DNA of 64,000 bases from Micrococcaceae bacterium (GTDB lineage: Bacteria > Actinomycetota > Actinomycetes > Actinomycetales > Micrococcaceae), in NCBI GenBank assembly GCA_025465475.1, contig JAODMR010000005.1, positions 1 to 64,000 of the forward strand. The letters run 5' to 3'. A program made the translations under genes and the position numbers. This document shows positions 1-64,000 of this stretch, piece after piece (within the stretch, counting starts at the first letter, position 1; every line of letters begins with the position of its first letter). Under the pieces are notes generated by a model. That model saw only the letters and a list, made by a program, of their open reading frames with translations. It searched no databases and was not told where the DNA came from.

Positions 1-303
1 GTCGTCAGCCAGCCCATCCGTGCCGGAGCTCCGGCCGGCACCTACACGGTGCTCTGGCGCGTGGTTTCCTCTGACAGCCACCCCATTGATGGTTCCTTTA
101 GCTTCACCGCCAGCGGTGCTGCGGGGACCGGAGCGGCGACGTCGGCGCTGGGAACTCCGGTCCCGCTGGAGACTCCTGCACCGGCAACGGGCAGCAGCGC
201 ACAGGGTTTCCCTTGGAGCGTGCTGATTATCGGTGTGGTGCTGGTGGCACTGCTGGTGGGCATAGCCCTGGTGGTTCGCCGGCGGTTAGGCCGGGACGGC
301 TGA
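1..303 (+). CDS. CopC-domain protein, C-terminal part (5' end outside the window)
   Basis: Open from base 1 in frame 1, so the gene starts left of the window; about 100 C-terminal residues are visible. They carry the end of a CopC-type beta-sandwich (YTVLWRVVSSDSHPIDGSF, followed by SFTA), a low-complexity Ala/Thr/Pro linker, one hydrophobic helix (WSVLIIGVVLVALLVGIALV) and a short Arg-rich tail. This is the usual layout of actinobacterial CopC/YcnI-type proteins: an exported copper-binding domain tethered to the membrane with the tail inside. Family knowledge suggests periplasm-side copper handling. The metal ligands near the N-terminus are not visible, so copper binding itself cannot be checked here. 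No operon partner follows; the next gene is convergent. Confidence 0.8.
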   Translation, partial: VVSQPIRAGAPAGTYTVLWRVVSSDSHPIDGSFSFTASGAAGTGAATSALGTPVPLETPAPATGSSAQGFPWSVLIIGVVLVALLVGIALVVRRRLGRDG

Positions 304-359
304 TTCCACCGGTTTCGGTGCTCGGCAGTTCGGTGCCCGGCAGGTGCCGGGCAGTTCGG

Positions 360-965
360 TTAGGTCGCCGGGGCCAGGGAAAGTTGGCTGCGCTGGTTGG
401 AGATGGCGGTGCTCACCAGTTTTGCCTGCCGAAGCACCTCACGCGTGGTGGGCGCCACCAAATCTCCAACCCCTACCAGGTAAAGGCCCAGGGCGCGCAT
501 CGCCTGGAGCAGGTCATGCCCAATCTTCAGGCCGAGCGTGCTGATGAGACGCCGCAGTTGGTTTTGCGCGCACTGCGTCAGGACGATGGTGTCCGCCAGC
601 AGGAACCCATCGGCTGTGGAGATGACCCATTTCTTACGGTGTACAACAGCCTCCGGGCTGCTGCCGGCCATGCTCAGGTCCACGGCCCGCGTGGTGGTGC
701 GGATGTCCAGATGGTGGCTCTGCGCATAGTGGCGCAGCAGCCGCAGGATCTCCCCGCGTTCGGTGAGGGCGACCGGGTCCGCCATGTCCACGCGCCTGGC
801 AGAGCCGGAAACCAGCTGCATGCCGTCGACGACGATCGCCTCAATGCCCTGCCTGCTGAGTTCGCTCGCAACGGCGAGCCCCGACAGTCCTGAACCGATG
901 ACGACAGTCGTCGTGCTCTCCGTGGTACCTTCCGTTGCCAATCCATGCGGGGACGCACACGCCAT
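360..965 (-). CDS. reduced thioredoxin-reductase-like FAD/NAD(P)-binding protein
   Basis: 201 residues. The start at 965 is preceded by a strong AGGAGGAAAG ribosome-binding site. Residues 21-50 form a Rossmann dinucleotide site (VVIGSGLSGLAVASEL, GxGxxG at 24-29) ending in an acidic strand. Near the C-terminus YLVGVGDLVAP followed by TTREVLRQAKLVSTAI resembles the FAD-binding end of thioredoxin reductases (AGD then a helix). At about 200 residues it is far shorter than TrxB (about 310), has no CxxC pair and has no room for the NADPH domain. It therefore looks like a single FAD-domain flavoprotein rather than an active TrxB. A truncated pseudogene is possible, but both ends look intact. The substrate is unknown. 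Confidence 0.65.
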   Translation of the reverse strand: MACASPHGLATEGTTESTTTVVIGSGLSGLAVASELSRQGIEAIVVDGMQLVSGSARRVDMADPVALTERGEILRLLRHYAQSHHLDIRTTTRAVDLSMAGSSPEAVVHRKKWVISTADGFLLADTIVLTQCAQNQLRRLISTLGLKIGHDLLQAMRALGLYLVGVGDLVAPTTREVLRQAKLVSTAISNQRSQLSLAPAT

Positions 966-1400
966 GGGCTCTTTCCTCCTTGAAGCGGTAGGAGAACGGG
1001 TGAGGGAACTACAGTGTCCAGTTGGCGGTGGGCTTCCGTCCCGCCACCCGCCGAACTCCTGGAGCTCCTAGGAAGTATCTGAGGGAGCTCTATCGGTTCG
1101 ACGTGCTCGAAGACTACAGAAGAATCTGCCCCGCGCATAGACCCCTTTTGATTCGTTCCAGAAACGGCTGCACTGCGATTTTGCCCCTGGAGTGAAGCGG
1201 AGCAGCCGAAGGATTACGCGGGAATTGCAAGGAACAACAGCCGCCCCGTTGCGCCGCGTCTGCGGCATCATCGGCGATTCGAGGCGAAGCCCTGCTGCCG
1301 GGTTTTCCCGCGGCCTTGGGGGGTCTGCGGCCTACTTGATTTCCGCATGCCGATCGATAATAGTTCGAGGTAATGGCCCTCAAAGATGGTCGGCTGTAAC
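966..1400. other. intergenic region without recognisable gene
   Basis: About 430 bases lie between the divergent starts of the flavoprotein (965, leftward) and the universal stress protein (1449, rightward). Possible reading frames here have no family resemblance and no convincing ribosome-binding sites. The region must hold both promoters, but I could not pick a convincing -35/-10 pair for either gene. Confidence 0.5.
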
Positions 1401-1430
1401 CAGGAAACCTGTGATGGGGCAGGTTTCCTG
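1401..1430 (+). promoter_or_regulatory. perfect 11-bp inverted repeat in the leader of the universal stress gene
   Basis: CAGGAAACCTG (1401-1411), loop TGATGGGG, CAGGTTTCCTG (1420-1430). The arms are exact reverse complements, and each arm is itself a near-palindrome (CAGG-N3-CCTG). The element ends five bases before the GAGGAGG Shine-Dalgarno (1436-1442) of the downstream gene. It could act as an mRNA hairpin that gates initiation or as a double operator. It is not a terminator, because no T-run follows. Confidence 0.6.
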
Positions 1431-1448
1431 ACAACGAGGAGGCGTGCT

Positions 1449-2477
1449 GTGGGCCATTTTCCGGATCCTGGGCAGGAGCAGTCATCGATCGCGAAGCCGA
1501 CGGGCATCGTGGTTGGGGTTGACGGTTCAGATCAAAGCAACTGTGCCCTGGTGTGGGCGGCGCGGGAGGCCGAACGTCGTCGTCGGCCGCTGCATCTGGT
1601 GACTGCGTACTCAGTGCCAATATTCGCTGCGTCGGGTCTCGATGGCGGATATGCCACCGTGGACGACGACGTTATACGTGAAGGCGCGGAAGCGGTGCTG
1701 CAACAGGCTCTGGACAAGGTGTCGGGCTATGGCATCGAGGCCGATGCCCGAGTGGAGAACGGCGACGCGGCCGGTGTGCTGCTCGACCTGGCAGAGAGTG
1801 CCGAATTACTGGTGTTCGGCTCACGCGGCAAGGGAGGGTTTGTTGGCAGGCTGCTCGGATCGGTGAGCAGTGCGCTGCCCGCGCATGCCAAATGCCCCAC
1901 GGTAACCGTTCCTTTGAGCTGTGCCGAGCGACTCGGTGAAACTCCCCGCGCTGCCCGGCGACCGGACAGGAACGAGGAAAAGCTGCCGTTGGAGGACGTT
2001 GTGGCCGTCGGCGTTGACGGCTCCGAGCAGGCACGCCGGGCCGTGTTGGTCGCGGCCGAAGAGGCGATGAGTTCGGGCTGCCGTCTGCGGGTAATTTGCG
2101 CCGTTCCGCCCTACAACGGATCCCTGGCGTGGGTGCCGGCTCCCCTTGACCGGGAAGCGCTGTTCAGCGACATCCGGGTGCAGCTGGACGCTGGAGTGGC
2201 CTGGGTCCGTAGCCATTTTCCGGGCCTGGATGTCACTGCCGAACTGGTGGATGGAACGCCGGTGGAGATTCTTATCAACGCCACCCGTTCAGTGCAGCTG
2301 CTGGTGCTCGGAACCCGCGGCAGGGGTGGGTTTGCCGGCATGCTCCTGGGGTCTACCACCGATGGAGTGCTTCACCATGCCAAGGGTCCCGTGATGGTGG
2401 TGCAGGACAGCTACGACCCCCGGATGGATGACCGACCCTCCTTCGGCCCGATGCTTGGCCAGAGCCCGGCTGCCTAG
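1449..2477 (+). CDS. tandem-domain universal stress protein (UspA family)
   Basis: The GTG at 1449 is chosen as start because GAGGAGG lies 6 bases upstream; the upstream ATG at 1386 would place coding sequence through the hairpin. 342 residues with two Usp domains. Domain 1 (about 17-155) begins GIVVGVDGSDQSN and ends with the nucleotide-binding signature GSRGKGGFVGRLLGS. Domain 2 (about 185-325) begins VVAVGVDGSEQARRAV and carries GTRGRGGFAGMLLGS. Both match the G-x2-G-x9-G(S/T) ATP-binding pattern, so ATP binding is expected in both halves. Tandem Usp proteins in actinobacteria accumulate under hypoxia or stationary phase; that role is inferred from the family. Its stop overlaps the stop of the convergent NlpC/P60 gene (shared CTAG). 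Confidence 0.88.
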   Translation: MGHFPDPGQEQSSIAKPTGIVVGVDGSDQSNCALVWAAREAERRRRPLHLVTAYSVPIFAASGLDGGYATVDDDVIREGAEAVLQQALDKVSGYGIEADARVENGDAAGVLLDLAESAELLVFGSRGKGGFVGRLLGSVSSALPAHAKCPTVTVPLSCAERLGETPRAARRPDRNEEKLPLEDVVAVGVDGSEQARRAVLVAAEEAMSSGCRLRVICAVPPYNGSLAWVPAPLDREALFSDIRVQLDAGVAWVRSHFPGLDVTAELVDGTPVEILINATRSVQLLVLGTRGRGGFAGMLLGSTTDGVLHHAKGPVMVVQDSYDPRMDDRPSFGPMLGQSPAA

Positions 2478-3970
2478 TAGCGCGCAGCCGAGGGGTACAG
2501 CGACATGCCCACCAGCCAGGACAACGGCGTGACCAGGATGCCCTGCGACGGATTCAGTGCGTGCACCACCTTGTTGTCGCCGATGTAGATGGCGATATGA
2601 CTGAAGTTGCCGGTACCGTCGTCATTGAAGACCAGCAGGTCACCGGGTCGCATCTGGGACAGCGGCACCCGCGTGGGAGCCTGCCAGAACTGAGCGGTGC
2701 CGGTCCGGGGAACACTGACACCCACAGAGGCAAACGCCTGCTGAACCAGTCCTGAGCAGTCGAACCCGACGGGACCGTTTCCGCCCCAGACGTATGGGCC
2801 GCCAACCTTCGACATGGCGTAATTGATCATTCCCTGCACGGAGTAGCCCCCCGTGGAGGGAGCAGGGGCCGGGGCCGGGGCCGGGGCTGGCGCCGGTGCG
2901 GGGACTGGTGCCGGTGCGGGTGCAGGCGCCGGGGCAGGCGCCGGCCGCGCGGGAGCGGGTTGGGCAGGTGCCGGTTGGGCGGGAGCGGACTGGGCAGGTG
3001 CCGGTTGCGCGGCGATGGGTGCTGTCGCAGCCGGCTCCTGGCTGGCTGCTGCCGGTACAACGGGGGCGGGTTGCGCTGCGGATGCCGCAACGATGGCGGC
3101 AAGCCTGGCTTCTTCCTTTTGCTGCTCCAGGCCTGCCACCCGGGCGTCCTCAAGTTCCGCCGTCGTATTACGGAGGGTGGCGAGCTGCCCCACCAGGACC
3201 GCCCGCTGCGCCTGATTCTCGGCAACCAGTGCGTTTTGGGCATCCGTTGCGGCCTGCGCGCGCGCCTTGGATTCTTCCGCGGCCTTTGCCGCCGCGTCCG
3301 CCGCGTCCCGTGCCGCGATCGCTGATTTCTGCAGTGAAGCTGCGGAGGACGCAGTAGCTTCTGCAGTCTGGAAGGTCCTGCTTCGGCTGTCGCCCAGGGC
3401 CATCAACGTTGATGCCTGGTACAACGCGTCAGCGGAGGTCACGCCGCTCATCATCGACTGAACGCTGGGATTCATTCCACCGTTCCGGTAGAGATCACCG
3501 GCAAGTTGCCCGACGTCGGTCTTCGCCTTGCCTGCCGCTGCGGCAGCGCTGTCGGCCTTGGCCTGTGCCGCTTCTGCGGTGGAAGCCCTGTCCTTGGCTG
3601 CCAGCAGCGAGCCCGTGTAGTCATCATTGGCCCGCATGGACGCTGCCACCGACCCCTGCAGGGTTTGGCTGGCCCCGTCGAGCAGGGTCTCGATTTTCGC
3701 GACCTCCGACGCCGTTGACGCCTCGCTGGACTTGGCGGCGGCGATGTCGTCAGCGGAAGGCATGACCGGAGACGCCGGTTGGGCGGCAGGCAGCGGGGAC
3801 GTCGGCTGCGAGCCGGTGGACGCGTGTGCAGGAGCCAGGATTCCGGCGGCCAGCAGGGCCGTTGCAGCCACCACGGAAGCACCTCGACTGAGGTTCCTCT
3901 TCTTTCTTGCCAGGGAGAAAGCAGTCGCCTGCTGGTCTGGGTTCCGGGGGCAACGCGGCGCTAACTGCAT
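2474..3970 (-). CDS. secreted NlpC/P60-family peptidoglycan peptidase
   Basis: Start taken at 3970 (MQLAPRCPRN), which has GAGGAC upstream; a start at 4009 lacks a ribosome-binding site. About 498 residues. A signal peptide (SVVAATALLAAGILAPAHAS) follows a basic n-region. Residues of about 70-310 form a long Ala/Glu/Lys/Gln-rich coiled coil, as in RipA-type proteins, and are followed by a Pro/Ala repeat linker. The C-terminal 120 residues are an NlpC/P60 domain with catalytic Cys in GFDCSGLVQQAF, His in NFSHIAIYIG and a third polar residue in KVVHALN. It should cut D-Glu/diaminoacyl bonds of cell-wall peptides during growth or division. The coiled coil may autoinhibit or recruit the enzyme, by analogy with M. 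tuberculosis RipA and B. subtilis CwlO. Confidence 0.9.
   Translation of the reverse strand: MQLAPRCPRNPDQQATAFSLARKKRNLSRGASVVAATALLAAGILAPAHASTGSQPTSPLPAAQPASPVMPSADDIAAAKSSEASTASEVAKIETLLDGASQTLQGSVAASMRANDDYTGSLLAAKDRASTAEAAQAKADSAAAAAGKAKTDVGQLAGDLYRNGGMNPSVQSMMSGVTSADALYQASTLMALGDSRSRTFQTAEATASSAASLQKSAIAARDAADAAAKAAEESKARAQAATDAQNALVAENQAQRAVLVGQLATLRNTTAELEDARVAGLEQQKEEARLAAIVAASAAQPAPVVPAAASQEPAATAPIAAQPAPAQSAPAQPAPAQPAPARPAPAPAPAPAPAPVPAPAPAPAPAPAPAPSTGGYSVQGMINYAMSKVGGPYVWGGNGPVGFDCSGLVQQAFASVGVSVPRTGTAQFWQAPTRVPLSQMRPGDLLVFNDDGTGNFSHIAIYIGDNKVVHALNPSQGILVTPLSWLVGMSLYPSAARY
2855..3010 (-). repeat. Pro-Ala coding repeat (linker of NlpC/P60 protein)
   Basis: Short GC-rich tandem units encode PAPAPAPAP runs and then imperfect AQPAPAQPAP and ARPAPAP units. 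It is a coding minisatellite forming an extended wall-spanning linker, and its length probably varies between strains. Confidence 0.75.
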
Positions 3971-4051
3971 ACAAGTCCTCACGACGGTCTGACAGGTGAA
4001 CGCCCTCATGCGCAGGGGACTGCAACATGGCCGAGCCGGATCGAGTGGCTG

Positions 4052-4102
4052 GCGGTGCTGCCCACGTCTTATCCCCCCGGGGAATCAGGGGGCTGGCACC
4101 GC
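4052..4102 (-). promoter_or_regulatory. nested hairpin in the leader of the NlpC/P60 gene
   Basis: Read on the minus strand, GCGGTGC (4102-4096) pairs with GCACCGC (4058-4052), and inside it CCCCC (4092-4088) pairs with GGGGG (4077-4073). It lies 82 bases before the start codon in the 286-base gap 3971-4256. In many actinobacteria such genes carry a c-di-AMP (ydaO) riboswitch, but the conserved core of that class is not found here. The element is either an unclassified leader structure or a terminator of the upstream gene. Confidence 0.4.
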
Positions 4103-4256
4103 AAAAGCCTCGCTGCGTTCACACAGCAGTTTTGAGGGTACTGGGCTTTATATCACTTTGGCAACAAATACCCCGTGAACAACACTACCCACAGCGGTAC
4201 GATCCCGGCTCACTGCCCCCAATGTCCCCGCGGCCCTCAGGGTGGAGCCAGTCCGT

Positions 4257-4664
4257 TCAGCCCCAGCCCAGTTCGTCCAGACGCTCGTCGTCAATGCCAA
4301 AGAAGTGCGCAACCTCATGCATCACGGTTGTCAATACCTCGGCCACGACTTCCTGGCGCGACAGGCAGCTGTCCAGGATGGGTTGGCGGAAAAGGACGAT
4401 CCGGTCAGGCAGCGATCCTGCGTCCCACCAGAGCCCCCGCTCCGTCAGTGGTGTCCCTTCGTACAGTCCAAGCAGTTCGGGTTCTTCTTCCTCTCCCGGA
4501 CCAGGGCGATAACGCTCCTCCACAACCACTGCCACGTTGGTGAGCGCTTTCGTCACCTCGGGAGGCAGGCGGGCGAGCGCCTGGTCCACTGCTTCCTCAA
4601 ACTCCTTCCGGCTCATCTCGAACCGGCCATAGGAGGGTATTCCTGCCAATGGGTTTTTGGGCAT
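4257..4664 (-). CDS. minimal zincin metallopeptidase family protein (DUF1025/PF06262)
   Basis: 135 residues, the usual size. The C-terminus has HEVAHFFGIDD (HExxH at 116-120 with a downstream Asp), the metal-binding signature of the minimal zincin fold. The family N-terminus is recognisable at MSRKEFEEAVDQALARLP; initiation at that internal Met (codon 17) is a credible alternative to the start at 4664. It is predicted to be cytosolic and to bind zinc, but no substrate is established for the family. It is transcribed towards the NlpC/P60 gene, across a 286-base gap that suggests separate transcription. Confidence 0.82.
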   Translation of the reverse strand: MPKNPLAGIPSYGRFEMSRKEFEEAVDQALARLPPEVTKALTNVAVVVEERYRPGPGEEEEPELLGLYEGTPLTERGLWWDAGSLPDRIVLFRQPILDSCLSRQEVVAEVLTTVMHEVAHFFGIDDERLDELGWG

Positions 4665-4708
4665 GCAAGGAGCCTACGCGCCCGGTTTTGCTGGGCTGGG
4701 ATCCCGTT

Positions 4709-4737
4709 TTGGTTATTCCCAAAGTTGGCCCTATAGT
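4709..4737 (+). promoter_or_regulatory. sigma70-type promoter for the tRNA-Glu/Asp/Phe cluster
   Basis: TTGGTT (4709-4714), 17-base spacer, TATAGT (4732-4737). The predicted transcript would start near 4744, about 77 bases before tRNA-Glu. It is AT-rich relative to its surroundings and correctly oriented. Confidence 0.6.
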
Positions 4738-4820
4738 TTTATAGGTCCACTTCGGAAGAACGCGGAAAGCAGTTTGGCCCCCATTAAAGGGCTTTCGCGG
4801 GAAGAACAAGTGCGTCTTAA

Positions 4821-4893
4821 GCCCCCATCGTCTAGCGGCCTAGGACACCGCCCTTTCACGGCGGCGGCACGGGTTCGAATCCCGTTGGGGGTA
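4821..4893 (+). tRNA. tRNA-Glu (anticodon TTC)
   Basis: 73 bases. Acceptor GCCCCCA pairs with TGGGGGT, the anticodon stem is CCGCC/GGCGG with loop CTTTCAC, and the T-arm is CGGG-TTCGAAT-CCCG. The CCA end is not encoded. First of three tRNAs in one cluster. Confidence 0.95.
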
Positions 4894-4968
4894 CGCATGA
4901 GGTGCACAGGTCGGTCCGAAAGACTGGTACGATGTAACTCGTGTTTCAGACAGAAACATGAAAAGCAA

Positions 4969-5042
4969 GGCCCTGTAGCGCAGTTGGTTAGCGCGCCGCC
5001 CTGTCACGGCGGAGGTCGCGGGTTCGAGTCCCGTCAGGGTCG
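4969..5042 (+). tRNA. tRNA-Asp (anticodon GTC)
   Basis: 74 bases. Acceptor GGCCCTG/CAGGGTC, anticodon stem CCGCC/GGCGG with loop CTGTCAC, T-loop TTCGAGT. No encoded CCA. Confidence 0.95.
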
Positions 5043-5090
5043 CTTTGGTTTCCTGGGTAGCCCCGGGCGATCATGGTGATCAGTTCACCA

Positions 5091-5166
5091 GGCTCTGTAG
5101 CTCAGTTGGTAGAGCGTTCGACTGAAAATCGAAAGGTCACCGGATCGACGCCGGTCGGAGCCACCA
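5091..5166 (+). tRNA. tRNA-Phe (anticodon GAA), CCA encoded
   Basis: Acceptor GGCTCTG/CGGAGCC, anticodon stem TTCGA/TCGAA with loop CTGAAAA. Discriminator A5163 is followed by a genomic CCA (5164-5166), unlike the Glu and Asp genes just upstream. Confidence 0.95.
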
Positions 5167-5174
5167 GCGAAAGA

Positions 5175-5199
5175 GGTCCCGCAATTGCGGGGCCTTTTT
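5175..5199 (+). terminator. rho-independent terminator of the tRNA cluster
   Basis: GGTCCCGC-AATT-GCGGGGCC followed directly by TTTTT. It is a classic intrinsic terminator nine bases after tRNA-Phe. Confidence 0.88.
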
Positions 5200-5252
5200 G
5201 CGTTTGCGCCTATTCTTATCCGGCCAACGCTTGGTGTTTCGGCTGTTCGCCG

Positions 5253-5281
5253 TTGCCTGCACTTGGGTCCCTGCATAGGGT
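5253..5281 (+). promoter_or_regulatory. putative promoter of the Asp23/AmaP operon
   Basis: TTGCCT (5253-5258), 17-base spacer, TAGGGT (5276-5281), 30 bases before the ATG at 5312 whose ribosome-binding site is AGGAAGGG (5297-5304). The hexamers are only moderately close to consensus. Confidence 0.45.
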
Positions 5282-5311
5282 TGCCGTAGGGCAACAGGAA
5301 GGGCTGGGGTC

Positions 5312-5869
5312 ATGCCAGGACAAGAGAGTCAGCCGGATCCAACTCGGCTTCGGCAGCCGACGTTCCCGCCGGCGGCCGCGCCCCTGCCGGAAACAGCTCT
5401 TCCACTGCCTGGTCGGACGGTCATTTCCGAGGCCGCCGTCGCCAAGGTGGCGGCCGTGGCGGCCCGAAGCGTGCCGGGCGTGCACATGTTGGGTGCCGGA
5501 ACGCGTCCGTTGGGCGCAATCCGCGACGCCGTGGGCGGTACTGACGTTAGCCAGGGCGTTCGGGCGGAGGTCGGGGAAAGCGAGATCGCCGTCGACGTCA
5601 TCCTCGTCGCCAGCTATGGGGTGGCACTGCAGGAGTTGGCCAACGCGGTTCGTGCGGCGGTTTACGCGGCGGTCGAGTCCCTGGTGGGCCTGCGCGTCAT
5701 TGAAGTCAATGTCGAGATTAATGACGTGCACGTGGCCGGACTGGAGCCTGAAAAGGCTCCCGCGCGGCCCCGCTTCGCTGACCGGTTGAGCGTGCCTGCC
5801 CGCGGCGCGCCCACGGTTGGAACCTCGGGCAGCAGTGCCGTGAGGCCCGTCGAAGGAGGCAGGCGATGA
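5312..5869 (+). CDS. Asp23/Gls24 family envelope stress protein
   Basis: 185 residues. After a Pro/Ala-rich N-terminus, the Asp23 core runs from about residue 33 (TVISEAAVAKVAAVAARSVPGV) through VDVILVASYGVALQELANAVR to VIEVNVEINDVHV, the alpha/beta fold typical of Gls24 proteins. In Staphylococcus, Asp23 is an abundant membrane-associated protein anchored by AmaP, and its loss activates the cell-wall stress response. The same pairing (an AmaP-like gene four genes downstream) is present here. First gene of a five-gene operon; it overlaps the next by ATGA. Confidence 0.88.
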   Translation: MPGQESQPDPTRLRQPTFPPAAAPLPETALPLPGRTVISEAAVAKVAAVAARSVPGVHMLGAGTRPLGAIRDAVGGTDVSQGVRAEVGESEIAVDVILVASYGVALQELANAVRAAVYAAVESLVGLRVIEVNVEINDVHVAGLEPEKAPARPRFADRLSVPARGAPTVGTSGSSAVRPVEGGRR

Positions 5870-6057
5870 GTCCAACCCTGCTTGGCGCCGCCATCGGTGC
5901 CTTTCTGGCCTTCATGGCCTTCGCTTTTGGTTTCTGGGGGTTCGTCGTGGCTGCCCTGTTCATGGTCGTAGGCGCAGCCTTGGGACGCGCCGCAGAAGGC
6001 CGGCTGGACGTGCGCAGTGCGTGGGATGCGCTCACGGGCCGGCGTTCATCGTCATGA
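5866..6057 (+). CDS. small DUF2273-type membrane protein of the Asp23 operon
   Basis: 63 residues with two closely spaced hydrophobic segments (LLGAAIGAFLAFMAFAFGFW and GFVVAALFMVVGAALGRAA) and a basic tail ending TGRRSSS. This matches the small DUF2273-like protein that accompanies Asp23/Gls24 genes in Gram-positive bacteria. The ATG overlaps the asp23 stop by four bases (ATGA) and its own stop overlaps the next start in the same way, indicating strict translational coupling. Function is unknown; it is presumably a membrane partner of Asp23. Confidence 0.8.
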   Translation: MSPTLLGAAIGAFLAFMAFAFGFWGFVVAALFMVVGAALGRAAEGRLDVRSAWDALTGRRSSS

Positions 6058-6434
6058 GCGGGTCGGTGCCGGCGGCTGGCTTCCGGCAGTTGGACGGACA
6101 TAACCGCGTCAGCGCCCAGGCCCTGAGCAGTGTGGCGAAAGCTGTTGCCGCGGAATCGTTTCACGTGCCGCCCGCAGAGGTACGGACGAGTTGGAGCGAT
6201 GACCGCGGACTGCTTGTTCTGGCGCTTTCCCTACCTGCTGCGGTCCCGCCCTTGGTCGATCTCGTGAGGGACCCCGCCGGACTGGAGCCGGTGGGAGGGT
6301 CACTCTGGGATCGTGCGTTGGCGGCGCAGGAGAACATCCGGCAGCGGGTCACGGGTCTGACGGGGGCCGAAATCACCCGCGTCGATGTCCGCATCACAGG
6401 TATCCGGAGTTTTGAGGGAGGCCGGGTGCGGTGA
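6054..6434 (+). CDS. divergent Asp23/Gls24-like protein
   Basis: 126 residues from the ATG at 6054, chosen because it forms an ATGA overlap with the previous stop; an upstream start would overlap more without a ribosome-binding site. The sequence (VSAQALSSVAKAVAAESFHV, then VRTSWSDDRGLLVLALSLP and ITRVDVRITGI) has the helix-strand pattern of Asp23 proteins but is more diverged than the first copy. No signal peptide or membrane helix. It is probably a second Asp23-fold subunit of the same complex. Confidence 0.7.
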   Translation: MSGSVPAAGFRQLDGHNRVSAQALSSVAKAVAAESFHVPPAEVRTSWSDDRGLLVLALSLPAAVPPLVDLVRDPAGLEPVGGSLWDRALAAQENIRQRVTGLTGAEITRVDVRITGIRSFEGGRVR

Positions 6435-7132
6435 GGACCGACGACGACGGCCCAGCTCCGGACGCAGGACCGGTCAGCGGTGTCGCCGCAGGGACGGCGC
6501 CCTTGGGCGTCGGGGAACCGGTGTCCGGGCGAGCCGGAGGAGGTCCCGTAGGAATGCCGGGAGAGTACCTGGAGCAGGTGCTGCGCCGGGAAACGCACTC
6601 CTCCCGCGCGCTTCCGAGCATTATTGCGGCCCTGTTGGTCTGCGTGCTGGCCCTGTACGCGCTGCTGGAATCCATGTTGCGGGCTTTGGACCAGCCGGCA
6701 TGGCTGGCGGATCCGCTTGAGCTGGTGGCGGCTGCAGCCCGCTGGCCTGCCGGAACCAGTCCGGTTTTGCTCGCTGCTGCCGGTTTCGTCACTCTCCTTA
6801 TCGGTCTGATGTTTTTCCTGGCCGCCATCCTGCCGGGGCGGCGCGCCAAGCATGTGTTGCCACACCCGCGGCTAGCGGTCGTCGTCGCCGACGAGGTCCT
6901 GGCAGCAGCCTTGGCACGGGTGGCCAAACGTGCCGCCGGAGTTGCCCGGGAACAGGTGACGGTGGTGGTTACCAGACACTCCGTCACCGTCAGCATTCGG
7001 CCGACGTCGGGGATCGGGGTGGATACGGAGGCGGTCAGGCGGGCGGTGGACGGGGAACTGGACCGGATCAATCCGTTGCCCCGGCCGCAGGCAGAGATCA
7101 GGGTGGCACCGATCGGGGTGGTGGGCGTATGA
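6431..7132 (+). CDS. DUF6286-like membrane protein of the Asp23 operon
   Basis: 233 residues starting at a GTG that overlaps the previous stop (GTGA). A Gly/Pro/Asp-rich cytoplasmic N-terminus (about 1-58) is followed by two membrane helices (IIAALLVCVLALYALLESML at about 63-82, LLAAAGFVTLLIGLMFFLAA at about 112-131) and a cytoplasmic Asp23-like alpha/beta domain (about 150-233, with VTVVVTRHSVTVSIRPTSG). The layout matches the DUF6286 family found in actinobacterial Asp23 operons. It probably supplies a membrane-embedded Asp23-type subunit. Confidence 0.7.
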   Translation: MRTDDDGPAPDAGPVSGVAAGTAPLGVGEPVSGRAGGGPVGMPGEYLEQVLRRETHSSRALPSIIAALLVCVLALYALLESMLRALDQPAWLADPLELVAAAARWPAGTSPVLLAAAGFVTLLIGLMFFLAAILPGRRAKHVLPHPRLAVVVADEVLAAALARVAKRAAGVAREQVTVVVTRHSVTVSIRPTSGIGVDTEAVRRAVDGELDRINPLPRPQAEIRVAPIGVVGV

Positions 7133-7746
7133 ACGGAACACCGCGCGGGGTCAACCGTGTGCTGCTGGCCCTGATTGGCCTGGTTTTCCTCGCGGGCGGC
7201 GGGCTCATGGTGGCAGTGGCCACGGCACCGGCCTTCGCTGCAGCGTGGCGGCGTCAGGCCGGGCGCTGGATTCAGGAGCTGCGGGACGCGGCAGGCGCAA
7301 CCGGGGTTCGGGGTGGTCCCAGCTGGATCTGGCTGGTCGTGGCCGGCGTCCTGGTCCTGTTGATCATCACCATGCTCGCTTGGCTGGCTGCCCAAGGCAG
7401 GGGGCGGACCGCCCTTCTGGTCGACAGCTACCGGACGGGCACAGGGCCTGGCGTTGCAGGCAGGGTGGTCCTGCAGGCATCCGTGGCCGAACAGGCCATC
7501 CGGAACGCCCTGGCGAACCGGACGGACCTGGTGTCTGCCACCATCAGCACCTACGAATTCCGTGGCCAGACGGGCCTAAAAATTCGTTTGGTTCCCCGTC
7601 AGGGAGCTGCGCCGGAGGTGTTAGCCGCCGAAGTTTCGGCCCTGGTTGAGGCCCTTGAGTCGCTGACCGGGCATGCGGTGCCGGTGGTGCTCAGCCTTGC
7701 CTCAGGGGCCCGGGCCAGGCTGACCAGAAAGGAGCGGGTCCGCTGA
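7129..7746 (+). CDS. amaP: AmaP-like alkaline-shock membrane anchor protein
   Basis: 205 residues, with an ATGA overlap with the preceding gene. Two transmembrane helices (VLLALIGLVFLAGGGLMVAV at about 11-30; WIWLVVAGVLVLLIITMLAW at about 65-84) form a hairpin, followed by a cytoplasmic domain with the AmaP-like VLQASVAEQAIRNALANR motif and a strand-rich end. In S. aureus, AmaP (DUF322-type) recruits Asp23 to the membrane, and that role is inferred here from order and topology. It is the last gene of the operon; about 200 non-coding bases follow before the ABC transporter cluster. Confidence 0.75.
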   Translation: MNGTPRGVNRVLLALIGLVFLAGGGLMVAVATAPAFAAAWRRQAGRWIQELRDAAGATGVRGGPSWIWLVVAGVLVLLIITMLAWLAAQGRGRTALLVDSYRTGTGPGVAGRVVLQASVAEQAIRNALANRTDLVSATISTYEFRGQTGLKIRLVPRQGAAPEVLAAEVSALVEALESLTGHAVPVVLSLASGARARLTRKERVR

Positions 7747-7839
7747 GTGCTTCCCAGCTCACAGTGCGGAACGGAAGTCCAAGGCCCAGCTGGTAGCCAC
7801 AAGACATCCGACCTCTTGGTAAGCATGGTTACGGTTTGA

Positions 7840-7853
7840 TGTAAGCGCTTGCA
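7840..7853. promoter_or_regulatory. LacI/cre-type operator before the first ABC cluster
   Basis: TGTAAGCGCTTGCA is a 14-base near-palindrome with the central CG of LacI/GalR operators and fits the degenerate cre pattern. It overlaps the -35 box of the downstream promoter, which suits repression. The obvious candidate regulator is the LacI-family gene at the end of the same cluster (11582-12595). Confidence 0.7.
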
Positions 7854-7878
7854 CAACAGTACGGTGCGTTACTAGAGT
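7849..7878 (+). promoter_or_regulatory. sigma70-type promoter of the first sugar ABC operon
   Basis: TTGCAC (7849-7854), 18-base spacer, TAGAGT (7873-7878). The -35 box is shared with the right half of the operator. The predicted start near 7885 leaves a leader of about 70 bases. Confidence 0.6.
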
Positions 7879-7955
7879 GACACCCATCACTCAACGCGGG
7901 TGGGCGGCAATGTTGCCGCCTTTCTGCATGGCTCGATGAAGAGAAGAGCATAGGA

Positions 7956-9239
7956 ATGAGAAAAACAAGAACGCTTTCCTCCGTCGCCGTTTTGGGAGTG
8001 CTGGCATTGTCGCTGGCAGCCTGCGGCGGTGGTTCGGGAACCACCAGCAACAGCGGAGGCGGCGACGCGGCCAACGGGCTCGACGGGCGTGGGCCCATCA
8101 CCTACGTGCAGGGCAAGGACAACAGCAACGTGGTCACGCCGCTGCTGGAGAAGTGGAACGCTGCACACCCGAATGAAAAGGTCACCTTCAAGGAGCAGAC
8201 CGACCAAGCCGACCAGCAGCATGATGACCTGGTGCAGAACTTCCAGGCCAAGAACGCCAGCTACGACGTCGTTGACGTCGACGTTGTCTGGACGGCGGAA
8301 TTCGCCGCGAAGGGGTGGCTGCAGCCACTCAAGGACAAGATGGCGATCGACACCAGTGCCATGCTTCCCGCGACCGTCAAGACGGGAACCTACAACAACA
8401 CCCTGTTCGCTGCGCCGCAGACCTCCGATGGTGGACTGCTGTACTACCGCAAGGACCTGGTTCCCACGCCTCCGAAGACGTGGGACGAGATGATGGGCAT
8501 GTGTTCCATCGCCAAGCAGAACAACATTGGCTGCTACTCGGGGCAGTACTTCAAGTACGAGGGCCTGACCGTCAACGCGGCTGAGGCCATCAACACCGCC
8601 GGCGGCACCGTCGTCGACGATGCCGGCAAGCCGACCCTGGGCACTCCGGAAGCGAAGGCCGGACTGCAGAACCTCGTGGACGCCTACAAGAACGGCAACA
8701 TCCCCGCCGAGGGCATCACCTTCAAGGAAGAGGAGAGCCGCACCGCGTTTGAGAGCGGCAAACTGCTCTTCCTACGCAACTGGCCGTACGTCTACAACCT
8801 GGCGGCCACTGACGGCGCTTCAGCTGTCAAGGACACTTTTGGTGTCGCACCGCTGCCGGGCAAGGATGGACCCGGCGCCTCATCCCTCGGCGGCCACAAC
8901 CTCGCCGTGAGCGTTTACTCCAAGAACAAGGCCACCGCGCTGGACTTCCTGAAGTTCATGACCAGTGAGGAAAGTGAAAAGTTCTATGTCACCCAGGGCT
9001 CGCTGGCCCCGGTCCTCAAATCCCTCTACGACGATCCGGCACTGGTCGCTAAGCTGCCGTACCTCCCGGTTCTGAAGACGTCCATCGAGAACGCGGTTGC
9101 CCGTCCGGTCACCCCGTTCTACCCGGCCGTCACCAAAGCCATTCAGGACAACGCGTATGCGGCCCTGAAGGGTGAAAAGACCGTTGATGTTGCCCTGTCC
9201 GATATGGACAAGGCCATCTCTTCCGCCGGAGCCCAGTAG
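7956..9239 (+). CDS. ABC transporter sugar-binding lipoprotein (alpha-glucoside/trehalose type)
   Basis: 427 residues with a lipoprotein signal (VLGVLALSLAAC, lipidated Cys about 23) and a Gly/Ser linker. The body is a family-1 solute-binding fold. SDGGLLYYRKDLVPTPPKTW and GKLLFLRNWPYVYNL are typical of binding proteins of the LpqY/ThuE/AglE class for trehalose, maltose and other alpha-glucosides. That specificity is by resemblance only. Two permeases follow and a LacI-type operator overlaps its promoter. A long hairpin after the stop separates it from the permeases. No ATPase gene is present, so a shared MsmK/MsiK-type ATPase encoded elsewhere is expected. Confidence 0.88.
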   Translation: MRKTRTLSSVAVLGVLALSLAACGGGSGTTSNSGGGDAANGLDGRGPITYVQGKDNSNVVTPLLEKWNAAHPNEKVTFKEQTDQADQQHDDLVQNFQAKNASYDVVDVDVVWTAEFAAKGWLQPLKDKMAIDTSAMLPATVKTGTYNNTLFAAPQTSDGGLLYYRKDLVPTPPKTWDEMMGMCSIAKQNNIGCYSGQYFKYEGLTVNAAEAINTAGGTVVDDAGKPTLGTPEAKAGLQNLVDAYKNGNIPAEGITFKEEESRTAFESGKLLFLRNWPYVYNLAATDGASAVKDTFGVAPLPGKDGPGASSLGGHNLAVSVYSKNKATALDFLKFMTSEESEKFYVTQGSLAPVLKSLYDDPALVAKLPYLPVLKTSIENAVARPVTPFYPAVTKAIQDNAYAALKGEKTVDVALSDMDKAISSAGAQ

Positions 9240-9252
9240 CGCTTCGAACGGA

Positions 9253-9295
9253 CGGTACCTGCGGGGCGGCACCTGCTGCCGCCCCGCAGGTACCG
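9253..9295 (+). terminator. 18-bp perfect intercistronic hairpin after the binding-protein gene
   Basis: CGGTACCTGCGGGGCGGC (9253-9270), loop ACCTGCT, and the exact complement (9278-9295). No T-run follows, so it is more likely to be a 3'-stabilising or partial-termination element that keeps binding-protein mRNA in excess over permease mRNA, as in malE-malF. Confidence 0.7.
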
Positions 9296-9344
9296 ATTTA
9301 CCCAATCAACGCGGACCGTAGGGTCCGTCGTGAAAGGAGGGGAC

Positions 9345-10385
9345 GTGTCTACCCAAGCCAAGCCGCTTGCAGCTGAGACCATCAGTCCCACACCAGAGCG
9401 TCACCTGCCCAAGGGTGAGAGTGCTGACCGCAAGGCAGTCACCCAAGGACGTTGGGCAGCGACCCTGATCATTCCCAGCCTGATTGTGCTCGCCATTGTC
9501 GTCGGGTACCCCATTGTCAGCGCCATCGTCATGTCGTTCCAGAACGACTCCGGACTCGATCCCGCTACCGGCCTCTTTGTGGCCGGCGGGTTTGCCGGCA
9601 TCACCAACTACACCCACTGGCTCCTCCAGCAATGCACCGGCGCCGGTGGAGCAGCAGTCGCCTGTGCTCCGGGCACCCTGGGAGCACAGTTCTGGAACGC
9701 CACCGTCACCACCTTCTTCTTCACCATCGTCACGGTGCTGCTCGAAACGATCATCGGCTTCTGGATGGCCATCATCATGGCCCGGGCATTCCGGGGCCGG
9801 GGGCTGCTGCGGGCTGCGGTCCTGGTGCCGTGGGCCATTCCCACCGCCGTGACCGCCAAGCTCTGGGGCTTCATCTTTGCGTTCCAGGGCATCGCCAACA
9901 GCCTCTTCGGGGCATCCATCCTGTGGACCGGCAGCGAGTGGCCGGCCAAATGGGCAGTGGTCATTGCCGACGTCTGGAAGACCACGCCGTTTATGGCCCT
10001 GCTCATCCTTGCCGGTCTGCAACTGATTCCGGACACGGTTTACGAAGCGGCGAAGGTTGACGGTGCCAGCACCTATCAGCGGTTCCGGATGATCACCCTT
10101 CCGCTGGTCAAACCGGCCCTCATGGTGGCTGTGCTGTTCCGTGTCATGGATGCGCTGCGCATGTTCGACCTGCCCTTCATCCTGACCCAGGGCGCCAACA
10201 ACACCACCACGCTGTCCATTCTGGTGATCCAGCAGATCCGGCAGGGATTCAACAGCGCCGCTGCCCTATCAACGATCACCTTCATCATTATTTTCCTCGT
10301 TGCCTTCATTTTCGTCCGGTTCCTGGGCGCTAATGCTGTGGACAGCGGCGAACCTACGACCCGGAAGGCGAAGGCAGCGAAATGA
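9345..10385 (+). CDS. ABC sugar permease, MalF type
   Basis: The GTG at 9345 is preferred over the GTG at 9330 because AAAGGAGGGG (9333-9342) lies just before it and would be inside the longer form. About 346 residues with six predicted membrane segments; the first is TLIIPSLIVLAIVVGYPIVS. The EAA loop (DTVYEAAKVDGASTYQRF) that docks the ATPase is intact. The long periplasmic segment after the first helix (with the QCTGAGGAAVACAPG insert) is as in MalF-like proteins. Its stop overlaps the next start by ATGA. Confidence 0.9.
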   Translation: MSTQAKPLAAETISPTPERHLPKGESADRKAVTQGRWAATLIIPSLIVLAIVVGYPIVSAIVMSFQNDSGLDPATGLFVAGGFAGITNYTHWLLQQCTGAGGAAVACAPGTLGAQFWNATVTTFFFTIVTVLLETIIGFWMAIIMARAFRGRGLLRAAVLVPWAIPTAVTAKLWGFIFAFQGIANSLFGASILWTGSEWPAKWAVVIADVWKTTPFMALLILAGLQLIPDTVYEAAKVDGASTYQRFRMITLPLVKPALMVAVLFRVMDALRMFDLPFILTQGANNTTTLSILVIQQIRQGFNSAAALSTITFIIIFLVAFIFVRFLGANAVDSGEPTTRKAKAAK

Positions 10386-11269
10386 GCACTCTGACTGCTT
10401 CCCGCAAGGGCAACACCAGCGCCCCGGAAATCCGCAAGCGGCCGTTCGACTGGGGGCAGGCGCGGACCTACATCAGCGCCGCCGTGATTGTGATCTGGTG
10501 CTTCCTGCCCGCCTACTGGATGGTTGTCACGGCTTTCCGGCAAAGTGGCTTCACCTACGACACCACTTTCTTCTTTACCCACTTCACCCTGGACAACTTT
10601 GTGGCAACCTTCTCGGAAGCCCAGGGCAACCACTTCGCCAGGGCACTGGGCAACAGCCTGTTCATCGGTATCTGCACCACCGTGATCGCACTGCTTTTCG
10701 GTGTGTTTGCGGCGTATGCACTCGCCCGGCTGAACTTCAAGGGCAAGTTCCTGGTTCTCGGTGTCATCCTGGGCGCCTCGATGTTCCCCGGCGTTGCGCT
10801 GGTCACTCCGTTGTTCCAGTTGTTCACCAACATCGGCTGGATCGGCACGTACCAGGCGCTGATCCTGCCAAACATCTCCTTCGTGTTGCCGCTTACCATC
10901 TACACCCTCACGTCGTTCTTCAGGGAAATGCCGTGGGAGCTGGAAGAGGCTGCACGTATTGACGGCTGCACCCAGGGCCAGGCGTTCCGCAAGGTGATCA
11001 TGCCGCTTGCCGCTCCGGCGGTCTTCACGACGGCGATCCTGGCCTTCATTTCCTCGTGGAATGAATTCCTGCTGTCCAGCCAGCTGTCCTCCGACGCCAC
11101 AAAACCGGTAACGGTGGCCATCGCCTCGTTCGCCGGATCACAGCCGCATGAGGAGCCGTACACGACCATCATGGCGGCTGCCACCATCGTGACCATTCCG
11201 CTGATCATCATGGTCCTCCTTTTCCAGCGCAAGATCGTCGCCGGCCTCACTGCGGGAGCGGTGAAGTAG
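10382..11269 (+). CDS. ABC sugar permease, MalG type
   Basis: 295 residues and six membrane helices. The EAA loop (PWELEEAARIDGCTQGQAF) and the family C-terminus ending VAGLTAGAVK are present. The ATG overlaps the upstream permease stop (ATGA), so the pair is translationally coupled and should form the heterodimeric channel for the binding protein upstream. The last base of its stop is the first base of the next start codon. Confidence 0.9.
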   Translation: MSTLTASRKGNTSAPEIRKRPFDWGQARTYISAAVIVIWCFLPAYWMVVTAFRQSGFTYDTTFFFTHFTLDNFVATFSEAQGNHFARALGNSLFIGICTTVIALLFGVFAAYALARLNFKGKFLVLGVILGASMFPGVALVTPLFQLFTNIGWIGTYQALILPNISFVLPLTIYTLTSFFREMPWELEEAARIDGCTQGQAFRKVIMPLAAPAVFTTAILAFISSWNEFLLSSQLSSDATKPVTVAIASFAGSQPHEEPYTTIMAAATIVTIPLIIMVLLFQRKIVAGLTAGAVK

Positions 11270-11517
11270 TGGCCCGGCCGGACGGCACCCGGCCCAGGTC
11301 AGGAGGCATACGGCAGCGATCGGGGGAAGACTTCGACCTGCTCATCGGCTTCCTCGGTTTCTGGGCGTTCGTACTGTTCGGCTTCACGGTGTGGATGGAA
11401 CTCACCGGTCAGCCGGCGCTTGGCTGGGCTTTGGCCCTGCTGGTGCTGCTCGCGGCGCTCTACGGCCTGGTCAGGCTGCGGCGCCGCCTTCCTCCCCGCA
11501 CCGGACGGCGCGGCTGA
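11269..11517 (+). CDS. small two-helix membrane protein of the ABC operon
   Basis: 82 residues from a GTG that shares one base with the permease stop. The N-terminus is basic and polar (ARPDGTRPRSGG), followed by two hydrophobic segments (LLIGFLGFWAFVLFGFTVWM and LGWALALLVLLAALYGLV) and an Arg-rich tail. No family recognised. Tight coupling to the permease suggests an accessory membrane subunit or stability factor, but nothing in the sequence proves this. Confidence 0.65.
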   Translation: MARPDGTRPRSGGIRQRSGEDFDLLIGFLGFWAFVLFGFTVWMELTGQPALGWALALLVLLAALYGLVRLRRRLPPRTGRRG

Positions 11518-11532
11518 ATCGACGGGCAGGGC

Positions 11533-11563
11533 GGGGACCCCTGCGTATGGAACAGGGGTCCCC
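11533..11563 (+). terminator. 11-bp perfect hairpin upstream of the LacI gene
   Basis: GGGGACCCCTG (11533-11543), 9-base loop, CAGGGGTCCCC (11553-11563). It sits between the small membrane protein and the LacI ribosome-binding site (GGAGGAG, 11569-11575). It could attenuate read-through into the regulator gene or stabilise mRNA ends. No T-run follows. Confidence 0.6.
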
Positions 11564-11581
11564 AGAACGGAGGAGTTAGCC

Positions 11582-12595
11582 ATGCCGGCCAGCATCGGAG
11601 ACGTGGCTGCGGTGGCGAAGGTCTCAACAGCGACCGTTTCGCGTGCCATTCGGGGCCTGCCCCGGGTCAATCCCACGACCCGGGCCAGGATCCTGGCCAT
11701 CGCGGACGAGTTGGGTTACGTGGCCTCGCCCTCCGCCAGCGGCCTGGCCACCGGACGGACAAGGACCATAGGCGTCCTGGCGCCGTTCGTGGACAGGTGG
11801 TATTTCAGCAGGTCCATCGAGGGCGTGGACAAGGCGCTCCGAAGCAATTCCTACAATTTGCTGCTGTTCAACCTGGGCGGCTACGGACGGGACAGAGAGC
11901 GGCTCTTCGACCGCAACATGGTTCGGAAGCAGATAGACGCGCTGGTGGTGCTCTGCCTGACCCTGACCGCAGAGGAACTCGACCACCTGCACCGGATCGA
12001 AATTCCCCTGGTGGCCACCGGCGGAGCGGTGACCGGCTGCTCCAGCATCCATATCGACGACGAGCGGGCCGCCGCGGCTGCGGCCAACCACCTGCTGAGT
12101 CTCGGACACCGCAACATTGCCCACCTGCATGGCGGCGCCGAGGACGAACAGAACTTCACTGTGCCGCGGCTGCGCAGCAAGGGCTTTGCCAACGCCCTGC
12201 TCGCGCAGGGTGTGACGCCGCGGCGGGAGTGGGACCTTGCGGGGAACTTCACCGTCGCCAACGGTGTCGCCGCGGCCAGGCACCTGTTCGACAGCCCCGG
12301 GCCGCAACCGACCGCCGTCTTCTGCGCATCGGATGAAATGGCACTCGGGGTCCTGTTCGAAGCGCACCGACGCGGAATTCGGGTCCCAGAGGACCTGTCC
12401 GTTATCGGCATTGACGACCACGAATTCGCCGAGCCGGCAGGGCTGACGACAATTCGGCAGGACCCGGTGGAGCAGGGCATGCTGGCTGCCAGCATGCTGA
12501 TGGCCGAACTGGAGGGCTCCACGGGCGCCGTCGCTGATTACGTCGCTCCGCATCAGCTCATCGTTCGGAGCAGCACCGCCCCACCCCGAGCGTGA
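11582..12595 (+). CDS. LacI-family transcriptional regulator of the first sugar cluster
   Basis: 337 residues from the ATG at 11582, six bases after GGAGGAG; the longer upstream frame runs through the hairpin and is rejected. The N-terminal LacI helix-turn-helix is IGDVAAVAKVSTATVSRAI, followed by the hinge region (ASGLATGRTRTIGVLAP) and a periplasmic-binding-protein-like effector domain that ends in the usual TTIRQDPVEQGMLAA segment. It lies at the end of the ABC operon it probably represses by binding the TGTAAGCGCTTGCA operator near 7846. The ligand is presumably the imported sugar. Confidence 0.9.
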   Translation: MPASIGDVAAVAKVSTATVSRAIRGLPRVNPTTRARILAIADELGYVASPSASGLATGRTRTIGVLAPFVDRWYFSRSIEGVDKALRSNSYNLLLFNLGGYGRDRERLFDRNMVRKQIDALVVLCLTLTAEELDHLHRIEIPLVATGGAVTGCSSIHIDDERAAAAAANHLLSLGHRNIAHLHGGAEDEQNFTVPRLRSKGFANALLAQGVTPRREWDLAGNFTVANGVAAARHLFDSPGPQPTAVFCASDEMALGVLFEAHRRGIRVPEDLSVIGIDDHEFAEPAGLTTIRQDPVEQGMLAASMLMAELEGSTGAVADYVAPHQLIVRSSTAPPRA

Positions 12596-12656
12596 GGCGC
12601 TACCCGCCGCCACGGCATCAGCGGTGACCCCGACCCAACCAGCGTCCCCGGTACAG

Positions 12657-13499
12657 CTAGGAAGCGCGGGCGAGCTGGCGGATCGGGATCCACCGGGATG
12701 CGAGCCGCCGGTACGCGGCGGCCGCGCCCGTCAGGTCCCCCTCGGCAAGGCATTCCAGGCCCAGGCGCACGTCCATCGGTGACTCGTCCGGGTAGACGCG
12801 GTCGGCCACCGGCCCGTAGTCAAGTTCCAGCACCGAGTTCCGGTGAAAGTCCTTTGCCCAGCCGTGCAGCCGGTCCAGTTCCTCGTACACGTCAAGCTCG
12901 GGCGCCGTCACCTCCAGCATGGCCAGGGTGCTCTCCGCGCGCTGCAGCGCGGTCCGGAGCGGGACCTGGAGCCGGACGGTGAGGACGCGTCCTTCCGCCT
13001 CCTCAACTTCCATCCGGTCCGTTTCGTGCACCAGGATGAACCAGCTGAACGGAATGCCCCAGGTGGAAATCCGGGTATGGACCGGGGCTCCGTGGTCCGG
13101 CATGGCTTCCGCGCGGCGCTGATGCGGCTCATAGAACTTCTCCGGCACCAGCATCGTGGCCAGGGTGTGGGTGGCGCCCCGGTGGAACTCAAGGGCAGCC
13201 GTGAAGGAGCGCAGCACCGTCTGGTTCGGCGCGTACAGGACCGGTGAGTCCGGGTCCAGCTGCAGTGTCCGGATGCGGTCCGCTGTTCCGGTGGGCAGGG
13301 GATCTCCACTGGGGCGGGTGACCCGGGCCAAGGAGTCCAGCAACTCCTGGCAGTCAACGGCGGGCCTGCTTTGATCCGGCAGCAGGTGCTCCTCGATATA
13401 GCGCTGCTGCTTGGCCATGAAGGCCTGCATCGGAGAAAACACGCGCAGGCTCGAGACAAAGGGGAGGGAAGTGCCGCCCAGGTACAACCCGTTCCCCAT
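12657..13499 (-). CDS. conserved hypothetical protein next to exonuclease III
   Basis: 280 residues from the ATG at 13499 (MGNGLYLGGTSLPFV), two bases beyond the exoIII stop, so the two genes are probably cotranscribed. A longer frame extending into exoIII is rejected as antisense-like. No signal peptide or membrane helix. The sequence has a Trp/His-containing central part (STWGIPFSWFILVHETDRME), Leu/Ala/Arg-rich helices (LRTALQRAESTLAMLE) and a repeat-like end (GDLTGAAAAYRRLASRW). I do not recognise the family; the linkage to a DNA repair gene may be incidental. Confidence 0.7.
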   Translation of the reverse strand: MGNGLYLGGTSLPFVSSLRVFSPMQAFMAKQQRYIEEHLLPDQSRPAVDCQELLDSLARVTRPSGDPLPTGTADRIRTLQLDPDSPVLYAPNQTVLRSFTAALEFHRGATHTLATMLVPEKFYEPHQRRAEAMPDHGAPVHTRISTWGIPFSWFILVHETDRMEVEEAEGRVLTVRLQVPLRTALQRAESTLAMLEVTAPELDVYEELDRLHGWAKDFHRNSVLELDYGPVADRVYPDESPMDVRLGLECLAEGDLTGAAAAYRRLASRWIPIRQLARAS

Positions 13500-13501
13500 G
13501 G

Positions 13502-14305
13502 TCAGTCGAGTTCCACAATCACCGGTGCGTGGTCCGAGGCGCCCTTGCCCTTGCGTTCTTCGCGGTCGATCTGGGCGCCCGTCACGCGTCCGGCCAGGGC
13601 GGGCGAGGCCAGGACAAAGTCGATGCGCATGCCTTCCTTCTTCGGGAAGCGGAGCTGGGTGTAATCCCAATAGGTGTAGACGCCCGGACCCGGATGGAGC
13701 GGGCGAACGACGTCGGAATAGCCGGCTTCCTCGAAAGCGCGGAACGCCTGCCGTTCGGGTTCGCTGACGTGAGTGTAGCCCTCCCGGAGGAACATCTCGA
13801 TGTCCCAGACGTCCTCATCACGCGGGGCGATGTTCCAATCGCCCACCAAGGCGACCTGCGCTTCCGGGTCCGCCTGCAGCCAGCCGGTGGCCTGGGCCCG
13901 GAGCACGTCCAGCCACTCGATTTTGTACGGCATGTGCGGATCGCCCAGCGACCGGCCGTTGGGCACGTAAAGACTCCAGACGCGTACCCCGCCGCAGGTG
14001 GCGCCGATGGCCCGGGCTTCCTGCTCGGGCTCTTTGTCCCCCTTGCCGAAGGTGGGCTGGCCGGGAAAGGTCCGCTCGACGTCGTGCAGGCCCACGCGCG
14101 AGGCGATGGCCACGCCATTCCACTGGTTCAGGCCGTAGTGGGCCACCTCGTAGCCGCTGTTCTCGAACAGGTCCCAGGGAAAGTTGTCGTCCTTGCACTT
14201 GGTTTCCTGCAGGGCCAGCACATCCACGTCGGAGCGTTGGAGAAACGCCTCAACACGGTCGGCGCGGGCACGAAGCGAATTCACATTCCAGGTGGCAATC
14301 TTCAC
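13502..14305 (-). CDS. xth: exodeoxyribonuclease III
   Basis: 267 residues, the family's normal length. EEP-fold motifs occur in order: MKIATWNVNSLRARADRVEA at the start, LALQETKCKDD (metal-binding Glu), SLYVPNGRSLGDPH, the catalytic-loop GDWNIAPRDEDVWD, RIDFVLASPAL and the terminal SDHAPVIVELD. It removes AP sites and 3' blocking groups in base-excision repair. The downstream gene begins two bases after its stop. Confidence 0.95.
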   Translation of the reverse strand: MKIATWNVNSLRARADRVEAFLQRSDVDVLALQETKCKDDNFPWDLFENSGYEVAHYGLNQWNGVAIASRVGLHDVERTFPGQPTFGKGDKEPEQEARAIGATCGGVRVWSLYVPNGRSLGDPHMPYKIEWLDVLRAQATGWLQADPEAQVALVGDWNIAPRDEDVWDIEMFLREGYTHVSEPERQAFRAFEEAGYSDVVRPLHPGPGVYTYWDYTQLRFPKKEGMRIDFVLASPALAGRVTGAQIDREERKGKGASDHAPVIVELD

Positions 14306-14356
14306 GAGGTCAACGCTACCAACCCGCGACGCCGGCTCTGCCCCGACGGGGTACCG

Positions 14357-15178
14357 CTACTTCCACCAACTGTCCAGCAGGCTGACCGGCACGGTGCGCT
14401 TGTGCCGGGTCGACAGGTAGCGCTTCTCGATTGACTCGGCGGCCGCATCGGGGACGTCCCTGCCCTCCAAGTAGTCATCGATGAGTTCGTAGGTCAGGCC
14501 CAGCTCGTCTTCATCCGTACGGCCCGGCGTGTGATCCAGCAGGTCAGCGGTGGGAATCTTGTTGTACACCCGCTCCGGCGCGCCCAGGTACTTCAGGATC
14601 TCCCTGTTTTGCCGCTTGTTCAGGGTGAACAGCGGCAGCACATCAGCCCCGCCGTCGCCGTACTTGGTGAAGAATCCCGTGACCGACTCGGCGCCATGGT
14701 CGGTGCCGATGACCAACAGGTTGTGCTGGCCGGCCAGGGCATACTGCGCCACCATCCGGGCGCGCGCCTTGATGTTTCCCTTGGTGAAGTCGGAGATGTC
14801 CTCGCCGGTGGTGTTCGCGTACTCCTTCTGGAACCCGTCGACGGCTGGAGCAACGTTGTAGACGCGCGTCGACTTGGGCCGGATAAACTCCAGGGCCAAC
14901 TGCGCGTCCTCCTCATCCGCCTGCACGTTGTACGGCAACCGGACGGCAATGAAGTCAGCGTCCAGGCCTTCCGCTTCCAGTTCTTCGACGGCGAGCTGCG
15001 CCAGCCTTCCGGCCAGCGATGAATCCAGCCCACCGCTGATGCCTAGCACGAACCCCTTGGCTGAACTGGCCTTCGCGTACTGCTTCAGGAAGTCGACACG
15101 GCGGCGGACTTCCTCGGCGGGGTCGATGGTCGGACGGACGCCCATTTCTTCAATGATCTGAGACTGTAGTTCGCGCAT
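14357..15178 (-). CDS. nadE: NH3-dependent NAD+ synthetase
   Basis: 273 residues, equal to single-domain bacterial NadE such as that of E. coli. The ATP pyrophosphatase P-loop is SGGLDSS at 48-54; [31 protein letters not shown] and [20 protein letters not shown] are all standard. No nitrilase-type glutaminase domain is fused, so ammonia should be the amide donor. It amidates deamido-NAD as the last step of NAD synthesis. The nitrilase-family gene at 21483 is too distant and of another class to be its glutaminase. Confidence 0.95.
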
Positions 15179-15279
15179 GCTAGGTAGCGTACCCCCAGCC
15201 TGTTACGCGTTTGTATCCCAACGGTCAGGCCTTTCCGCTCCCGTGCACTGCGGCCGTTGCCTTTAACTAAGCTGGGAGC

Positions 15280-15855
15280 ATGACTTCGCGCCCTGACCTG
15301 CCCGCCGCCCGTGCCCGCCTGCTCGAACTGATCCGGGAACTCGCCGTCGTTCGCGGGAAAGTGATCCTCTCCAGCGGGGCTGAAGCCGATTATTACGTGG
15401 ACCTTCGCCGGGTCACCCTGCAGCATGAAGCGTCCCCCCTGGTGGGGCAGGTCATTCTCGGGCTGCTGGACGAGGCGGGCATCACCGGCTTCCAGTCCGT
15501 GGGAGGGCTAACGATGGGCGCCGATCCTGTGGCAACGGCGGTGCTGCATGCGGCGGCCGGCTCCGGACGGGACATCGACGCGTTCGTGGTCCGGAAGGCG
15601 CAAAAGTCCTACGGCATGGGCCGGCAGGTGGAAGGGCCCGACGTTTCCGGGCGCCGGGTGGTTGCGCTGGAAGACACCTCGACGACGGGCGGGTCCGCCC
15701 TGGCGGCCGTGGAGGCGCTCCGCAGGGCCGGCGCCGAGGTGGTGGCAGTGGCGGTGATCGTGGACCGCAACACCGGGGCCAAGGAACGCATTGAGGCAGA
15801 AGCCGGAGTTCCGTACCTCTTCGCCTTCAGCAAGGATGACCTGGAACTGGACTAA
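15280..15855 (+). CDS. pyrE: orotate phosphoribosyltransferase
   Basis: 191 residues. The type I PRTase fold is clear: GKVILSSGAEADYYVDLRRV at the N-terminus, FQSVGGLTMGADPVATAVLH, the flexible loop region KAQKSYGMGRQVEGP, and the PRPP-binding motif VVALEDTSTTGGSAL. It makes OMP from orotate and PRPP in de novo pyrimidine synthesis. It stands apart from other pyr genes and runs divergently from nadE. Confidence 0.95.
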   Translation: MTSRPDLPAARARLLELIRELAVVRGKVILSSGAEADYYVDLRRVTLQHEASPLVGQVILGLLDEAGITGFQSVGGLTMGADPVATAVLHAAAGSGRDIDAFVVRKAQKSYGMGRQVEGPDVSGRRVVALEDTSTTGGSALAAVEALRRAGAEVVAVAVIVDRNTGAKERIEAEAGVPYLFAFSKDDLELD

Positions 15856-15878
15856 GCCCCCGAAACCGGGTTGCGCGC

Positions 15879-16673
15879 TTAGATGGCGTCGATCAGGTCG
15901 GCCACGGAGTTCAGGATCTGGTCCGGCCGGAACGGATAGGCATCAATGTCCGCCGTCTGCGTGATCCCGGTCAGCACCAGGACGGTGTGCAGTCCCGCCT
16001 CCATGCCCGCGATGATGTCGGTGTCCATGCGATCCCCGATCATGGCGGTCGTTTCCGAATGCGCCTCAATCTGGTTCATGGCGGACCGGAACATCATCGG
16101 ATTCGGTTTGCCGACGATGTACGGCTCCCGGTTGGTGGCCTTGGTGATCAGGGCCGCGATGGCGCCGGTGGCGGGCAGCGGGCCCTCCTTTGACGGGCCG
16201 GTCGCGTCGGGGTTGGTGGCAATGAACCGGGCGCCGTCTCCGATCAGGCGGATGGCCCGGGTGATGGCCTCAAACGAGTACGTCCGGGTTTCACCCAGCA
16301 CCACGTAGTCGGGGCTCTGGTCGGTGAGAATGAAGCCCGCCTCATGCAGCGCCGTTGTCAGGCCGGCTTCGCCGATGACGAAGGCCCTGCCGCCGGGCAG
16401 CTGGCTCTTGAGGAACTGGGCCGTTGCCAGCGCCGAGGTCCAGAGGTTTTCCTCGGGCACTTCCAGGCCGGATGAGCGCAACCGGGCGGCCAGGTCCCGA
16501 GGCGTGTAGATGGAGTTGTTGGTCAGGACAAGGAACCGGCGCGAGGTGTCCACCCATCGCCGAATCAGTTCAGCGGCTCCGGGAACTGCCTGATTCTCGT
16601 GCACCAGCACGCCATCCATGTCTGTCAGCCAGCATTCAATGTCCTTCACCTTGCGCGGATCCTGTGTGCCCAT
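15879..16673 (-). CDS. HAD-IIA family sugar/nucleotide phosphatase (NagD-like)
   Basis: The ATG at 16673 is chosen because AGGAGG lies just upstream and the family N-terminus follows; the longer frame back to 16925 overlaps trmH antisense. 264 residues. HAD motif I is LTDMDGVLVHE (nucleophile Asp18 and Asp20), motif II is VLTNNS, and motifs III/IV are VGKPNPMMF and MIGDRMDTDIIAGMEAG. The class IIA cap occupies about 90-190. Relatives are NagD and 4-nitrophenylphosphatase-type enzymes acting on UMP or sugar phosphates. The substrate here is unknown. Confidence 0.9.
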   Translation of the reverse strand: MGTQDPRKVKDIECWLTDMDGVLVHENQAVPGAAELIRRWVDTSRRFLVLTNNSIYTPRDLAARLRSSGLEVPEENLWTSALATAQFLKSQLPGGRAFVIGEAGLTTALHEAGFILTDQSPDYVVLGETRTYSFEAITRAIRLIGDGARFIATNPDATGPSKEGPLPATGAIAALITKATNREPYIVGKPNPMMFRSAMNQIEAHSETTAMIGDRMDTDIIAGMEAGLHTVLVLTGITQTADIDAYPFRPDQILNSVADLIDAI

Positions 16674-16846
16674 AGCCGCCTCCTGATGGTCAGTCCTGAA
16701 TAGAGCGGACCGGCGCTCCTGCCACCAGTGTCCCAGAACGGGCTTCCGGCCCGTCAACCCGTGCCGGCTTGCACGAAAGAACTGCTGGCCACCGACTCCA
16801 AGGCGCCGGCGCCGGCTGAGCCGCGGCCAGCACTTAGGGTGGATGG

Positions 16847-17578
16847 GTGACATTTCCGCACCAGAACGACAACGCCCTGCCCGAAACGGACGCACTGGAC
16901 GGCCCTGTACCGGTGTCTGCAGCACCGGTGTCTGCAGCGGGGCACCCCGCCCCCCAGCCGCCGGCCAACGTCGTCGGCGTCGGGCCCTGGCGAGGTGAAC
17001 TGCCGGTGGGGGACCACTGGGACCCGGAACTGCTCGCGGAGGGTGACACCCGCAACGTGGTGGACGAATACCGGTATTGGACCCACGACGCGATCGTGGC
17101 CGACCTGGACGCCAAGCGGCACTCCTTCCATGTCGCCATCGAAAACTGGCAACACGACCTGAACATCGGTTCCGTGGTGCGTTGCGCCAACGCGTTCCTG
17201 GCCAAGGAAGTCCACATCATCGGTCGACGGCGGTGGAACCGGCGTGGCGCCATGGTCACGGACAAGTACCAGCATGTGCGCCACCATCCCACCGTGGCAG
17301 ACTTCACGGCGTGGGCGGCCGCCGAGGGACTGGCGGTCATCGGCATCGACAACTTCCCCGACTCGGTGCCGTTGGAGACGTATGACCTGCCCCGGAACTG
17401 CGTCCTGGTGTTTGGCCAGGAGGGACCGGGACTGACCGATGAAGTCCACGCCGCAGCCCAGGCGACCCTGTCCATCGCACAGTTCGGTTCCACCCGGTCC
17501 ATCAACGCCTCAGCCGCGGCGGCCATCGCCATGCACGCCTGGATCCGACGGCACGTGTTCGCCCAGCCGGTGCGCTGA
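16847..17578 (+). CDS. TrmH/SpoU family RNA 2'-O-methyltransferase
   Basis: 243 residues from the GTG at 16847. An Ala/Pro-rich N-terminal stretch (about 1-45) precedes a SPOUT domain. Motif 1 is NIGSVVRCANAFLAKEVHII, motif 2 is NCVLVFGQEGPGL and motif 3 is IAQFGSTRSINASAAAAIAM, which together form the trefoil-knot AdoMet site. Members methylate tRNA Gm18 or rRNA riboses; the exact target cannot be read from sequence. It is transcribed divergently from the HAD phosphatase and followed at a distance by fba. Confidence 0.88.
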   Translation: MTFPHQNDNALPETDALDGPVPVSAAPVSAAGHPAPQPPANVVGVGPWRGELPVGDHWDPELLAEGDTRNVVDEYRYWTHDAIVADLDAKRHSFHVAIENWQHDLNIGSVVRCANAFLAKEVHIIGRRRWNRRGAMVTDKYQHVRHHPTVADFTAWAAAEGLAVIGIDNFPDSVPLETYDLPRNCVLVFGQEGPGLTDEVHAAAQATLSIAQFGSTRSINASAAAAIAMHAWIRRHVFAQPVR

Positions 17579-17716
17579 ACGGGAGGCTGCGCATCTCCCG
17601 GCGGCATCCCGTCATCCGGGGACGCGGAGCACCGCAGTGGCTAGTATGGGGAGAGCCGACAGTCCGGTCGCAGCAGCACGCGAACGGCGACCGCCCTCAG
17701 CCCCAAAGGAGCCCAC

Positions 17717-18736
17717 ATGCCCATTGCAACACCTGAGAAGTACGCCGAAATGATCGACCGGGCAAAGTCCGGCGGATTTGCCTACCCCGCAGTGAACGTG
17801 ACTTCCTCGCAGACCCTCAACGCGGCACTGCAGGGCTTCGCCGACGCAGGCAGCGACGGCATTGTCCAGGTCTCCACCGGCGGTGCGGCCTACTGGTCCG
17901 GCGCTGGCGTCAAGAACATGGTGGCCGGTTCCCTCGGCTTCGCCGCGTTCGCCCGCGAAGTGGCCAAAAAGTACCCGGTCAACGTCGCGTTGCACACCGA
18001 CCACTGCCCGAAGGACAAGCTTGACGAGTTCGTGCTGCCGCTGCTGGCCGAATCAGAAGCCGCAGTCAAGGCGGGCAACGACCCCATTTTCAACTCGCAC
18101 ATGTGGGACGGTTCGGCCGAGACGCTTGACGAGAACCTCCGCATCGCCAAGGACCTCCTGGCCCGCACCTCAGCCGCAAAGATGATCCTGGAAGTCGAAA
18201 TCGGTACGGTCGGCGGCGAGGAGGACGGCGTCGAAAATGCCATCAACGACAAGCTGTACACCACCGTCGCTGACGCCCTGGCCACCATCGAGGCCCTCGG
18301 CTCCGGTGAGAACGGCCGCTACATCACCGCACTCACCTTCGGCAACGTCCACGGTGTCTACAAGCCCGGCGGCGTCAAGCTGCGCCCCGAAATCCTCAAG
18401 GACATCCAGGAGCAGGTCGGCGGGAAGCTGGGCAAGGAAAGCCCCTTCGACCTGGTCTTCCACGGCGGCTCCGGCTCGTCGCAGCAGGAAATCGCCGACG
18501 CGGTGTCCTACGGCGTCATCAAAATGAACATCGACACCGATACGCAGTACGCGTACACCCGTCCCGTGGCTGACCACATGTTCCGCAACTACGACGGCGT
18601 CCTGAAGGTCGACGGCGAAGTCGGCAACAAGAAGACCTACGACCCCCGGGTCTGGGGCGCCTCCGCCGAGAAGGGCCTGGCGGCCCGCCTGGTCCAGGCG
18701 GCTCAGGAACTGGGCTCTGCCGGCAAGACGTTCTAG
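17717..18736 (+). CDS. fbaA: class II fructose-bisphosphate aldolase
   Basis: 339 residues, with AAAGGAG ahead of the ATG. Zinc and substrate motifs of class II aldolases are present: FAYPAVNVTSSQTLNAALQG, ALHTDHCPKDKLDEFVLPL (zinc His), FNSHMWDGSAETLDEN, LEVEIGTVGGEEDGV, TFGNVHGVYKPGG, LVFHGGSGSSQQEI and VIKMNIDTDTQYAYTR. It interconverts fructose-1,6-bisphosphate with glyceraldehyde-3-phosphate and DHAP in glycolysis and gluconeogenesis. A strong hairpin separates it from the DUF3151 gene. Confidence 0.96.
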   Translation: MPIATPEKYAEMIDRAKSGGFAYPAVNVTSSQTLNAALQGFADAGSDGIVQVSTGGAAYWSGAGVKNMVAGSLGFAAFAREVAKKYPVNVALHTDHCPKDKLDEFVLPLLAESEAAVKAGNDPIFNSHMWDGSAETLDENLRIAKDLLARTSAAKMILEVEIGTVGGEEDGVENAINDKLYTTVADALATIEALGSGENGRYITALTFGNVHGVYKPGGVKLRPEILKDIQEQVGGKLGKESPFDLVFHGGSGSSQQEIADAVSYGVIKMNIDTDTQYAYTRPVADHMFRNYDGVLKVDGEVGNKKTYDPRVWGASAEKGLAARLVQAAQELGSAGKTF

Positions 18737-18763
18737 GAACGACGGCGGCAACGCCACCGTTCT

Positions 18764-18800
18764 GCGGGCCCGCGGGGACACGACGTCCCCGCGGGCCCGC
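18764..18800 (+). terminator. 16-bp perfect hairpin after fbaA
   Basis: GCGGGCCCGCGGGGAC (18764-18779), loop ACGAC, exact complement (18785-18800). It is very GC-rich without a T-run. It is a likely terminator or processing element between fbaA and the following gene, which starts only 22 bases later. Confidence 0.65.
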
Positions 18801-18822
18801 TGTCACTGTGAAAGGAAAACCT

Positions 18823-19245
18823 ATGTCTGACGAATTCCGCAGGAACCTGCTCGGCCCCGAACCGACCCTGCTGCCGGCCGAACCCGAGATCACCGCACAA
18901 CTGGACGCGGGCCAGGAAGCCGTTGACCTGGCGGCCAAGTACCCCACGTCTTCCCTGCTGTGGGCGGTGCTGGCCGACGAGGCGTTCGCCGAGGGACGCG
19001 TCATCGAGTCCTACGCTTATGCCCGCACCGGCTATCACCGTGGGCTGGACGCGCTGCGACGTCATGGCTGGCGCGGCACCGGTCCAGTGCCCTTTGAGCA
19101 CGAGGGAAACCGCGGATTCCTGCGTGCCCTGTACGCCCTGGGGCGCGCTGCCGGGGCCATCGGCGAGACCGAGGAAGCCCAGCGCATCGACACGTTCCTG
19201 CGGGACTCGGACCCCGCCGCCGCAGCAGCAATCGAGGCACGCTAA
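18823..19245 (+). CDS. DUF3151 family protein
   Basis: 140 residues from the ATG at 18823 with AAAGGAA before it. It begins MSDEFRRNLLGPEPTLLPAE, the conserved opening of the actinobacterial DUF3151 family. The rest is alpha-helical (AVLADEAFAEGRVIESYAYA, then RTGYHRGLDALRRHGWRG) and looks like a small TPR-type helical protein. No signal peptide. A position directly after fbaA is usual for this family in actinobacteria, but its function is unknown. Confidence 0.82.
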   Translation: MSDEFRRNLLGPEPTLLPAEPEITAQLDAGQEAVDLAAKYPTSSLLWAVLADEAFAEGRVIESYAYARTGYHRGLDALRRHGWRGTGPVPFEHEGNRGFLRALYALGRAAGAIGETEEAQRIDTFLRDSDPAAAAAIEAR

Positions 19246-19262
19246 GCCGGCCGGGGGCCCCA

Positions 19263-19913
19263 TCATGCGGGGCTTTCGACCGGCAGTTCCACAGTCGTGC
19301 ACACGTCAACGACGGAGGGCAGCGCGGGAACGCTGCTGAACCCGAACGTCACCGGCGGGCTGATCGCTGCGAGGTCGCCGGCGTCGAGCCCCTCCCACCG
19401 AACGGTGGCTGTCAGCAGTGCGTGGATGTCCGTCACTCCGTAGTACTCCCGCCGACCCGCCTGCGTCACGCCGACGGTCCGCACGCCCTTCTGCAGCACC
19501 CCTGCCAGCGGGTTGATGACGCGCAGCCACGCGGGGTCGACCGCCAGCCGGTGCGGCACCATCCGCAGTAAGGAACCCCAGCCGGTACGTCGTCCCACCT
19601 CGCCCCTCACGGTGAGTTCCGGCGTCGTGAGGCTCAACCTGTCGCCGTCGTATCGGGCTTCGACGTCGGTGACCCGGATTTCATCGAAGCGGTAGGTGGC
19701 AGCGATGAATTCAGCAATGTCGACGGACGGCGCCAGCAGCAGGCGATGCCCATCAGCGGTTTGCACCATGACGTCGGCGAAGGTACCAAAGGGTGACCGG
19801 CGCCAGGAGCCGATGACCACCCGCAGACCCGACGTCGTTCCAATGCCGGTGATCCGGCCGGTGAACCGCACCCGCCGGGTGGGACCGGCATTTTCCACAG
19901 TGCGCCCCATCAT
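19263..19913 (-). CDS. conserved actinobacterial protein of unknown function
   Basis: 216 residues starting MMGRTVENAGPTRRVRFTGR. It is beta-rich (GLRVVIGSWRRSPFGTFADV, then MVQTADGHRLLLAP), and the C-terminal part (REYYGVTDIHALLTATVRWE) resembles no catalytic motif I know. No signal peptide or membrane segment. Codon use matches its neighbours and it is convergent with the DUF3151 gene. I do not recognise a named family. Confidence 0.65.
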   Translation of the reverse strand: MMGRTVENAGPTRRVRFTGRITGIGTTSGLRVVIGSWRRSPFGTFADVMVQTADGHRLLLAPSVDIAEFIAATYRFDEIRVTDVEARYDGDRLSLTTPELTVRGEVGRRTGWGSLLRMVPHRLAVDPAWLRVINPLAGVLQKGVRTVGVTQAGRREYYGVTDIHALLTATVRWEGLDAGDLAAISPPVTFGFSSVPALPSVVDVCTTVELPVESPA

Positions 19914-20146
19914 GAGGCGAGCGTACCCGCTGGCCCCTACCGCCGGTCTGCGCTGCTGCCCGGCTGAAGGCGCCGGGCGGTGAATTCTTTCGTCAGCTAA
20001 ACTTGGCAGGTAAGAGCCCCTATTTCCCGGCTACAGCTATGCAAGACCGCTGGCGGACGGGAGGAACGGGGCATTTCCATGTACGGCGTCGGCCTGTTCG
20101 TCCCAGGGATGAGCAGCGCGGCGCCCACCAGATGGGGGAGGATCCC

Positions 20147-21436
20147 ATGCCAGCTATCGTGATCGTTGGAGCCCAATGGGGAGACGAAGGTAAAGGCAAG
20201 GCAACGGACCTGCTTGGTGGGCGCGTCGACTACGTCGTGAAGCCCAACGGCGGCAACAACGCCGGGCACACCGTGGTGGTTGGCGGAGAGAAGTACGAGC
20301 TGAAGCTCCTTCCCGCCGGAATCCTGAGCCCCAATGCCATTCCCATCATCGGCAACGGCTGCGTGGTGAATCTCGAGGCCTTGTTCCAGGAAATCGACGG
20401 ACTGCAATCTCGCGGCGCTGACACCTCCAAGCTCAGGGTCTCGGCCAACGCCCACCTGGTCGCGCCCTACCATCAGGTGCTGGACAAGGTGACCGAACGC
20501 TTCCTCGGCAAACGGGCCATCGGCACCACCGGGCGCGGCATTGGCCCCGCCTACATGGACAAGGTCGCCCGCCTGGGCATCCGGGTCCAGGACGTTTTCG
20601 ACGAATCGATCCTGCGGCAAAAGGTCGAAGGCTCGCTGAAGCAGAAAAACGAACTGCTGGTCAAGGTGTACAACCGCCGCGCCATCGAGATTAACGAGGT
20701 CGTCCAGTACTTCCTGGGCTTCGCGGAGCGTCTGCGCCCCTTGGTCATCGACGCAACCTACGAACTCAACACCGCCCTGGATGAGGGCAAGGTGGTGCTG
20801 ATGGAGGGTGGCCAGGCCACCTTCCTGGATGTGGACCACGGCACGTACCCGTTCGTGACGTCCTCCAACCCGACCGCCGGCGGAGCCTCGGTCGGATCCG
20901 GCATCGGCCCCACCCGGATCAGCCGTGCCGTGGGCATCATCAAGGCCTACACCACCCGCGTCGGTGCCGGACCGTTCCCCACCGAGCTCTTCGACGAAAT
21001 GGGCGAATACCTGCAAAAGACGGGGGGCGAATTCGGCGTCAACACCGGCCGGCCCCGCCGGTGCGGTTGGTACGACGCCGTGTTGGCGCGCCACGCTTCC
21101 CGCGTCAACGGATTCACGGACTACTTCGTCACCAAACTTGACGTGCTCACCGGCATCGAAAAGATCCCGGTCTGCGTGGCCTACGATGTCGACGGTGTCC
21201 GTCATGACGAGATGCCCATGACCCAAACCGACTTCCACCATGCCCAGCCCATCTTTGAGTACTTTGACGGCTGGACCGAGGACATCACCGGGGCCCGCAC
21301 CCTCGACGACCTGCCTGCCAACGCCCGGGCATACGTCGAGGCGTTGGAATCCATGTCCGGAACCCGTTTCTCCGCCATCGGCGTGGGCCCGGACCGGGAT
21401 CAGACCATCGTGGTGCACGACCTGATCAACGGGTAG
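20147..21436 (+). CDS. purA: adenylosuccinate synthetase
   Basis: 429 residues from the ATG at 20147 ([18 protein letters not shown]), preceded by GGGGGAGG at 20134; longer upstream frames are rejected. GTP-binding GDEGKGK is at 12-18, with [27 protein letters not shown] and [12 protein letters not shown] in standard order. It condenses IMP with aspartate, the first committed step to AMP. It is monocistronic in appearance and 46 bases upstream of the nitrilase-family gene, so read-through is possible. Confidence 0.96.
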
Positions 21437-21482
21437 GCGGCGCGCTAGGCTTAATTCACCGCAACGCGACAGAGGAGCAACG

Positions 21483-22289
21483 ATGAAAGTCAGCGTGGGC
21501 CAGTTCGCCCCCCGCGGGCAGGTGGCGGGCAACCTGGCCACCATGCGCCGGATCGCAGCACGAGCCAAGGAAGACGGCGCCGAACTGGTGGTCTTTCCGG
21601 AGGAATCGATGTTCACCGTAGGCCAGGTGGAAGGAAACTTTCCGGAGGCTGTCGCAGCTCATTGGACGACCTTCGTGCAGGGCCTGTCCCTGCTCGCGCG
21701 GGACCTTGACGTCGCCATCATTGCCGGCGGGTACGAACCCAGCAGTGACGACAGGCCCTACAACACGCTCGTTGCCGTGGACGGGACGGGGCTGATCCTG
21801 GACACGTACCGCAAGCTGCACCTCTACGACGCGTTCTCCTACCAGGAGTCAAAGCGCATCACGCCGGGGGATGGCGGGGTCAAGCTGATCAGCCTGGGCG
21901 GGCTCAAGGTGGGCATGATGACCTGTTACGACCTGCGCTTTCCGGAGTTGGCGCGCGCCCTGGCCGAACAGGGCGCCGACCTGATCTGCGTTGCTGCGGC
22001 CTGGTTCAAGGGCGACCACAAGATTGATCACTGGGAGTCGCTGCTGAAGGCCCGCGCCATCGAGAACACCTGCTGGGTCGCGGCGGCAGGCGTCTCCAGT
22101 GACTACTGCATCGGCCATTCGGTGGTGCTGGACCCGATGGGTGTCGTTCAGGATTTCCTGAACGAGGAACCGGAGGGAATCGCAACCGCGGTCGTGACGC
22201 GCAAGCGGATCGATGAGGTGCGGGAGTTCCTGCCCGTGCTCAAAAACCGGCGGCTGGCCAACCCGGTAGAGGTTGTCGCCGCCCACTGA
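21483..22289 (+). CDS. carbon-nitrogen hydrolase (nitrilase superfamily)
   Basis: 268 residues with the complete Glu-Lys-Cys triad: E40 in VVFPEESMF, K111 in DTYRKLHLYDAF and C148 in MMTCYDLRFPELAR. Length and motifs fit the Nit1/Nit2 and YafV-like amidases, for example deaminated-glutathione amidase or omega-amidase, rather than true nitrilases. The enzyme should be cytosolic. Its substrate is not predictable beyond a small amide. Confidence 0.88.
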   Translation: MKVSVGQFAPRGQVAGNLATMRRIAARAKEDGAELVVFPEESMFTVGQVEGNFPEAVAAHWTTFVQGLSLLARDLDVAIIAGGYEPSSDDRPYNTLVAVDGTGLILDTYRKLHLYDAFSYQESKRITPGDGGVKLISLGGLKVGMMTCYDLRFPELARALAEQGADLICVAAAWFKGDHKIDHWESLLKARAIENTCWVAAAGVSSDYCIGHSVVLDPMGVVQDFLNEEPEGIATAVVTRKRIDEVREFLPVLKNRRLANPVEVVAAH

Positions 22290-22349
22290 CCACTTGCCAT
22301 TGACGCCATTTTGGCCGGTGGCTAGTGTTCGACAGAAGGGGAGGTTCTC

Positions 22350-22763
22350 ATGGACGACAACCAGATAGTGGAAGCACTCGCTCCGCTGGGGCGAACCGGC
22401 CTGCAGGACATACCCCACGACGGTGACTGGTTATCCCCGCCCTACCGGAACGACAATGCCGGGCGTGCCATCCTCCTTAATGACGGAGACTTCGAATTTG
22501 TTGTCGTCGATCGGGACTCGGGGGCCGTCTGGTGCGTCTGTGAGGACGATGAGACCCTGATGGCGTCCTCCCTGGAGCAACTGGTGTCCATTACCCGTCT
22601 GTGGGGCTCCATTGACCGGGACGCGATCGGACCGGAGGACGACGAGGAGTTCGAGCGCGTTGCCCGGTCCTTTGAGTCGCAGCTGAAGAAACTGGACCCT
22701 CCGGCCGCGAAACGCAGCGAGTTCTGGTCCCTCTACATCGAGGAACTGAGCACCGGCGGCTGA
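22350..22763 (+). CDS. small acidic protein, possibly SMI1/SUKH-like
   Basis: 137 residues, strongly acidic (DEEFERVARSFESQLKKLD). The central part (FEFVVVDRDSGAVWCVCEDD, then a stretch of small residues and SLEQLVSITRLW) resembles the beta-sheet and helix pattern of SUKH (SMI1/KNR4) proteins, many of which are immunity proteins or structural adaptors. No toxin gene is adjacent, so an immunity role has no local support. The family call is tentative. Confidence 0.5.
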   Translation: MDDNQIVEALAPLGRTGLQDIPHDGDWLSPPYRNDNAGRAILLNDGDFEFVVVDRDSGAVWCVCEDDETLMASSLEQLVSITRLWGSIDRDAIGPEDDEEFERVARSFESQLKKLDPPAAKRSEFWSLYIEELSTGG

Positions 22764-22808
22764 TACGGTGATCCTCTCCGGCGGTTATCCAGGGGCTAGG
22801 CTGGGGCC

Positions 22809-23225
22809 ATGACTTCCGTGAACGATCCCGACGTCATCACCCGGCTGCTAAGCACCAAAGGCCGCTGGGCCGTCGTGGGTCTCTCCACCAACCCGCTCCG
22901 CCCAGCCGTCGGCGTCGCCCGGTTCCTGCAGCAGCAGCTGGGCATGGACATCATCCCCGTGAATCCCAAGGGTGAGGACGTGCACGGCGCAACCGGCTAC
23001 ACGTCGCTGGCTGACATCCCAGGCTCCATCGACGTCGTCGACTGCTTCGTCAACTCACAGCGCGTGGGGGCCGTCGTTGATCAGGCCATCGCCGTTGGCG
23101 CCAAGGCCGTCTGGCTGCAGCTGGGCGTGATCGACGAGGACGCGGCCTCCCGCGCCCGGGATGCTGGGCTGGACGTGGTGATGGACGCCTGTCCGGCGAT
23201 TGAGGCTCCCCGCCGGGGACTGTGA
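22809..23225 (+). CDS. CoA-binding (YccU-type) protein
   Basis: 138 residues forming a single CoA-binding Rossmann domain. WAVVGLSTNPLRPAVGVARF is the glycine-loop strand, followed by IIPVNPKGEDVHGATGYTSL and VDCFVNSQRVGAVVDQAIA. It ends VVMDACPAIEAPRRGL, like YccU/YneT proteins. Stand-alone members bind CoA in vitro but have no settled physiological role. The YjbR-like frame begins on the first base after its stop codon, suggesting an operon. Confidence 0.85.
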   Translation: MTSVNDPDVITRLLSTKGRWAVVGLSTNPLRPAVGVARFLQQQLGMDIIPVNPKGEDVHGATGYTSLADIPGSIDVVDCFVNSQRVGAVVDQAIAVGAKAVWLQLGVIDEDAASRARDAGLDVVMDACPAIEAPRRGL

Positions 23226-23677
23226 ATGGACCCCGCACACCTTCGGCAAACCTGCCTGTCCCTGCCGGGCAGCTTTGAGGACTTCCCGTTCGGGCCAGAA
23301 ACCTCGGTGTTCAAGGTCCGGTACCCCCTTCCCACCGCCGGCCGGCATGAAGCCAAGGTCTTTGCCCTGGCAGCCCTTGACGCTGGCCACTATCGGTGAG
23401 CCTGAAATGCGACCCCGTCCTGGCCCGTCAGCTGCGTCAGGCGCATCCGCAAATCACTGGCGCTTATCACCTGAACAAGGAGCACTGGAACGGCGTGGAC
23501 TGCGACGCCGGGCTTCCGGAGGACATGATCCGGGACATGATCGAGGACTCCTACGACCTGGTGGTCGCGGGAATGCCCCGGGCGCAACGGAAGGCGCTGG
23601 GCTGGAACCAGCTGGTGGAGGCGGGCTCGGCGGAGCGCCCGCTGACCCGGAAACTCCCGGAACGGGGAAAGAAATGA
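23226..23677 (+). pseudogene. MmcQ/YjbR-family gene interrupted by a one-base frameshift
   Basis: Two frames cover one family. 23226-23399 encodes 57 residues (MDPAHLRQTCLSLPGSFEDF ... ALDAGHYR, stop). 23396-23677 in the -1 frame continues with VSLKCDPVLARQLRQ and GAYHLNKEHWNGVDCD, the conserved second half of YjbR/MmcQ (a small DNA-binding-fold protein of unknown role). Restoring one G at the GG of TATCGGTGAGC (23395-23396) gives uninterrupted ...HYR-VSLKCDP..., so a single deletion explains the break. A real pseudogene, a sequencing error in a G run, or translational coupling through the GTGA overlap are all possible. The next gene overlaps the second frame by ATGA. Confidence 0.8.
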
Positions 23678-24240
23678 AGGACAGGGGCGGACTGACCTAC
23701 CCCGAGGTCGGGGAAACCCTGGCCCTTATCGAGGGCCACGGGAACTGGCCGCGGGCGTACCGGAGGGTTCAGCAGCAACAGCACGTCGGACAGGGTCCGG
23801 AGGCATACTCGCGGCTGGCCGAGGGGGTTCTGTCCTGGGGCATCCAGCGCGGAGCCGGCCTGAGCGTGTCCGCCGGTCCGCGGGTGGTTCCCAGCGGCCG
23901 GGTGCGCTCCGGCTTTGGGGTGGGGACACTGCGCCTGCCCGTGCCCTGTGAGGTGGTGTGGACGCGGGAACCCGCAGCGGCAGTGGCCCTGCCCGAGGGC
24001 GGCTTCCGTCCCCAGTGGGCCGGTTTCGGCTACGGCAGCCTTCCGGGACATCCCGCGACGGGTGAAGAAGCCTTCGTCGCCCGGCTGGAAGCGGACGGCG
24101 CCGTGACCTTCCAGGTGCTGGCCTTCAGCCGGCCGGCAGGCCTGGCGTTTCGGCTGGGCACCCCCGTCACCGTCCTCATGCAACGCCTGGTGACGTCCCG
24201 CTACTTCGAAGCGGCAACCCGGTTGGCCGCCGGAACGTAG
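23674..24240 (+). CDS. DUF1990 family protein
   Basis: 188 residues from the ATG overlapping the preceding stop (ATGA). It opens TYPEVGETL, followed by a region ending WGIQRGAGLSVSAGPRVVP, then FGYGSLPGHPATGEEAFVAR and FQVLAFSRPAGLAFRLGTP; these are conserved features of the DUF1990 family found mainly in actinobacteria and plants. No catalytic residues are established. No signal peptide. Translationally coupled to the frameshifted YjbR gene. Confidence 0.82.
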   Translation: MKDRGGLTYPEVGETLALIEGHGNWPRAYRRVQQQQHVGQGPEAYSRLAEGVLSWGIQRGAGLSVSAGPRVVPSGRVRSGFGVGTLRLPVPCEVVWTREPAAAVALPEGGFRPQWAGFGYGSLPGHPATGEEAFVARLEADGAVTFQVLAFSRPAGLAFRLGTPVTVLMQRLVTSRYFEAATRLAAGT

Positions 24241-24341
24241 CGGCGACTGGTTGGCCGCCGGAACCCGGCTGTGCGTCACCGCATCACCTTCTCCTCCCCA
24301 ACGAGTGCGTCCCGGGATCCTGCGAAGCCGGGGTTAACGCA

Positions 24342-24386
24342 GTTGTCCCCGGCTGCCCATCCTTTCGGGTGGGCGCCGGGGACAAC
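24342..24386. terminator. bidirectional hairpin between DUF1990 and purL
   Basis: GTTGTCCCCGGC (24342-24353) pairs with GCCGGGGACAAC (24375-24386), and inside it GCCCATCC pairs with GGGTGGGC across TTTC. It lies between two convergent genes, a typical place for a shared terminator, although no T-run follows on either strand. Confidence 0.7.
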
Positions 24387-24397
24387 GAAACCGCCGA

Positions 24398-26812
24398 TCA
24401 GGCGAAGTACTTGGGCAGCACTTCCTCGTTGACCTTCCGGACCTCATCCAGCGGCAGCGTGAACAGGCCCTGCACCTCCAGCGATCCGGAGTCCGCATCC
24501 ACGACGCCGATGCGGGCGGTGGGGAACGAGCGGGCGGAACACATATCGGTGAAACGGATCTCCTCGGAACGCGGGACCGACACGATGGCCCTGCCCTGCG
24601 ATTCGGAAAACAGCAGCGTGAACGGGTCCACCCCGTCACGGTCGCAGACCTCACTCAATGCCACCCGGGCACCTGTGTTGTACCGAAGGGACGACTCCAC
24701 CAGGGCAGCAGCCAGGCCACCCTCGGAGAGGTCATGGGCAGCGTCAACCATGCCGTCACGGGAGGCGTTGATGAGGATCTCCGCCAGCTGGCGTTCCCGG
24801 TCCAGGTCCGCCTTGGGCGGCAGGCCACCCAGATGTCCCTGCAGGTTGGCCCATTCCGACCCATCCAGCTCATCCGCCGTCGTACCGAGCAGGTAGACGG
24901 CCTGGCCGTCCTCACGCCACCCGGACGGGGTGCGGCGCGCGACGTCGTCGAAGACGCCGAGCACGCCGACCACGGGGGTTGGGTGGATGGCGACGCCGCC
25001 GGTCTGGTTGTACAGCGACACGTTGCCACCGGTGACCGGGACGCCCAGTTCCTGGCAGGCGTCCGAGAGGCCGCGCACCGACTCGGCGAACTGCCACATG
25101 ACGTCGGGATCCTCCGGGGAGCCAAAGTTCAGGCAGTCGGTGACGGCGAGGGGGCGCGCACCGGAGGTGGCGACGTTCCGGTAGGACTCCGCCAGGGCCA
25201 GGCGCGCGCCCTCGTAGGGGCTCAGGTAGGAGTAGCGGCCGTTGGCATCGGTTGACAGCGCGACACCCAGACCCGACCCTTCATCCACGCGGATCACGCC
25301 GGCATCATCAGGCATGGCAAGGGCTGTGTTGCCCTGCACGTACCGGTCGTACTGATCGGTGACCCACTTCTTCGACGCCATGTTCGGGGCAGCCATCAAC
25401 TGCAGGACGGCGTCCCGCAGTTCGTTACCCGAGGCGGGGCGGCCGCCGGTGAACGAGTCAGCCTGGACGCCGTCGAGCCACTCCGGCCGGGCGTAGGGGC
25501 GCTCGTACACGGGGCCCTCATGCGCGACGGTGCGGGGGTCGACGTCGACGATGGTCTCGCCATCCCAGTCGATGATCAGCCGGCCCGTGTCGGTGACTTC
25601 ACCCAGCCAGGAGTACTCCACGGCCCACTTGTCCATAATGGCTTCGAACGCTGCCATGTTTTCCGGCGTGACGACTGCCATCATGCGTTCCTGCGACTCC
25701 GACATCAGGATTTCACCCGGTGTCAGGGTGGGGTCGCGCAGCAGGACCTTGGTCAGCTCGACGTGCATGCCGCCGTCACCGTTGGAGGCCAGTTCGCTGG
25801 TGGCGCAGGAGATGCCCGCGGCCCCCAGGTCCTGGATGCCTTCCACCACTGCTGCCTTGAACAGCTCCAGGCAGCACTCGATGAGCACCTTTTCGGCGAA
25901 CGGGTCGCCGACCTGGACAGCCGGCCGCTTGGAGGGCTTGGTGGCGTCGAAGGATTCGGAGGCCAGCACGGAGGCTCCGCCGATGCCGTCACCACCGGTG
26001 CGCGCCCCGAACAGGACCACCTTGTTGCCGGCGCCGGACGCATTGGCCAGGCGGATGTCCTCGTGCCGGAGCACGCCGACGGCCAGCGCGTTCACTAGGG
26101 GGTTGCCCTGGTAGACGGAGTCGAAGACGACCTCGCCACCGATGTTGGGCAGGCCCAGGGAGTTACCGTAGCCGCCGATGCCGGAGACGATGCCGTGCAC
26201 CAGCCGGGCGGTGTCCGGGTGGTCGATGGCGCCGAACCGCAGTGGATCCATCACGGCGACCGGGCGGGCGCCCATGGAGATGATGTCGCGGACGATGCCG
26301 CCAACGCCGGTCGCCGCGCCCTGGTAAGGCTCAACGAAGGAGGGGTGGTTGTGCGACTCGACCTTGAAGGTCACCGCCCAGCCCTCGCCGATGTCGACGA
26401 CGCCGGCGTTCTCGCCGATGCCGACCAGGAGGTGTTCCTTCATTTCGTCCGTGACCTTGTCGCCGAACTGGCGCAGGTGCACCTTGGAGGACTTGTAGGA
26501 GCAGTGTTCGCTCCACATCACGGAGTACATGGCCAGTTCCGCCGCTGTGGGGCGGCGGCCCAGGATTTCCACGACGCGTTGGTACTCGGTGTCCTTCAGG
26601 CCCAGTTCGGCCCAGGGCAGGTCCGTGTCCGGCGTTTTTTCGGCGTTGTCCACCGTGTCGATGTTGAACTTCCGGTCCACGGGTGCCGTCGCCGGGGCGA
26701 TCTCCACCGTCTCGGGTCCGGTGTTCGAAACGTCCCCGCTGTTCGAGCCCGCCCCGGTGGTCGAGCCTGTCGAGACCCCTTCGGTGGTCGAGCCTGTCGA
26801 GACCTCGCTCAT
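24398..26812 (-). CDS. purL: phosphoribosylformylglycinamidine synthase subunit PurL
   Basis: 804 residues. It overlaps the purQ stop by ATGA, which fixes the start. The catalytic region begins at about residue 50 ([19 protein letters not shown]) and includes [31 protein letters not shown], the ATP-binding and auxiliary sites of the small-type PurL, and the C-terminal AIRS-like domain. It needs PurS and PurQ, encoded just upstream, to make FGAM from FGAR and glutamine. The odd part is the N-terminus. Residues 3-20 ([18 protein letters not shown]) are encoded by two copies of a 22-base palindromic repeat that is intergenic elsewhere in this window. Confidence 0.96.
26756..26804. repeat. two dispersed-repeat units inside the purL 5' coding region
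   Basis: Copies at 26756-26777 and 26783-26804, each containing GGTCGAGCCTGTCGAGACC preceded by GGT, with period 27 bases. The period is a multiple of three, so the reading frame stays open and gives [18 protein letters not shown]. The same unit occurs in the array at 53958-54097. A degenerate third copy may lie near 26719-26740. Confidence 0.85.
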
Positions 26813-27591
26813 TTGGTGCCTCCCACGAGCTTGTTCAGGACGGACGTGAAGAAGCCAAGGCCGTCGGTACTGGTGGAGCTGTTTTCGAAGGATCCCGGGC
26901 CATAACCGGTTTCCACGGCGTGCTCGGGGTGCGGCATGAGCCCGACGACGTTGCCCGCCTCGTTGGCGATGCCGGCGATATCACGGCGTGAGCCGTTGGG
27001 GTTGAAGCCGACGTAGCGGAAGACCACGCGGCCCTCTGCCTCGAGCGCATCAAGGGTTTTGTCGTCAGCCAGGTACTGGCCGTCCTGGTTCTTCAGCGGA
27101 ACGGTGATTTCCTGGTTCGCGTCGAAGTCCGTGGTCCAGGCCGTGGTGTTGTTCTCGACCCGCAGGACCTGATCCCGACAAATGAACTTCAGGTGGTCGT
27201 TCTTGAGCATCGACCCCGGAAGCAGGTGGGATTCGGTCAGCATCTGGAAACCGTTGCAGATACCCAGGACGGGCAGCTTCGCATTGGAATTGGCGGCGTC
27301 GATGATGCGGGACATGAGCGGCGCGAAGCGGGCAATCGCGCCCGCGCGCAGGTAGTCGCCGTAGGAGAACCCGCCAGGCAGGATGACGGCGTCGACGTCG
27401 CTCAGCACGTCGGAGCTGGTGTCGGCGTGCCACAACTGGACGGGCGTGCCGCCTGCCATGCGCACGGCCCGGGCAGCGTCCCGGTCATCGAGCGTGCCGG
27501 GGAAGGTGACGACGCCGATGCGAGCGCCGGCCAGGGCGGCGTTGCTGCCTGCCTCGGGGGCAGGAGCTCCGATCAAGGGAGTTTCAGTCAT
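26809..27591 (-). CDS. purQ: phosphoribosylformylglycinamidine synthase subunit PurQ
   Basis: 260 residues of class I glutamine amidotransferase. The nucleophile Cys is in [12 protein letters not shown] and the catalytic His/Glu in [28 protein letters not shown] opens the domain. It supplies ammonia to PurL. An N-terminal extension of about 20 residues ([20 protein letters not shown]) precedes the family core, so a later start such as the codon before ARIGVVTF is possible. PurS ends two bases upstream and purL overlaps by ATGA; the three genes form one operon. Confidence 0.95.
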
Positions 27592-27593
27592 GA

Positions 27594-27845
27594 CTAGTCC
27601 GCCACAACCTCAACGTTGACGACATCCTCGATCACGGGGTTGGAAAGCAGTGTGGCGGCAGCTTCGCGGGCCTGCGCCAGCAGCTCCTCCGTGACCTCCC
27701 CGTCGGTGAACAGCTCAAAGCGCTTGCCTTGCCTGACGGAACTGAAGCCGGTAAAGCCGAGCCGCGGCAACGCCCCGACAATCGCCTTTCCCTGCGGGTC
27801 AAGAATCTCGGGTTTGGGCATGACATCGACAACGATCCGGGGCAT
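27594..27845 (-). CDS. purS: phosphoribosylformylglycinamidine synthase subunit PurS
   Basis: 83 residues. [20 protein letters not shown] and [13 protein letters not shown] are hallmarks of PurS, which bridges PurL and PurQ and channels ammonia. First gene of the purSQL operon; about 120 bases upstream separate it from the SSI-like lipoprotein gene and should hold the promoter. Confidence 0.95.
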
Positions 27846-27965
27846 CCGGGAACTCCTGATGTTAAATGAGTGGCCGCGGAAGGTGCCGTCTCACGCTGTT
27901 GTGGTCAGCGCTCCGCGAGCTTGCCATCCCAGTCTACCGAGTGGGGCAGTAAGTTACCGAACCGG

Positions 27966-28658
27966 CTAATTGGTGCCGGCCGGGCCGCCGAGCAGCGTGG
28001 GGATGCTGTTCCACGCAGCAATCCGGCAGCCGTCGGTAAGGCTGAAGGAGGCGTCGATGGTGTGACCGTGGAACGTGCCGGTCACGGTTGCCTGCTGCGG
28101 GCCACCGTACTGCTGGGTGCACTGCTCGGGCATCGGGCGTTGACTGGCCAGCACCTCCTCGCCATGCGCCTCCAGCTCGCCGCAGGCGGTGGCCGCGTTC
28201 GGCAGGGTGGACGTGGGGCTGACGGCCGCACCGTCGCAGAGCAGGGTGTAGGTCACCGGCGTGGCTGTCGGGGTGGCCAGCAAGGTGATGGTCAGGGAGC
28301 TGGTCGTGGCAGTTGCGTTGCCGGGAGTCCCTGACGGCGGGATCAAAGGGGAGGGGGAGGGCGTCGCGGGTCCGAGCGGTTCGGCCGGCGCGGTCAGGCC
28401 GGGCGCCGACGTGGGTGCGGCCGATGCGGGCGCGCCCGGGGAGACGGCGGACGTGGGCTCACTGGGGGAGACGGCCGACGTCGGACCGGAGGTTGCAGCC
28501 GGCCCACCGGCGGAACTTCCGGGGGCGGACGCCGACCCGCCGGCGGTGCACCCGGCGAGGGCGAGCAGCAGTGCCGCCCCGGCAGCCGCCGTCACTGCGT
28601 TTATGCCAAGCCTGCGTGGGCTGCGCGCCCCCGTGTTCGCTCGCGTCCAGGGTCCCAT
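27966..28658 (-). CDS. lipoprotein with subtilisin-inhibitor-like (SSI) domain
   Basis: 230 residues. The lipobox is LLLALAGC (Cys37), so the protein should be lipid-anchored on the outer face. A Ser/Ala/Pro/Thr-rich linker (about 40-115) follows, then a compact C-terminal domain with the SSI pattern: TYTLLCDG, AATACGEL, PEQCTQQYGGPQQATVTGTF and DGCRIAAWN, i.e. four cysteines in the SSI order plus the conserved YGGPQ-ATVTG strand. Streptomyces SSI proteins are secreted inhibitors of subtilisin-like proteases, with the reactive site between the second and third Cys (here near RPMP-EQC). A lipid-anchored version is unusual. The inhibitory function is inferred, not shown. Confidence 0.8.
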   Translation of the reverse strand: MGPWTRANTGARSPRRLGINAVTAAAGAALLLALAGCTAGGSASAPGSSAGGPAATSGPTSAVSPSEPTSAVSPGAPASAAPTSAPGLTAPAEPLGPATPSPSPLIPPSGTPGNATATTSSLTITLLATPTATPVTYTLLCDGAAVSPTSTLPNAATACGELEAHGEEVLASQRPMPEQCTQQYGGPQQATVTGTFHGHTIDASFSLTDGCRIAAWNSIPTLLGGPAGTN

Positions 28659-28668
28659 GACCGCCAGC

Positions 28669-29610
28669 CTAGTGGGTTGCGGGGTCTACGGGGACCGGCG
28701 CCGATAACGATTGGATGGCGGCCAGGAGGCGCTCCCGCAATTGTGCCGACTCCGCGCTGAAAGCCCGCTGCAAGGCGACGTAGTTCGCTTTTCCGGTTGC
28801 CGTCTCGATGGGGATCGGCGGATAGCCCCAGTCGGCAAGGTCATAGGGCGAGGCCTGCATGTCCATGGCCCGGATCCGCCAGGACAGTTCGAAGCAGGCC
28901 ATTACCAGTTCGCTGGGCAGTGTTGGCGAGAGCTTGTACGCCCACTTGTAGAGGTCCATATTGGCGTGCAGGCAGCCGGGCTGTTCCAGGTCCCGCTGAT
29001 TGTCGCGGGTGGGGGTCAGCTCGTTAAGCGGTACCGCTTTCGGCGTGTAGAACCGGAACGCATCAAAGTGGGTGCACCGGATCCTGTTTTTCGCGACAAC
29101 GGCGTCAGTTCCTTTCGTGCCAAGGCGCAGCTGCAGATATTCGTGCCGGACGTCGTCGGGACCTTGTCCGTAAACCATCGCCCACTCGTGCAGGCCGAAA
29201 CAGCCGAACTGTGCGGTCCGGTCAGTGGTACGGGACAGCAAAAGCTCTGTGAAGCCCACCGTCTCCCGGCGCTCGCGGAGGAACCTGTCGGTGTCCACGA
29301 CGACGGCCGATTCATTGGGGCGTATAGCCAGGGTTTCCCGTTCGCTCGCACTGAGCGGGCGATAATACTTCCACTGCTGCCGCTCGGCCGCCTGCTGGCC
29401 GGTCAGTACGACGCCAGTGCCTGGATGCCACCGGCGGAGCTGGCCGGGCTTGTGGTTGTAGTAGGTAAACAGGAAGTCTTCCACCGGGTGCTTGTGGCCG
29501 GAGGAGCGGCGCAGCAGATATGGGTCGGCGTATCCGGCAACAAGTTCTTCATGCGCCGCCTGCCGGGCGAGCCCTTCGGCTGGTGGAAGAAGCTGCAAAG
29601 TGGGGCTCAC
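28669..29610 (-). CDS. conserved protein often named 3-methyladenine DNA glycosylase
   Basis: Start placed at the GTG at 29610 (VSPTLQLLPPAEG), which overlaps the MarR stop as GTGA; an upstream start would overlap MarR heavily. 313 residues. HKHPVEDFLFTYYNHKPGQL and LRRWHPGTGVVLTG are conserved in this actinobacterial family, and QFGCFGLHEWAMVYG is another conserved block. Databases commonly name it 3-methyladenine DNA glycosylase, but the classical AlkA/Tag motifs (helix-hairpin-helix, catalytic Asp) are not visible, so that name is weakly founded. Coupling to MarR is the only context. Confidence 0.6.
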   Translation of the reverse strand: MSPTLQLLPPAEGLARQAAHEELVAGYADPYLLRRSSGHKHPVEDFLFTYYNHKPGQLRRWHPGTGVVLTGQQAAERQQWKYYRPLSASERETLAIRPNESAVVVDTDRFLRERRETVGFTELLLSRTTDRTAQFGCFGLHEWAMVYGQGPDDVRHEYLQLRLGTKGTDAVVAKNRIRCTHFDAFRFYTPKAVPLNELTPTRDNQRDLEQPGCLHANMDLYKWAYKLSPTLPSELVMACFELSWRIRAMDMQASPYDLADWGYPPIPIETATGKANYVALQRAFSAESAQLRERLLAAIQSLSAPVPVDPATH

Positions 29611-30170
29611 GCCGTATCCAGGCTGGCATTGGCGGCGTTCGGAGCGCTGATGTCGGATGGCGACCATTCCGGTGGGGAAGACGCGGGCCCTGTGGTGAAC
29701 GCGTCAGGGACGCCGGCGTCGTTGCTCGCGCTTTGTGCCGCCACGATGAGCTTGGTCATGGTGGTATGCAGCTGGGCTGCCTCGGCCCGGCTCAGGCCCA
29801 GGCGCGACAACATGGCGCCGGGAACGGAGAGGGCCTTGCGGCGAAGTTCCGCACCTTTGCGGGTCAGGGAGATGACCAGCACACGTTCATCAGCGGTGTC
29901 CCGTGCGCGGGTGATGAGCCCGGAAGCCTCCAGGCGCTTCAGGAGCGGGGACAGCGTCGCGGGTTCCAGCAGGAGGGAACTGCTGATGTCCTTGACGGAG
30001 CGCGGGCTGCGTTCCCACAACGCGAGCATCACCAGGTACTGCGGGTGGGTCAGTTCCAACGCACCCAGGACAGGCTTGTAGGCGGTGATGACGCTGCGCG
30101 AGGCAACACTCAGGGCAAAGCACAGCTGCCGTTCCAGCGTCAGGTCATTCTCGGAACCACTCACGGCCAC
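29607..30170 (-). CDS. MarR-family transcriptional regulator
   Basis: 187 residues. The winged helix lies at about 50-120: LELTHPQYLVMLALWERSP, SVKDISSSLLLEPATLSPLL, KRLEASGLITRARD and ERVLVISLTRKGAEL, close to OhrR/MarR. The only Cys is in the first helix (RQLCFALSVASRSV), the position of the peroxide-sensing Cys of OhrR, so organic-peroxide sensing is possible; no ohr gene is adjacent. The C-terminal 35 residues are Ala/Ser-rich and unconserved. It overlaps the downstream gene and is divergent from the small gene at 30249. Confidence 0.85.
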   Translation of the reverse strand: MAVSGSENDLTLERQLCFALSVASRSVITAYKPVLGALELTHPQYLVMLALWERSPRSVKDISSSLLLEPATLSPLLKRLEASGLITRARDTADERVLVISLTRKGAELRRKALSVPGAMLSRLGLSRAEAAQLHTTMTKLIVAAQSASNDAGVPDAFTTGPASSPPEWSPSDISAPNAANASLDTA

Positions 30171-30248
30171 CTTCTTACTGCGTTAGTTAGTGCACTAATC
30201 ATTAGGGTACTATTGAACTGTCCCTCCAGCCAGCGAACCAGGAATGCC

Positions 30249-30476
30249 ATGCCGGAAAAGAGCTTTGTCGAGAGGTTCATGAACGCCACCGACAGGTTGC
30301 GGGCGATTTTTGGACCTGCCAACCGCACCTCCATCGATCACGAAATGACCGAGGAAAACAAGCAACTACTCGCCCGGCAGCAGGCAGCGGAAGCCCAGCA
30401 GTGGGAGACCATCCACCGCCCGGACGGAAGTACCTATGTGGTGCCGAAGGATCCCGGAGACAAGTCCCTCCGCTGA
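30249..30476 (+). CDS. small conserved protein, paralogue 1
   Basis: 75 residues (MPEKSFVERFMNATDRLRAI, then FGPANRTSIDHEMTEENKQLL). No signal peptide; helical and charged, ending in a short beta-type segment (HRPDGSTYVVPKDPGDK). The block RFMNATDRLRAIFGPANR matches HFMHATEHLQGVFGPADR in the gene 105 bases downstream, so the two are tandem paralogues. A promoter-like AT-rich stretch shared with the divergent MarR gene (30180-30215) raises the possibility of MarR control. I do not recognise a named family. Confidence 0.7.
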   Translation: MPEKSFVERFMNATDRLRAIFGPANRTSIDHEMTEENKQLLARQQAAEAQQWETIHRPDGSTYVVPKDPGDKSLR

Positions 30477-30581
30477 GCGGGCATGCCCGCTGAAGGCTCG
30501 GCTGGCAGGTCCTTTCCATCAACAAAGGCGTAAAATGTGGCTGTTGGCACACCTTCCGTCTGTGGAAAGGAGGTGTTGGCA

Positions 30582-30803
30582 ATGGCACGGGAGCATCACC
30601 GCCTGGAACACTTCATGCACGCCACGGAACATCTGCAGGGAGTCTTTGGTCCCGCCGATCGTGGAGCGATCGATGGGCCGGTGGTCCACCGTCACGACGA
30701 GTTTGAGCAGGCGTCGGACGAGGATCTTGCACAGTTTGAGGTCGAGACCGACTCGACTGGGCACCACTACGGTGTTCGGAAACCGCACACCACCAATTCC
30801 TGA
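30582..30803 (+). CDS. small conserved protein, paralogue 2
   Basis: 73 residues from the ATG at 30582. The Shine-Dalgarno GAAAGGAGGTG lies upstream and is close to ideal, implying efficient translation. MAREHHRLEHFMHATEHLQG, then VFGPADRGAIDGPVV, parallels the gene just upstream; the acidic C-terminal half (HDEFEQASDEDLAQFEVE) differs. Cytosolic, function unknown. It ends at a strong bidirectional terminator. Confidence 0.72.
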   Translation: MAREHHRLEHFMHATEHLQGVFGPADRGAIDGPVVHRHDEFEQASDEDLAQFEVETDSTGHHYGVRKPHTTNS

Positions 30804-30810
30804 CACCTCA

Positions 30811-30856
30811 AAGACAGCAGCTGCCCGGGATGGCCGTCCCGGGCAGCTGCTGTCTT
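30811..30856. terminator. 20-bp bidirectional terminator between paralogue 2 and lysC
   Basis: Perfect 20-base arms (30811-30830 and 30837-30856) beginning AAGACAGCAGC, with a 6-base loop TGGCCG. The arm ends supply A and T tracts on both strands. It lies between two convergent genes. Confidence 0.85.
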
Positions 30857-30859
30857 TCC

Positions 30860-32146
<1,287 letters not shown>

Positions 32147-32391
32147 GCCCTACCCATCATCGGTTACTTAATATCACTGCAAATTCTGGCAACGCGGCCT
32201 GTCGGGCTGGGAAGCCGGCGGCCCACGCGGGACGGACAACGGGTCCGGCCGGGACCTCCCGGAGCGCGGTGCCGTGGCGGCACTGAGCGGCAGGAGTTCC
32301 TGTCAGGGATGCACAGCAAGTTTATCCCGGGTGCCATGGCGTAAAGAATTGCTGATTCTTCATGACGATGGAAAGAATCGAGGTGGTCCCC

Positions 32392-32991
32392 CTAGGCAAT
32401 CGCGTTGCGCCGGCCTTCGAATGCCCGGCCCAGGGTCACCTCGTCGGCGTATTCCAGGTCCCCACCAACAGGCAGCCCGGAGGCAAGCCTCGTCACTGCC
32501 ACGCCGATGCTTTTGAGCATCCGGGCGAGGTACGTGGCAGTGGCTTCGCCCTCAAGGTTGGGGTCCGTGGCGATGATAATTTCCTCGATCTGGCTGTCAT
32601 TGAGGCGCGTGAGCAGCTCCCGGATGCGGAGTTGCTCGGGTCCAATTCCAGCAATGGGATTGATCGCCCCGCCGAGGACGTGGTACCTGCCCTTGAAGGA
32701 TCGGGTGCGTTCCACGGCGAGAACGTCCTTGGACTCCTCGACGACGCAGATGATCGTCGGGTCGCGCCGGGGATCGCGACAGATGTTGCAGGTTTCCTGC
32801 TCAGAAACGTTGCCGCAGATGGTGCAGAACTTCACGCGCTCCTTGACGGTCACCAGGGCATTGACCAGTCGCTTCATGTCCTCCGGGTCCGCTTCGAGGA
32901 TGTGGAATGCCAACCGTTGTGCTGACTTTGGCCCGATTCCAGGCAACCGGCCCAGCTCGTCGATCAGTTCCTGAACTGCTCCCTCGTACAC
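32392..32991 (-). CDS. recR: recombination mediator RecR
   Basis: 199 residues. The N-terminal helix-hairpin-helix ([20 protein letters not shown]) is followed by a four-Cys zinc finger ([17 protein letters not shown]) and a Toprim domain ([18 protein letters not shown]). With RecF/RecO it loads RecA at gaps. It lies 63 bases downstream of dnaX; the YbaB/EbfC gene often found between the two is not present in that gap. A GTG or TTG start further upstream is not supported. Confidence 0.95.
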
Positions 32992-33054
32992 CTATTCCTC
33001 GTTCCAACCGTTGTGTGGGCCTTGAGCCCCACTCCCTGTGGGTCAGGGAGCCTT

Positions 33055-36000
33055 TCAGCCGATGTTTCGTTCTTCAATTAAGCGCCCACCCAAAATCCGC
33101 TCCACGGCAGCCTTGCCCACGAGCCCTGATTCCTCGATGGTCTCGTCATCCGCGCTGGGAATGTCTTCCACGAAGGGCGCCGCTTCCGGTCGGCGCGCTG
33201 GGGTCGCGATCCGCCCAGCCTGAGCTTCCGGGCTGTTTTTCAGTCGCTCGTAAAGACTCATCCGCCGCGTTGCCGGTGGAGGCGCGCCAGCATCGGCCGC
33301 TGCAGTTACGGGCGCACGCGGTGATTCCGGCTGTTCGGCTTTCTCTGGTCTGCCGGCCGGGGTGCCAGCGGGTGCCGGGGCCGGCGTCGTGCGTGGTGCC
33401 GCCCCCTTGGCTGGGGTAGTCCCCGTGTCTGGCGTCGCCCAGTCCGGGGCGTCCGCGACTACTCCCCATCCGGGTTCAGCCAGGGGAGCCGAAGCAGGCT
33501 TCCAGGTGTAATCTTCCGGCCGCGCACGGCCCGCCTCCGCCGGAGGCTCACTGGCGGACGGGCGTCCGGCCAAGCTGTCGGAGCGAGCCTGCGACCGGCC
33601 AGCCGCACCGGAGGGTCGCTGCTGAACCGATGGCGGCTGTTGCCGACGTTGAGGTGTGCTACCGGGGTCCGGTGGGGGCACATCCCATTCCGACGGCGGT
33701 TCTTCGTCAAAGTAGGGCGGTTCGTCCGTGTCCCGATCCCGCGGTTCCGGCTCAACGGTCCGTTCGTTCGCGGCTCGCTTGGCATGGGACGGCGGTTGCG
33801 TGAAAGGGCGCTGCGACGGGGTCAGGGCAGCCGGCGTAGCGTCCGGATCGACTGTCGGTGCTCCTTCGTGCCCGCCCCTGGTGCGTGTTTGGTTGTCCGG
33901 TCGGTTGGCCTGTGGTGCGGACGACGTTCGGTCACCGGCACCACTGCCATTCACGGGCCGGTCAATTCTTTGGGCAACGGCAGGTTGGCCGCTGTTGCTG
34001 CCGCTGCCAAGGAAAGGATCGGCGTTGCCTCGAGGGCCGGTCCGCTCTTGTCCGGTCTCCTGCTGCCCGGTCCGCTGCTGCCCGGTTCCCGGGCGCGGGG
34101 TTTCCTGGTGCTCGGAAGCCCAGGTGCTTGAGGCCGCCGCTGTCGACGCGGTGGCTGCCCGGTCAGTGGGAGCTTTTGGGCCGGGTTCAGCGCTCGAATC
34201 GGCTGAGGAAGCCCCGTTGACCGCGGCAGTGACCCGGCAGTTGATGCCGAGGGATTTTTGAATGGCTGTCCGCAGGTTGTCTGAGTGATCCCCACGTCCA
34301 AAAGCGCCAGCCAGGCCGTCGGTGATGAAGCCCAGCACCAGCACTTCCCCGTCGAAGGACAGGGGTGTCGCGTTGGGGGCCACCAGCGCCCAACTACTGC
34401 GCTTGACCTTGGCCAGCTGGTCGAGAATGTCAGGCCAAGCACGCCTCAAAACCTCAACGCCCGACTGGGCGCCTCCGGCTGTCGGTCCCTGCGGGCTCGT
34501 CCGGGTGGTCGATCGTTCGGCACCCGAACCCACCCCTGCACCCGCGCCGGCTCCGCGCGAGTCGAGCGTCGAGTCGGAACGTGGGGCTCCTCCCGACTCC
34601 TGCGTCCGCTGGCCCCCCAGCGCCCGTTCCTCTTCCCGCTGGCCGGCAACGGGGTGGTCCGCAGCGGACGGGACGGATTCCCGGCGCTCGGGACGAGTCG
34701 GTTCCGGCCTAAGCGCTGCGGTGGAAGCTGAGGAGGATGGAGAGGCCGCCGTGTCGGCGTTCCTCTGAGCACCCGAGCCAACCGTGTTGCGGTCCTCCAG
34801 GGGCCAGTCACTGGTAGAGACTCTGGGCTGTGACGACGTTCCTGCACCAGTCTGACCGGCGCGTTCCGGCGATTCGTCACGAGCCGCCGGACGTTCTTGG
34901 GAACCATCGGCCGTGGCAAGCGGGCCGTCAACGGCTGTGGCGCTGGTCGCTTCGCGATCCGGGATGCCGTAGCTCAAGCGACGCTCGATACGGTCCAGGC
35001 GGGCAGCCATGCCCCGCTCGGACTTTTCGGCGCCAGGCAGCAGAAGGCGGGCGCTCAGGAGTTCCAGGTGAAGGCGAGGTGACGTCGCGCCCGTCATCTC
35101 GGTCAGCGCGGTATTCGTGACGTCTGCGGAGCGGGACAGCTCTGCCGCACCAAGGAGAGTGGCTTGGCTCTGCATGCGGGAAATTTGGTCCTCGGGCATC
35201 CCGCGGAGAATCGCGTGCGCGCTTTCGGGCATCGCCTGGACGATGATCAGGTCGCGGAACCGCTCCAGCAGGTCTTCGACGAACCGTCGGGGATCCAAAC
35301 CAGTTTGGATGACGCGGTCCACTGCGCGAAATACGGTGGCAGCGTCCGCGGCGGCCAAGGCGTCGACGACGTCGTCGAGCAGCGAGGCGTGCGTGTAGCC
35401 AAGCAACGAAACGGCCAGTTCGTAGTCCAGCCCCTCCGGGCCGGCGCCGGACATCAGCTGGTCCAGAACCGAGAGGGAATCACGGACGGAACCGCCACCG
35501 GCCCGAACGACGAGGGACAGCACGCCCGGAGCGACCGGGACGTGCTCCTGGTCGCACAGTTGACCCAGGTAGGCCATCAGCGGTTCCGGCGGGACCAGCC
35601 GGAACGGGTAGTGATGAGTTCGTGAGCGGATGGTGCCGATCACCTTGTCCGGCTCCGTCGTGGCGAAAATGAACTTGATGTGTTCCGGTGGCTCTTCGAC
35701 GATCTTCAGCAGGGCGTTAAACCCCGCGGATGTCACCATGTGCGCCTCATCGATGATGAAGATTTTGTAGCGGTCGCGTACGGGCGCGAACGTGGCCCGT
35801 TCACGTAGATCCCGCGCATCGTCCACGCCGCCGTGGCTGGCGGCGTCGATCTCGATGACATCCAGGGATCCGGACCCGCCCCTGGCCAGTTCAATGCAGC
35901 TCGCGCACTGGCCGCAGGGAACCGCCGTCGGACCTTGGGCGCAGTTCAGGCAGCGGGCAAGAATGCGGGCTGACGTTGTCTTGCCGCAGCCGCGGGGCCC

Positions 36001-36165
36001 GGAAAAGAGATAGGCGTGATTCACCCTGTTTTTCTGCAGGGCGGCCATCAAGGGTTCGGTGACATGCTCCTGACCGATAACGTCCGCGAACGAGTCGGGA
36101 CGGTAACGGCGGTAGAGGGCGGTGGGTGCTGTCACAGGTAAAACCCTATCTGGTGCAACTGACAA
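33055..36165 (-). CDS. dnaX: DNA polymerase III subunit gamma/tau
   Basis: 1036 residues. The AAA+ clamp-loader module occupies about 1-380: ALYRRYRPDSFADVIGQEHV, Walker A GPRGCGKTTSARIL, zinc cysteines in CLNCAQGPTAVPCGQCASC, Walker B/DEAH in IFIIDEAHMVTSAGFNALL, sensor loop SRTHHYPFRL. Domain III and a long low-complexity Ser/Pro/Gln/Arg/Gly tail follow (about 400-1036), broken by a conserved block (VEVLRRAWPDILDQLAKVKR) that is the tau-specific part. The usual E. coli slippery heptamer for gamma production was not seen, so a single tau-like product is expected. Confidence 0.95.
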   Translation of the reverse strand: MSVAPDRVLPVTAPTALYRRYRPDSFADVIGQEHVTEPLMAALQKNRVNHAYLFSGPRGCGKTTSARILARCLNCAQGPTAVPCGQCASCIELARGGSGSLDVIEIDAASHGGVDDARDLRERATFAPVRDRYKIFIIDEAHMVTSAGFNALLKIVEEPPEHIKFIFATTEPDKVIGTIRSRTHHYPFRLVPPEPLMAYLGQLCDQEHVPVAPGVLSLVVRAGGGSVRDSLSVLDQLMSGAGPEGLDYELAVSLLGYTHASLLDDVVDALAAADAATVFRAVDRVIQTGLDPRRFVEDLLERFRDLIIVQAMPESAHAILRGMPEDQISRMQSQATLLGAAELSRSADVTNTALTEMTGATSPRLHLELLSARLLLPGAEKSERGMAARLDRIERRLSYGIPDREATSATAVDGPLATADGSQERPAARDESPERAGQTGAGTSSQPRVSTSDWPLEDRNTVGSGAQRNADTAASPSSSASTAALRPEPTRPERRESVPSAADHPVAGQREEERALGGQRTQESGGAPRSDSTLDSRGAGAGAGVGSGAERSTTRTSPQGPTAGGAQSGVEVLRRAWPDILDQLAKVKRSSWALVAPNATPLSFDGEVLVLGFITDGLAGAFGRGDHSDNLRTAIQKSLGINCRVTAAVNGASSADSSAEPGPKAPTDRAATASTAAASSTWASEHQETPRPGTGQQRTGQQETGQERTGPRGNADPFLGSGSNSGQPAVAQRIDRPVNGSGAGDRTSSAPQANRPDNQTRTRGGHEGAPTVDPDATPAALTPSQRPFTQPPSHAKRAANERTVEPEPRDRDTDEPPYFDEEPPSEWDVPPPDPGSTPQRRQQPPSVQQRPSGAAGRSQARSDSLAGRPSASEPPAEAGRARPEDYTWKPASAPLAEPGWGVVADAPDWATPDTGTTPAKGAAPRTTPAPAPAGTPAGRPEKAEQPESPRAPVTAAADAGAPPPATRRMSLYERLKNSPEAQAGRIATPARRPEAAPFVEDIPSADDETIEESGLVGKAAVERILGGRLIEERNIG

Positions 36166-36203
36166 TCTGCTGGCCGAAATCAGAGGTCAGGGAGAACGTA
36201 AAA

Positions 36204-36290
36204 GACCCCTCATGCACCCGCCAGAGCCCGCTTACCCTTGCTACCTTCCGGTCCTGGGGGAGTTCACAGGATGACGCCACATGAGGGGCC
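36204..36290 (-). ncRNA. ffs: bacterial small signal recognition particle RNA (4.5S)
   Basis: Minus strand. The conserved domain IV loop reads CCAGGACCGGAAGGTAGCAA, close to the E. coli AGGUCCGGAAGGAAGCAG core that binds Ffh. The ends GGCCCCTCATG and CATGAGGGGTC pair to close the molecule, and TTTT follows as terminator. A position just upstream of dnaX on the same strand is common in actinobacteria. It guides co-translational membrane targeting with Ffh. Confidence 0.92.
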
Positions 36291-36459
36291 GTCATCCAGC
36301 TTACCCGAACTTTCGGGGGCATCCGCACAGCAGCAGGGCCAGTGGATGGGCATCGGTTCGCCCCGTCCGCGGCGCCTCTCTGCCGGGAGGGAAGGGCCGA
36401 AGAAACATTTTGTATTTTTTGGATTAGCTATGGACTACTGCGGTCATCCCCTTGTTACA

Positions 36460-36481
36460 CTTGTCACGATGCATTGACAAG
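36460..36481. promoter_or_regulatory. inverted repeat CTTGTCA-N8-TGACAAG
   Basis: CTTGTCA (36460-36466), 8-base spacer, TGACAAG (36475-36481), flanked by weaker outer symmetry (GTTACA and TGTAAC). The same half-sites recur in the divergent promoter region at 61404-61454, suggesting a shared DNA-binding protein. Confidence 0.45.
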
Positions 36482-36586
36482 GTTGTAACGCATGCGGCAA
36501 GTTCGTGTTGACTGGGATCGCCTCCCCGGACCCGGACCGCCCGGCCTATTACCTGCAAGGGGTCTCTCTTCCGAAGGCCGCATCAT

Positions 36587-36625
36587 GAAGGGCGACAGGG
36601 CTTGAACGGGGCTCTGTCGCCCTTC
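36587..36625 (+). terminator. strong hairpin in the intergenic region before tRNA-Ser
   Basis: GAAGGGCGACAG (36587-36598) pairs exactly with CTGTCGCCCTTC (36614-36625), extended by two more pairs around a mismatch. No annotated gene ends here, so it may terminate an unannotated small RNA. Confidence 0.5.
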
Positions 36626-36798
36626 GCATGCGCCCAGTGCCGTCCGCAGCCAAGCCGAAGAGGCAGTATCGCAATGTTGTTCAGCCCTGCGGTCCGTGGT
36701 CGGACCGTGGACCAAAGACTGCCGTGTTCGCTGAGCCCGATTAGGAACATCGGGAAAAGTCCGGGTATCCTAGAACCTGCTCATCACGAGCAAGCACT

Positions 36799-36883
36799 GG
36801 AGAATTCGCCTAGCGGCCTATGGCGCACGCCTGGAACGCGTGTTGGGTTAACGCCCTCGGGGGTTCAAATCCCCCATTCTCCG
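36799..36883 (+). tRNA. tRNA-Ser (anticodon GGA)
   Basis: 85 bases with a long variable arm. Acceptor GGAGAAT/ATTCTCC, anticodon stem CACGC/GCGTG with loop CTGGAAC, T-loop TTCAAAT. CCA not encoded. Confidence 0.94.
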
Positions 36884-36899
36884 CATTCCCTTCGGGGAC

Positions 36900-36938
36900 A
36901 GAATGCCTCGGTCTTCGGACCGGGGCATTCTGCGTTTC
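36900..36938 (+). terminator. terminator of tRNA-Ser
   Basis: AGAATGCCTCGGTC (36900-36913), UUCG-type loop TTCG, GACCGGGGCATTCT (36918-36931), then GCGTTT. A stable tetraloop hairpin 17 bases after the tRNA. Confidence 0.8.
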
Positions 36939-37055
36939 ATCCCTCCAACCTCGCTGCTCATGGGCAAAATGTGACTCCTCCGGCGTTGTCGGCCCGACCT
37001 CCTTTGTGCTGACCGCTGGCGCAGGGCCGCACGCGAGGCGCCACAGTGCAGGACG

Positions 37056-38003
37056 TCAGGGGCTCGGTGGCACGCCGGGGCAGCCTGCACCCAGGGGGTT
37101 CTGCAAACAGTTGTCGGCATAGTTCTTGGTCTCTGCCCGCCAGACACTGACGGTCAGGGGAACTGAGGCGAAGCTGCCCTCACCGGGAATGGGCAGCGCA
37201 GGTCCACCATTGACGGCGTAGGTGCCGTGGAAGAAGGTGGTCAACGAAACGGCGTAGTCGCCGGTGGCCGCGTAGGCATGACTCGTCCCTGTGTTTTCGC
37301 CCCAACGAGCCCGTGGGAGGGGCGCTCCGGCTGCCGTGGTGGGGGCCAGCGAGCTGCCGTCGCCATAATTCCATAGGTAATGCACGGGAGTGGCAACTAT
37401 GTGGACCTGCTGAGCGAGCAACTCGATATCGAAGGTCTGCGTGGTGGCCTCGGCGTAGAAGTTGGTGTTGGCTCCGCGAAGCGTGTTGGGACCGGGTTGG
37501 CTGGCAACCGTTGCAGGCAGGACGGGCGAGTGCTCAAACGCCTGTTGGATCTGGGCAGCAATCTGGTCCAAGACATTACTCGGGTCCTCTGAGTAGATGC
37601 AGGACGGCGCATCAAGAGGGCGCCACTCCGGAGGTTCAAATCCTCGAGGAGTCCAAAACCAAAGGACAGGACGACCACCTTCAGCTGCCGTGCATTGTAT
37701 CGATCTAGCGAGACAAGCCTTGTCGAAATTGTTTTCTTCGATCAGACATAAGAACTCGTACTTGTACAGAAAAGGTCCGGGGTTAAAGCTTATTGGTAGG
37801 GTCCCCCAGTAGCCGCCGGGAATAGGATTCCAGGCGCCAGAACCAACACCGGTATCATCCCAGCCGTTATCAATGGGTGGTTCCGTGACATCCGCATACA
37901 CGGGCTGGACCGAATAGAAAACAAACAGTGCAAGTACGGACACTATTGCCCAGAATTTCCCAATTTGGCTTGCGGGCGGATCAGGATGCCTTGCCGCTGA
38001 CAT
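37056..38003 (-). CDS. exported protein with PKD-like domain
   Basis: Start at 38003 (MSAARHPDPPASQ), preceded by GGCGGAG; a start at 38051 would overlap the upstream gene by 71 bases. 315 residues. One N-terminal hydrophobic segment (GKFWAIVSVLALFVFYSVQP) then VYADV looks like a signal or anchor. A middle region with four or five cysteines (LCLIEENNFDKACLARSIQC) precedes a PKD-like beta-sandwich (YLWNYGDGSSL ... HAYAATGDYAVSLTTFFHG). It probably acts outside the cell in adhesion or envelope assembly. By eye it is less GC-rich than its neighbours. It overlaps the DUF6318 gene by 23 bases, so the two are coupled. Confidence 0.7.
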   Translation of the reverse strand: MSAARHPDPPASQIGKFWAIVSVLALFVFYSVQPVYADVTEPPIDNGWDDTGVGSGAWNPIPGGYWGTLPISFNPGPFLYKYEFLCLIEENNFDKACLARSIQCTAAEGGRPVLWFWTPRGFEPPEWRPLDAPSCIYSEDPSNVLDQIAAQIQQAFEHSPVLPATVASQPGPNTLRGANTNFYAEATTQTFDIELLAQQVHIVATPVHYLWNYGDGSSLAPTTAAGAPLPRARWGENTGTSHAYAATGDYAVSLTTFFHGTYAVNGGPALPIPGEGSFASVPLTVSVWRAETKNYADNCLQNPLGAGCPGVPPSP

Positions 38004-38637
38004 GCTCCGCCGTCCTCGTATTCCACTTTCCCTCTGTGTAACGCCCGACAAGTATGTCCGTTATCGGCGCTGTCGCTGGTTTCGTATCGGCGACCGTCCT
38101 ATCTGCTCTGTAGTAGGCGATTGGTTCCTGATGGACGATAAGGATCACTTGATATTCGCTTTCAGGTGTTTCCTTAAAAGTGCTTTGGGCTGCTTCCACG
38201 ATCATCTGTCCACCGACGGTCCACCGGCCCTCGCTGTGCCACGGCACGACGCTGTCCTTTACCTTTGCGCACGTCTGGCAACCGGGGTCGGTGACAGCTT
38301 CGAGCGGCCCCATGTCGCCGGTCTCGTAGGCGTACGACAGAGTGGAATACCAGTACCGAGCGAAGGCCTCCAGCCCTTCCTTCGAAAACTCGTCAGCGAG
38401 CGGTGGTTTCACGGGAAGGGGAACGTTCTGCGCCGGTCCGGTGGCGTCGGCCGGTTTGTAGACCGCGGTGGTCGCCATCGCGGAGCTTGGTGGGGAGGAA
38501 CTGATGGCGGCGGAGGTGGACTGCGCGGCAGAGGAGGTCTCGGCGCTGTCAGGTGGACTGGCATTGGCCGTGCATCCCGAGGCTAGGGTCAACACCATCA
38601 GGAAGCAGACGACCGAGCGCCGCGCCTGTGAGCGCAT
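37981..38637 (-). CDS. DUF6318-family lipoprotein
   Basis: Start at the ATG at 38637 (MRSQARRSVVCFLM), which has GGGGGA before it; a TTG four codons upstream is less likely. 218 residues. Lipobox VLTLASGC (Cys22), a Ser/Ala-rich linker to about 65, then a conserved globular part: FARYWYSTLSYAYETGDMGP, LEAVTDPGCQTCAKVKD, EGRWTVGGQMIVEAAQ. These features fit the Micrococcaceae DUF6318 family, whose fold resembles small NTF2/SnoaL-type domains. It is paired with the PKD-like protein, suggesting a two-component surface module of unknown role. Confidence 0.75.
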   Translation of the reverse strand: MRSQARRSVVCFLMVLTLASGCTANASPPDSAETSSAAQSTSAAISSSPPSSAMATTAVYKPADATGPAQNVPLPVKPPLADEFSKEGLEAFARYWYSTLSYAYETGDMGPLEAVTDPGCQTCAKVKDSVVPWHSEGRWTVGGQMIVEAAQSTFKETPESEYQVILIVHQEPIAYYRADRTVADTKPATAPITDILVGRYTEGKWNTRTAEHVSGKAS

Positions 38638-38730
38638 GAAGTCCCCCAAACCTTGAGAAGGTGCTGCTCAGAGTGGGTTAAAGGTAGCGCAGTTGCTCAA
38701 AAGGAGTCCAAGGTTTTCCACAGCCTCGGC

Positions 38731-39663
38731 TTACAGCAACCCCAGCCGCTGCAACCGGCTACGGGCTGCCAGCTCGCTCGGTCCCGTCCTGCCCAAGGCA
38801 GTGCGAATCAGGCGCAAAGTAACCTTGGTGGCCGACACCACGGGCAACCGAAGGAAGCCGACGCGCGGTGTGCGCAGCCGCAACATGGTCCGGTATTTCG
38901 GGTCGAGTGTGGCAACGGCCGCCGCAAACAGCACCCGGTAGCCCGGCCGCAGCATCGGGTGCAGCGGTGGGTTGCGGATGAATGCCACCGTTTCGGCGAC
39001 CCTGTCGTCGTACCGCAACTCGCCGGCGTCGTACCAGCGGTCCAGCGCGGCCCGCATTTGGCTTTCCGTTTCCGGCGGGTCCTGGACCCCCATCAGTCGG
39101 CCGGCCTGGGCCCACTCCCGCACATAAGCGTCCGGGCCACCAGGGATTCGGCTCCCGAAGGCTTTGTAGGAGGAAAGGAAGGCGTCAGTGAAGGCTATGT
39201 GTACCCAATGGAGCAGGTCCGGATCATTGGCGGCGTAGTCACGCTCGTTCCCATGGCCGTCAACGAACCGGCCGACGACTTTTTCATGCAGGCGCAGCAC
39301 CCAGTTTGAGGCGTCGCGGGCAGCGTCCTTGGACCCGTACGTCACGGTGAAGATCCATCGGATCGTACCTGCCAGCCTGCCCAGGGGGTCATCCTGGAAG
39401 CGGGAATGGTCGTACACGCCTGCGAGGGCTCCGGGATGCAGGGTCTGCATCAGCAGTGCACGGATTCCGGCGACGATAGTGGACATGGATCCGTGGACCG
39501 CCCACGCCGCAGAGCCCGGGCGGAAGTGTCCGCCGTCGTTCCCTTCCGCCAACCGGGGCACCCAGTCCGGGACGGCGTCGGCGCTTCCCGTGAACGTCCT
39601 CTTCAACTCCGCCTGCAGCGCGCTGAACATTCCCATCGGCATGAACCTCCTGGTTCGGCCCAA
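38731..39663 (-). CDS. oxygenase MpaB-like protein (DUF2236)
   Basis: 310 residues. Conserved DUF2236 features are AWAVHGSMSTIVAGIRALLM, QTLHPGALAGVYDHSRFQDD (with the conserved His) and LLHWVHIAFTDAFLSSYKAF. The MpaB/latex-oxygenase superfamily uses haem-binding histidines for oxidative cleavage; His candidates are present in QTLHPGALAG and WVHIAF. No signal peptide, so a cytoplasmic role. The natural substrate is unknown for most members. The gene stands alone. Confidence 0.82.
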   Translation of the reverse strand: MGRTRRFMPMGMFSALQAELKRTFTGSADAVPDWVPRLAEGNDGGHFRPGSAAWAVHGSMSTIVAGIRALLMQTLHPGALAGVYDHSRFQDDPLGRLAGTIRWIFTVTYGSKDAARDASNWVLRLHEKVVGRFVDGHGNERDYAANDPDLLHWVHIAFTDAFLSSYKAFGSRIPGGPDAYVREWAQAGRLMGVQDPPETESQMRAALDRWYDAGELRYDDRVAETVAFIRNPPLHPMLRPGYRVLFAAAVATLDPKYRTMLRLRTPRVGFLRLPVVSATKVTLRLIRTALGRTGPSELAARSRLQRLGLL

Positions 39664-39754
39664 ACGTCGCGGGGCGTGATGTCCCAGGGCGTGACCTAAG
39701 CGCTCAACGGGCTGGAGCTGCCGGCCGTTCCCGTTGCCTTCCTGAAGGGAAGTT

Positions 39755-40675
39755 CTAGTCCTCCTCCGTCAGCACCATTTCCAGCCACTTCGCCAGGAAC
39801 GCCGCACCGGCGTCGTCGTGAATGACGTCGGCACCCAAACCGAGGTCAGCGGCGGTCAGAATCGGGTACGGCTTGGCCGGCACCCCATCGGCTGGCCGGA
39901 CGTCCACATGCTTGACCGCGTGGTCGTTGTGGTGGAGCCAGTCGGCCATCGCGTAATCGGTGCGCGAATCACCGACCGTTCGCCAGGCCTGCGGCTGGAT
40001 CCCCTCGGCGGCAAGCAGTTCGACGGCGCGGCTGGCGCCCAGATCCTTGCCGAGCCGGACGGACTCGATGTCGGTGGAAATGATGGTCGGGTCCACACGG
40101 AATTCGATGGGCAACCCGCCAGCCGGAGAGGAGCTGCCGGAGCCGTCCGCCACGGCGTGGTCCAGCATGACGACGCCGAGCCCGTGCTTGCCCATCAGCT
40201 CGAGGGCTTCGGCATCAAAAAGCTTCTGCTCCGCAAGGTAGTCCTGGTTGGATACGGACACCTGCTGCTCCACGGACACCATGGCGCGCTTGGTCTCGTC
40301 AAAAAACATGTGGGCGGCATAGTCCTCGGCCACCAGCCGGCGGATGTCGTCGCCGAAGGCCGTGGGTACCGCCAGCGACTTATCCACATGAATCGGACCC
40401 TGTCCATCAGCGCTGAAGCTGAACCACACGGCACCCTTTTCGCAGATCGCGTGGACCACGGTATGGGCGGGTATTCCCAGCTCGAGCATCGGCACCATGA
40501 CCTGGTCCCGGATAAAGGCGTCCGACCTGCCCGTGTTGAAGATGATCGGGACGCCTTCGGCAGCCAAGGCCACCAGGTCCTTGATGATTCGGGGGCGCAC
40601 CGTTCGGGAAACGGGGCTTGCGATGGGCCCGTCCACGTCGAGCAGCAGGGCGAGTGCGGGTGTCTGTACCGTCAT
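39755..40675 (-). CDS. Cof-type HAD-superfamily hydrolase
   Basis: 306 residues from the ATG at 40675; upstream extension to 41371 is antisense to two genes and is rejected. HAD motif I LALLLDVDGPIASPVSRTVR, motif II IIFNTGRSDAFIRDQV and motif IV WRTVGDSRTDYAMADWL are present. A long cap insert lies at about 75-225. The pattern resembles trehalose/sucrose-phosphate-type or Cof-like phosphatases. A sugar-phosphate substrate is likely, but its identity is not readable. It is divergent from the ParB-like gene. Confidence 0.85.
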   Translation of the reverse strand: MTVQTPALALLLDVDGPIASPVSRTVRPRIIKDLVALAAEGVPIIFNTGRSDAFIRDQVMVPMLELGIPAHTVVHAICEKGAVWFSFSADGQGPIHVDKSLAVPTAFGDDIRRLVAEDYAAHMFFDETKRAMVSVEQQVSVSNQDYLAEQKLFDAEALELMGKHGLGVVMLDHAVADGSGSSSPAGGLPIEFRVDPTIISTDIESVRLGKDLGASRAVELLAAEGIQPQAWRTVGDSRTDYAMADWLHHNDHAVKHVDVRPADGVPAKPYPILTAADLGLGADVIHDDAGAAFLAKWLEMVLTEED

Positions 40676-40798
40676 GGATCCATCCTCGCAGGCGCGTTGG
40701 AAATGCGGCCAGCCGGGTCTGTCATATTGGGTGCCAGTCCGGACCGAAGCGGTGCGGCCAAGTTCCCATGCCGGGTGCTTTGTCTTTAGGCTGGACCA

Positions 40799-41098
40799 GT
40801 GATCTTCAAAGCAGTTGGCGACGGACGACCGTATCCGGACCACGGGTACCTGACTCCCAAAGACTGGGCTGCGGTGCCGCCCCGCCAGGTGCGCCTGGAC
40901 GAACTTGTCACGACCAAGACCACACTGGACCTTGAGGCACTGCTGGCTGAGGATTCCACTTTTTTCGGTGACCTGTTCCCGCACGTCGTTCAGTGGCAGG
41001 GAACAATGTACCTCGAAGACGGCTTGCACCGGGCCGTACGGACAGCCCTCCATCAGCGTTCCATCCTGCATGCCCGGGTCCTCGTGCTCGATGGCTGA
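40799..41098 (+). CDS. small conserved protein with ParB/sulfiredoxin-like motif
   Basis: 99 residues from a GTG. FPHVVQWQGTMYLEDGLHRA followed by VRTALHQRSILHARVLVLDG resembles the ParB/sulfiredoxin nuclease-fold strand and the DGxHR box (DGLHR here) that contacts CTP or ATP. The N-terminal half (AVGDGRPYPDHGYLTPKDWA) is conserved in Micrococcaceae but unassigned; databases sometimes label such proteins VapB-like antitoxins, for which I see no toxin partner. It overlaps the LytR_C gene by 8 bases. The family call is tentative. Confidence 0.6.
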   Translation: MIFKAVGDGRPYPDHGYLTPKDWAAVPPRQVRLDELVTTKTTLDLEALLAEDSTFFGDLFPHVVQWQGTMYLEDGLHRAVRTALHQRSILHARVLVLDG

Positions 41099-41747
41099 GA
41101 GCCCCGAGCAGCCGCGACCCAAGCGGGAGCCGACCATGCTCCACGGGCACCATGTGGTGCGGGGCAGGGACCTTGACCGGGTATTCGGCCAGGAAAAGGA
41201 ATTGGAAGATCCAATACTTTTCCGGCACCGGCTCATCCACGGGATCACCTTGACGGTCCTTGCGGCAGTTGTCGTTGCATCAGTGGTGCTGGCCGTCCTG
41301 TTCAGCAGGGGAGACCTGAAATGGGGGACGGCCGAAGCCACCAAGGCGGCGGTAACCTGTCCGTCGGACACGTATAACTACGGAACGCCGTCCGACATCC
41401 ACATCCGCGTCTACAACGCCACGCGCAAGGAAGGGCTCGCCGCATCCGTGGCGGACGGATTGCGGCAGCGCGGCTTCGCGGTGGATGCCGTGGAGAACAA
41501 GACCACCGATTACAACGGAACGGCGGTCGTAGTGGCTGGCCAGGCGGGCAGAGGCGCCGCTTTCACGCTGCAGCGCAACATCCCCAACACGGATTTCGTG
41601 GCCGACGATAGGAATGATGCCGTGGTCGACGTCGTTCTGACGTCCGGCTTTGCCGACCTGGTGCCGCCTGAAGTAGTGGACACGGCACCCGGCCAGCTGT
41701 CCTGCCCGCGCTTGAGCCCTCCGCCATCCCCGACGCCGAGCCGCTAG
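41091..41747 (+). CDS. membrane protein with LytR C-terminal domain
   Basis: 218 residues from the ATG at 41091, overlapping the preceding gene by 8 bases. A cytoplasmic N-terminus (about 1-55), one membrane helix (LTVLAAVVVASVVLAVLF) and an extracytoplasmic LytR_C domain (IRVYNATRKEGLAASVADGL, GTAVVVAGQAGRGAAFTL and VVDVVLTSGF). LytR_C domains occur in wall-polymer transferases, but here the LCP catalytic domain is missing, so it may modulate wall assembly. Its stop overlaps the convergent TetR stop by four bases. Confidence 0.82.
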   Translation: MAESPEQPRPKREPTMLHGHHVVRGRDLDRVFGQEKELEDPILFRHRLIHGITLTVLAAVVVASVVLAVLFSRGDLKWGTAEATKAAVTCPSDTYNYGTPSDIHIRVYNATRKEGLAASVADGLRQRGFAVDAVENKTTDYNGTAVVVAGQAGRGAAFTLQRNIPNTDFVADDRNDAVVDVVLTSGFADLVPPEVVDTAPGQLSCPRLSPPPSPTPSR

Positions 41748-42448
41748 GCGGGCTGCTGCAGTTCCTGCTGTGGAGGAAGGGCCCGGGACAGGGTGCGGCC
41801 GGTGAGCGGAGGAATGGGCGGAAAGGCACGGACCGGGCGGCCGCCATCAAATACGGCCCCGACGCCGGCCTGAATAAATCGGACGGTGCGGGCGATGTTT
41901 TCCTCCAGCTCCAGGTCGCCGTTGGTGATACCCCGTGACGCGCTGGCGGTCATTGAGCCGTGAATGAGTTGCGTCAGGCTGTCGATATCCGCTGGCGGTA
42001 GGTAGCCCTGGTCCATGCCGTCGCGCAGGATCCCCTGCAGCAGCGACGTCAGGTCGCCCACATGGACGGCAAGTTTGGCGAAGGATTCCCCTGACAACAC
42101 TGAGCGCATGGCTGGGCCGGGCGGAAGGTGGCGACGCGACAGGTCCAGCAACTGTGAGCGCACGTAGCGGGCCAGCCGGTCCACCGGATTCGCCAACTCG
42201 TCCAGTTCGGCCTTGAGTTCACTGAGGAACCGGTCGGTTTCGTCCAGGGCATAAGCCACCAGGAGTTGTTCCAGGTCCGCGAAGTAGTTGTAGACGGCTG
42301 TCCGCCCGACGCCGGCCTGCCGGGCCACGTCCGTCATGGTCAATCCGGGCAGCCCCCGGGTGAAGAGCAGCTCTCCAAAGGCGGTCAGGATCTTGCGCCG
42401 GGTCTGCTCACGTTGTTCCGCGTTGGTGGAGGCGGCTATCCGTGGCAT
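41744..42448 (-). CDS. TetR-family transcriptional regulator
   Basis: 234 residues. The DNA-binding domain is at about 15-62: TRRKILTAFGELLFTRGLPG, LTMTDVARQAGVGRTAVYNY, FADLEQLLVAYAL. The C-terminal ligand domain is unassigned; the last 30 residues are Pro/Arg/Gln-rich. It is 51 bases downstream of the MFS transporter start-to-stop pair on the same strand and is a plausible regulator of that carrier. Confidence 0.85.
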   Translation of the reverse strand: MPRIAASTNAEQREQTRRKILTAFGELLFTRGLPGLTMTDVARQAGVGRTAVYNYFADLEQLLVAYALDETDRFLSELKAELDELANPVDRLARYVRSQLLDLSRRHLPPGPAMRSVLSGESFAKLAVHVGDLTSLLQGILRDGMDQGYLPPADIDSLTQLIHGSMTASASRGITNGDLELEENIARTVRFIQAGVGAVFDGGRPVRAFPPIPPLTGRTLSRALPPQQELQQPA

Positions 42449-42499
42449 ATAGACACTTTAGCGCGAACTGTCAGTAAACGCTGATCGTACCGGCGTGGC

Positions 42500-43723
42500 T
42501 CAGGCTTCTCCCGGCCGGGGGCGGTCCGGGGTGGCGCCCACCAGGCCCAGGACCAGCAACACCAGGATGGCCAGGAGGACCACCAACAGGGGAGCGGTCC
42601 AGTTGTGGCTGAGCCCCCGTATCCCTCCCATGGCCAACGGACCGGTTGAGGCAAGGACGTACCCGCCGCCCTGCACCATCGTCGACAACGGGCGGGCATG
42701 ACCGGAGTTCCTGGACTGCCGGACGACGGCGATGAATATCACCGTGATCCCCCCGCCTTGCGCCGCGCCGCCCAGGCAGCACCACAGCGGCCACAGGGCT
42801 GGAAGCAGCATGAGGCCAAGCGGAACCGTCAACCACAACACCACCACGACCACGAGGACCGTGCGCAGATTGGGCTTCCGTGCGATGACAGGAACGCCGA
42901 GCGCTCCCACGACTGCAGCAATTTGGAACAGGGATGACCCCGCGCCTGCACTGGCCGCGGATTGTCCCTGCAGCTCCACGAGAAGGGTGGGCAGCCATGC
43001 GGTCACGGCGTAGTAGGCAAAGCCTTGGCCGGCGAAGGCGAGCATCAGCGCCCACGCCCGCGGGCTGCCCCAGGCCCGCGCTTCGGCGGGGCTCCCGGGG
43101 CCGGCCGGACCCACGGGTTCGGAGTTGGCCGGGATCAGCCAGGCAGCTGTCCTGCCTACTGTGCGTGACCACACCAGGAGTGCGGCTGCCGCGACGACTG
43201 CCCAACTCAACAACGCCAGGCGCCAGCCAAGCAATGCTGCCAGCGGGGCTGTGAGCAGTGAGGTGGCCATGGAGCCGATGTTCAGGGCAGCGGTATAGGC
43301 TCCGGTGGCCAGTCCAACCTGGGTATAGGGAAAGTCCCGGTGCAGAATGACGGGTACCACCACGTTGCCGACCGTTATCGCTGCTCCGATGACCACCGTT
43401 CCCAGGAGGGCGGTTCCCGCGCCACCGCTGGAGCGCAGGACAGTACCTGCCACGACCCCGAGAAGGCACAGAGTGACGGACAGATACGGTCCGCTGCGGG
43501 CGATCAGCAGTGACGCCAGCGGAGCCAGCAGGCCGAAGCACAGCACGGGGATGGTGGTCAGCAGGCCGGATTGCAGTTCGCTGAGTTGGAGCGCGTCCCG
43601 CAGCATCCCCAGCACAGGCGCCGGCGCCACGATGGGGGCGCGCAGATTCAGTGCGACCAGCAGGATGGCCGCCAACAGTATCCACAGTGCGCGCCCCCGC
43701 CGGGGGAAAGGACGTGGCGTCAA
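42500..43723 (-). CDS. MFS transporter, CynX/NimT type
   Basis: 407 residues with twelve predicted membrane helices. ALNLRAPIVAPAPVLGMLRD at the N-terminus and RDALQLSELQSGLLTTIPVL are typical of the cyanate/2-nitroimidazole transporter (CynX/NimT) group. It is probably an efflux or small-molecule uptake carrier. It ends the stretch of leftward genes and begins 10 bases after the stop of the isomerase gene at 43734, so it may belong to that operon. A 404-residue frame on the same strand (42471-43685) is a shadow. Confidence 0.85.
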   Translation of the reverse strand: MTPRPFPRRGRALWILLAAILLVALNLRAPIVAPAPVLGMLRDALQLSELQSGLLTTIPVLCFGLLAPLASLLIARSGPYLSVTLCLLGVVAGTVLRSSGGAGTALLGTVVIGAAITVGNVVVPVILHRDFPYTQVGLATGAYTAALNIGSMATSLLTAPLAALLGWRLALLSWAVVAAAALLVWSRTVGRTAAWLIPANSEPVGPAGPGSPAEARAWGSPRAWALMLAFAGQGFAYYAVTAWLPTLLVELQGQSAASAGAGSSLFQIAAVVGALGVPVIARKPNLRTVLVVVVVLWLTVPLGLMLLPALWPLWCCLGGAAQGGGITVIFIAVVRQSRNSGHARPLSTMVQGGGYVLASTGPLAMGGIRGLSHNWTAPLLVVLLAILVLLVLGLVGATPDRPRPGEA

Positions 43724-43733
43724 GCGGCCGGCC

Positions 43734-44735
43734 TCAGCCCTGGTTGCTGAAGGCGGCGTCGAAGGACTGGGTGGAGGGGGTGAAGTTGTATTTCTTAAGG
43801 GCCGCGAGTGCTTCAGGGGCGCCTTCGAGGCGGTCCATGCCCGCGTCTTCCCATTCGATGCTGATCGGCCCGTCGTAGCCGATGGCGGTCAGCGCACGGA
43901 AGGAGGATTCCCAGGGCACGTCTCCGCGTCCGGCGGAAACAAAGTCCCAGCCGCGGCGTGGATCGCCCCAGGGCAGGTGGGAGCCCATCACGGTATTGCG
44001 GCCGGTTTGCCGGACCTTGGTGTCCTTGCAGTCAACGTGGTATATCCGGTCCTTGAAGTCCCAGATGAAGGAAACGGGGTCGATGCCCTGCCACATGAAG
44101 TGGGAGGGATCCCAGTTCAGTCCAAACGCTTCGCGGTGGCCGATCGCTTCGAGGGTCCGGACGGTGGTCCAGTAGTCGTAGGCGATCTCGGAGGGGTGGA
44201 CTTCATGGGCGAAGCGGACACCGCATTCGTCGAAAACGTCCAGAATCGGGTTCCACCGGTCGGCGAAGTCCTGGTAGCCGGCGTTGATTACGGCTTCGGG
44301 GACGGGCGGGAACATGGCGACGTACTGCCAGATGGAGGACCCGGTGAACCCGACAACAGTTTTGACCCCGAGCGCCTTGGCCAGGCGGGCGGTGTGCTTC
44401 ATTTCCTCGGCCGCGCGCTGCCGGACGCCCTCGGGATCCCCGTCGCCCCAGACCTTGGGTCCGACGATGGCTTCATGCCGGAAGTCGATGGGGTTGTCGC
44501 AGACGGCCTGGCCTTTGAGGTGGTTGGAGATGGCCCAGACCTTCAGGTTGTATTTCTCCAGGATGGCCAGCCGTCCGGCGATGTACTCCTCGTCGTCCCA
44601 GCGCCAGGCGTCCAGGTGGTCCCCGGAGACGGCGATTTCCAGTCCGTCGTAGCCCCAGCCGGAGGCAAGCCGCGCGACTTCCTCGAAGGGGAGGTCGGCC
44701 CACTGGCCGGTGAAGAGGGTGTACGGGCGTGGCAT
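43734..44735 (-). CDS. sugar phosphate isomerase/epimerase-family (AP endonuclease fold) protein, LgdB-like
   Basis: 333 residues. The TIM-barrel metal site is visible: SGWGYDGLEIAVSGDHLDAW (Glu), VRFAHEVHPSE (Glu/His), FGLNWDPSHF (Asp/His), IYHVDCKDTK (His/Asp) and ISIEWEDAG (Glu). This PF01261 fold serves as 3-keto-sugar beta-eliminase or hydratase in oxidative glycoside pathways and as epimerase in others. With a second such protein at 47125 and two Gfo/Idh/MocA dehydrogenases in the same operon, it is a candidate LgdB-type enzyme; that assignment is inference. Transcribed last, or before the MFS carrier. Confidence 0.82.
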   Translation of the reverse strand: MPRPYTLFTGQWADLPFEEVARLASGWGYDGLEIAVSGDHLDAWRWDDEEYIAGRLAILEKYNLKVWAISNHLKGQAVCDNPIDFRHEAIVGPKVWGDGDPEGVRQRAAEEMKHTARLAKALGVKTVVGFTGSSIWQYVAMFPPVPEAVINAGYQDFADRWNPILDVFDECGVRFAHEVHPSEIAYDYWTTVRTLEAIGHREAFGLNWDPSHFMWQGIDPVSFIWDFKDRIYHVDCKDTKVRQTGRNTVMGSHLPWGDPRRGWDFVSAGRGDVPWESSFRALTAIGYDGPISIEWEDAGMDRLEGAPEALAALKKYNFTPSTQSFDAAFSNQG

Positions 44736-44842
44736 CGGAACTCCTTGGTGGCGGGATGAAGGTTAGTGGGAAAGGTCCGGCTTCAGTGTGCGACGACGGC
44801 GGCCGACGGCGTCAGTGTGAACGGCGGCGGCCGACGGTGTTG

Positions 44843-45997
44843 TCAGGTGGTGGGGACGTGGACGAGGGTGTTTTTCGCGGCGGCGGATTCCTGGATGGCG
44901 TTCAGGACGCGTTGGACCTGGAGCCCTTCCTCGAAGGAGGGGGAGGGCGCACTGCCGGTGCTGATGGCGGTCAGGAAGTCGCGGATCTGGTGGGTGAAGG
45001 TGTGTTCCCAGCCGATGACGTGTCCCTGGGGCCACCAGGCCTCCAGGTAGGGGTGCTCGGGTTCGGTGACAAGGATGCGGGAGAAGCCCTGTTGCCGGAT
45101 GGGGGAGGTGCCATCGAAGAAGCGCAGTTCGTTGATGTTTTCCAGGTCGAAGGCCAGCGAACCGGTGGAACCGAAGATTTCCAGCTGCAGGCTGTTTTTA
45201 CGGCCCAGCGCGACGCGGGAGACTTCCACCGAGGCGATGGCCCCGCCGGCCAGCGTGAGGGTGGCCCAGGCGGCGTCGTCCACGGTGACCTGTTCGGTGC
45301 CGTGCGGGCCTGGCCGGGAGGGGATGAAGGTGTGCAGGGTTCCGGTGACATCGGTGACCGTGTCCTGGAGGAGGTGCTGGATCTGGTCGATGGCGTGGGA
45401 GGCGATATCGCCCAGGGCGCCGGATCCGGCGGTTTCCTGCCGCAGCCGCCACGTCATGGGGGACTGGTCATCGGCGAGCCAGTCCTGCAGGTAGCTGGCC
45501 CGGACCTGCCGGACCGTGCCGATTTTTCCTTCCGCGATCAGTTCCCGGGCCAGGGCCAGGGCAGGAACGCGTCGGTAGTTGAATCCGACCATGGACTGTA
45601 CGCCGCGGGTGCGGGCTTCCTGCGCGGCGGTGACCATCGCGTCGGATTCGGCCATGGTGTTGGCCAGCGGTTTTTCCACCAGCACGTGTTTGCCGGCGGC
45701 CAGGGCCGCAATGGCGATTTCGGCGTGCAGCCAGCCCGGCGCGCAGATATCGACGATGTCGATATCTGCGCGCTCGAGCACCCCGCGCCAGTCTGTTGCT
45801 GACTCCGCCCAGCCGTACCGGGCGGCCGCGTCAGCCACCTGGTCGGCGTCCCTGCCGACAAGCACTTTCTGCTCGATGGCCGGAACATCGAAGAACGAGG
45901 CGACATTGCGCCACGCATTCGAATGTGCCTTGCCCATGAAGGCATAGCCAATAGCGGCAACGCCCAAGGGCCGGTCAGAACTCTGATTCGGGGTCAT
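44843..45997 (-). CDS. Gfo/Idh/MocA-family oxidoreductase, LgdA-like
   Basis: 384 residues. N-terminal Rossmann site AAIGYAFMGKAHSNAWRNVA, then DICAPGWLHAEIAIAALAAG followed by KHVLVEKPLA (Lys/Glu of the EKP motif), and VGFNYRRVPALALARELI. SYLQDWLADDQSPMTWR and AGSGALGDIASHAIDQIQHL follow, blocks I recall from levoglucosan dehydrogenase (LgdA) of Pseudarthrobacter. NAD(P)-dependent oxidation at sugar C3 is therefore plausible, though family members also oxidise inositol, xylose or glucose-6-phosphate. Nine bases separate it from the second dehydrogenase upstream. Confidence 0.85.
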   Translation of the reverse strand: MTPNQSSDRPLGVAAIGYAFMGKAHSNAWRNVASFFDVPAIEQKVLVGRDADQVADAAARYGWAESATDWRGVLERADIDIVDICAPGWLHAEIAIAALAAGKHVLVEKPLANTMAESDAMVTAAQEARTRGVQSMVGFNYRRVPALALARELIAEGKIGTVRQVRASYLQDWLADDQSPMTWRLRQETAGSGALGDIASHAIDQIQHLLQDTVTDVTGTLHTFIPSRPGPHGTEQVTVDDAAWATLTLAGGAIASVEVSRVALGRKNSLQLEIFGSTGSLAFDLENINELRFFDGTSPIRQQGFSRILVTEPEHPYLEAWWPQGHVIGWEHTFTHQIRDFLTAISTGSAPSPSFEEGLQVQRVLNAIQESAAAKNTLVHVPTT

Positions 45998-46006
45998 GAC
46001 TGTTCC

Positions 46007-47128
46007 TTAGAGGGTCTGCGCCGTGGGGTCCCAGTCTTCCGGCAGCGGCTCCGCGGCATTCGCGGTGCTCTGCAGGGAGACGAACTCGCCGGAATCGATG
46101 GATTCGGAGATCGAGACCATGGCATCCAGGACGTGGTACGCCATGGCGCCCTGGGCGCGGTGCGGAACGCCTGCGCGGATGGCGCGGGCCATCTCCAGGA
46201 CGCCGGTACCGCGGCTGCTGGTGGAGCCGACCGAAGAGATGACCTCGGGCTCATCCGCGCCGAGGCGGGTCAGCAGGATGTCGCCGTCGAACATGTTCGG
46301 GTCCGGGAAGGCGATGGTCGCTTCGGTTCCCGTGACCTCAACAAAGCCAGCGCGCTTCAAGGGTGAGTCGAAGCTGAAGATGCTCTGCGAGGATTCGCCT
46401 CCGGCGAACTGGGCGATGGCGCTGACGTGGGTGGGAACGGTGACGTCGAAGACTTCGCCGGCCTTGGGGCCTGAACCGATGACGCGGGTTGCCCGCGACT
46501 TCGAACCGAAGGCCGCCACCTTGGAGATGGATCCGAAGGTCTGGATCAGGGTGGTCAGGTAGTACGGGCCGATGTCGAACAGCGGACCGGCGCCTTCCTG
46601 GAACAGGAAGGCCGGGTTCGGGTGCCAGGATTCCGGACCCGGCGACTGCATCAGGGTCAGGGCTGACTGCGGAACGCCGATGTCGCCACGGGCGATCGTG
46701 CGCAGGGCCGTCTGCAGGCCGGCGCCCAGGAAGGTGTCCGGTGCACAGCCCAGCCGCAGGCCTGCGGCGTCCGCTGCCTTCAGCAGGCCGAGGCCGCTTT
46801 CGCGGTCAAGGGAGAACGGCTTTTCGCTCCAGACGTGCTTGCCGGCGCGGATTGCAGCGGTGGCAACCTCAACGTGGGCGGCAGGAATGGTCAGGTTGAC
46901 CACGATTTCGACGTCGGGGTGCTGCAGTGCAGCTTCGACGCCGCCGGAGGACGCGATGCCGAACTCGGCGGCACGGTCCGCAGCGACCTGCTCGAACATG
47001 TCGGCGACAATGTGCACCTTGACGTCCGGGAAGCTGGTCAGGTTGGTCAGGTATTCCTTGCTGATGACGCCGGCGCCGATAACGGCAACGCCGACCGGAC
47101 CCGTTTTGGCTGTTGACTGGGTGGTCAT
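46007..47128 (-). CDS. Gfo/Idh/MocA-family oxidoreductase, second copy
   Basis: 373 residues. Rossmann motif GVAVIGAGVISKEYLTNLTS, NLTIPAAHVEVATAAIRAGK with HVWSEKPFSL (EKP motif), and CAPDTFLGAGLQTALRTIAR, typical of the second clade of the family. Its ATG overlaps the isomerase stop upstream by four bases (ATGA), so translation is coupled. In the levoglucosan pathway a second dehydrogenase (LgdC) reduces 3-keto-glucose back to glucose; that is one possible role here. NAD(H)/NADP(H) preference is unclear. Confidence 0.85.
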   Translation of the reverse strand: MTTQSTAKTGPVGVAVIGAGVISKEYLTNLTSFPDVKVHIVADMFEQVAADRAAEFGIASSGGVEAALQHPDVEIVVNLTIPAAHVEVATAAIRAGKHVWSEKPFSLDRESGLGLLKAADAAGLRLGCAPDTFLGAGLQTALRTIARGDIGVPQSALTLMQSPGPESWHPNPAFLFQEGAGPLFDIGPYYLTTLIQTFGSISKVAAFGSKSRATRVIGSGPKAGEVFDVTVPTHVSAIAQFAGGESSQSIFSFDSPLKRAGFVEVTGTEATIAFPDPNMFDGDILLTRLGADEPEVISSVGSTSSRGTGVLEMARAIRAGVPHRAQGAMAYHVLDAMVSISESIDSGEFVSLQSTANAAEPLPEDWDPTAQTL

Positions 47129-47862
47129 GATTTCTTGCCTGCCTTGAGGTAGTTGAAGCTGTCGGTGACTGCCTCGAAGATGTCACCGTCGAAGTCGTCG
47201 AGCTCGACGACGCCGACCTCCAGGGACGGGACAGCGGCAATGACATCCCAGATGGGCATGCTGCCGGCGCCGACGGCGACCTGTTCCTTGTCGTTTTTGG
47301 TCAGGGGACCGTCCTTGATGTGGATGAAGCGGACCTGGTCGCCGAGGCGTCCCAGCAGTTCCACAGCATCTTCGCCACCGACGGAGGCCCAGTAGGTGTC
47401 AACTTCCAGTACGACGGCGGGATCCAGCTGCTCGGCGAAAACCTCAAGGGCGGCGCGGCCGTCGATGCGGGATTCCAGCTCGAACTCGTGGTTGTGGTAG
47501 CCCACGCGGATGCCGTACTCGGCGCCCTTCTTGGCAGCGGCGTTCAATGCATCTGCCGTGGCCTTGACGTCTTCGGCCGTGTTCCAGCGGGAGCTGTCCA
47601 CGTGCGGGTCGATCACGGTGCCGATGCCGAGCTTCTGCGCGGCAGCGAAGATTTCGTCCTGGTCGGCCCGCAGCAGCGGAGCGTGACCGGAGGGGGCTGA
47701 GAGGTTGTTCGCGGACAGGGCCTCGGCCAGTTGATCGGCGGTGGCAACAAAGTTGTAGGGCTCCACGGCCGTGTAGCCGATGTCAGCGATGCGCTTGATG
47801 GTTCCGGAAAGGTCGGCTTCCAACGGGCCGCGGACCGTATAGAGCTGAAGGGAGTAGGTCAC
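47125..47862 (-). CDS. sugar phosphate isomerase/epimerase-family protein (first gene of the operon)
   Basis: Start at the GTG at 47862, preceded by AGGAGA; the longer frame to 48042 crosses the promoter and is rejected. 245 residues. SLQLYTVRGPLEADLSGTIK opens the barrel; IADIGYTAVEPYNF, GIRVGYHNHEFELES (His/Glu metal ligands), LEVDTYWASVGG (Asp) and RFIHIKDGPL (His/Asp) form the metal site. It resembles inosose dehydratase-like and 3-keto-glycoside-processing proteins. First gene after the promoter at 47948-47976, so its product is probably made first. Confidence 0.82.
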   Translation of the reverse strand: MTYSLQLYTVRGPLEADLSGTIKRIADIGYTAVEPYNFVATADQLAEALSANNLSAPSGHAPLLRADQDEIFAAAQKLGIGTVIDPHVDSSRWNTAEDVKATADALNAAAKKGAEYGIRVGYHNHEFELESRIDGRAALEVFAEQLDPAVVLEVDTYWASVGGEDAVELLGRLGDQVRFIHIKDGPLTKNDKEQVAVGAGSMPIWDVIAAVPSLEVGVVELDDFDGDIFEAVTDSFNYLKAGKKS

Positions 47863-47947
47863 AGGTTCTCCTGGCAATCGACGTTGAAGGAAGGGCGGGC
47901 TTACCCGCAGGCTGGTGCGAGGCACAAGCATCCCCGTATGCATCTTC

Positions 47948-47976
47948 AACCTAAGCGAGCTTTTGACGAGCGTCAA
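47948..47976 (-). promoter_or_regulatory. promoter of the leftward sugar operon
   Basis: On the minus strand, TTGACG (plus positions 47976-47971), 17-base spacer, TAGGTT (47953-47948). It has a good -35 match and correct spacing, and reads into the isomerase gene about 85 bases downstream. Confidence 0.65.
47963..47976. promoter_or_regulatory. palindromic operator TTGACG-AG-CGTCAA
   Basis: The 14-base dyad overlaps the -35 box of the leftward promoter and lies 73 bases before the ROK regulator start (48049). Flanking CTTTT and CAAAAG extend the symmetry. ROK repressors bind such sites, so autoregulation and repression of the operon are likely. Confidence 0.6.
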
Positions 47977-48048
47977 GCAAAAGTCGTTCTGAGCCGTTGT
48001 TAAAGATTCTTTGTGACAGGGAGAAGTCTGCCGTGCTATCAATTAGTC

Positions 48049-49263
48049 ATGTCAACACCCGCCGCCACGTTGGCCGCCGGAACGCTTCCGCAGCCCGGCG
48101 GCGGCTTCTCGCGTGCGGGTGACCTGTTTCAACTGTTGCGGGACGGGCGGGCACGGACCCGCGCCGAATTGGCCGAAATTACGGGCCTGGCTCGCTCCAC
48201 GGTTGCCACCCGGATTGAGGCCCTGATGGCCGCCGGCTTGATTAGCCCGGCCGGTGAGGCCGTGTCCTCCGGTGGGCGGCCGCCGTCGCGCTTTGCTTTC
48301 CTGCCCACCTCCAGGGTGGTCCTGGCCGCCGACGTCGGGGCCACGCACGTGCTGATCGCCCTGACCGATCTGGATGGGCGGGTGCTGAGCGAGTCCAAGA
48401 CCGCGATCTCCATCGCCGACGGTCCCGTCCAGGTGCTGGACCTGCTCATTTCCCACTGCCGCAAGCTCTTGTCCCAGGCCGGCAGGCACGAGCGCGAACT
48501 CGCCGGCATCGGCATCGGACTGCCAGGGCCCGTGGAGCACAGCACCGGCCGGCCAGCCAATCCGCCCATCATGCCCGGGTGGGACGGATTCGACGTGCCC
48601 GGCTATGTGCAGCAGTCCCTCGCGGCCCACGTCCTGGTGGACAACGACGTCAACATCATGGCGCTCGGTGAACGGGCAGCCTACTGGCCGCTGGACAACG
48701 ACCTGCTTTTCATCAAGGTGGCCACCGGCATCGGTGCCGGCGTCATCAACGGTGGAGTGCTGCAGCGCGGTGCTGACGGTACGGCCGGCGACATTGGCCA
48801 CGTCCGGGTCGCCAGGGGCGAGGGGATGCTATGCCGCTGCGGCAACTACGGCTGCCTTGAGGCCCTCGCGTCCGGTCCTGCCATCGCTGCGGCGCTCAGC
48901 GCCGGGGGAGTGCCGGCCAAAACCGGTGAGGACGTGCTGGCGTTGGCCCGACGGGGGAACGTTGCAGCCGTCCAGGCCATGCGGCAGGCGGGGCGCGACG
49001 TCGGCGACGTGTTGGCCACCTGCGTCAACCTCCTGAATCCGTCAGTGATTGTCATTGGTGGTGGGCTTTCCGCCGCCGGCGAGTACCTGATGGCCGGCGT
49101 GCGGGAGGTTGTCTACCAGCGCTCCCTTCCGCTGGCCACGGCCAGGCTGCGCATCGTGCAGTCGATGGCCGGCGATCAGGCGGGTGTGCTCGGCGCCAGC
49201 CGCATGGTCATTGATCACGTGCTGGCGCCCTCCAGCGTGGACGCCCTGCTGGCTCCGGCCTGA
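48049..49263 (+). CDS. ROK-family transcriptional regulator
   Basis: 404 residues from the ATG at 48049. An N-terminal winged helix (RTRAELAEITGLARSTVATR, IEALMAAGLISPAGE) is fused to a ROK sugar-kinase-like domain: VVLAADVGATHVLIALTDLD, GIGIGLPGPVEH, the zinc site CRCGNYGCLEALASG and VIVIGGGLSAAGEYL. The kinase-like half senses sugars; NagC, Mlc and XylR are relatives. It is divergent from the dehydrogenase/isomerase operon with the dyad between them, so it is the best candidate repressor of that operon. Confidence 0.9.
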   Translation: MSTPAATLAAGTLPQPGGGFSRAGDLFQLLRDGRARTRAELAEITGLARSTVATRIEALMAAGLISPAGEAVSSGGRPPSRFAFLPTSRVVLAADVGATHVLIALTDLDGRVLSESKTAISIADGPVQVLDLLISHCRKLLSQAGRHERELAGIGIGLPGPVEHSTGRPANPPIMPGWDGFDVPGYVQQSLAAHVLVDNDVNIMALGERAAYWPLDNDLLFIKVATGIGAGVINGGVLQRGADGTAGDIGHVRVARGEGMLCRCGNYGCLEALASGPAIAAALSAGGVPAKTGEDVLALARRGNVAAVQAMRQAGRDVGDVLATCVNLLNPSVIVIGGGLSAAGEYLMAGVREVVYQRSLPLATARLRIVQSMAGDQAGVLGASRMVIDHVLAPSSVDALLAPA

Positions 49264-49360
49264 CCGTTTCGGGCGCGCCCTGCGTCGTTGCCCTAGTGTA
49301 GGTACGCGGCGCGAAGTCCGGGCCGCGGCCTGTCCCAGGCGGAACAGCGAAGCAGGCGCC

Positions 49361-50377
49361 GTGACAAGAGTGACCATTGCCGGCCTGGCGAACCAGTTGG
49401 GCCTGTCCAAGGCGTCGGTCTCCTATGCCCTGAATGGTCAACCGGGCGTCAGCGATGATACCCGTGCCAAGGTCGTGAGCCTGGCCACCGAGCTGGGCTG
49501 GTACCCGAGCTCCAGTGCCCGCGCCCTATCGCACGCGCGCGCCGACGTCATCGGAATCGTGCTCTCCCGGGAGCCGGAAAGCATCGGCTCCGAACCCTAT
49601 TACATGAGCCTGCTGGCCGGTATCGAGTCGGTGTTGGCCGAAGCGGAGATGGGGCTGCTGCTGCGCCTGGTCGGACCCGACGTTGGACGCGACCTGGCGG
49701 TGTACGAGCGGTGGTCGGGTGAGCGTCGGGTCGACGGCGTGATCCTCTTTGACCAGCTGGACAATGATCCCCGCCCGGAACTGCTGGAACGGCTCCGGAT
49801 GCCCTTCGTGCTGCACGGTGCGTCGGAGCCCATTGGCGCAGGTGCCACCACGTACGTGGACCAGAGCGTCGACGCTGCAGCCATCATTGACCACCTGGAG
49901 CTCCTGGGGCATTCCCGTTTGGGGCACATCACCGGTCCACTGACGCTGATCCATGAGCGGGCGCGCTGCGACGCCGTCCGCCGCCTGGGCCACGACGCCG
50001 GTATGCATGTTGACGGCGTGGAATCGGACTACACCCTGGAAGGGGCGATGCACGCGACCCGCCAGCTGATGGCCCAGCCGGTGCCACCCACAGCCCTGAT
50101 CTACGACAGCGACCTGATGGCCGTCGGTGGGACGCATGCGCTGCGGGAACTCCGCATCGCCGTGCCGGCGGGTGCCGCCGTCGTCAGCTGGGACGAGTCC
50201 ATTCTGTGTCGGCTCGTGAGCCCGCCCCTCACTGCCCTGCAGCGGGATCCGGTGGAACAGGGCCGCCGGTCGGCCCGTCTTTTGCTCGACGTTATCGCCG
50301 GCCGCAGCCTCGGCGACGCCTCCACCCAGCCAAGCCGGTTGCTGGTGCGGGCAAGCACCACCGGCGAGGGTGTCTGA
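49361..50377 (+). CDS. LacI-family transcriptional regulator of the second sugar cluster
   Basis: Start at the GTG at 49361 (VTRVTIAGLANQLGLSKASV), where the LacI helix-turn-helix begins; the frame extends back into the ROK gene but is rejected. 338 residues. Hinge region SSSARALSHARADVIGIVLS and a periplasmic-binding effector domain that ends PPLTALQRDPVEQGRRSARL. It precedes the second ABC importer and presumably binds CTGAACCGGTTCAG at 50468. The effector sugar is unknown. Confidence 0.9.
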   Translation: MTRVTIAGLANQLGLSKASVSYALNGQPGVSDDTRAKVVSLATELGWYPSSSARALSHARADVIGIVLSREPESIGSEPYYMSLLAGIESVLAEAEMGLLLRLVGPDVGRDLAVYERWSGERRVDGVILFDQLDNDPRPELLERLRMPFVLHGASEPIGAGATTYVDQSVDAAAIIDHLELLGHSRLGHITGPLTLIHERARCDAVRRLGHDAGMHVDGVESDYTLEGAMHATRQLMAQPVPPTALIYDSDLMAVGGTHALRELRIAVPAGAAVVSWDESILCRLVSPPLTALQRDPVEQGRRSARLLLDVIAGRSLGDASTQPSRLLVRASTTGEGV

Positions 50378-50459
50378 CCCGGAGCTGGCGCGGACGGGCC
50401 CGCGCCCGCCCCCACGGCCTCGGCTCACCCCGACGGCCTATAACGAATCGGCAACAGAG

Positions 50460-50488
50460 CTTGTGTGCTGAACCGGTTCAGTTACACT
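50460..50488 (+). promoter_or_regulatory. promoter P1 of the second sugar ABC operon
   Basis: CTTGTG (50460-50465) and TACACT (50483-50488) with 17-base spacing. The LacI-type operator lies entirely between the two boxes. Confidence 0.5.
50468..50481. promoter_or_regulatory. LacI-type operator, perfect palindrome
   Basis: CTGAACCGGTTCAG is an exact 14-base palindrome with a central CCGG, as in other LacI/GalR operators. Occupation would block RNA polymerase between -35 and -10. The upstream LacI gene (49361-50377) is the natural partner. Confidence 0.75.
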
Positions 50489-50602
50489 CGTCACATGCAC
50501 CAAAGTCCGGTCGGTGTCGACGGATCCCCTCTGGAGGGGCATTCCGTAGCACCGCAGGAGGACCCTGTGTACCCGTTCAGCCCACTAATCCGAACCCTGC
50601 AG

Positions 50603-50633
50603 AAAAGTTATTGCCGATTTCCCGGCAACTTTT
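50603..50633 (+). terminator. attenuator-like stem-loop in the leader
   Basis: AAAAG (50603-50607) pairs with CTTTT (50629-50633), and TTGCCG (50611-50616) with CGGCAA (50623-50628), around a 6-base loop. The TTTT at its 3' edge makes it a weak intrinsic terminator or attenuator. It also sits just before the second promoter-like pair. Confidence 0.45.
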
Positions 50634-50635
50634 GA

Positions 50636-50664
50636 TTGACCCTCGGCATAAGTTCCTTTACTTT
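50636..50664 (+). promoter_or_regulatory. possible second promoter P2
   Basis: TTGACC (50636-50641), 17-base spacer, TACTTT (50659-50664), about 60 bases before the start codon. It would bypass the LacI operator and stem-loop and give operator-independent expression. Confidence 0.5.
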
Positions 50665-50726
50665 TATGTCAGGCCGAATCCCTGGCTAGTCAGGCGCACT
50701 TTGGATCAAGACAAGGAAGTCAATCT

Positions 50727-52055
50727 GTGAAAATTCGTTCCCTTGCGGCAGGAGCGGCCATCGCGGCCCTCGCGCTGTCAACGGCTGCCTGTGGTGGCAG
50801 CAACAGTTCCAGTTCCTCCGAGAGCAGCAGCAGCAGCGGCAGCGGCGGCGGCGGAAGCATCACGTACTGGGCCAGCAACCAGGGCACCAGCCTTGACAAT
50901 GACAAGGAAGTTTTGACCCCGCAGCTGGAGAAGTTCCAGCAGCAGACCGGCATCAAGGTCAACCTTGAAGTCATCGGCTGGAGCGACCTGCAGACCCGCA
51001 TCCAGACCGCCGTTACCTCCGGCCAGGCGCCGGACGTCGTCAACATCGGCAACACCTGGGCTGCATCGCTGCAGTCCACCGGAGCCTTCATGCCCTTCGA
51101 TGACGCGGCGTTCAAAGCCATCGGCGGCAAGGACAAGTTCGTCAAGACGGCCCTGGACACCGGTGGAGCTCCCGGCCAAGATCCCACCTCCGTGCCGCTG
51201 TACGGCTTGGCCTACGGCCTTTACTACAACAAGGCCATGTTTGCCGCTGCGGGCCTGACTCCTCCCACCAACTGGGAAGACCTCGTCTCGGATGCCAAGA
51301 AGCTGACCTCCGGCGATAAGTACGGTTTCGCCCTGGCGGCCGGCAGCTACACCGAGAATGCCCACTTCGCCTTCATCAACGCGGCCCAGAACGGGTCCGA
51401 CCTGTTCGACTCTTCGGGCAAGCCGACGTTCACCGATGATGGCGTGGTCAACGGCATCAAGCGCTACCTGGACCTGATGCAGACCGACAAGGTCGTCAAC
51501 ACCTCCAACGTCCAGTACGAAAACGCCGTCAAGGCAGTGAACGACTTCGCCACCGGCAAGGTCGCCATGATCCTGAACCAGAACAACGCCGACAACAGCA
51601 TCGTTGCCAACGGCATGGCCAATGACGCCTACGGCGTGGTTCCCTTCCCCGCCCCGGCTGGCAGCAAGACCGACGTCGCCAGCCACGTTGCCGGCATCAA
51701 CCTTTCCATCTTCGACAACACGAAGAACAAGGATGCGGCCCTGAAGTTCGTGAACTTCATGACCAGCGCAGAGACGCAGACCGCGCTGGGCAAGCCGTTC
51801 TCGTCGCTGCCCGTGCTCAACGGTGCCACCCCGAACTTCACCGACAATGCCGAGGAAGCCAAGACCTTCTCCGACATCTACGCCACCAAGGCCAAGCCGC
51901 TGCCGCTGGTGCCGGCCGAGGATCAGTTCGAGAGCACCGTAGGCAAGGCGATGAACCAGATGTTCGCCACCATCGCCTCCGGTAAGACCGTCACCACCGA
52001 CGACATCAAGAGCGCCCTGAAGACTGCACAAGAGCAGGTCGCAGCAGCCGGATAG
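50727..52055 (+). CDS. ABC transporter sugar-binding lipoprotein (second cluster)
   Basis: 442 residues from the GTG at 50727. Lipoprotein signal AIAALALSTAAC (Cys about 22) followed by a long Ser/Gly linker. The solute-binding fold of family 1 is shown by WASNQGTSLDNDKEVLTPQL, YGLAYGLYYNKAMFAAAGLT and KPFSSLPVLNGATPNF. Specificity cannot be read directly. The neighbouring GH5-like gene and the isomerase/dehydrogenase operon suggest a beta-linked glycoside such as a mannoside, or an anhydrosugar. A hairpin (52063-52093) separates it from the permeases, as in the first cluster. Confidence 0.88.
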   Translation: MKIRSLAAGAAIAALALSTAACGGSNSSSSSESSSSSGSGGGGSITYWASNQGTSLDNDKEVLTPQLEKFQQQTGIKVNLEVIGWSDLQTRIQTAVTSGQAPDVVNIGNTWAASLQSTGAFMPFDDAAFKAIGGKDKFVKTALDTGGAPGQDPTSVPLYGLAYGLYYNKAMFAAAGLTPPTNWEDLVSDAKKLTSGDKYGFALAAGSYTENAHFAFINAAQNGSDLFDSSGKPTFTDDGVVNGIKRYLDLMQTDKVVNTSNVQYENAVKAVNDFATGKVAMILNQNNADNSIVANGMANDAYGVVPFPAPAGSKTDVASHVAGINLSIFDNTKNKDAALKFVNFMTSAETQTALGKPFSSLPVLNGATPNFTDNAEEAKTFSDIYATKAKPLPLVPAEDQFESTVGKAMNQMFATIASGKTVTTDDIKSALKTAQEQVAAAG

Positions 52056-52062
52056 TTCCTCC

Positions 52063-52093
52063 GAGCGGGCCCGGAACCCTTCCGGGCCCGCTC
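52063..52093 (+). terminator. 14-bp perfect hairpin after the second binding-protein gene
   Basis: GAGCGGGCCCGGAA (52063-52076), loop CCC, exact complement (52080-52093), then TTT. Positioned like the hairpin at 9253, it should reduce read-through into the permeases and protect the upstream mRNA. Confidence 0.75.
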
Positions 52094-52135
52094 TTTCCGC
52101 CTCCGGTCTCCTTTACAGAAAGGGGAGTGTTTCGT

Positions 52136-53110
52136 ATGTCCGCTACGACAACCACTCCAAAAACCTCCAGCCCGGGCAGCAGCCCGGCAGGAAAAACACG
52201 CAAGCCCCGCCAAGCAGGATGGTGGCTGCCCTACGCATTGCTGGGCCCCGCCATCCTCTTTGAACTCGTCATCCACGTCATTCCGATGTTCACCGGAATC
52301 TGGATGAGCTTCCTCCGTCTCACCAAGGCTTTCATCTCCAACTGGGGCAAGGCCCCCGTCACCGGCCTCCAGAACTACACGGTGGCACTGGACTTCAACT
52401 CCGCCGTCGGCGCCGGTTTGCTGAGGTCCTTCCTGATCACCTGCGCCTTCACCCTCCTCGTTGTCGGCCTGGCTTGGGTCATCGGCATGGCGGCCGCCGT
52501 CGCCCTGCAAAAGGAATTCTGGGGCCGCGGCTTCTTCCGCACCCTGTTCCTGGTTCCCTACGCCCTGCCCATGTACGCCGGCATCATCGCCTGGAAGTTC
52601 ATGCTGCAGAAGGACACCGGCGCCGTAAACCACTTCCTCTTCGACAACCTCGGCCTCGGCGGCGACAAGCCGTTCTGGCTGATCGGCGACAACGCTTTCT
52701 GGTCCATCGTCGTCGTCGCCATCTGGCGGCTCTGGCCCTTCGCATTCCTGATGCTGATGGCCGGCCTGCAGTCGATTCCCGGCGAAGTCTATGAAGCCTC
52801 CGCCGTGGATGGTGCAAAGCCCCTGCGCCAGTGGAGCTCGATCACGCTGCCGATGCTGCGCCCCGTCAACATGGTCCTGATCCTGGTCATGTTCCTGTGG
52901 ACCTTCAACGACTTCAATACGCCGTTCGTGCTCTTCGGCACGGCACAACCGCCCGCCGGAGACCTCATCTCGTTCCACATCTACAACGCGTCCTTCCTGA
53001 CCTGGAACTTTGGTTCCGGTGCAGCCATGTCCGTGCTGCTGCTGATCTTCCTGCTGATCGTCAGCGGTATCTACCTGCTCGTGCTGAACCGGAGGTCACG
53101 TCGTGCGTGA
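52136..53110 (+). CDS. ABC sugar permease, MalF type (second cluster)
   Basis: The ATG at 52136 is chosen, as GAAAGGGGAG lies 8 bases before it; the in-frame GTG at 52127 is too close. 324 residues with six membrane helices. ALLGPAILFELVIHVIPMFT opens, and the EAA loop (GEVYEASAVDGAKPLRQW) is intact. A Thr/Ser/Pro/Lys-rich cytoplasmic N-terminus of about 30 residues precedes the first helix. Its stop overlaps the next start by 8 bases. Confidence 0.9.
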   Translation: MSATTTTPKTSSPGSSPAGKTRKPRQAGWWLPYALLGPAILFELVIHVIPMFTGIWMSFLRLTKAFISNWGKAPVTGLQNYTVALDFNSAVGAGLLRSFLITCAFTLLVVGLAWVIGMAAAVALQKEFWGRGFFRTLFLVPYALPMYAGIIAWKFMLQKDTGAVNHFLFDNLGLGGDKPFWLIGDNAFWSIVVVAIWRLWPFAFLMLMAGLQSIPGEVYEASAVDGAKPLRQWSSITLPMLRPVNMVLILVMFLWTFNDFNTPFVLFGTAQPPAGDLISFHIYNASFLTWNFGSGAAMSVLLLIFLLIVSGIYLLVLNRRSRRA

Positions 53111-53942
53111 AACAACTGGAGCAAAATCGTTCCGCATCGTCGTCCTGACGTTGCTGTCCATCTTCACGATTGTCCCGGTCTACGTCATGGTCACCTCGGC
53201 CATGAAGCCGCTGGCCGACGTGCAGGGCGCCTTCACCTGGTGGCCCTCCAGCGTCACCTTCGCCCCGTTCATTGACATGTGGAAGACCGTCCGGCTGGCT
53301 GACTACTTCGTCAACAGCCTGATCGTTGCCGGCTCCGCCACCATTCTGAGCCTCATCATCGCGATTTTTGCCTCCTACGCGATCTCCCGGTACCGGTTCC
53401 GTGGCCGCACCATCTTCTCCACCACCGTGCTGTCCACCCAGATGTTCCCAGGGGTGCTGTTCCTGCTGCCCCTGTTCCTCATCTTCGTGAACATCAACTC
53501 CACCCTCGGCATCCAGCTTGTTGGAACCCGGCTGGGCCTGGTCATCACCTACCTGACCTTCTCCCTGCCGTTCTCCATCTGGATGTTGGCCGGCTACTTC
53601 GACGGCATCCCGCACGAGCTTGACGAGGCGGCCAAGGTGGACGGTTGTGGCCCCATGGGCGCCCTGCTCCGCGTGGTCCTGCCGGCCGCCCGGCCAGGCC
53701 TTATCGCTGTCGCCATCTACAGCTTTATGACCTCTTGGGGTGAAGTGCTCTTCGCCTCGGTGATGACCACCGACGCCAACAGAACCCTGGCGGTGGGCCT
53801 GCAGCTGTACTCGACGCAGACCAACGTCTACTGGAACCAGATCATGGCCGCTTCCCTTGTGGTCAGCATCCCCGTGGTGATCGGCTTCCTGCTGCTGCAG
53901 CGTAACTTCGTCGCCGGACTCACCGCAGGCGCCGTCAAGTAG
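53103..53942 (+). CDS. ABC sugar permease, MalG type (second cluster)
   Basis: 279 residues from a GTG inside the end of the upstream permease. Helices include IVVLTLLSIFTIVPVYVMVT; the EAA loop is GIPHELDEAAKVDGCGPMGA; it ends RNFVAGLTAGAVK, as does the first-cluster homologue. It forms the channel with the upstream permease. No ATPase gene follows; instead the repeat array begins 15 bases after its stop. Confidence 0.9.
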   Translation: MRETTGAKSFRIVVLTLLSIFTIVPVYVMVTSAMKPLADVQGAFTWWPSSVTFAPFIDMWKTVRLADYFVNSLIVAGSATILSLIIAIFASYAISRYRFRGRTIFSTTVLSTQMFPGVLFLLPLFLIFVNINSTLGIQLVGTRLGLVITYLTFSLPFSIWMLAGYFDGIPHELDEAAKVDGCGPMGALLRVVLPAARPGLIAVAIYSFMTSWGEVLFASVMTTDANRTLAVGLQLYSTQTNVYWNQIMAASLVVSIPVVIGFLLLQRNFVAGLTAGAVK

Positions 53943-53957
53943 CAGTCCGCCCCCGCT

Positions 53958-54097
53958 GGTCGAGCCTGTCGAGACCGGCACCCCGGTGGTCGAGCTTGTC
54001 GAGACCCGGCATCCTGATCTCGACAGGCTCGATCAACGATCCGGTGGTCGAGCTTGTCGAGACCCGGCATCCTGATCTCGACAGGCTCGATCAACGA
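53958..54097. repeat. array of dispersed palindromic repeat units
   Basis: Five units: direct at 53958-53976, 53985-54006 and 54043-54064 (GGTCGAGCTTGTCGAGACC or the CCTG variant), inverted at 54016-54038 and 54074-54096. Units 2+3 and 4+5 form an identical 55-base composite repeated with period 58, so one duplication made the array. Each composite can fold into a hairpin. It looks like a REP-type element family; two more units lie inside purL. Confidence 0.88.
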
Positions 54098-54157
54098 CGG
54101 GGCCCGACCAACGAAGACCCCTCACGTCCGCCGTCGTCGTTCCTCCAACCACAAGCC

Positions 54158-54196
54158 GAAAGGGCAGGGCCCGCGCGGACCGGGACCTGCCCTTTC
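54158..54196 (+). terminator. hairpin between the permease genes and the glycosidase gene
   Basis: GAAAGGGCAGG (54158-54168) pairs exactly with CCTGCCCTTTC (54186-54196); the GC-rich interior (GCCCGCGCGGACCGGGA) can pair further. It may end the ABC transcript or limit read-through into the GH5-like gene starting at 54259. Confidence 0.6.
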
Positions 54197-54258
54197 CTGT
54201 GCCATCGGCACAGGCAGATCCAGCCCCTTCACACGAGCAACAAAAGGACAGACATTTC

Positions 54259-56178
54259 ATGAAACGGCAATTCGCCAAAGTCGCAGGAGCTTCAGGACCC
54301 GAAACTTGGCTGGGGGCTAACTTCTGGTCACGGACCGGCGGACCCCTGATGTGGCGCAATTACGACGGACAGGTGGTTCGGGAAGAACTGCGGGTCCTGG
54401 CCGAGCACGGCCTGAACCTGACGCGATCCTTCTATTACTGGCCTGATTTCATGCCGGAGCCCGACCGGCTGGATGAAGAACTCTGCGCGCACTTCGCCGA
54501 CTTCCTCGACGCCCACACCGAAGCCGGCATGACGACGATACCCACGTTCATCGTCGGTCACATGTCCGGGGAGAACTGGGATCCTGCCTGGCGCGAAGGA
54601 CGCGACCTTTACACGGACGTGTGGTTCGTCAACCGGCAGGCCTGGTACATCAAGTCCTTGACCAGCCGCTACGCCAACCACCCGGCCATCGCCGGTTGGC
54701 TCATCACCAACGAGGTCCCGATCTACGGCATGGAAGCGCCCCGGCCTGAGGTGGCTGCCTGGTCCGAACTCATGGTCAACGCCGTCCGCGCCGGCGGCGG
54801 GCATCAGCCCGTGTCCATCGGCGATGGGGCCTGGGGCATCGAAACCACCGGCCACGACAACGGCTACTCCCTCACGGACCTGGCTCCCTTTGTCGATTTT
54901 GTGGGACCGCACGTATACCGGATGGAATCCGACGTGATCCGCCAGCACCTTAAGGCAGCATTCGTCTGCGAGATGTCGGCCATGACGGATCAGCCCGTCA
55001 TCATGGAAGAGTTCGGGCTTTCCAGCGACTTTGTGTCCGATGTGAATGCCGGCCACTACTACCGGCAGGTGCTCTTCAACACGCTTCTGGCCGGGTCCAC
55101 CGGTTGGATCGCCTGGAACAACACCGACTACGACGACATCATTGGTCAGCGTCCCTACAGCCACCACCCGTTCGAGCTGCACTTCGGCATCACGGACGCG
55201 GCAGGAGCACCCAAGCCTGCCCTGCTTGAGCTCAAGTCCTTCGCGGAGACGCTGCAGGCGATCGACCTTCCCCAGCTGGAGCGGGCGGAGGTGTCCGCTG
55301 CCCTGGTGCTCACGTCGTACCTGGCGGCCGACTACCCCTTCACCAGCCAGGAAGACCGTGAACTGGTGGTAAAGACGGCTGAGCAGGCGTACATCGCCGC
55401 CCATGAGGCGCACCTGCCGGTCGGCGTCGTGCGGGAAGCAGAGGACGGGGTGCTGCCCGAAGGCTACGGCCTCTACCTGATCCCGTCGATCAAGGCTCTG
55501 ACCGGGCCTTCCTGGCAGCAACTGCCCCGGCTCGCCTCCGATGGTGCGACCGTTTACGCCTCCTACTGCGTGGGCGAAACAGGTGTGCAGCGCGGCCCCT
55601 GGTGGATCTACACCGAAGAGATCTTCGGCGTGCAGCGCGAACTCGTGTACGGGCTGAACAATCCCATCGTCGACGACGTCGTGGAGTTCACCTTCTCCGC
55701 GGACTTTGGCACGCTGAAGGCCGGGGACGTGCTGCGCTTCAAGGCGGCCGGCAATGAGCACGCGCGTGCCTTCTTGCCGGTGACGGCGACGGACGGCACG
55801 GTGGTCGCCACCGATGCCCACGGCAATCCCGCCATCATCGTCAAGGAGCACGGCGCCGGACGCACGGTTCTGTGCACCTACCCGCTGGAATTCATGGCTT
55901 CCGTGCAGGGCGCCGTGAATCCGGAGGACACGCACCGACTCTACGAGGCGCTGGGTTCGCTTGCCGGCGCCAAGCCGGCTCTGCAGTTGGACGATCCGCG
56001 GATCTTCGTCGATTCGCTGGCGCATGCTGACGGACGGGAGTTTGTCGTTCTGGTCAGCCAGCATGCCGAGCCCGTCGAAGTTCCCCTCGCAGCTGACGCC
56101 AACCTGCGGACGCTTGAGGGCGAGAGCGCTGGCAGCGTTTCGCTTGGCGCCTATGGAGTGGCTGTACTGCAGCGCTAA
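54259..56178 (+). CDS. GH5-like glycoside hydrolase (beta-mannosidase/mannanase type)
   Basis: Start at the ATG at 54259 (MKRQFAKVAGASGPE), with AAAGGA upstream; the longer frame is rejected. 639 residues. The TIM barrel carries a GH-A style acid/base Glu at N151-E152 (GWLITNEVPIYG), the conserved FVGPHVYRME (His218/Tyr220) and a nucleophile Glu at 251 (PVIMEEFGLSS), about 100 residues apart as in GH5/GH2 clans. A GATase-like and beta-rich C-terminal half follows (about 340-639). No signal peptide, so it should act in the cytoplasm on imported disaccharides or oligosaccharides. The beta-mannosidase call is by resemblance; cellobiose-type activity is also possible. Confidence 0.75.
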   Translation: MKRQFAKVAGASGPETWLGANFWSRTGGPLMWRNYDGQVVREELRVLAEHGLNLTRSFYYWPDFMPEPDRLDEELCAHFADFLDAHTEAGMTTIPTFIVGHMSGENWDPAWREGRDLYTDVWFVNRQAWYIKSLTSRYANHPAIAGWLITNEVPIYGMEAPRPEVAAWSELMVNAVRAGGGHQPVSIGDGAWGIETTGHDNGYSLTDLAPFVDFVGPHVYRMESDVIRQHLKAAFVCEMSAMTDQPVIMEEFGLSSDFVSDVNAGHYYRQVLFNTLLAGSTGWIAWNNTDYDDIIGQRPYSHHPFELHFGITDAAGAPKPALLELKSFAETLQAIDLPQLERAEVSAALVLTSYLAADYPFTSQEDRELVVKTAEQAYIAAHEAHLPVGVVREAEDGVLPEGYGLYLIPSIKALTGPSWQQLPRLASDGATVYASYCVGETGVQRGPWWIYTEEIFGVQRELVYGLNNPIVDDVVEFTFSADFGTLKAGDVLRFKAAGNEHARAFLPVTATDGTVVATDAHGNPAIIVKEHGAGRTVLCTYPLEFMASVQGAVNPEDTHRLYEALGSLAGAKPALQLDDPRIFVDSLAHADGREFVVLVSQHAEPVEVPLAADANLRTLEGESAGSVSLGAYGVAVLQR

Positions 56179-56287
56179 CGTGGCAGCCCGGCGGAGGAAC
56201 CGCCGTCGGGCTCCGGCTGGTCGCCGCTGCACTGGGGATTCCATCGGGCAGCCCCCATGTCGTCCAAGCTGCACTATGTTCCAGAGA

Positions 56288-56326
56288 CAGGAAAGGGACG
56301 GTCCCGTTGGGGCCGTCCCTTTCCTG
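56288..56326. terminator. bidirectional terminator between the glycosidase and DsbA genes
   Basis: CAGGAAAGGGACGG (56288-56301) pairs exactly with CCGTCCCTTTCCTG (56313-56326) over an 11-base interior that itself pairs CCC/GGG. It lies between two convergent genes. Confidence 0.7.
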
Positions 56327-56362
56327 CCTTGTGCCGGTCAGGCGATGGAGCTGGTCAGTCCG

Positions 56363-57061
56363 CTAAACCGCGCAACCGTCCGGGCCGCAGGTCTCCGCTT
56401 GGTTGCTCCCCACCAGCGTCAGCGGATGAGCCTCCCGCCAGGCTTCGGCTAGGGCCTGGCCGAACAGCTCGGCCGGCTGGGCACCGGAAATGCCGTACTT
56501 GCGGTCGATCACGAAGAAGGGGACGCCTGAAATGCCCAGGGAACGGGCCTCGGCAATGTCTCGGCGGACGTCCTCAGCGAACTGGCCGGTATCCAGCGCC
56601 GCCGTCACCTCCGCTGCCGGTATGCCGTGCTCGACGCCGGTGCGGATCAGGAATTCCCGGCTACCGATGTCTTCGCCCTCCTCAAAGTGTGCCGAGAGAA
56701 GGCGCTCCTTGACCGCGTCGGCCTGGTCATGCGCGGCTGCGAGGTGGATCAGCTGGTGGGCGGCGAAGCTGTTGGCCACGACCACCTTGTCGAAGTCGTA
56801 CCGCAGGCCCTCAGCGGCGGCCTGCGCGGTCACGGAGCCGAACATGCTGCTCACCTGTGCCGGGTCCATCCCCTTGCGCTCGCTGAGGTACTCCAGCTCC
56901 GTGCCGTCGTAGTGCTCCGGCAGGCCCGGGTCCAGCTGGAAGCTCCGCCAATGGACCTGCACCTGGTCCTTGTGCTCAAAGCTGTTGAGTGCTGTTTCAA
57001 AGCGGCGCTTGCCGATGTAGCACCACGGACACGCGACATCAGACCAAATCTCAATTTTCAC
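56363..57061 (-). CDS. DsbA-family (FrnE-like) oxidoreductase
   Basis: 232 residues. MKIEIWSDVACPWCYIGKRR gives the CPWC active site (Cys11/Cys14) at the N-terminus without a signal peptide, so it is cytoplasmic like FrnE/2-hydroxychromene-2-carboxylate-isomerase-type proteins. HWRSFQLDPGLPEHYDG, NSFAAHQLIHLAAAHDQ and GVPFFVIDRKYGISGAQP (cis-Pro loop) are standard. The tail ETCGPDGCAV has another Cys pair, possibly metal- or redox-linked. Possible roles are disulfide chemistry under oxidative stress or a glutathione/mycothiol-like reaction. Confidence 0.88.
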   Translation of the reverse strand: MKIEIWSDVACPWCYIGKRRFETALNSFEHKDQVQVHWRSFQLDPGLPEHYDGTELEYLSERKGMDPAQVSSMFGSVTAQAAAEGLRYDFDKVVVANSFAAHQLIHLAAAHDQADAVKERLLSAHFEEGEDIGSREFLIRTGVEHGIPAAEVTAALDTGQFAEDVRRDIAEARSLGISGVPFFVIDRKYGISGAQPAELFGQALAEAWREAHPLTLVGSNQAETCGPDGCAV

Positions 57062-57131
57062 ACCGGCGACAACCAGCGGCGACGGCGCACTATTCCATCA
57101 TCGATTGCTTGGGCGGTCTGATTGGGGATCC

Positions 57132-57191
57132 GTGGGGTGCAGATGTCGACACTCGGCAGTGGGGTGGGGTGCAGATGTCGACACTCGGCAG
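57132..57191. repeat. 28-base direct repeat, two copies, period 32
   Basis: Copies at 57132-57159 and 57164-57191, each containing GTGCAGATGTCGACACTCGG, with GTCGAC at the centre. They are identical over 28 bases with TGGG between them. They lie in the gap between the DsbA gene and the subtilase gene, just before a terminator; their nature is unknown. Confidence 0.75.
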
Positions 57192-57199
57192 GGGGGCAG

Positions 57200-57237
57200 A
57201 AAAGTGGCGGGCCTTGTTGCCAAGACCCGCCACTTTT
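57200..57237. terminator. bidirectional intrinsic terminator of the subtilase gene
   Basis: AAAAGTGGCGGG (57200-57211) pairs with CCCGCCACTTTT (57226-57237), inner CTTG/CAAG, loop TTGC. The A/T ends give T-tracts in both directions. On the minus strand it follows the stop of the S8 gene at 57300 by about 60 bases. Confidence 0.85.
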
Positions 57238-57299
57238 ATCTTCAGTTGTTGCTCCTCCGAAGGAAGCCGCCGTCGAAACGGCCGACTACCCCGGAAGGG

Positions 57300-60200
57300 C
57301 TAGCTTGCCGGGTTGCATCCTCCATGGGCACCCTCATAAGTGTCCAGGCGGTGGACGAACGCCGCCATCGCTTCACGGCTGATCGCTTCCACCGGGTGGA
57401 AGCTGTTGTCCGGGAAGCCGGTGGTGATGCCGCTGTCCTTGGCCCAGGCGATTTCACGGAAGAACTGGTCGTTCGTGGGAACGTCCGTGAACTGCTGGGT
57501 GGTCGGAGCGGTGTAGTCGGCAGCGTCGGCGATGCGGCAGAACTGGCCCGAGAACCGGTTCATGAAAGCCGCCATGGCGTCACGGTTGACCGGAGCGGTC
57601 GGGCGGTAGCTGCCGTCCGGGTAACCGTTGGCCAGGCCGATGGACTGCATCCACGTGATTTCCTTGTAGTACATGGTGTTCGCGTCAATGTCACTGAACG
57701 GTGACGTTGCCGGTGCCGAGAAGGAGGGCGAGCCCGCCAGTCGGTACAGGAACGCGGCCATCGCGTCACGCTGCACGGGTGCCAACGGGCGGTAGGTGCC
57801 GTCCGGGTAACCCGTGGTCAGGCCGTGGTCGGCCATCCAGTTGATGTCCGACTCGAACATGGTGCCGGGAACATCGCTGAACCGCAGCTGGCCAACCTCG
57901 GTCGGCACAACCTCGGCGCGGTCTCCCGAGGCGTTGTGCAGGTGCAGGAACAATGCCTGGGCATTGGTTTCCGTTGCCGAGCGGTGCACGGCCAGCTGCG
58001 TCGAGGGGGAATCCACGAACAATGCTGCCGGCTGGGCACCTTCAAACCACAGGTCCGGAGAGGCGACGTCGAAGGGAATCGCCGCCGTCTCGTCCACCGG
58101 CACGGACTTGCCGTTGGCGTCCATGCTCCAGGAACTGGCCGTGGTCACCTTGTAGCTGATCCGGGCAGGCTTGCTCACGTCCAGTCCAAGGGCGGACACT
58201 GCCACCGGAAGCGACACCGTGTTGGTGTCAAAGGTGTTGGTGTCCACGTCACCGAGCTGGCCGTTGGCAAACTGCTGATCCACGCTGTCGCCAAGGCTGC
58301 CGTCAGCGTTGACCTTGTCGGTGAAGACCACGATGCCGTCGTAACCCTCGACCACAGCCGTGTAGGTGGCGAAATCGGCCTTACCGTCACCGGTGGTGTC
58401 GATCTCGACCCTGATGCCGCTGGAGGTCAGCAGCGCCGGCCAGTCGCCCCAGGTGCTGATTCCGAAGTTCAGCACGCCGTTGGCTGCGGCCTCTGCGGCA
58501 TCCCCGCCAGCCGCCCGGATCGCCGGCACTGTTGACGAGGCGCCAACGTACTGCAGATCCATGGAACGGTTGGTGATGGTCGCTACCGGGCTGTCCGGCT
58601 TGCGGTCGCTGCTGGCGCCCAGCACGAACGGTGCCACAGCCGACAGGTACTGCTGGGCATTTTCGCCCTGCTTCACGCCGCGTCCGCTAAGGCCCAGCAG
58701 GGCTGCGTCCTTGGCCGGGGCGAAGGTGATCTTGGGCCCCGCGGTCATGTCAGACACCGGCTTCGGTGCTGCGTAGACCGGTACCCGGAGGGTCGGCGAC
58801 GAAGCCGAGGTCAACTGGACCCGGCCCGAAGCATCCGCCAGGAATGACCGCTTGATGCCCAGCTGGTCGGCAGACATGGTCGGATCAAGTGACTTGGCCA
58901 GCTTGGTCGGGTCGTCGATGCTCAGGGTCACGGTGAACTGGGCAGCAGCCGAGTTCGCCGGGATCTCCAGGGTGGCAGGGGAAAGGCTGTAGTTCACGCC
59001 GGGCATTTCCGTTGCCGCCAGGTAGCTGGCCTTGTAGGAGACTGGGCTATTGCTGCGGTTCTGCACGGTGATGGTCTTGCTCACCTTCACCGGCTGATCG
59101 CCGACTTCCAGGACGCCGAAGTTGACGCTGGTGAGGACCGGATCTTCAGTCGCAAAAGCCAGCACTTGGTCATTGACCGCGTCCAGCGCATTCACGCGGC
59201 CCGCACCAACCCGGTTGGGACCGTAGGCCTTACCGTCGGCCAACACGTCAACGTTGGCGGTGTTCATGATGGTGGTCTTGACCTGGTAAGGGGTCATTCC
59301 ACCGGAGGCGTACAGCAGGGCGGCGATGCCGGCGACGTGCGGCGTCGACATCGACGTGCCGCTCTTGGTCGACGCGCCGGTACCGGAACCAACGGCAACG
59401 GAGCCAATGTTGGAACCGGGTGCTGCCACATCGGGCTTGACGATGCCGTTGGACCCGTGCACTCCGCGTGAGGAGAACGAGGCCAGGGTGTCCTTGGCTC
59501 CGGTCGGTACCGACGAGGACGCGCGATAGGTCGGGTTCAGCTGGAGCTGCAGCGTCCCGGCCTTGGCGGCAGGCGTCAGGGCGTCGGTGGCTGCCTTGTT
59601 GAGCTGAACGCCGGGGATGGTGGCGTTGCCTGCGATGCCCGCTTCGAACAGCGTGCGCTGCGAATTCAGGACCACGCCCGTTGCGCCGGCTGCTTCGGCA
59701 TTGTTGAACCGGGCAGCTGATCCACAGGGCCGGGTTTCGTCGTTGTCGTCCCACTGGAGCATGACCCATTTGCCCTTGAAGGACGCGGCCTGCTCCGGCG
59801 TGAAGGCAGTGCACCCGGTGTTGTTGGCATCCGGAGCGAACTGCACGGTTCCTGTCAGGGTGGCCTGCGTGACTCCCGCGGCTGTGTAGTCGAAGGAGGA
59901 GGAGTACTGACCGCTGACCTGGCCCTTCTTGTCGGCCGGAGCCAGGACATCTACGCGGTCCAGCGCTGCCTGGGAACCGACAGATGCGGCGACGGTCAGG
60001 GCGGACCGGGCGTTGCCCGGCGACCCGCCGATGTCGTACACGTCACCGGCGTTTCCTGAAGCGACGACGGAGAGAACGCCGAGTGCGGTCAGGGCATCCA
60101 CGATGTCATTGTCCGGGTCGTCGGTGGGAACGTAGTCCCCGCCCAGGGACATGTTGACCACATTGGCGCGGTCGGAGAAGTCGCCGTCCATGTTCGGGTC

Positions 60201-61235
60201 CAGGACTTGGTCAAGGGCCAGGCCGACGACGTCGGAGGAGCCTTCGCAGCCGAAGACCCGCAGCGATACGAGCTTGGCTTCCGGCGCTGAACCGGGACCG
60301 ATGCGCATGGCGTTGACCTGGTCGGCCGTGAGGGTGGTGTAGTCGCCATCGAAGGTGCTGCCGTCAGCGTTGGTGCCGTAGCCGGCCGCTGTGCCCGCGA
60401 CGTGGCTGCCGTGTCCCTCGCAGTCGAGTGGATTGGCATCGGGGTGAGGAGTTGGCTGGTACGTGGCAGGGTCCGAGGGATCCGCGTTGTAGTCATCACC
60501 CACCAGGTCCCAGCCGCCGATGAACTTTGACGGGTCGTAGAGCCCCGAATCCGGCCCGGGAAGCGTGGCGCTCGCCTTGGCAGCAGCGAACGCCTCAGCG
60601 GTCCCCGGTCCACCAAAGTCGGAGTGCGTGTAGTCCAGGCCGGTGTCGATAACGGCGATGGTTGCGCCCGCACCGGTCTGGTGGTTCTGGGTCCAGGCCT
60701 GCAGCGCCTGGGTGTCGATGTCGGTGCCCTTGTTTTCGTACGTCTTCGATACGATCGGGGTGATCTTCACGACGTCGCTGCGGTTGGCCAGGCTCCGGAC
60801 CTTGGCGGCATCACCAATGATGGCGACACCGGGAAGGGCGTTGGTGGTGGTGTAGATCTTGGTGGCTGCGGCTTCGCTGGTGACGGAGTCAGCCGTGGAC
60901 TCGATACCCTTGCGGATGTCCTGCACCTTGGCCGTGTCCTTCAGCGGAGTTGCGGCGCCATCCTTGACCGCCTGCGGCTGCGTTGCCGCGAAGGCGCCTT
61001 GTCCACTGAACTGCACGTAAACGGAAATTGGACCCGAGGCGTTGCCAAGGGTCCCACCCAACTTTTGTGCCGGGGTAAGTTTTGCTGCCGCTTTTTGGCT
61101 GGTGATGCCGGCGGCGAAGTTGCTTGCTGACGGGTTGTCCGCGGCAACGGCCGCGTTGCCCGCCGTTGCCGCTATCGCGAGCCCTGTCAGTGTTGCCAGA
61201 ATCTTTGTTCTGCCCCTAGGGGGATGCTTACTCAT
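57300..61235 (-). CDS. secreted S8 subtilisin-like protease with three SLH domains
   Basis: Start at the ATG at 61235 (MSKHPPRGRTKILATL), since GAGGAG lies just before it; an ATG four codons upstream is possible. 1311 residues. Signal peptide (ILATLTGLAIAATAG to AAVAADN), an I9-type propeptide, then a catalytic domain with Asp197 (VIDTGLDYTHSDFGG), His275 (EGHGSHVAGTAAG) and Ser628 (SGTSMSTPHVAGIAALL). A PA-type insert (TGVVLNSQRTLFEAGIAGN) lies between His and Ser. Fn3-like beta-rich regions follow, then three SLH repeats at the C-terminus (GLTTGYPDGTYRPLAPV, GLANGYPDGSYRPTAPV and GITTGFPDNSFHPVEAI). It should be a wall-associated protease; the SLH modules may bind secondary wall polymers. 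Confidence 0.93.
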   Translation of the reverse strand: MSKHPPRGRTKILATLTGLAIAATAGNAAVAADNPSASNFAAGITSQKAAAKLTPAQKLGGTLGNASGPISVYVQFSGQGAFAATQPQAVKDGAATPLKDTAKVQDIRKGIESTADSVTSEAAATKIYTTTNALPGVAIIGDAAKVRSLANRSDVVKITPIVSKTYENKGTDIDTQALQAWTQNHQTGAGATIAVIDTGLDYTHSDFGGPGTAEAFAAAKASATLPGPDSGLYDPSKFIGGWDLVGDDYNADPSDPATYQPTPHPDANPLDCEGHGSHVAGTAAGYGTNADGSTFDGDYTTLTADQVNAMRIGPGSAPEAKLVSLRVFGCEGSSDVVGLALDQVLDPNMDGDFSDRANVVNMSLGGDYVPTDDPDNDIVDALTALGVLSVVASGNAGDVYDIGGSPGNARSALTVAASVGSQAALDRVDVLAPADKKGQVSGQYSSSFDYTAAGVTQATLTGTVQFAPDANNTGCTAFTPEQAASFKGKWVMLQWDDNDETRPCGSAARFNNAEAAGATGVVLNSQRTLFEAGIAGNATIPGVQLNKAATDALTPAAKAGTLQLQLNPTYRASSSVPTGAKDTLASFSSRGVHGSNGIVKPDVAAPGSNIGSVAVGSGTGASTKSGTSMSTPHVAGIAALLYASGGMTPYQVKTTIMNTANVDVLADGKAYGPNRVGAGRVNALDAVNDQVLAFATEDPVLTSVNFGVLEVGDQPVKVSKTITVQNRSNSPVSYKASYLAATEMPGVNYSLSPATLEIPANSAAAQFTVTLSIDDPTKLAKSLDPTMSADQLGIKRSFLADASGRVQLTSASSPTLRVPVYAAPKPVSDMTAGPKITFAPAKDAALLGLSGRGVKQGENAQQYLSAVAPFVLGASSDRKPDSPVATITNRSMDLQYVGASSTVPAIRAAGGDAAEAAANGVLNFGISTWGDWPALLTSSGIRVEIDTTGDGKADFATYTAVVEGYDGIVVFTDKVNADGSLGDSVDQQFANGQLGDVDTNTFDTNTVSLPVAVSALGLDVSKPARISYKVTTASSWSMDANGKSVPVDETAAIPFDVASPDLWFEGAQPAALFVDSPSTQLAVHRSATETNAQALFLHLHNASGDRAEVVPTEVGQLRFSDVPGTMFESDINWMADHGLTTGYPDGTYRPLAPVQRDAMAAFLYRLAGSPSFSAPATSPFSDIDANTMYYKEITWMQSIGLANGYPDGSYRPTAPVNRDAMAAFMNRFSGQFCRIADAADYTAPTTQQFTDVPTNDQFFREIAWAKDSGITTGFPDNSFHPVEAISREAMAAFVHRLDTYEGAHGGCNPAS

Positions 61236-61403
61236 CGAACTCCTCATAAGAGGTAGGCGCCCGCCAATGCCCCTGAGCGCCTACAGATGTGCGTGTAATG
61301 CAGAAAGGGGAATCAGCCGGAACTGAGGAGCAGCCCCGAAGAGCAGCAGCTGCCGAGCGCACCACCCCAAGCGCTCCCTTCTTACCCTAGGTGGCGCAAC
61401 CCG

Positions 61404-61454
61404 CTTGTCAAGGTCTGACAGCATGCTGTCAAGCCGGCCTTCATGCCTGACAAG
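61404..61454. promoter_or_regulatory. nested TGACA palindromes in the subtilase/MHS intergenic region
   Basis: A perfect 16-base palindrome TGACAGCATGCTGTCA (61416-61431) is flanked by CTTGTCA (61404-61410) and TGACAAG (61448-61454). Four TGACA half-sites in both orientations suggest co-operative binding of a dimeric regulator controlling the divergent genes. Confidence 0.6.
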
Positions 61455-61538
61455 GCTGTTCAACCGACTTGTGTCGGTTATCCTGCCGGACTAGCCTGAC
61501 CGGGGGCCGAGAGGCCTGCGCCCGCCGGAAAGGAAATC

Positions 61539-62882
61539 ATGAGCACCACCGATCACGCCGTCCGCGAGGAAAGCAAGCGAAAAACCGTTATCGGAAACAT
61601 CCTCCGCGGCTCGCTGGGGAACATGGTCGAGTGGTACGACTTCTACAGTTTCACCGTCTTCGGGACGTACTTTGCCTCCGTTTTCTTCGCCAGCGGCAGC
61701 GAGGACGGTGACCTGCTCGGCGTGCTGGGCGTCTTCGCCGCCGGATTCGTCATGCGTCCCGTGGGCAGCTGGTTCTTCGGCAGGTACGCGGACCGTAACG
61801 GCCGCCGGGCGGCGCTGACCGTCAGTGTCCTGCTGATGGCAGGCGGCTCATTGCTGATCGCCGTCGCACCCGGCGTGGACACCATCGGTGTGGGCGCCAC
61901 CCTGATTTTGTTCCTGGCCCGGCTGCTGCAGGGGTTCAGCGTCGGCGGCGAGTACGGAACCAGCGCCACGTACATGTCAGAGATGGCCACCCGCAACCGC
62001 CGCGGTTTCTACTCCAGCTTCCAATACGTCACCCTGGTCAGCGGCCAGGTCCTCGCACTGGTGCTGCAGATCATCCTGCAGGCCGTACTAACTGATGCCC
62101 AACTGCACGACTGGGGCTGGCGGATTCCCTTTGTGATCGGCGCCGCAGCCGCCGTGACCGTCATGTGGCTGCGCCGGGGCATGGTGGAATCCGTGCCGAA
62201 GGAGCAGATGGACGCAGCCCGGAACGCCGCCAAGGGGGAAGCAGCACCAGGGACGATGCGGCTGCTGCGGCAGTACTGGAAGCCCTTCCTGGTGGTCATC
62301 GGCCTGACGATGGGCGGCACCGTCGCGTTCTACACGTTCACGTCCTACATGCAGATTCTGATGCTGGGCACCCTGCACAACAAATCCACCGTCACCACCG
62401 TGAACTTTTTTGCACTCCTTATTTTCATGGTGCTGCAGCCGGTGTACGGCGCCATCTCGGACCGGATCGGCCGCAAACCGCTGCTGCTTTGGTTTGGAAT
62501 CGGCGGCGTGCTGCTGACCTGGCCCATCATGACCGCGCTGAGCAACACGACCAGTGCGCTCGCGTCCTTCGGGCTGATGATGGCGGCGCTGCTGATTGTG
62601 CTGGGCTACACCTCGATCAACGCGCTGGTGAAATCCGAAATCTTCCCGCGCTCCATCCGCGCCCTCGGCGTCGGGCTAGGCTACGGCATCGCCAACGCAG
62701 CGTTCGGCGGCACGGCTCCCTACATCGGGAAGGCGCTGCACAACGCCGGGGCCGACGGGGTGTTCTTCAGCTACGTGACCGCCTGCATTGCTGTCTCCCT
62801 GGCCACCTACATCTGGGCATTCAGCAACAAGGGCGCCACCCACCTGGACCTTGAGGAGGGCGCCGCCTTCGAGCGCCGCTAG
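61539..62882 (+). CDS. MHS-family MFS transporter (alpha-ketoglutarate permease-like)
   Basis: 447 residues, twelve membrane helices. GNILRGSLGNMVEWYDFYSF at the start and GFVMRPVGSWFFGRYADRNG, with RLLQGFSVGGEYGTSATYMS, are signatures of the metabolite:H+ symporter group (KgtP, ShiA, ProP, CitH). It probably imports an organic acid such as alpha-ketoglutarate, citrate or shikimate; which one cannot be fixed. The ribosome-binding site GGAAAGGA precedes the ATG. Divergent from the subtilase gene, with TGACA palindromes in between. Confidence 0.9.
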   Translation: MSTTDHAVREESKRKTVIGNILRGSLGNMVEWYDFYSFTVFGTYFASVFFASGSEDGDLLGVLGVFAAGFVMRPVGSWFFGRYADRNGRRAALTVSVLLMAGGSLLIAVAPGVDTIGVGATLILFLARLLQGFSVGGEYGTSATYMSEMATRNRRGFYSSFQYVTLVSGQVLALVLQIILQAVLTDAQLHDWGWRIPFVIGAAAAVTVMWLRRGMVESVPKEQMDAARNAAKGEAAPGTMRLLRQYWKPFLVVIGLTMGGTVAFYTFTSYMQILMLGTLHNKSTVTTVNFFALLIFMVLQPVYGAISDRIGRKPLLLWFGIGGVLLTWPIMTALSNTTSALASFGLMMAALLIVLGYTSINALVKSEIFPRSIRALGVGLGYGIANAAFGGTAPYIGKALHNAGADGVFFSYVTACIAVSLATYIWAFSNKGATHLDLEEGAAFERR

Positions 62883-62922
62883 CGCAACCTCCAGACGGCG
62901 CGGACGGTGACAGGCGGGGCCG

Positions 62923-64000
62923 CTAGCGGAACCCGGAGGGCAGTGGGGAAGCCTGGTAGTACTGTCCCAGGGTTTCCTCCTTGAACTCAAAAAAGGTCCC
63001 CGCGTCCAGGGCCAGGCGGGCGTCGTCCACCATTTTCACGACGAAGCGTTCGTTGTGGATAGATACCAGCGTCGCGGACACCATCTCCTTGGCCCTGAAA
63101 AGGTGGTGGATGTAGGCCCGGCTGTAGTGCGCACAGGCGTAGCAGTCACACCCGTCGACCAGGGGGCCAAAGTCGCGCTTGAACCGCGCGTTGGACAGGT
63201 TAAGCCGTCCCTGCGGAGTGTAGAAGGCCGAGGTGCGTGCTACCCGGGTGGGGGAGACACAATCGAAGGTGTCGGCTCCGTTTTCGATGGCGGTGAAGAT
63301 GTCGTCCGGCTCCGAAATACCCAGCAGGTGCCGGGGCTTGTCCTCCGGCAGTTCTTCCGTGCACCACCGCACAATGGTGCCCAGGTTTTCCTTCTCCAGC
63401 GCTCCGCCGATGCCGAACCCATCAAAGTTCATGCCGCCCAGATCCCGGGAGGCTTTCCGCCGCAGGTCCTCGTACTGCGCTCCCTGGATGACGCCGAACA
63501 GGGCCTGGTACGGCTTACCAACGCGCTCATCGGTCAGGCGGAAGTGCTCGGCGATGCAGCGCTCGGCCCAAAGCCTGGTGCGCTCCAGCGACATTTCCTG
63601 GTATCCGCGGGAGTTCAGCAGCGTGGTGAGCTCGTCGAATGCGAACATGATGTCCGCCCCGAGCTGGTGCTGGACCTGCATCGACACTTCAGGGGTGAAG
63701 CGGTGCCGGTCGCCGTTAAGGTGCGACTTGAACCAGACGCCGTCGTCGTCAATGTGCGCCAGCCGCTCCTTACCCGCCGCGACCCGGTCATCGGTCCCCT
63801 CCTCGCCGGTGGTTTCCGCGGCGTCCATGTTGATGACCTTTTTGAAGCCGGACCCCAGCGACATCACCTGAAAACCGCCGCTGTCAGTGAAGGTGGGACC
63901 GGACCAGTTCATGAACCGCCCCAGCCCGCCGGCGTCGTCGATGATGTCCGCGCCGGGCTGCAGATACAGGTGGTAGGCGTTCGCCAACAGTGCCTGCGCC
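62923..64000 (-). CDS. tgt: queuine tRNA-ribosyltransferase, 3' part (5' end outside the window)
   Basis: The frame is open to base 64000, so the N-terminus lies beyond the window; about 359 residues are seen. The active-site nucleophile region is FTDSGGFQVMSLG, and FDCVSPTRVARTSAFYTPQG is the second catalytic loop. The zinc site CDCYACAHYSRAYIHHLF is intact. It exchanges guanine-34 in tRNA-Asp, -Asn, -His and -Tyr for a queuine precursor. An insert with several acidic residues (NMDAAETTGEEGTDDRVAAG) after the first motif is a feature of actinobacterial Tgt. Convergent with the MHS gene. Confidence 0.93.
   Translation of the reverse strand, partial: AQALLANAYHLYLQPGADIIDDAGGLGRFMNWSGPTFTDSGGFQVMSLGSGFKKVINMDAAETTGEEGTDDRVAAGKERLAHIDDDGVWFKSHLNGDRHRFTPEVSMQVQHQLGADIMFAFDELTTLLNSRGYQEMSLERTRLWAERCIAEHFRLTDERVGKPYQALFGVIQGAQYEDLRRKASRDLGGMNFDGFGIGGALEKENLGTIVRWCTEELPEDKPRHLLGISEPDDIFTAIENGADTFDCVSPTRVARTSAFYTPQGRLNLSNARFKRDFGPLVDGCDCYACAHYSRAYIHHLFRAKEMVSATLVSIHNERFVVKMVDDARLALDAGTFFEFKEETLGQYYQASPLPSGFR

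Follow-up and report, generated by a model that had tools for sequence, protein, structure and literature searches.

The genome of a soil-type actinobacterium encodes a predicted lipid-anchored relative of the Streptomyces subtilisin inhibitor (SSI) at positions 27966 to 28658 of the 64,000-nucleotide stretch analysed here, hereafter the window. Because SSI genes in relatives lie beside genes for large secreted subtilases or co-occur with them, the protein probably protects the cell against the proteases it makes itself. We assign a probability of about 0.6 to a surface-tethered, self-protective inhibitor of the cell's own secreted subtilases, an inhibitory activity that we infer. The computed support comprises a lipobox, a linker, the SSI sequence, the predicted fold, a conserved loop with a non-basic P1 residue, and the association with subtilase genes. 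The lipoprotein would be exported, lipidated and held outside the membrane on a flexible linker, where its SSI domain would present Gln182-Gln183 to a subtilase in the manner of a substrate; a subtilase blocked near the membrane would leave the envelope protected. The most likely target in this genome would be the SLH-type subtilase encoded at 57300-61247. The gene and its features are:

27966..28658, minus strand: gene of the SSI-type lipoprotein, 230 amino acids, ATG at 28658 to stop at 27966 (PF00720)
28548..28559, minus strand: lipobox LAGC, residues 34-37, with Cys37 as the predicted lipidation site
28302..28547, minus strand: linker of 82 residues (38-119), rich in Ala, Pro, Ser, Thr and Gly by composition
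27984..28295, minus strand: SSI domain, residues 122-225 (profile A1 match, E 3.4e-39, the window sequence being itself a row of A1)
28098..28121, minus strand: predicted reactive-site loop C180-T-Q-Q-Y-G-G-P187, by alignment to SSI
28110-28115, minus strand: predicted P1-P1' bond Q182-Q183, by alignment to SSI

Protein layout and SSI family membership

The open reading frame (minus strand, 230 residues) lies at the coordinates given in an earlier note on this DNA, and the lipid-anchored, SSI-type character proposed there is borne out by the lipobox, the Pfam match, sequence and fold matches in the PDB, and the joint loss of two cysteines described below. The N-terminus has a basic n-region with RR, then a hydrophobic segment (peak 2.18 as a 15-residue Kyte-Doolittle mean, starting at residue 21), then the lipobox LAGC. 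A hydrophobic stretch before LAGC is the arrangement that marks a bacterial lipoprotein, a signal peptide with a lipobox, and the protein is presumably lipidated and located at the surface. The long linker that had also been claimed is present: its 82 residues comprise 18 Ala, 18 Pro, 15 Ser, 11 Thr, 11 Gly and nine others. Among relatives at the named loci described below, 63 of 77 four-Cys copies carry a lipobox after a hydrophobic stretch under a strict pattern, and 14 do not. The window genome holds one SSI copy in the A1 profile search.

Judged by sequence and predicted fold, the window protein is a member of the SSI family (MEROPS I16). The Pfam model PF00720 (SSI) scores it at 25.2 bits (E 1.6e-5), above its cut-off of 23.9, and at 27.1 bits in the genome scan. 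Searched alone against the PDB with phmmer, the protein finds SSI chains at E 0.0016; profile A1, built from the window protein and 28 relatives, finds chains of SSI, sermetstatin and SSTI at E 4e-7 to 8e-6. An AlphaFold2 model of the domain (140 rows, mean pLDDT 68.4) has the element order strand, strand, helix, strand, strand, helix. Its pLDDT falls below 50 at domain residues 55-62 (leading into the loop), 94-96 and 102-112, and averages 56 over residues 61-70, which hold the reactive loop. The comparison of a predicted structure with SSI that had been proposed came out in favour of the family, as the first 13 PDB rows in Foldseek are all SSI-family entries (best 2sic_I, E 3.7e-4). In VIA-align, the model superposes on 6i0i_B with Z 8.8 and an rmsd of 3.8 over 98 aligned residues; the eight SSI-family entries listed have Z 7.5-8.8 and the other rows at most 4.7. 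Rows for Mago nashi and MHC-like folds, with Z under 5, were set aside as chance similarity. A leaderless relative (L103:5962-6342) gave a model with mean pLDDT 88.3, for which the first 14 Foldseek rows are SSI-family and VIA Z values are 7.6-8.4 for that family and at most 3.8 for others. With rmsd values of about 4-6 angstrom, loop geometry lies beyond the judgement of these fold comparisons.

The match exceeds chance: profile A1 finds related domains in 165 of the 295 genomes of the family (E 1e-8), and the PF00720 model in 91. Across the phylum, 28 of 396 genomes match A1 (E 1e-3). Eleven of these belong to a single, seemingly Streptomyces-like genus (f5/g39), each with one strong and at least one weaker copy. 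In nine strong copies the loop reads YGGP, while YGGD and HGGR occur once each; the weaker copy read at locus L101 has CTRQYDP. Plasmid records searched by tblastn gave matches in 2 of 72,556, one of them from Arthrobacter and with no genes tabulated for the stretch in question, and a search of genome contigs with the window protein as single query gave no confirmed match. One record titled Vibrio cholerae strain 35D (L142) carries an Arthrobacter-type gene order with an SSI lipoprotein; that assembly is probably mislabelled or contaminated. At six Streptomyces-like loci (L203-L208), the YGG-type SSI gene abuts, on the same strand, a gene of 1.1-1.5 thousand residues. The L203 gene encodes PAS domains, along with a response-regulator match that stays below cut-off; the remaining five genes are homologous to it.

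Cysteines and the predicted reactive-site loop

The cysteines of the domain (141, 159, 180 and 211) follow the SSI order claimed earlier, and in sequence alignments all four align with the SSI cysteines (35, 50, 71 and 101); the spacing is 18/21/31 in the window protein and 15/21/30 in SSI. Of 250 non-redundant domain rows, 243 keep or lose Cys1 and Cys2 as a pair: the full set of four is found in 159 of these, Cys3 and Cys4 alone in 83, and no cysteine in 1. The remaining rows lack Cys1 in the aligned part (four) or Cys2 (three). Such joint loss fits a Cys1-Cys2 bond as far as alignments can indicate one, and the disulfides of the window protein (Cys141-Cys159 and Cys180-Cys211) are likewise predicted.

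In the loop, C-T-Q-Q-Y aligns with C-P-M-V-Y of SSI, one residue is inserted before the Pro, and model confidence there is low. The reactive bond would thus be Gln182-Gln183. The earlier note had looked for the loop near RPMPEQC; it does follow directly after that motif, with the bond outside it, two residues past its Cys. Among 144 four-Cys rows of the family, P1 is Q in 98, M in 21, E in 19, D in 2, L in 2, A in 1 and T in 1, so that Q, M or E accounts for 138 and K or R for none. In the 84 two- or three-Cys rows, P1 is Q in 83 and E in 1. Elsewhere in the phylum, 1 of 21 rows has a basic P1 (L101), of the canonical SSI type. The window protein is like SSI (PDB 3ssi, 2sic) in its PF00720 domain, four-Cys order, predicted fold, the predicted position of the reactive bond two residues after Cys3, and the Tyr at the predicted P2'. 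It differs from known SSI in its predicted lipid anchor, long linker, loop length (YGGP for YDP) and Gln at P1, and in a conserved GC.I..W end.

Some of these features count against reading the protein as an inhibitor, namely the Gln at P1 and the residue inserted after P2', both unlike SSI, and a loop unusually uniform for a reactive site. The reactive sites of many inhibitors are variable. An almost invariant loop (Y-G-G-P from P2' to Pro in 84 of 84 two- or three-Cys family rows) with a one-residue insertion could instead mean that the SSI fold was kept and inhibition lost, YGGPQ then serving as a binding or structural element, perhaps as part of a sensor or chaperone. The abutting large gene at 6 of 6 Streptomyces-like loci, PAS-containing in the one scanned, would suit such a role. 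We hold this to be very unlikely, given the adjacency and co-occurrence with subtilases set out below, and because P2, P1 and P1' are not fixed among the four-Cys lipoproteins.

An alternative that keeps inhibition directs it at another class of the cell's own proteases, trypsin-family or metalloprotease, as with sermetstatin and snapalysin. Sermetstatin (4hwx, 4hx2, 4hx3) and SSTI (6i0i) are close structural matches with the same fold and similar scores, and differ in acting on metalloproteases as well, their PDB titles naming metalloprotease binding or inhibition. Both are Streptomyces proteins, secreted and soluble. In the window genome, PF00089 (trypsin family) gives 9 match rows spread over about 7 places, which also counts against subtilases as the target. 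Weighing the other way, K or R is absent from P1 in all 144 four-Cys family rows, the genomic association was found with S8, the protease family surveyed across genomes, and a scan for M7 snapalysin (PF02031) gave no match in the genome, but none in the controls either. This alternative seems to us quite unlikely, and inhibition of the cell's own subtilases remains the preferred reading.

Gene neighbourhood and association with subtilases

The SSI gene and the candidate partner have the following surroundings in the window:

28669..29667, minus strand: upstream neighbour, here called glyc, without a Pfam or NCBIfam match
29607..30170, minus strand: MarR-family regulator, in similar order in relatives
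27594..27845, minus strand: purS, downstream neighbour
26809-27591: purQ, after purS
24398-26812: purL, after purQ
57300..61247, minus strand, from the first ATG: S8 subtilase with a PA domain and three SLH domains, candidate partner

Some 10 bases separate the start of the SSI gene from the stop of glyc, which in relatives is annotated as 3-methyladenine DNA glycosylase. From strand and spacing, the MarR-family regulator probably heads the same operon. When 27500-30900 was scanned for promoters and terminators, no candidate exceeded the chance level. We assign the names purS, purQ and purL from sequence resemblance; gene order around the pur genes is similar in relatives, and glyc is a neighbour of SSI in numerous Micrococcaceae loci, whether or not a subtilase is present. 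For comparison, we used 79 named loci, the top-ranking ones among 267 confirmed matches to A2, a closer alignment set than the diverse A1, and hence selected for resemblance to the window; almost all are from Arthrobacter, Pseudarthrobacter or Paenarthrobacter. The arrangement seen most often is lysC, MarR, four-Cys lipoprotein, glyc, two-Cys SSI, purS, purQ, purL. It is complete from lysC to purL in 34 of the 79 and partial in the others, in some because the locus ends. The window-like order of glyc, four-Cys SSI and purS occurs in 14 of the 79, with MarR recognised in 1 of those 14. The window gene thus takes the place that the two-Cys gene has in many relatives. In a quick tree built from few columns, it falls within a 26-row group that includes an 18-row group of two- or three-Cys copies; support for this placement is modest (SH-aLRT 91).

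The subtilase that adjoins SSI in relatives has the domains I9, S8, PA and fn3_6 (at L103), and a match to it is present in 73 of the 79 named loci. Of the six without a match, four are cut off no more than 2.4 kb from the last SSI domain; in L108 and L141 it is absent from the 12 kb examined. A profile of this subtilase (A3) matches 104 of 295 family genomes at E 1e-100. The line for the I9-S8-PA-fn3 family was drawn at 1400 bits after a gap between 1437 and 1307 had been seen, and 82 genomes lie above it. All 82 have SSI, against 83 of the 213 others (Fisher p 1e-26, with kinship not taken into account). SSI is present in 4 and missing from 18 of the 22 genomes whose A3 match falls under the line. 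Of the 82 genomes, 71 come with SSI positions; in 68 of these, spanning 8 genera, the distance to the I9-S8-PA-fn3 subtilase is at most 5 kb, and in the other three SSI is 15 kb away (one) or on another contig (two). The subtilase is found on either side of SSI in relatives. At two loci of genus g25, the pair stands outside the glyc and pur context, adjacent at L221 and with one ORF between at L220. A frozen lysC-glyc-pur neighbourhood as the sole cause of the adjacency is made less likely by L220 and L221, at which none of the lysC, glyc or pur genes was recognised, and by the subtilase occurring on either side.

The window's own subtilase belongs elsewhere. The earlier note gave it as 57300-61235 and saw in it a conceivable partner: the gene is present, on the minus strand and extending to 61247 with the first ATG. 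The partner idea gains support in modified form: this family of subtilases does co-occur with SSI, but the gene lies 29 kb from the SSI gene, neither adjacent nor in one operon, and the subtilase adjacent to SSI in relatives is of another family. The window subtilase was accordingly rejected as the usual SSI neighbour, the two subtilases being 27% identical over 552 residues. A PF00082 scan of the window genome found two S8 genes, the SLH subtilase and a 456-residue protein without evident signal; the N-terminus of the SLH subtilase is signal-like by eye, the only such one of the two. The 456-residue gene (L181, contig C167 of the same genome) lies near PF00089 matches on that contig. No I9-S8-PA-fn3 subtilase was found in the window genome by the PF00082 scan, by comparison of its two matches with the L103 subtilase, or by the A3 scan, which at E 1e-100 was negative for the other four genomes of the genus too. 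A search of the genus with the L103 subtilase as query was also empty, but as it passed over even the 27% identical window subtilase, it was given no weight here.

At E 1e-60, 128 of the 295 family genomes have a relative of the window subtilase, or 125 once three matches through the SLH part only are dropped (G032, G149, G226). The co-occurrence survey suggested earlier gave a positive answer: among genomes without an I9-S8-PA-fn3 subtilase, the window type is present in 77 of 83 with SSI and in 42 of 130 without (p 6e-20, kinship ignored). In the window's own genus, SSI and the window-type subtilase are both present in 4 of 5 genomes and both absent from the fifth at the thresholds used. Counted by genus, a subtilase of either kind is present in 19 of the 20 genera with SSI and in 7 of the 12 without (p 0.018). 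The 42 genomes with the window type and no SSI (17 in g3, 8 in g6, 5 in g21, 4 in g12, 3 each in g16 and g11, 1 each in g30 and g23) imply that SSI is not needed wherever this subtilase exists. Whole genera that have the window-type subtilase and lack SSI, together with the 6 of 165 SSI genomes that have no scored subtilase of any kind, would also be expected if the inhibitor were aimed at foreign proteases of competitors, predators or hosts, with the subtilase link marking only lineages that live on protein; classic SSI proteins do inhibit broadly. We consider a foreign target unlikely, as a subtilase close by in 68 of 71 genomes and the surface tethering fit self-protection better.

Leaderless paralogues and known inhibitors

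Many relatives carry, besides the four-Cys gene, a leaderless and mostly two-Cys paralogue with nearly the same loop. The 79 named loci contain 64 copies with two or three cysteines, 62 of which show no hydrophobic stretch followed by a lipobox. Between the end of glyc and the domain there are 2 to 74 bases in the 61 copies where this is measurable, a gap that could hardly accommodate a signal peptide unless the two reading frames overlap; at L103, the glyc stop at 5965 overlaps the SSI start at 5962. The copy at L103:5962-6342 and the 63 others (L102-L180) usually lie directly behind glyc, and their loop CTQQYGGPQ is almost invariant. The two copies that do have a lipobox after such a stretch (L111, L180) and the g25 copies at L220 and L221 are two-Cys lipoproteins. 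Two leaderless copies that were scanned fall below the Pfam cut-off, so annotation may miss this paralogue. One leaderless copy (L222:7341-7667) lacks all four cysteines and the CTQQYGG loop, and is still behind glyc and beside a subtilase. Two genomes of the window's own genus carry, at a different locus, a four-Cys lipoprotein gene with a leaderless copy immediately after it (L184, and L183, which is identical in sequence to L141 of Arthrobacter sp. H14-L1); no S8 gene was recognised in the 12.5 kb covered. The A1 profile found no leaderless copy in the window genome.

By analogy with staphostatin B, a leaderless copy with the same loop suggests, as a conjecture, a guard inside the cell in relatives. 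Staphostatin B and IPI of B. subtilis resemble the leaderless paralogue in being bacterial inhibitors without a signal peptide that act on a protease of their own cell. They differ in that their folds, that of the staphostatins included, are unrelated to SSI, and the window gene product would itself be exported. Staphostatin B is described in an excerpt of PMC4490255 as a cytoplasmic inhibitor encoded beside its own secreted protease. For IPI, an excerpt of PMC3901451 gives an Ig-like fold, questions its intracellular nature, and states that intracellular peptidase inhibitors are rare and IPI genes lie outside subtilisin operons. PF00720 proteins outside the secreted Streptomyces type appear in an excerpt of PMC5238444 on the fungus Choanephora cucurbitarum, where 3 of 11 SSI-like proteins are predicted not to be extracellular, the cytosol being given for one; for bacterial SSI-like proteins, the prediction is extracellular in 6 of 8. 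An SSI-like protein inside the cell has thus already been proposed in another setting, one that is fungal, with locations predicted only and no membrane anchor described in that excerpt. S. coelicolor has two SSI-like genes, the second being SCO4010, according to an excerpt of PMC5853079. YGG-type copies beside canonical ones may be orthologues of SCO4010. A lipobox pattern occurs in only one Streptomyces-like YGG-type tree row (L078). Among titles and beginnings of abstracts of open papers, we found no lipid-anchored or leaderless bacterial SSI protein.

A tentative and rather doubtful extension is that Micrococcaceae draw two-compartment self-protection from one fold. A lipid-anchored four-Cys SSI would act outside, and a leaderless, mostly two-Cys SSI encoded right behind glyc would act in the cytoplasm against secreted subtilase that folds early. 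The window genome would then have only the anchored half, in the leaderless slot, with an SLH-anchored subtilase replacing the adjacent I9-S8-PA-fn3 one.

SSI is a textbook inhibitor whose role for its producer is unsettled. We describe here a broad SSI-type group that is membrane-tied or, as paralogues, without a recognisable export signal, and that tracks particular subtilases of its own genomes. The named protease-inhibitor pairs make a role in self-protection directly testable, and one inhibitor fold is apparently used on both sides of the membrane.
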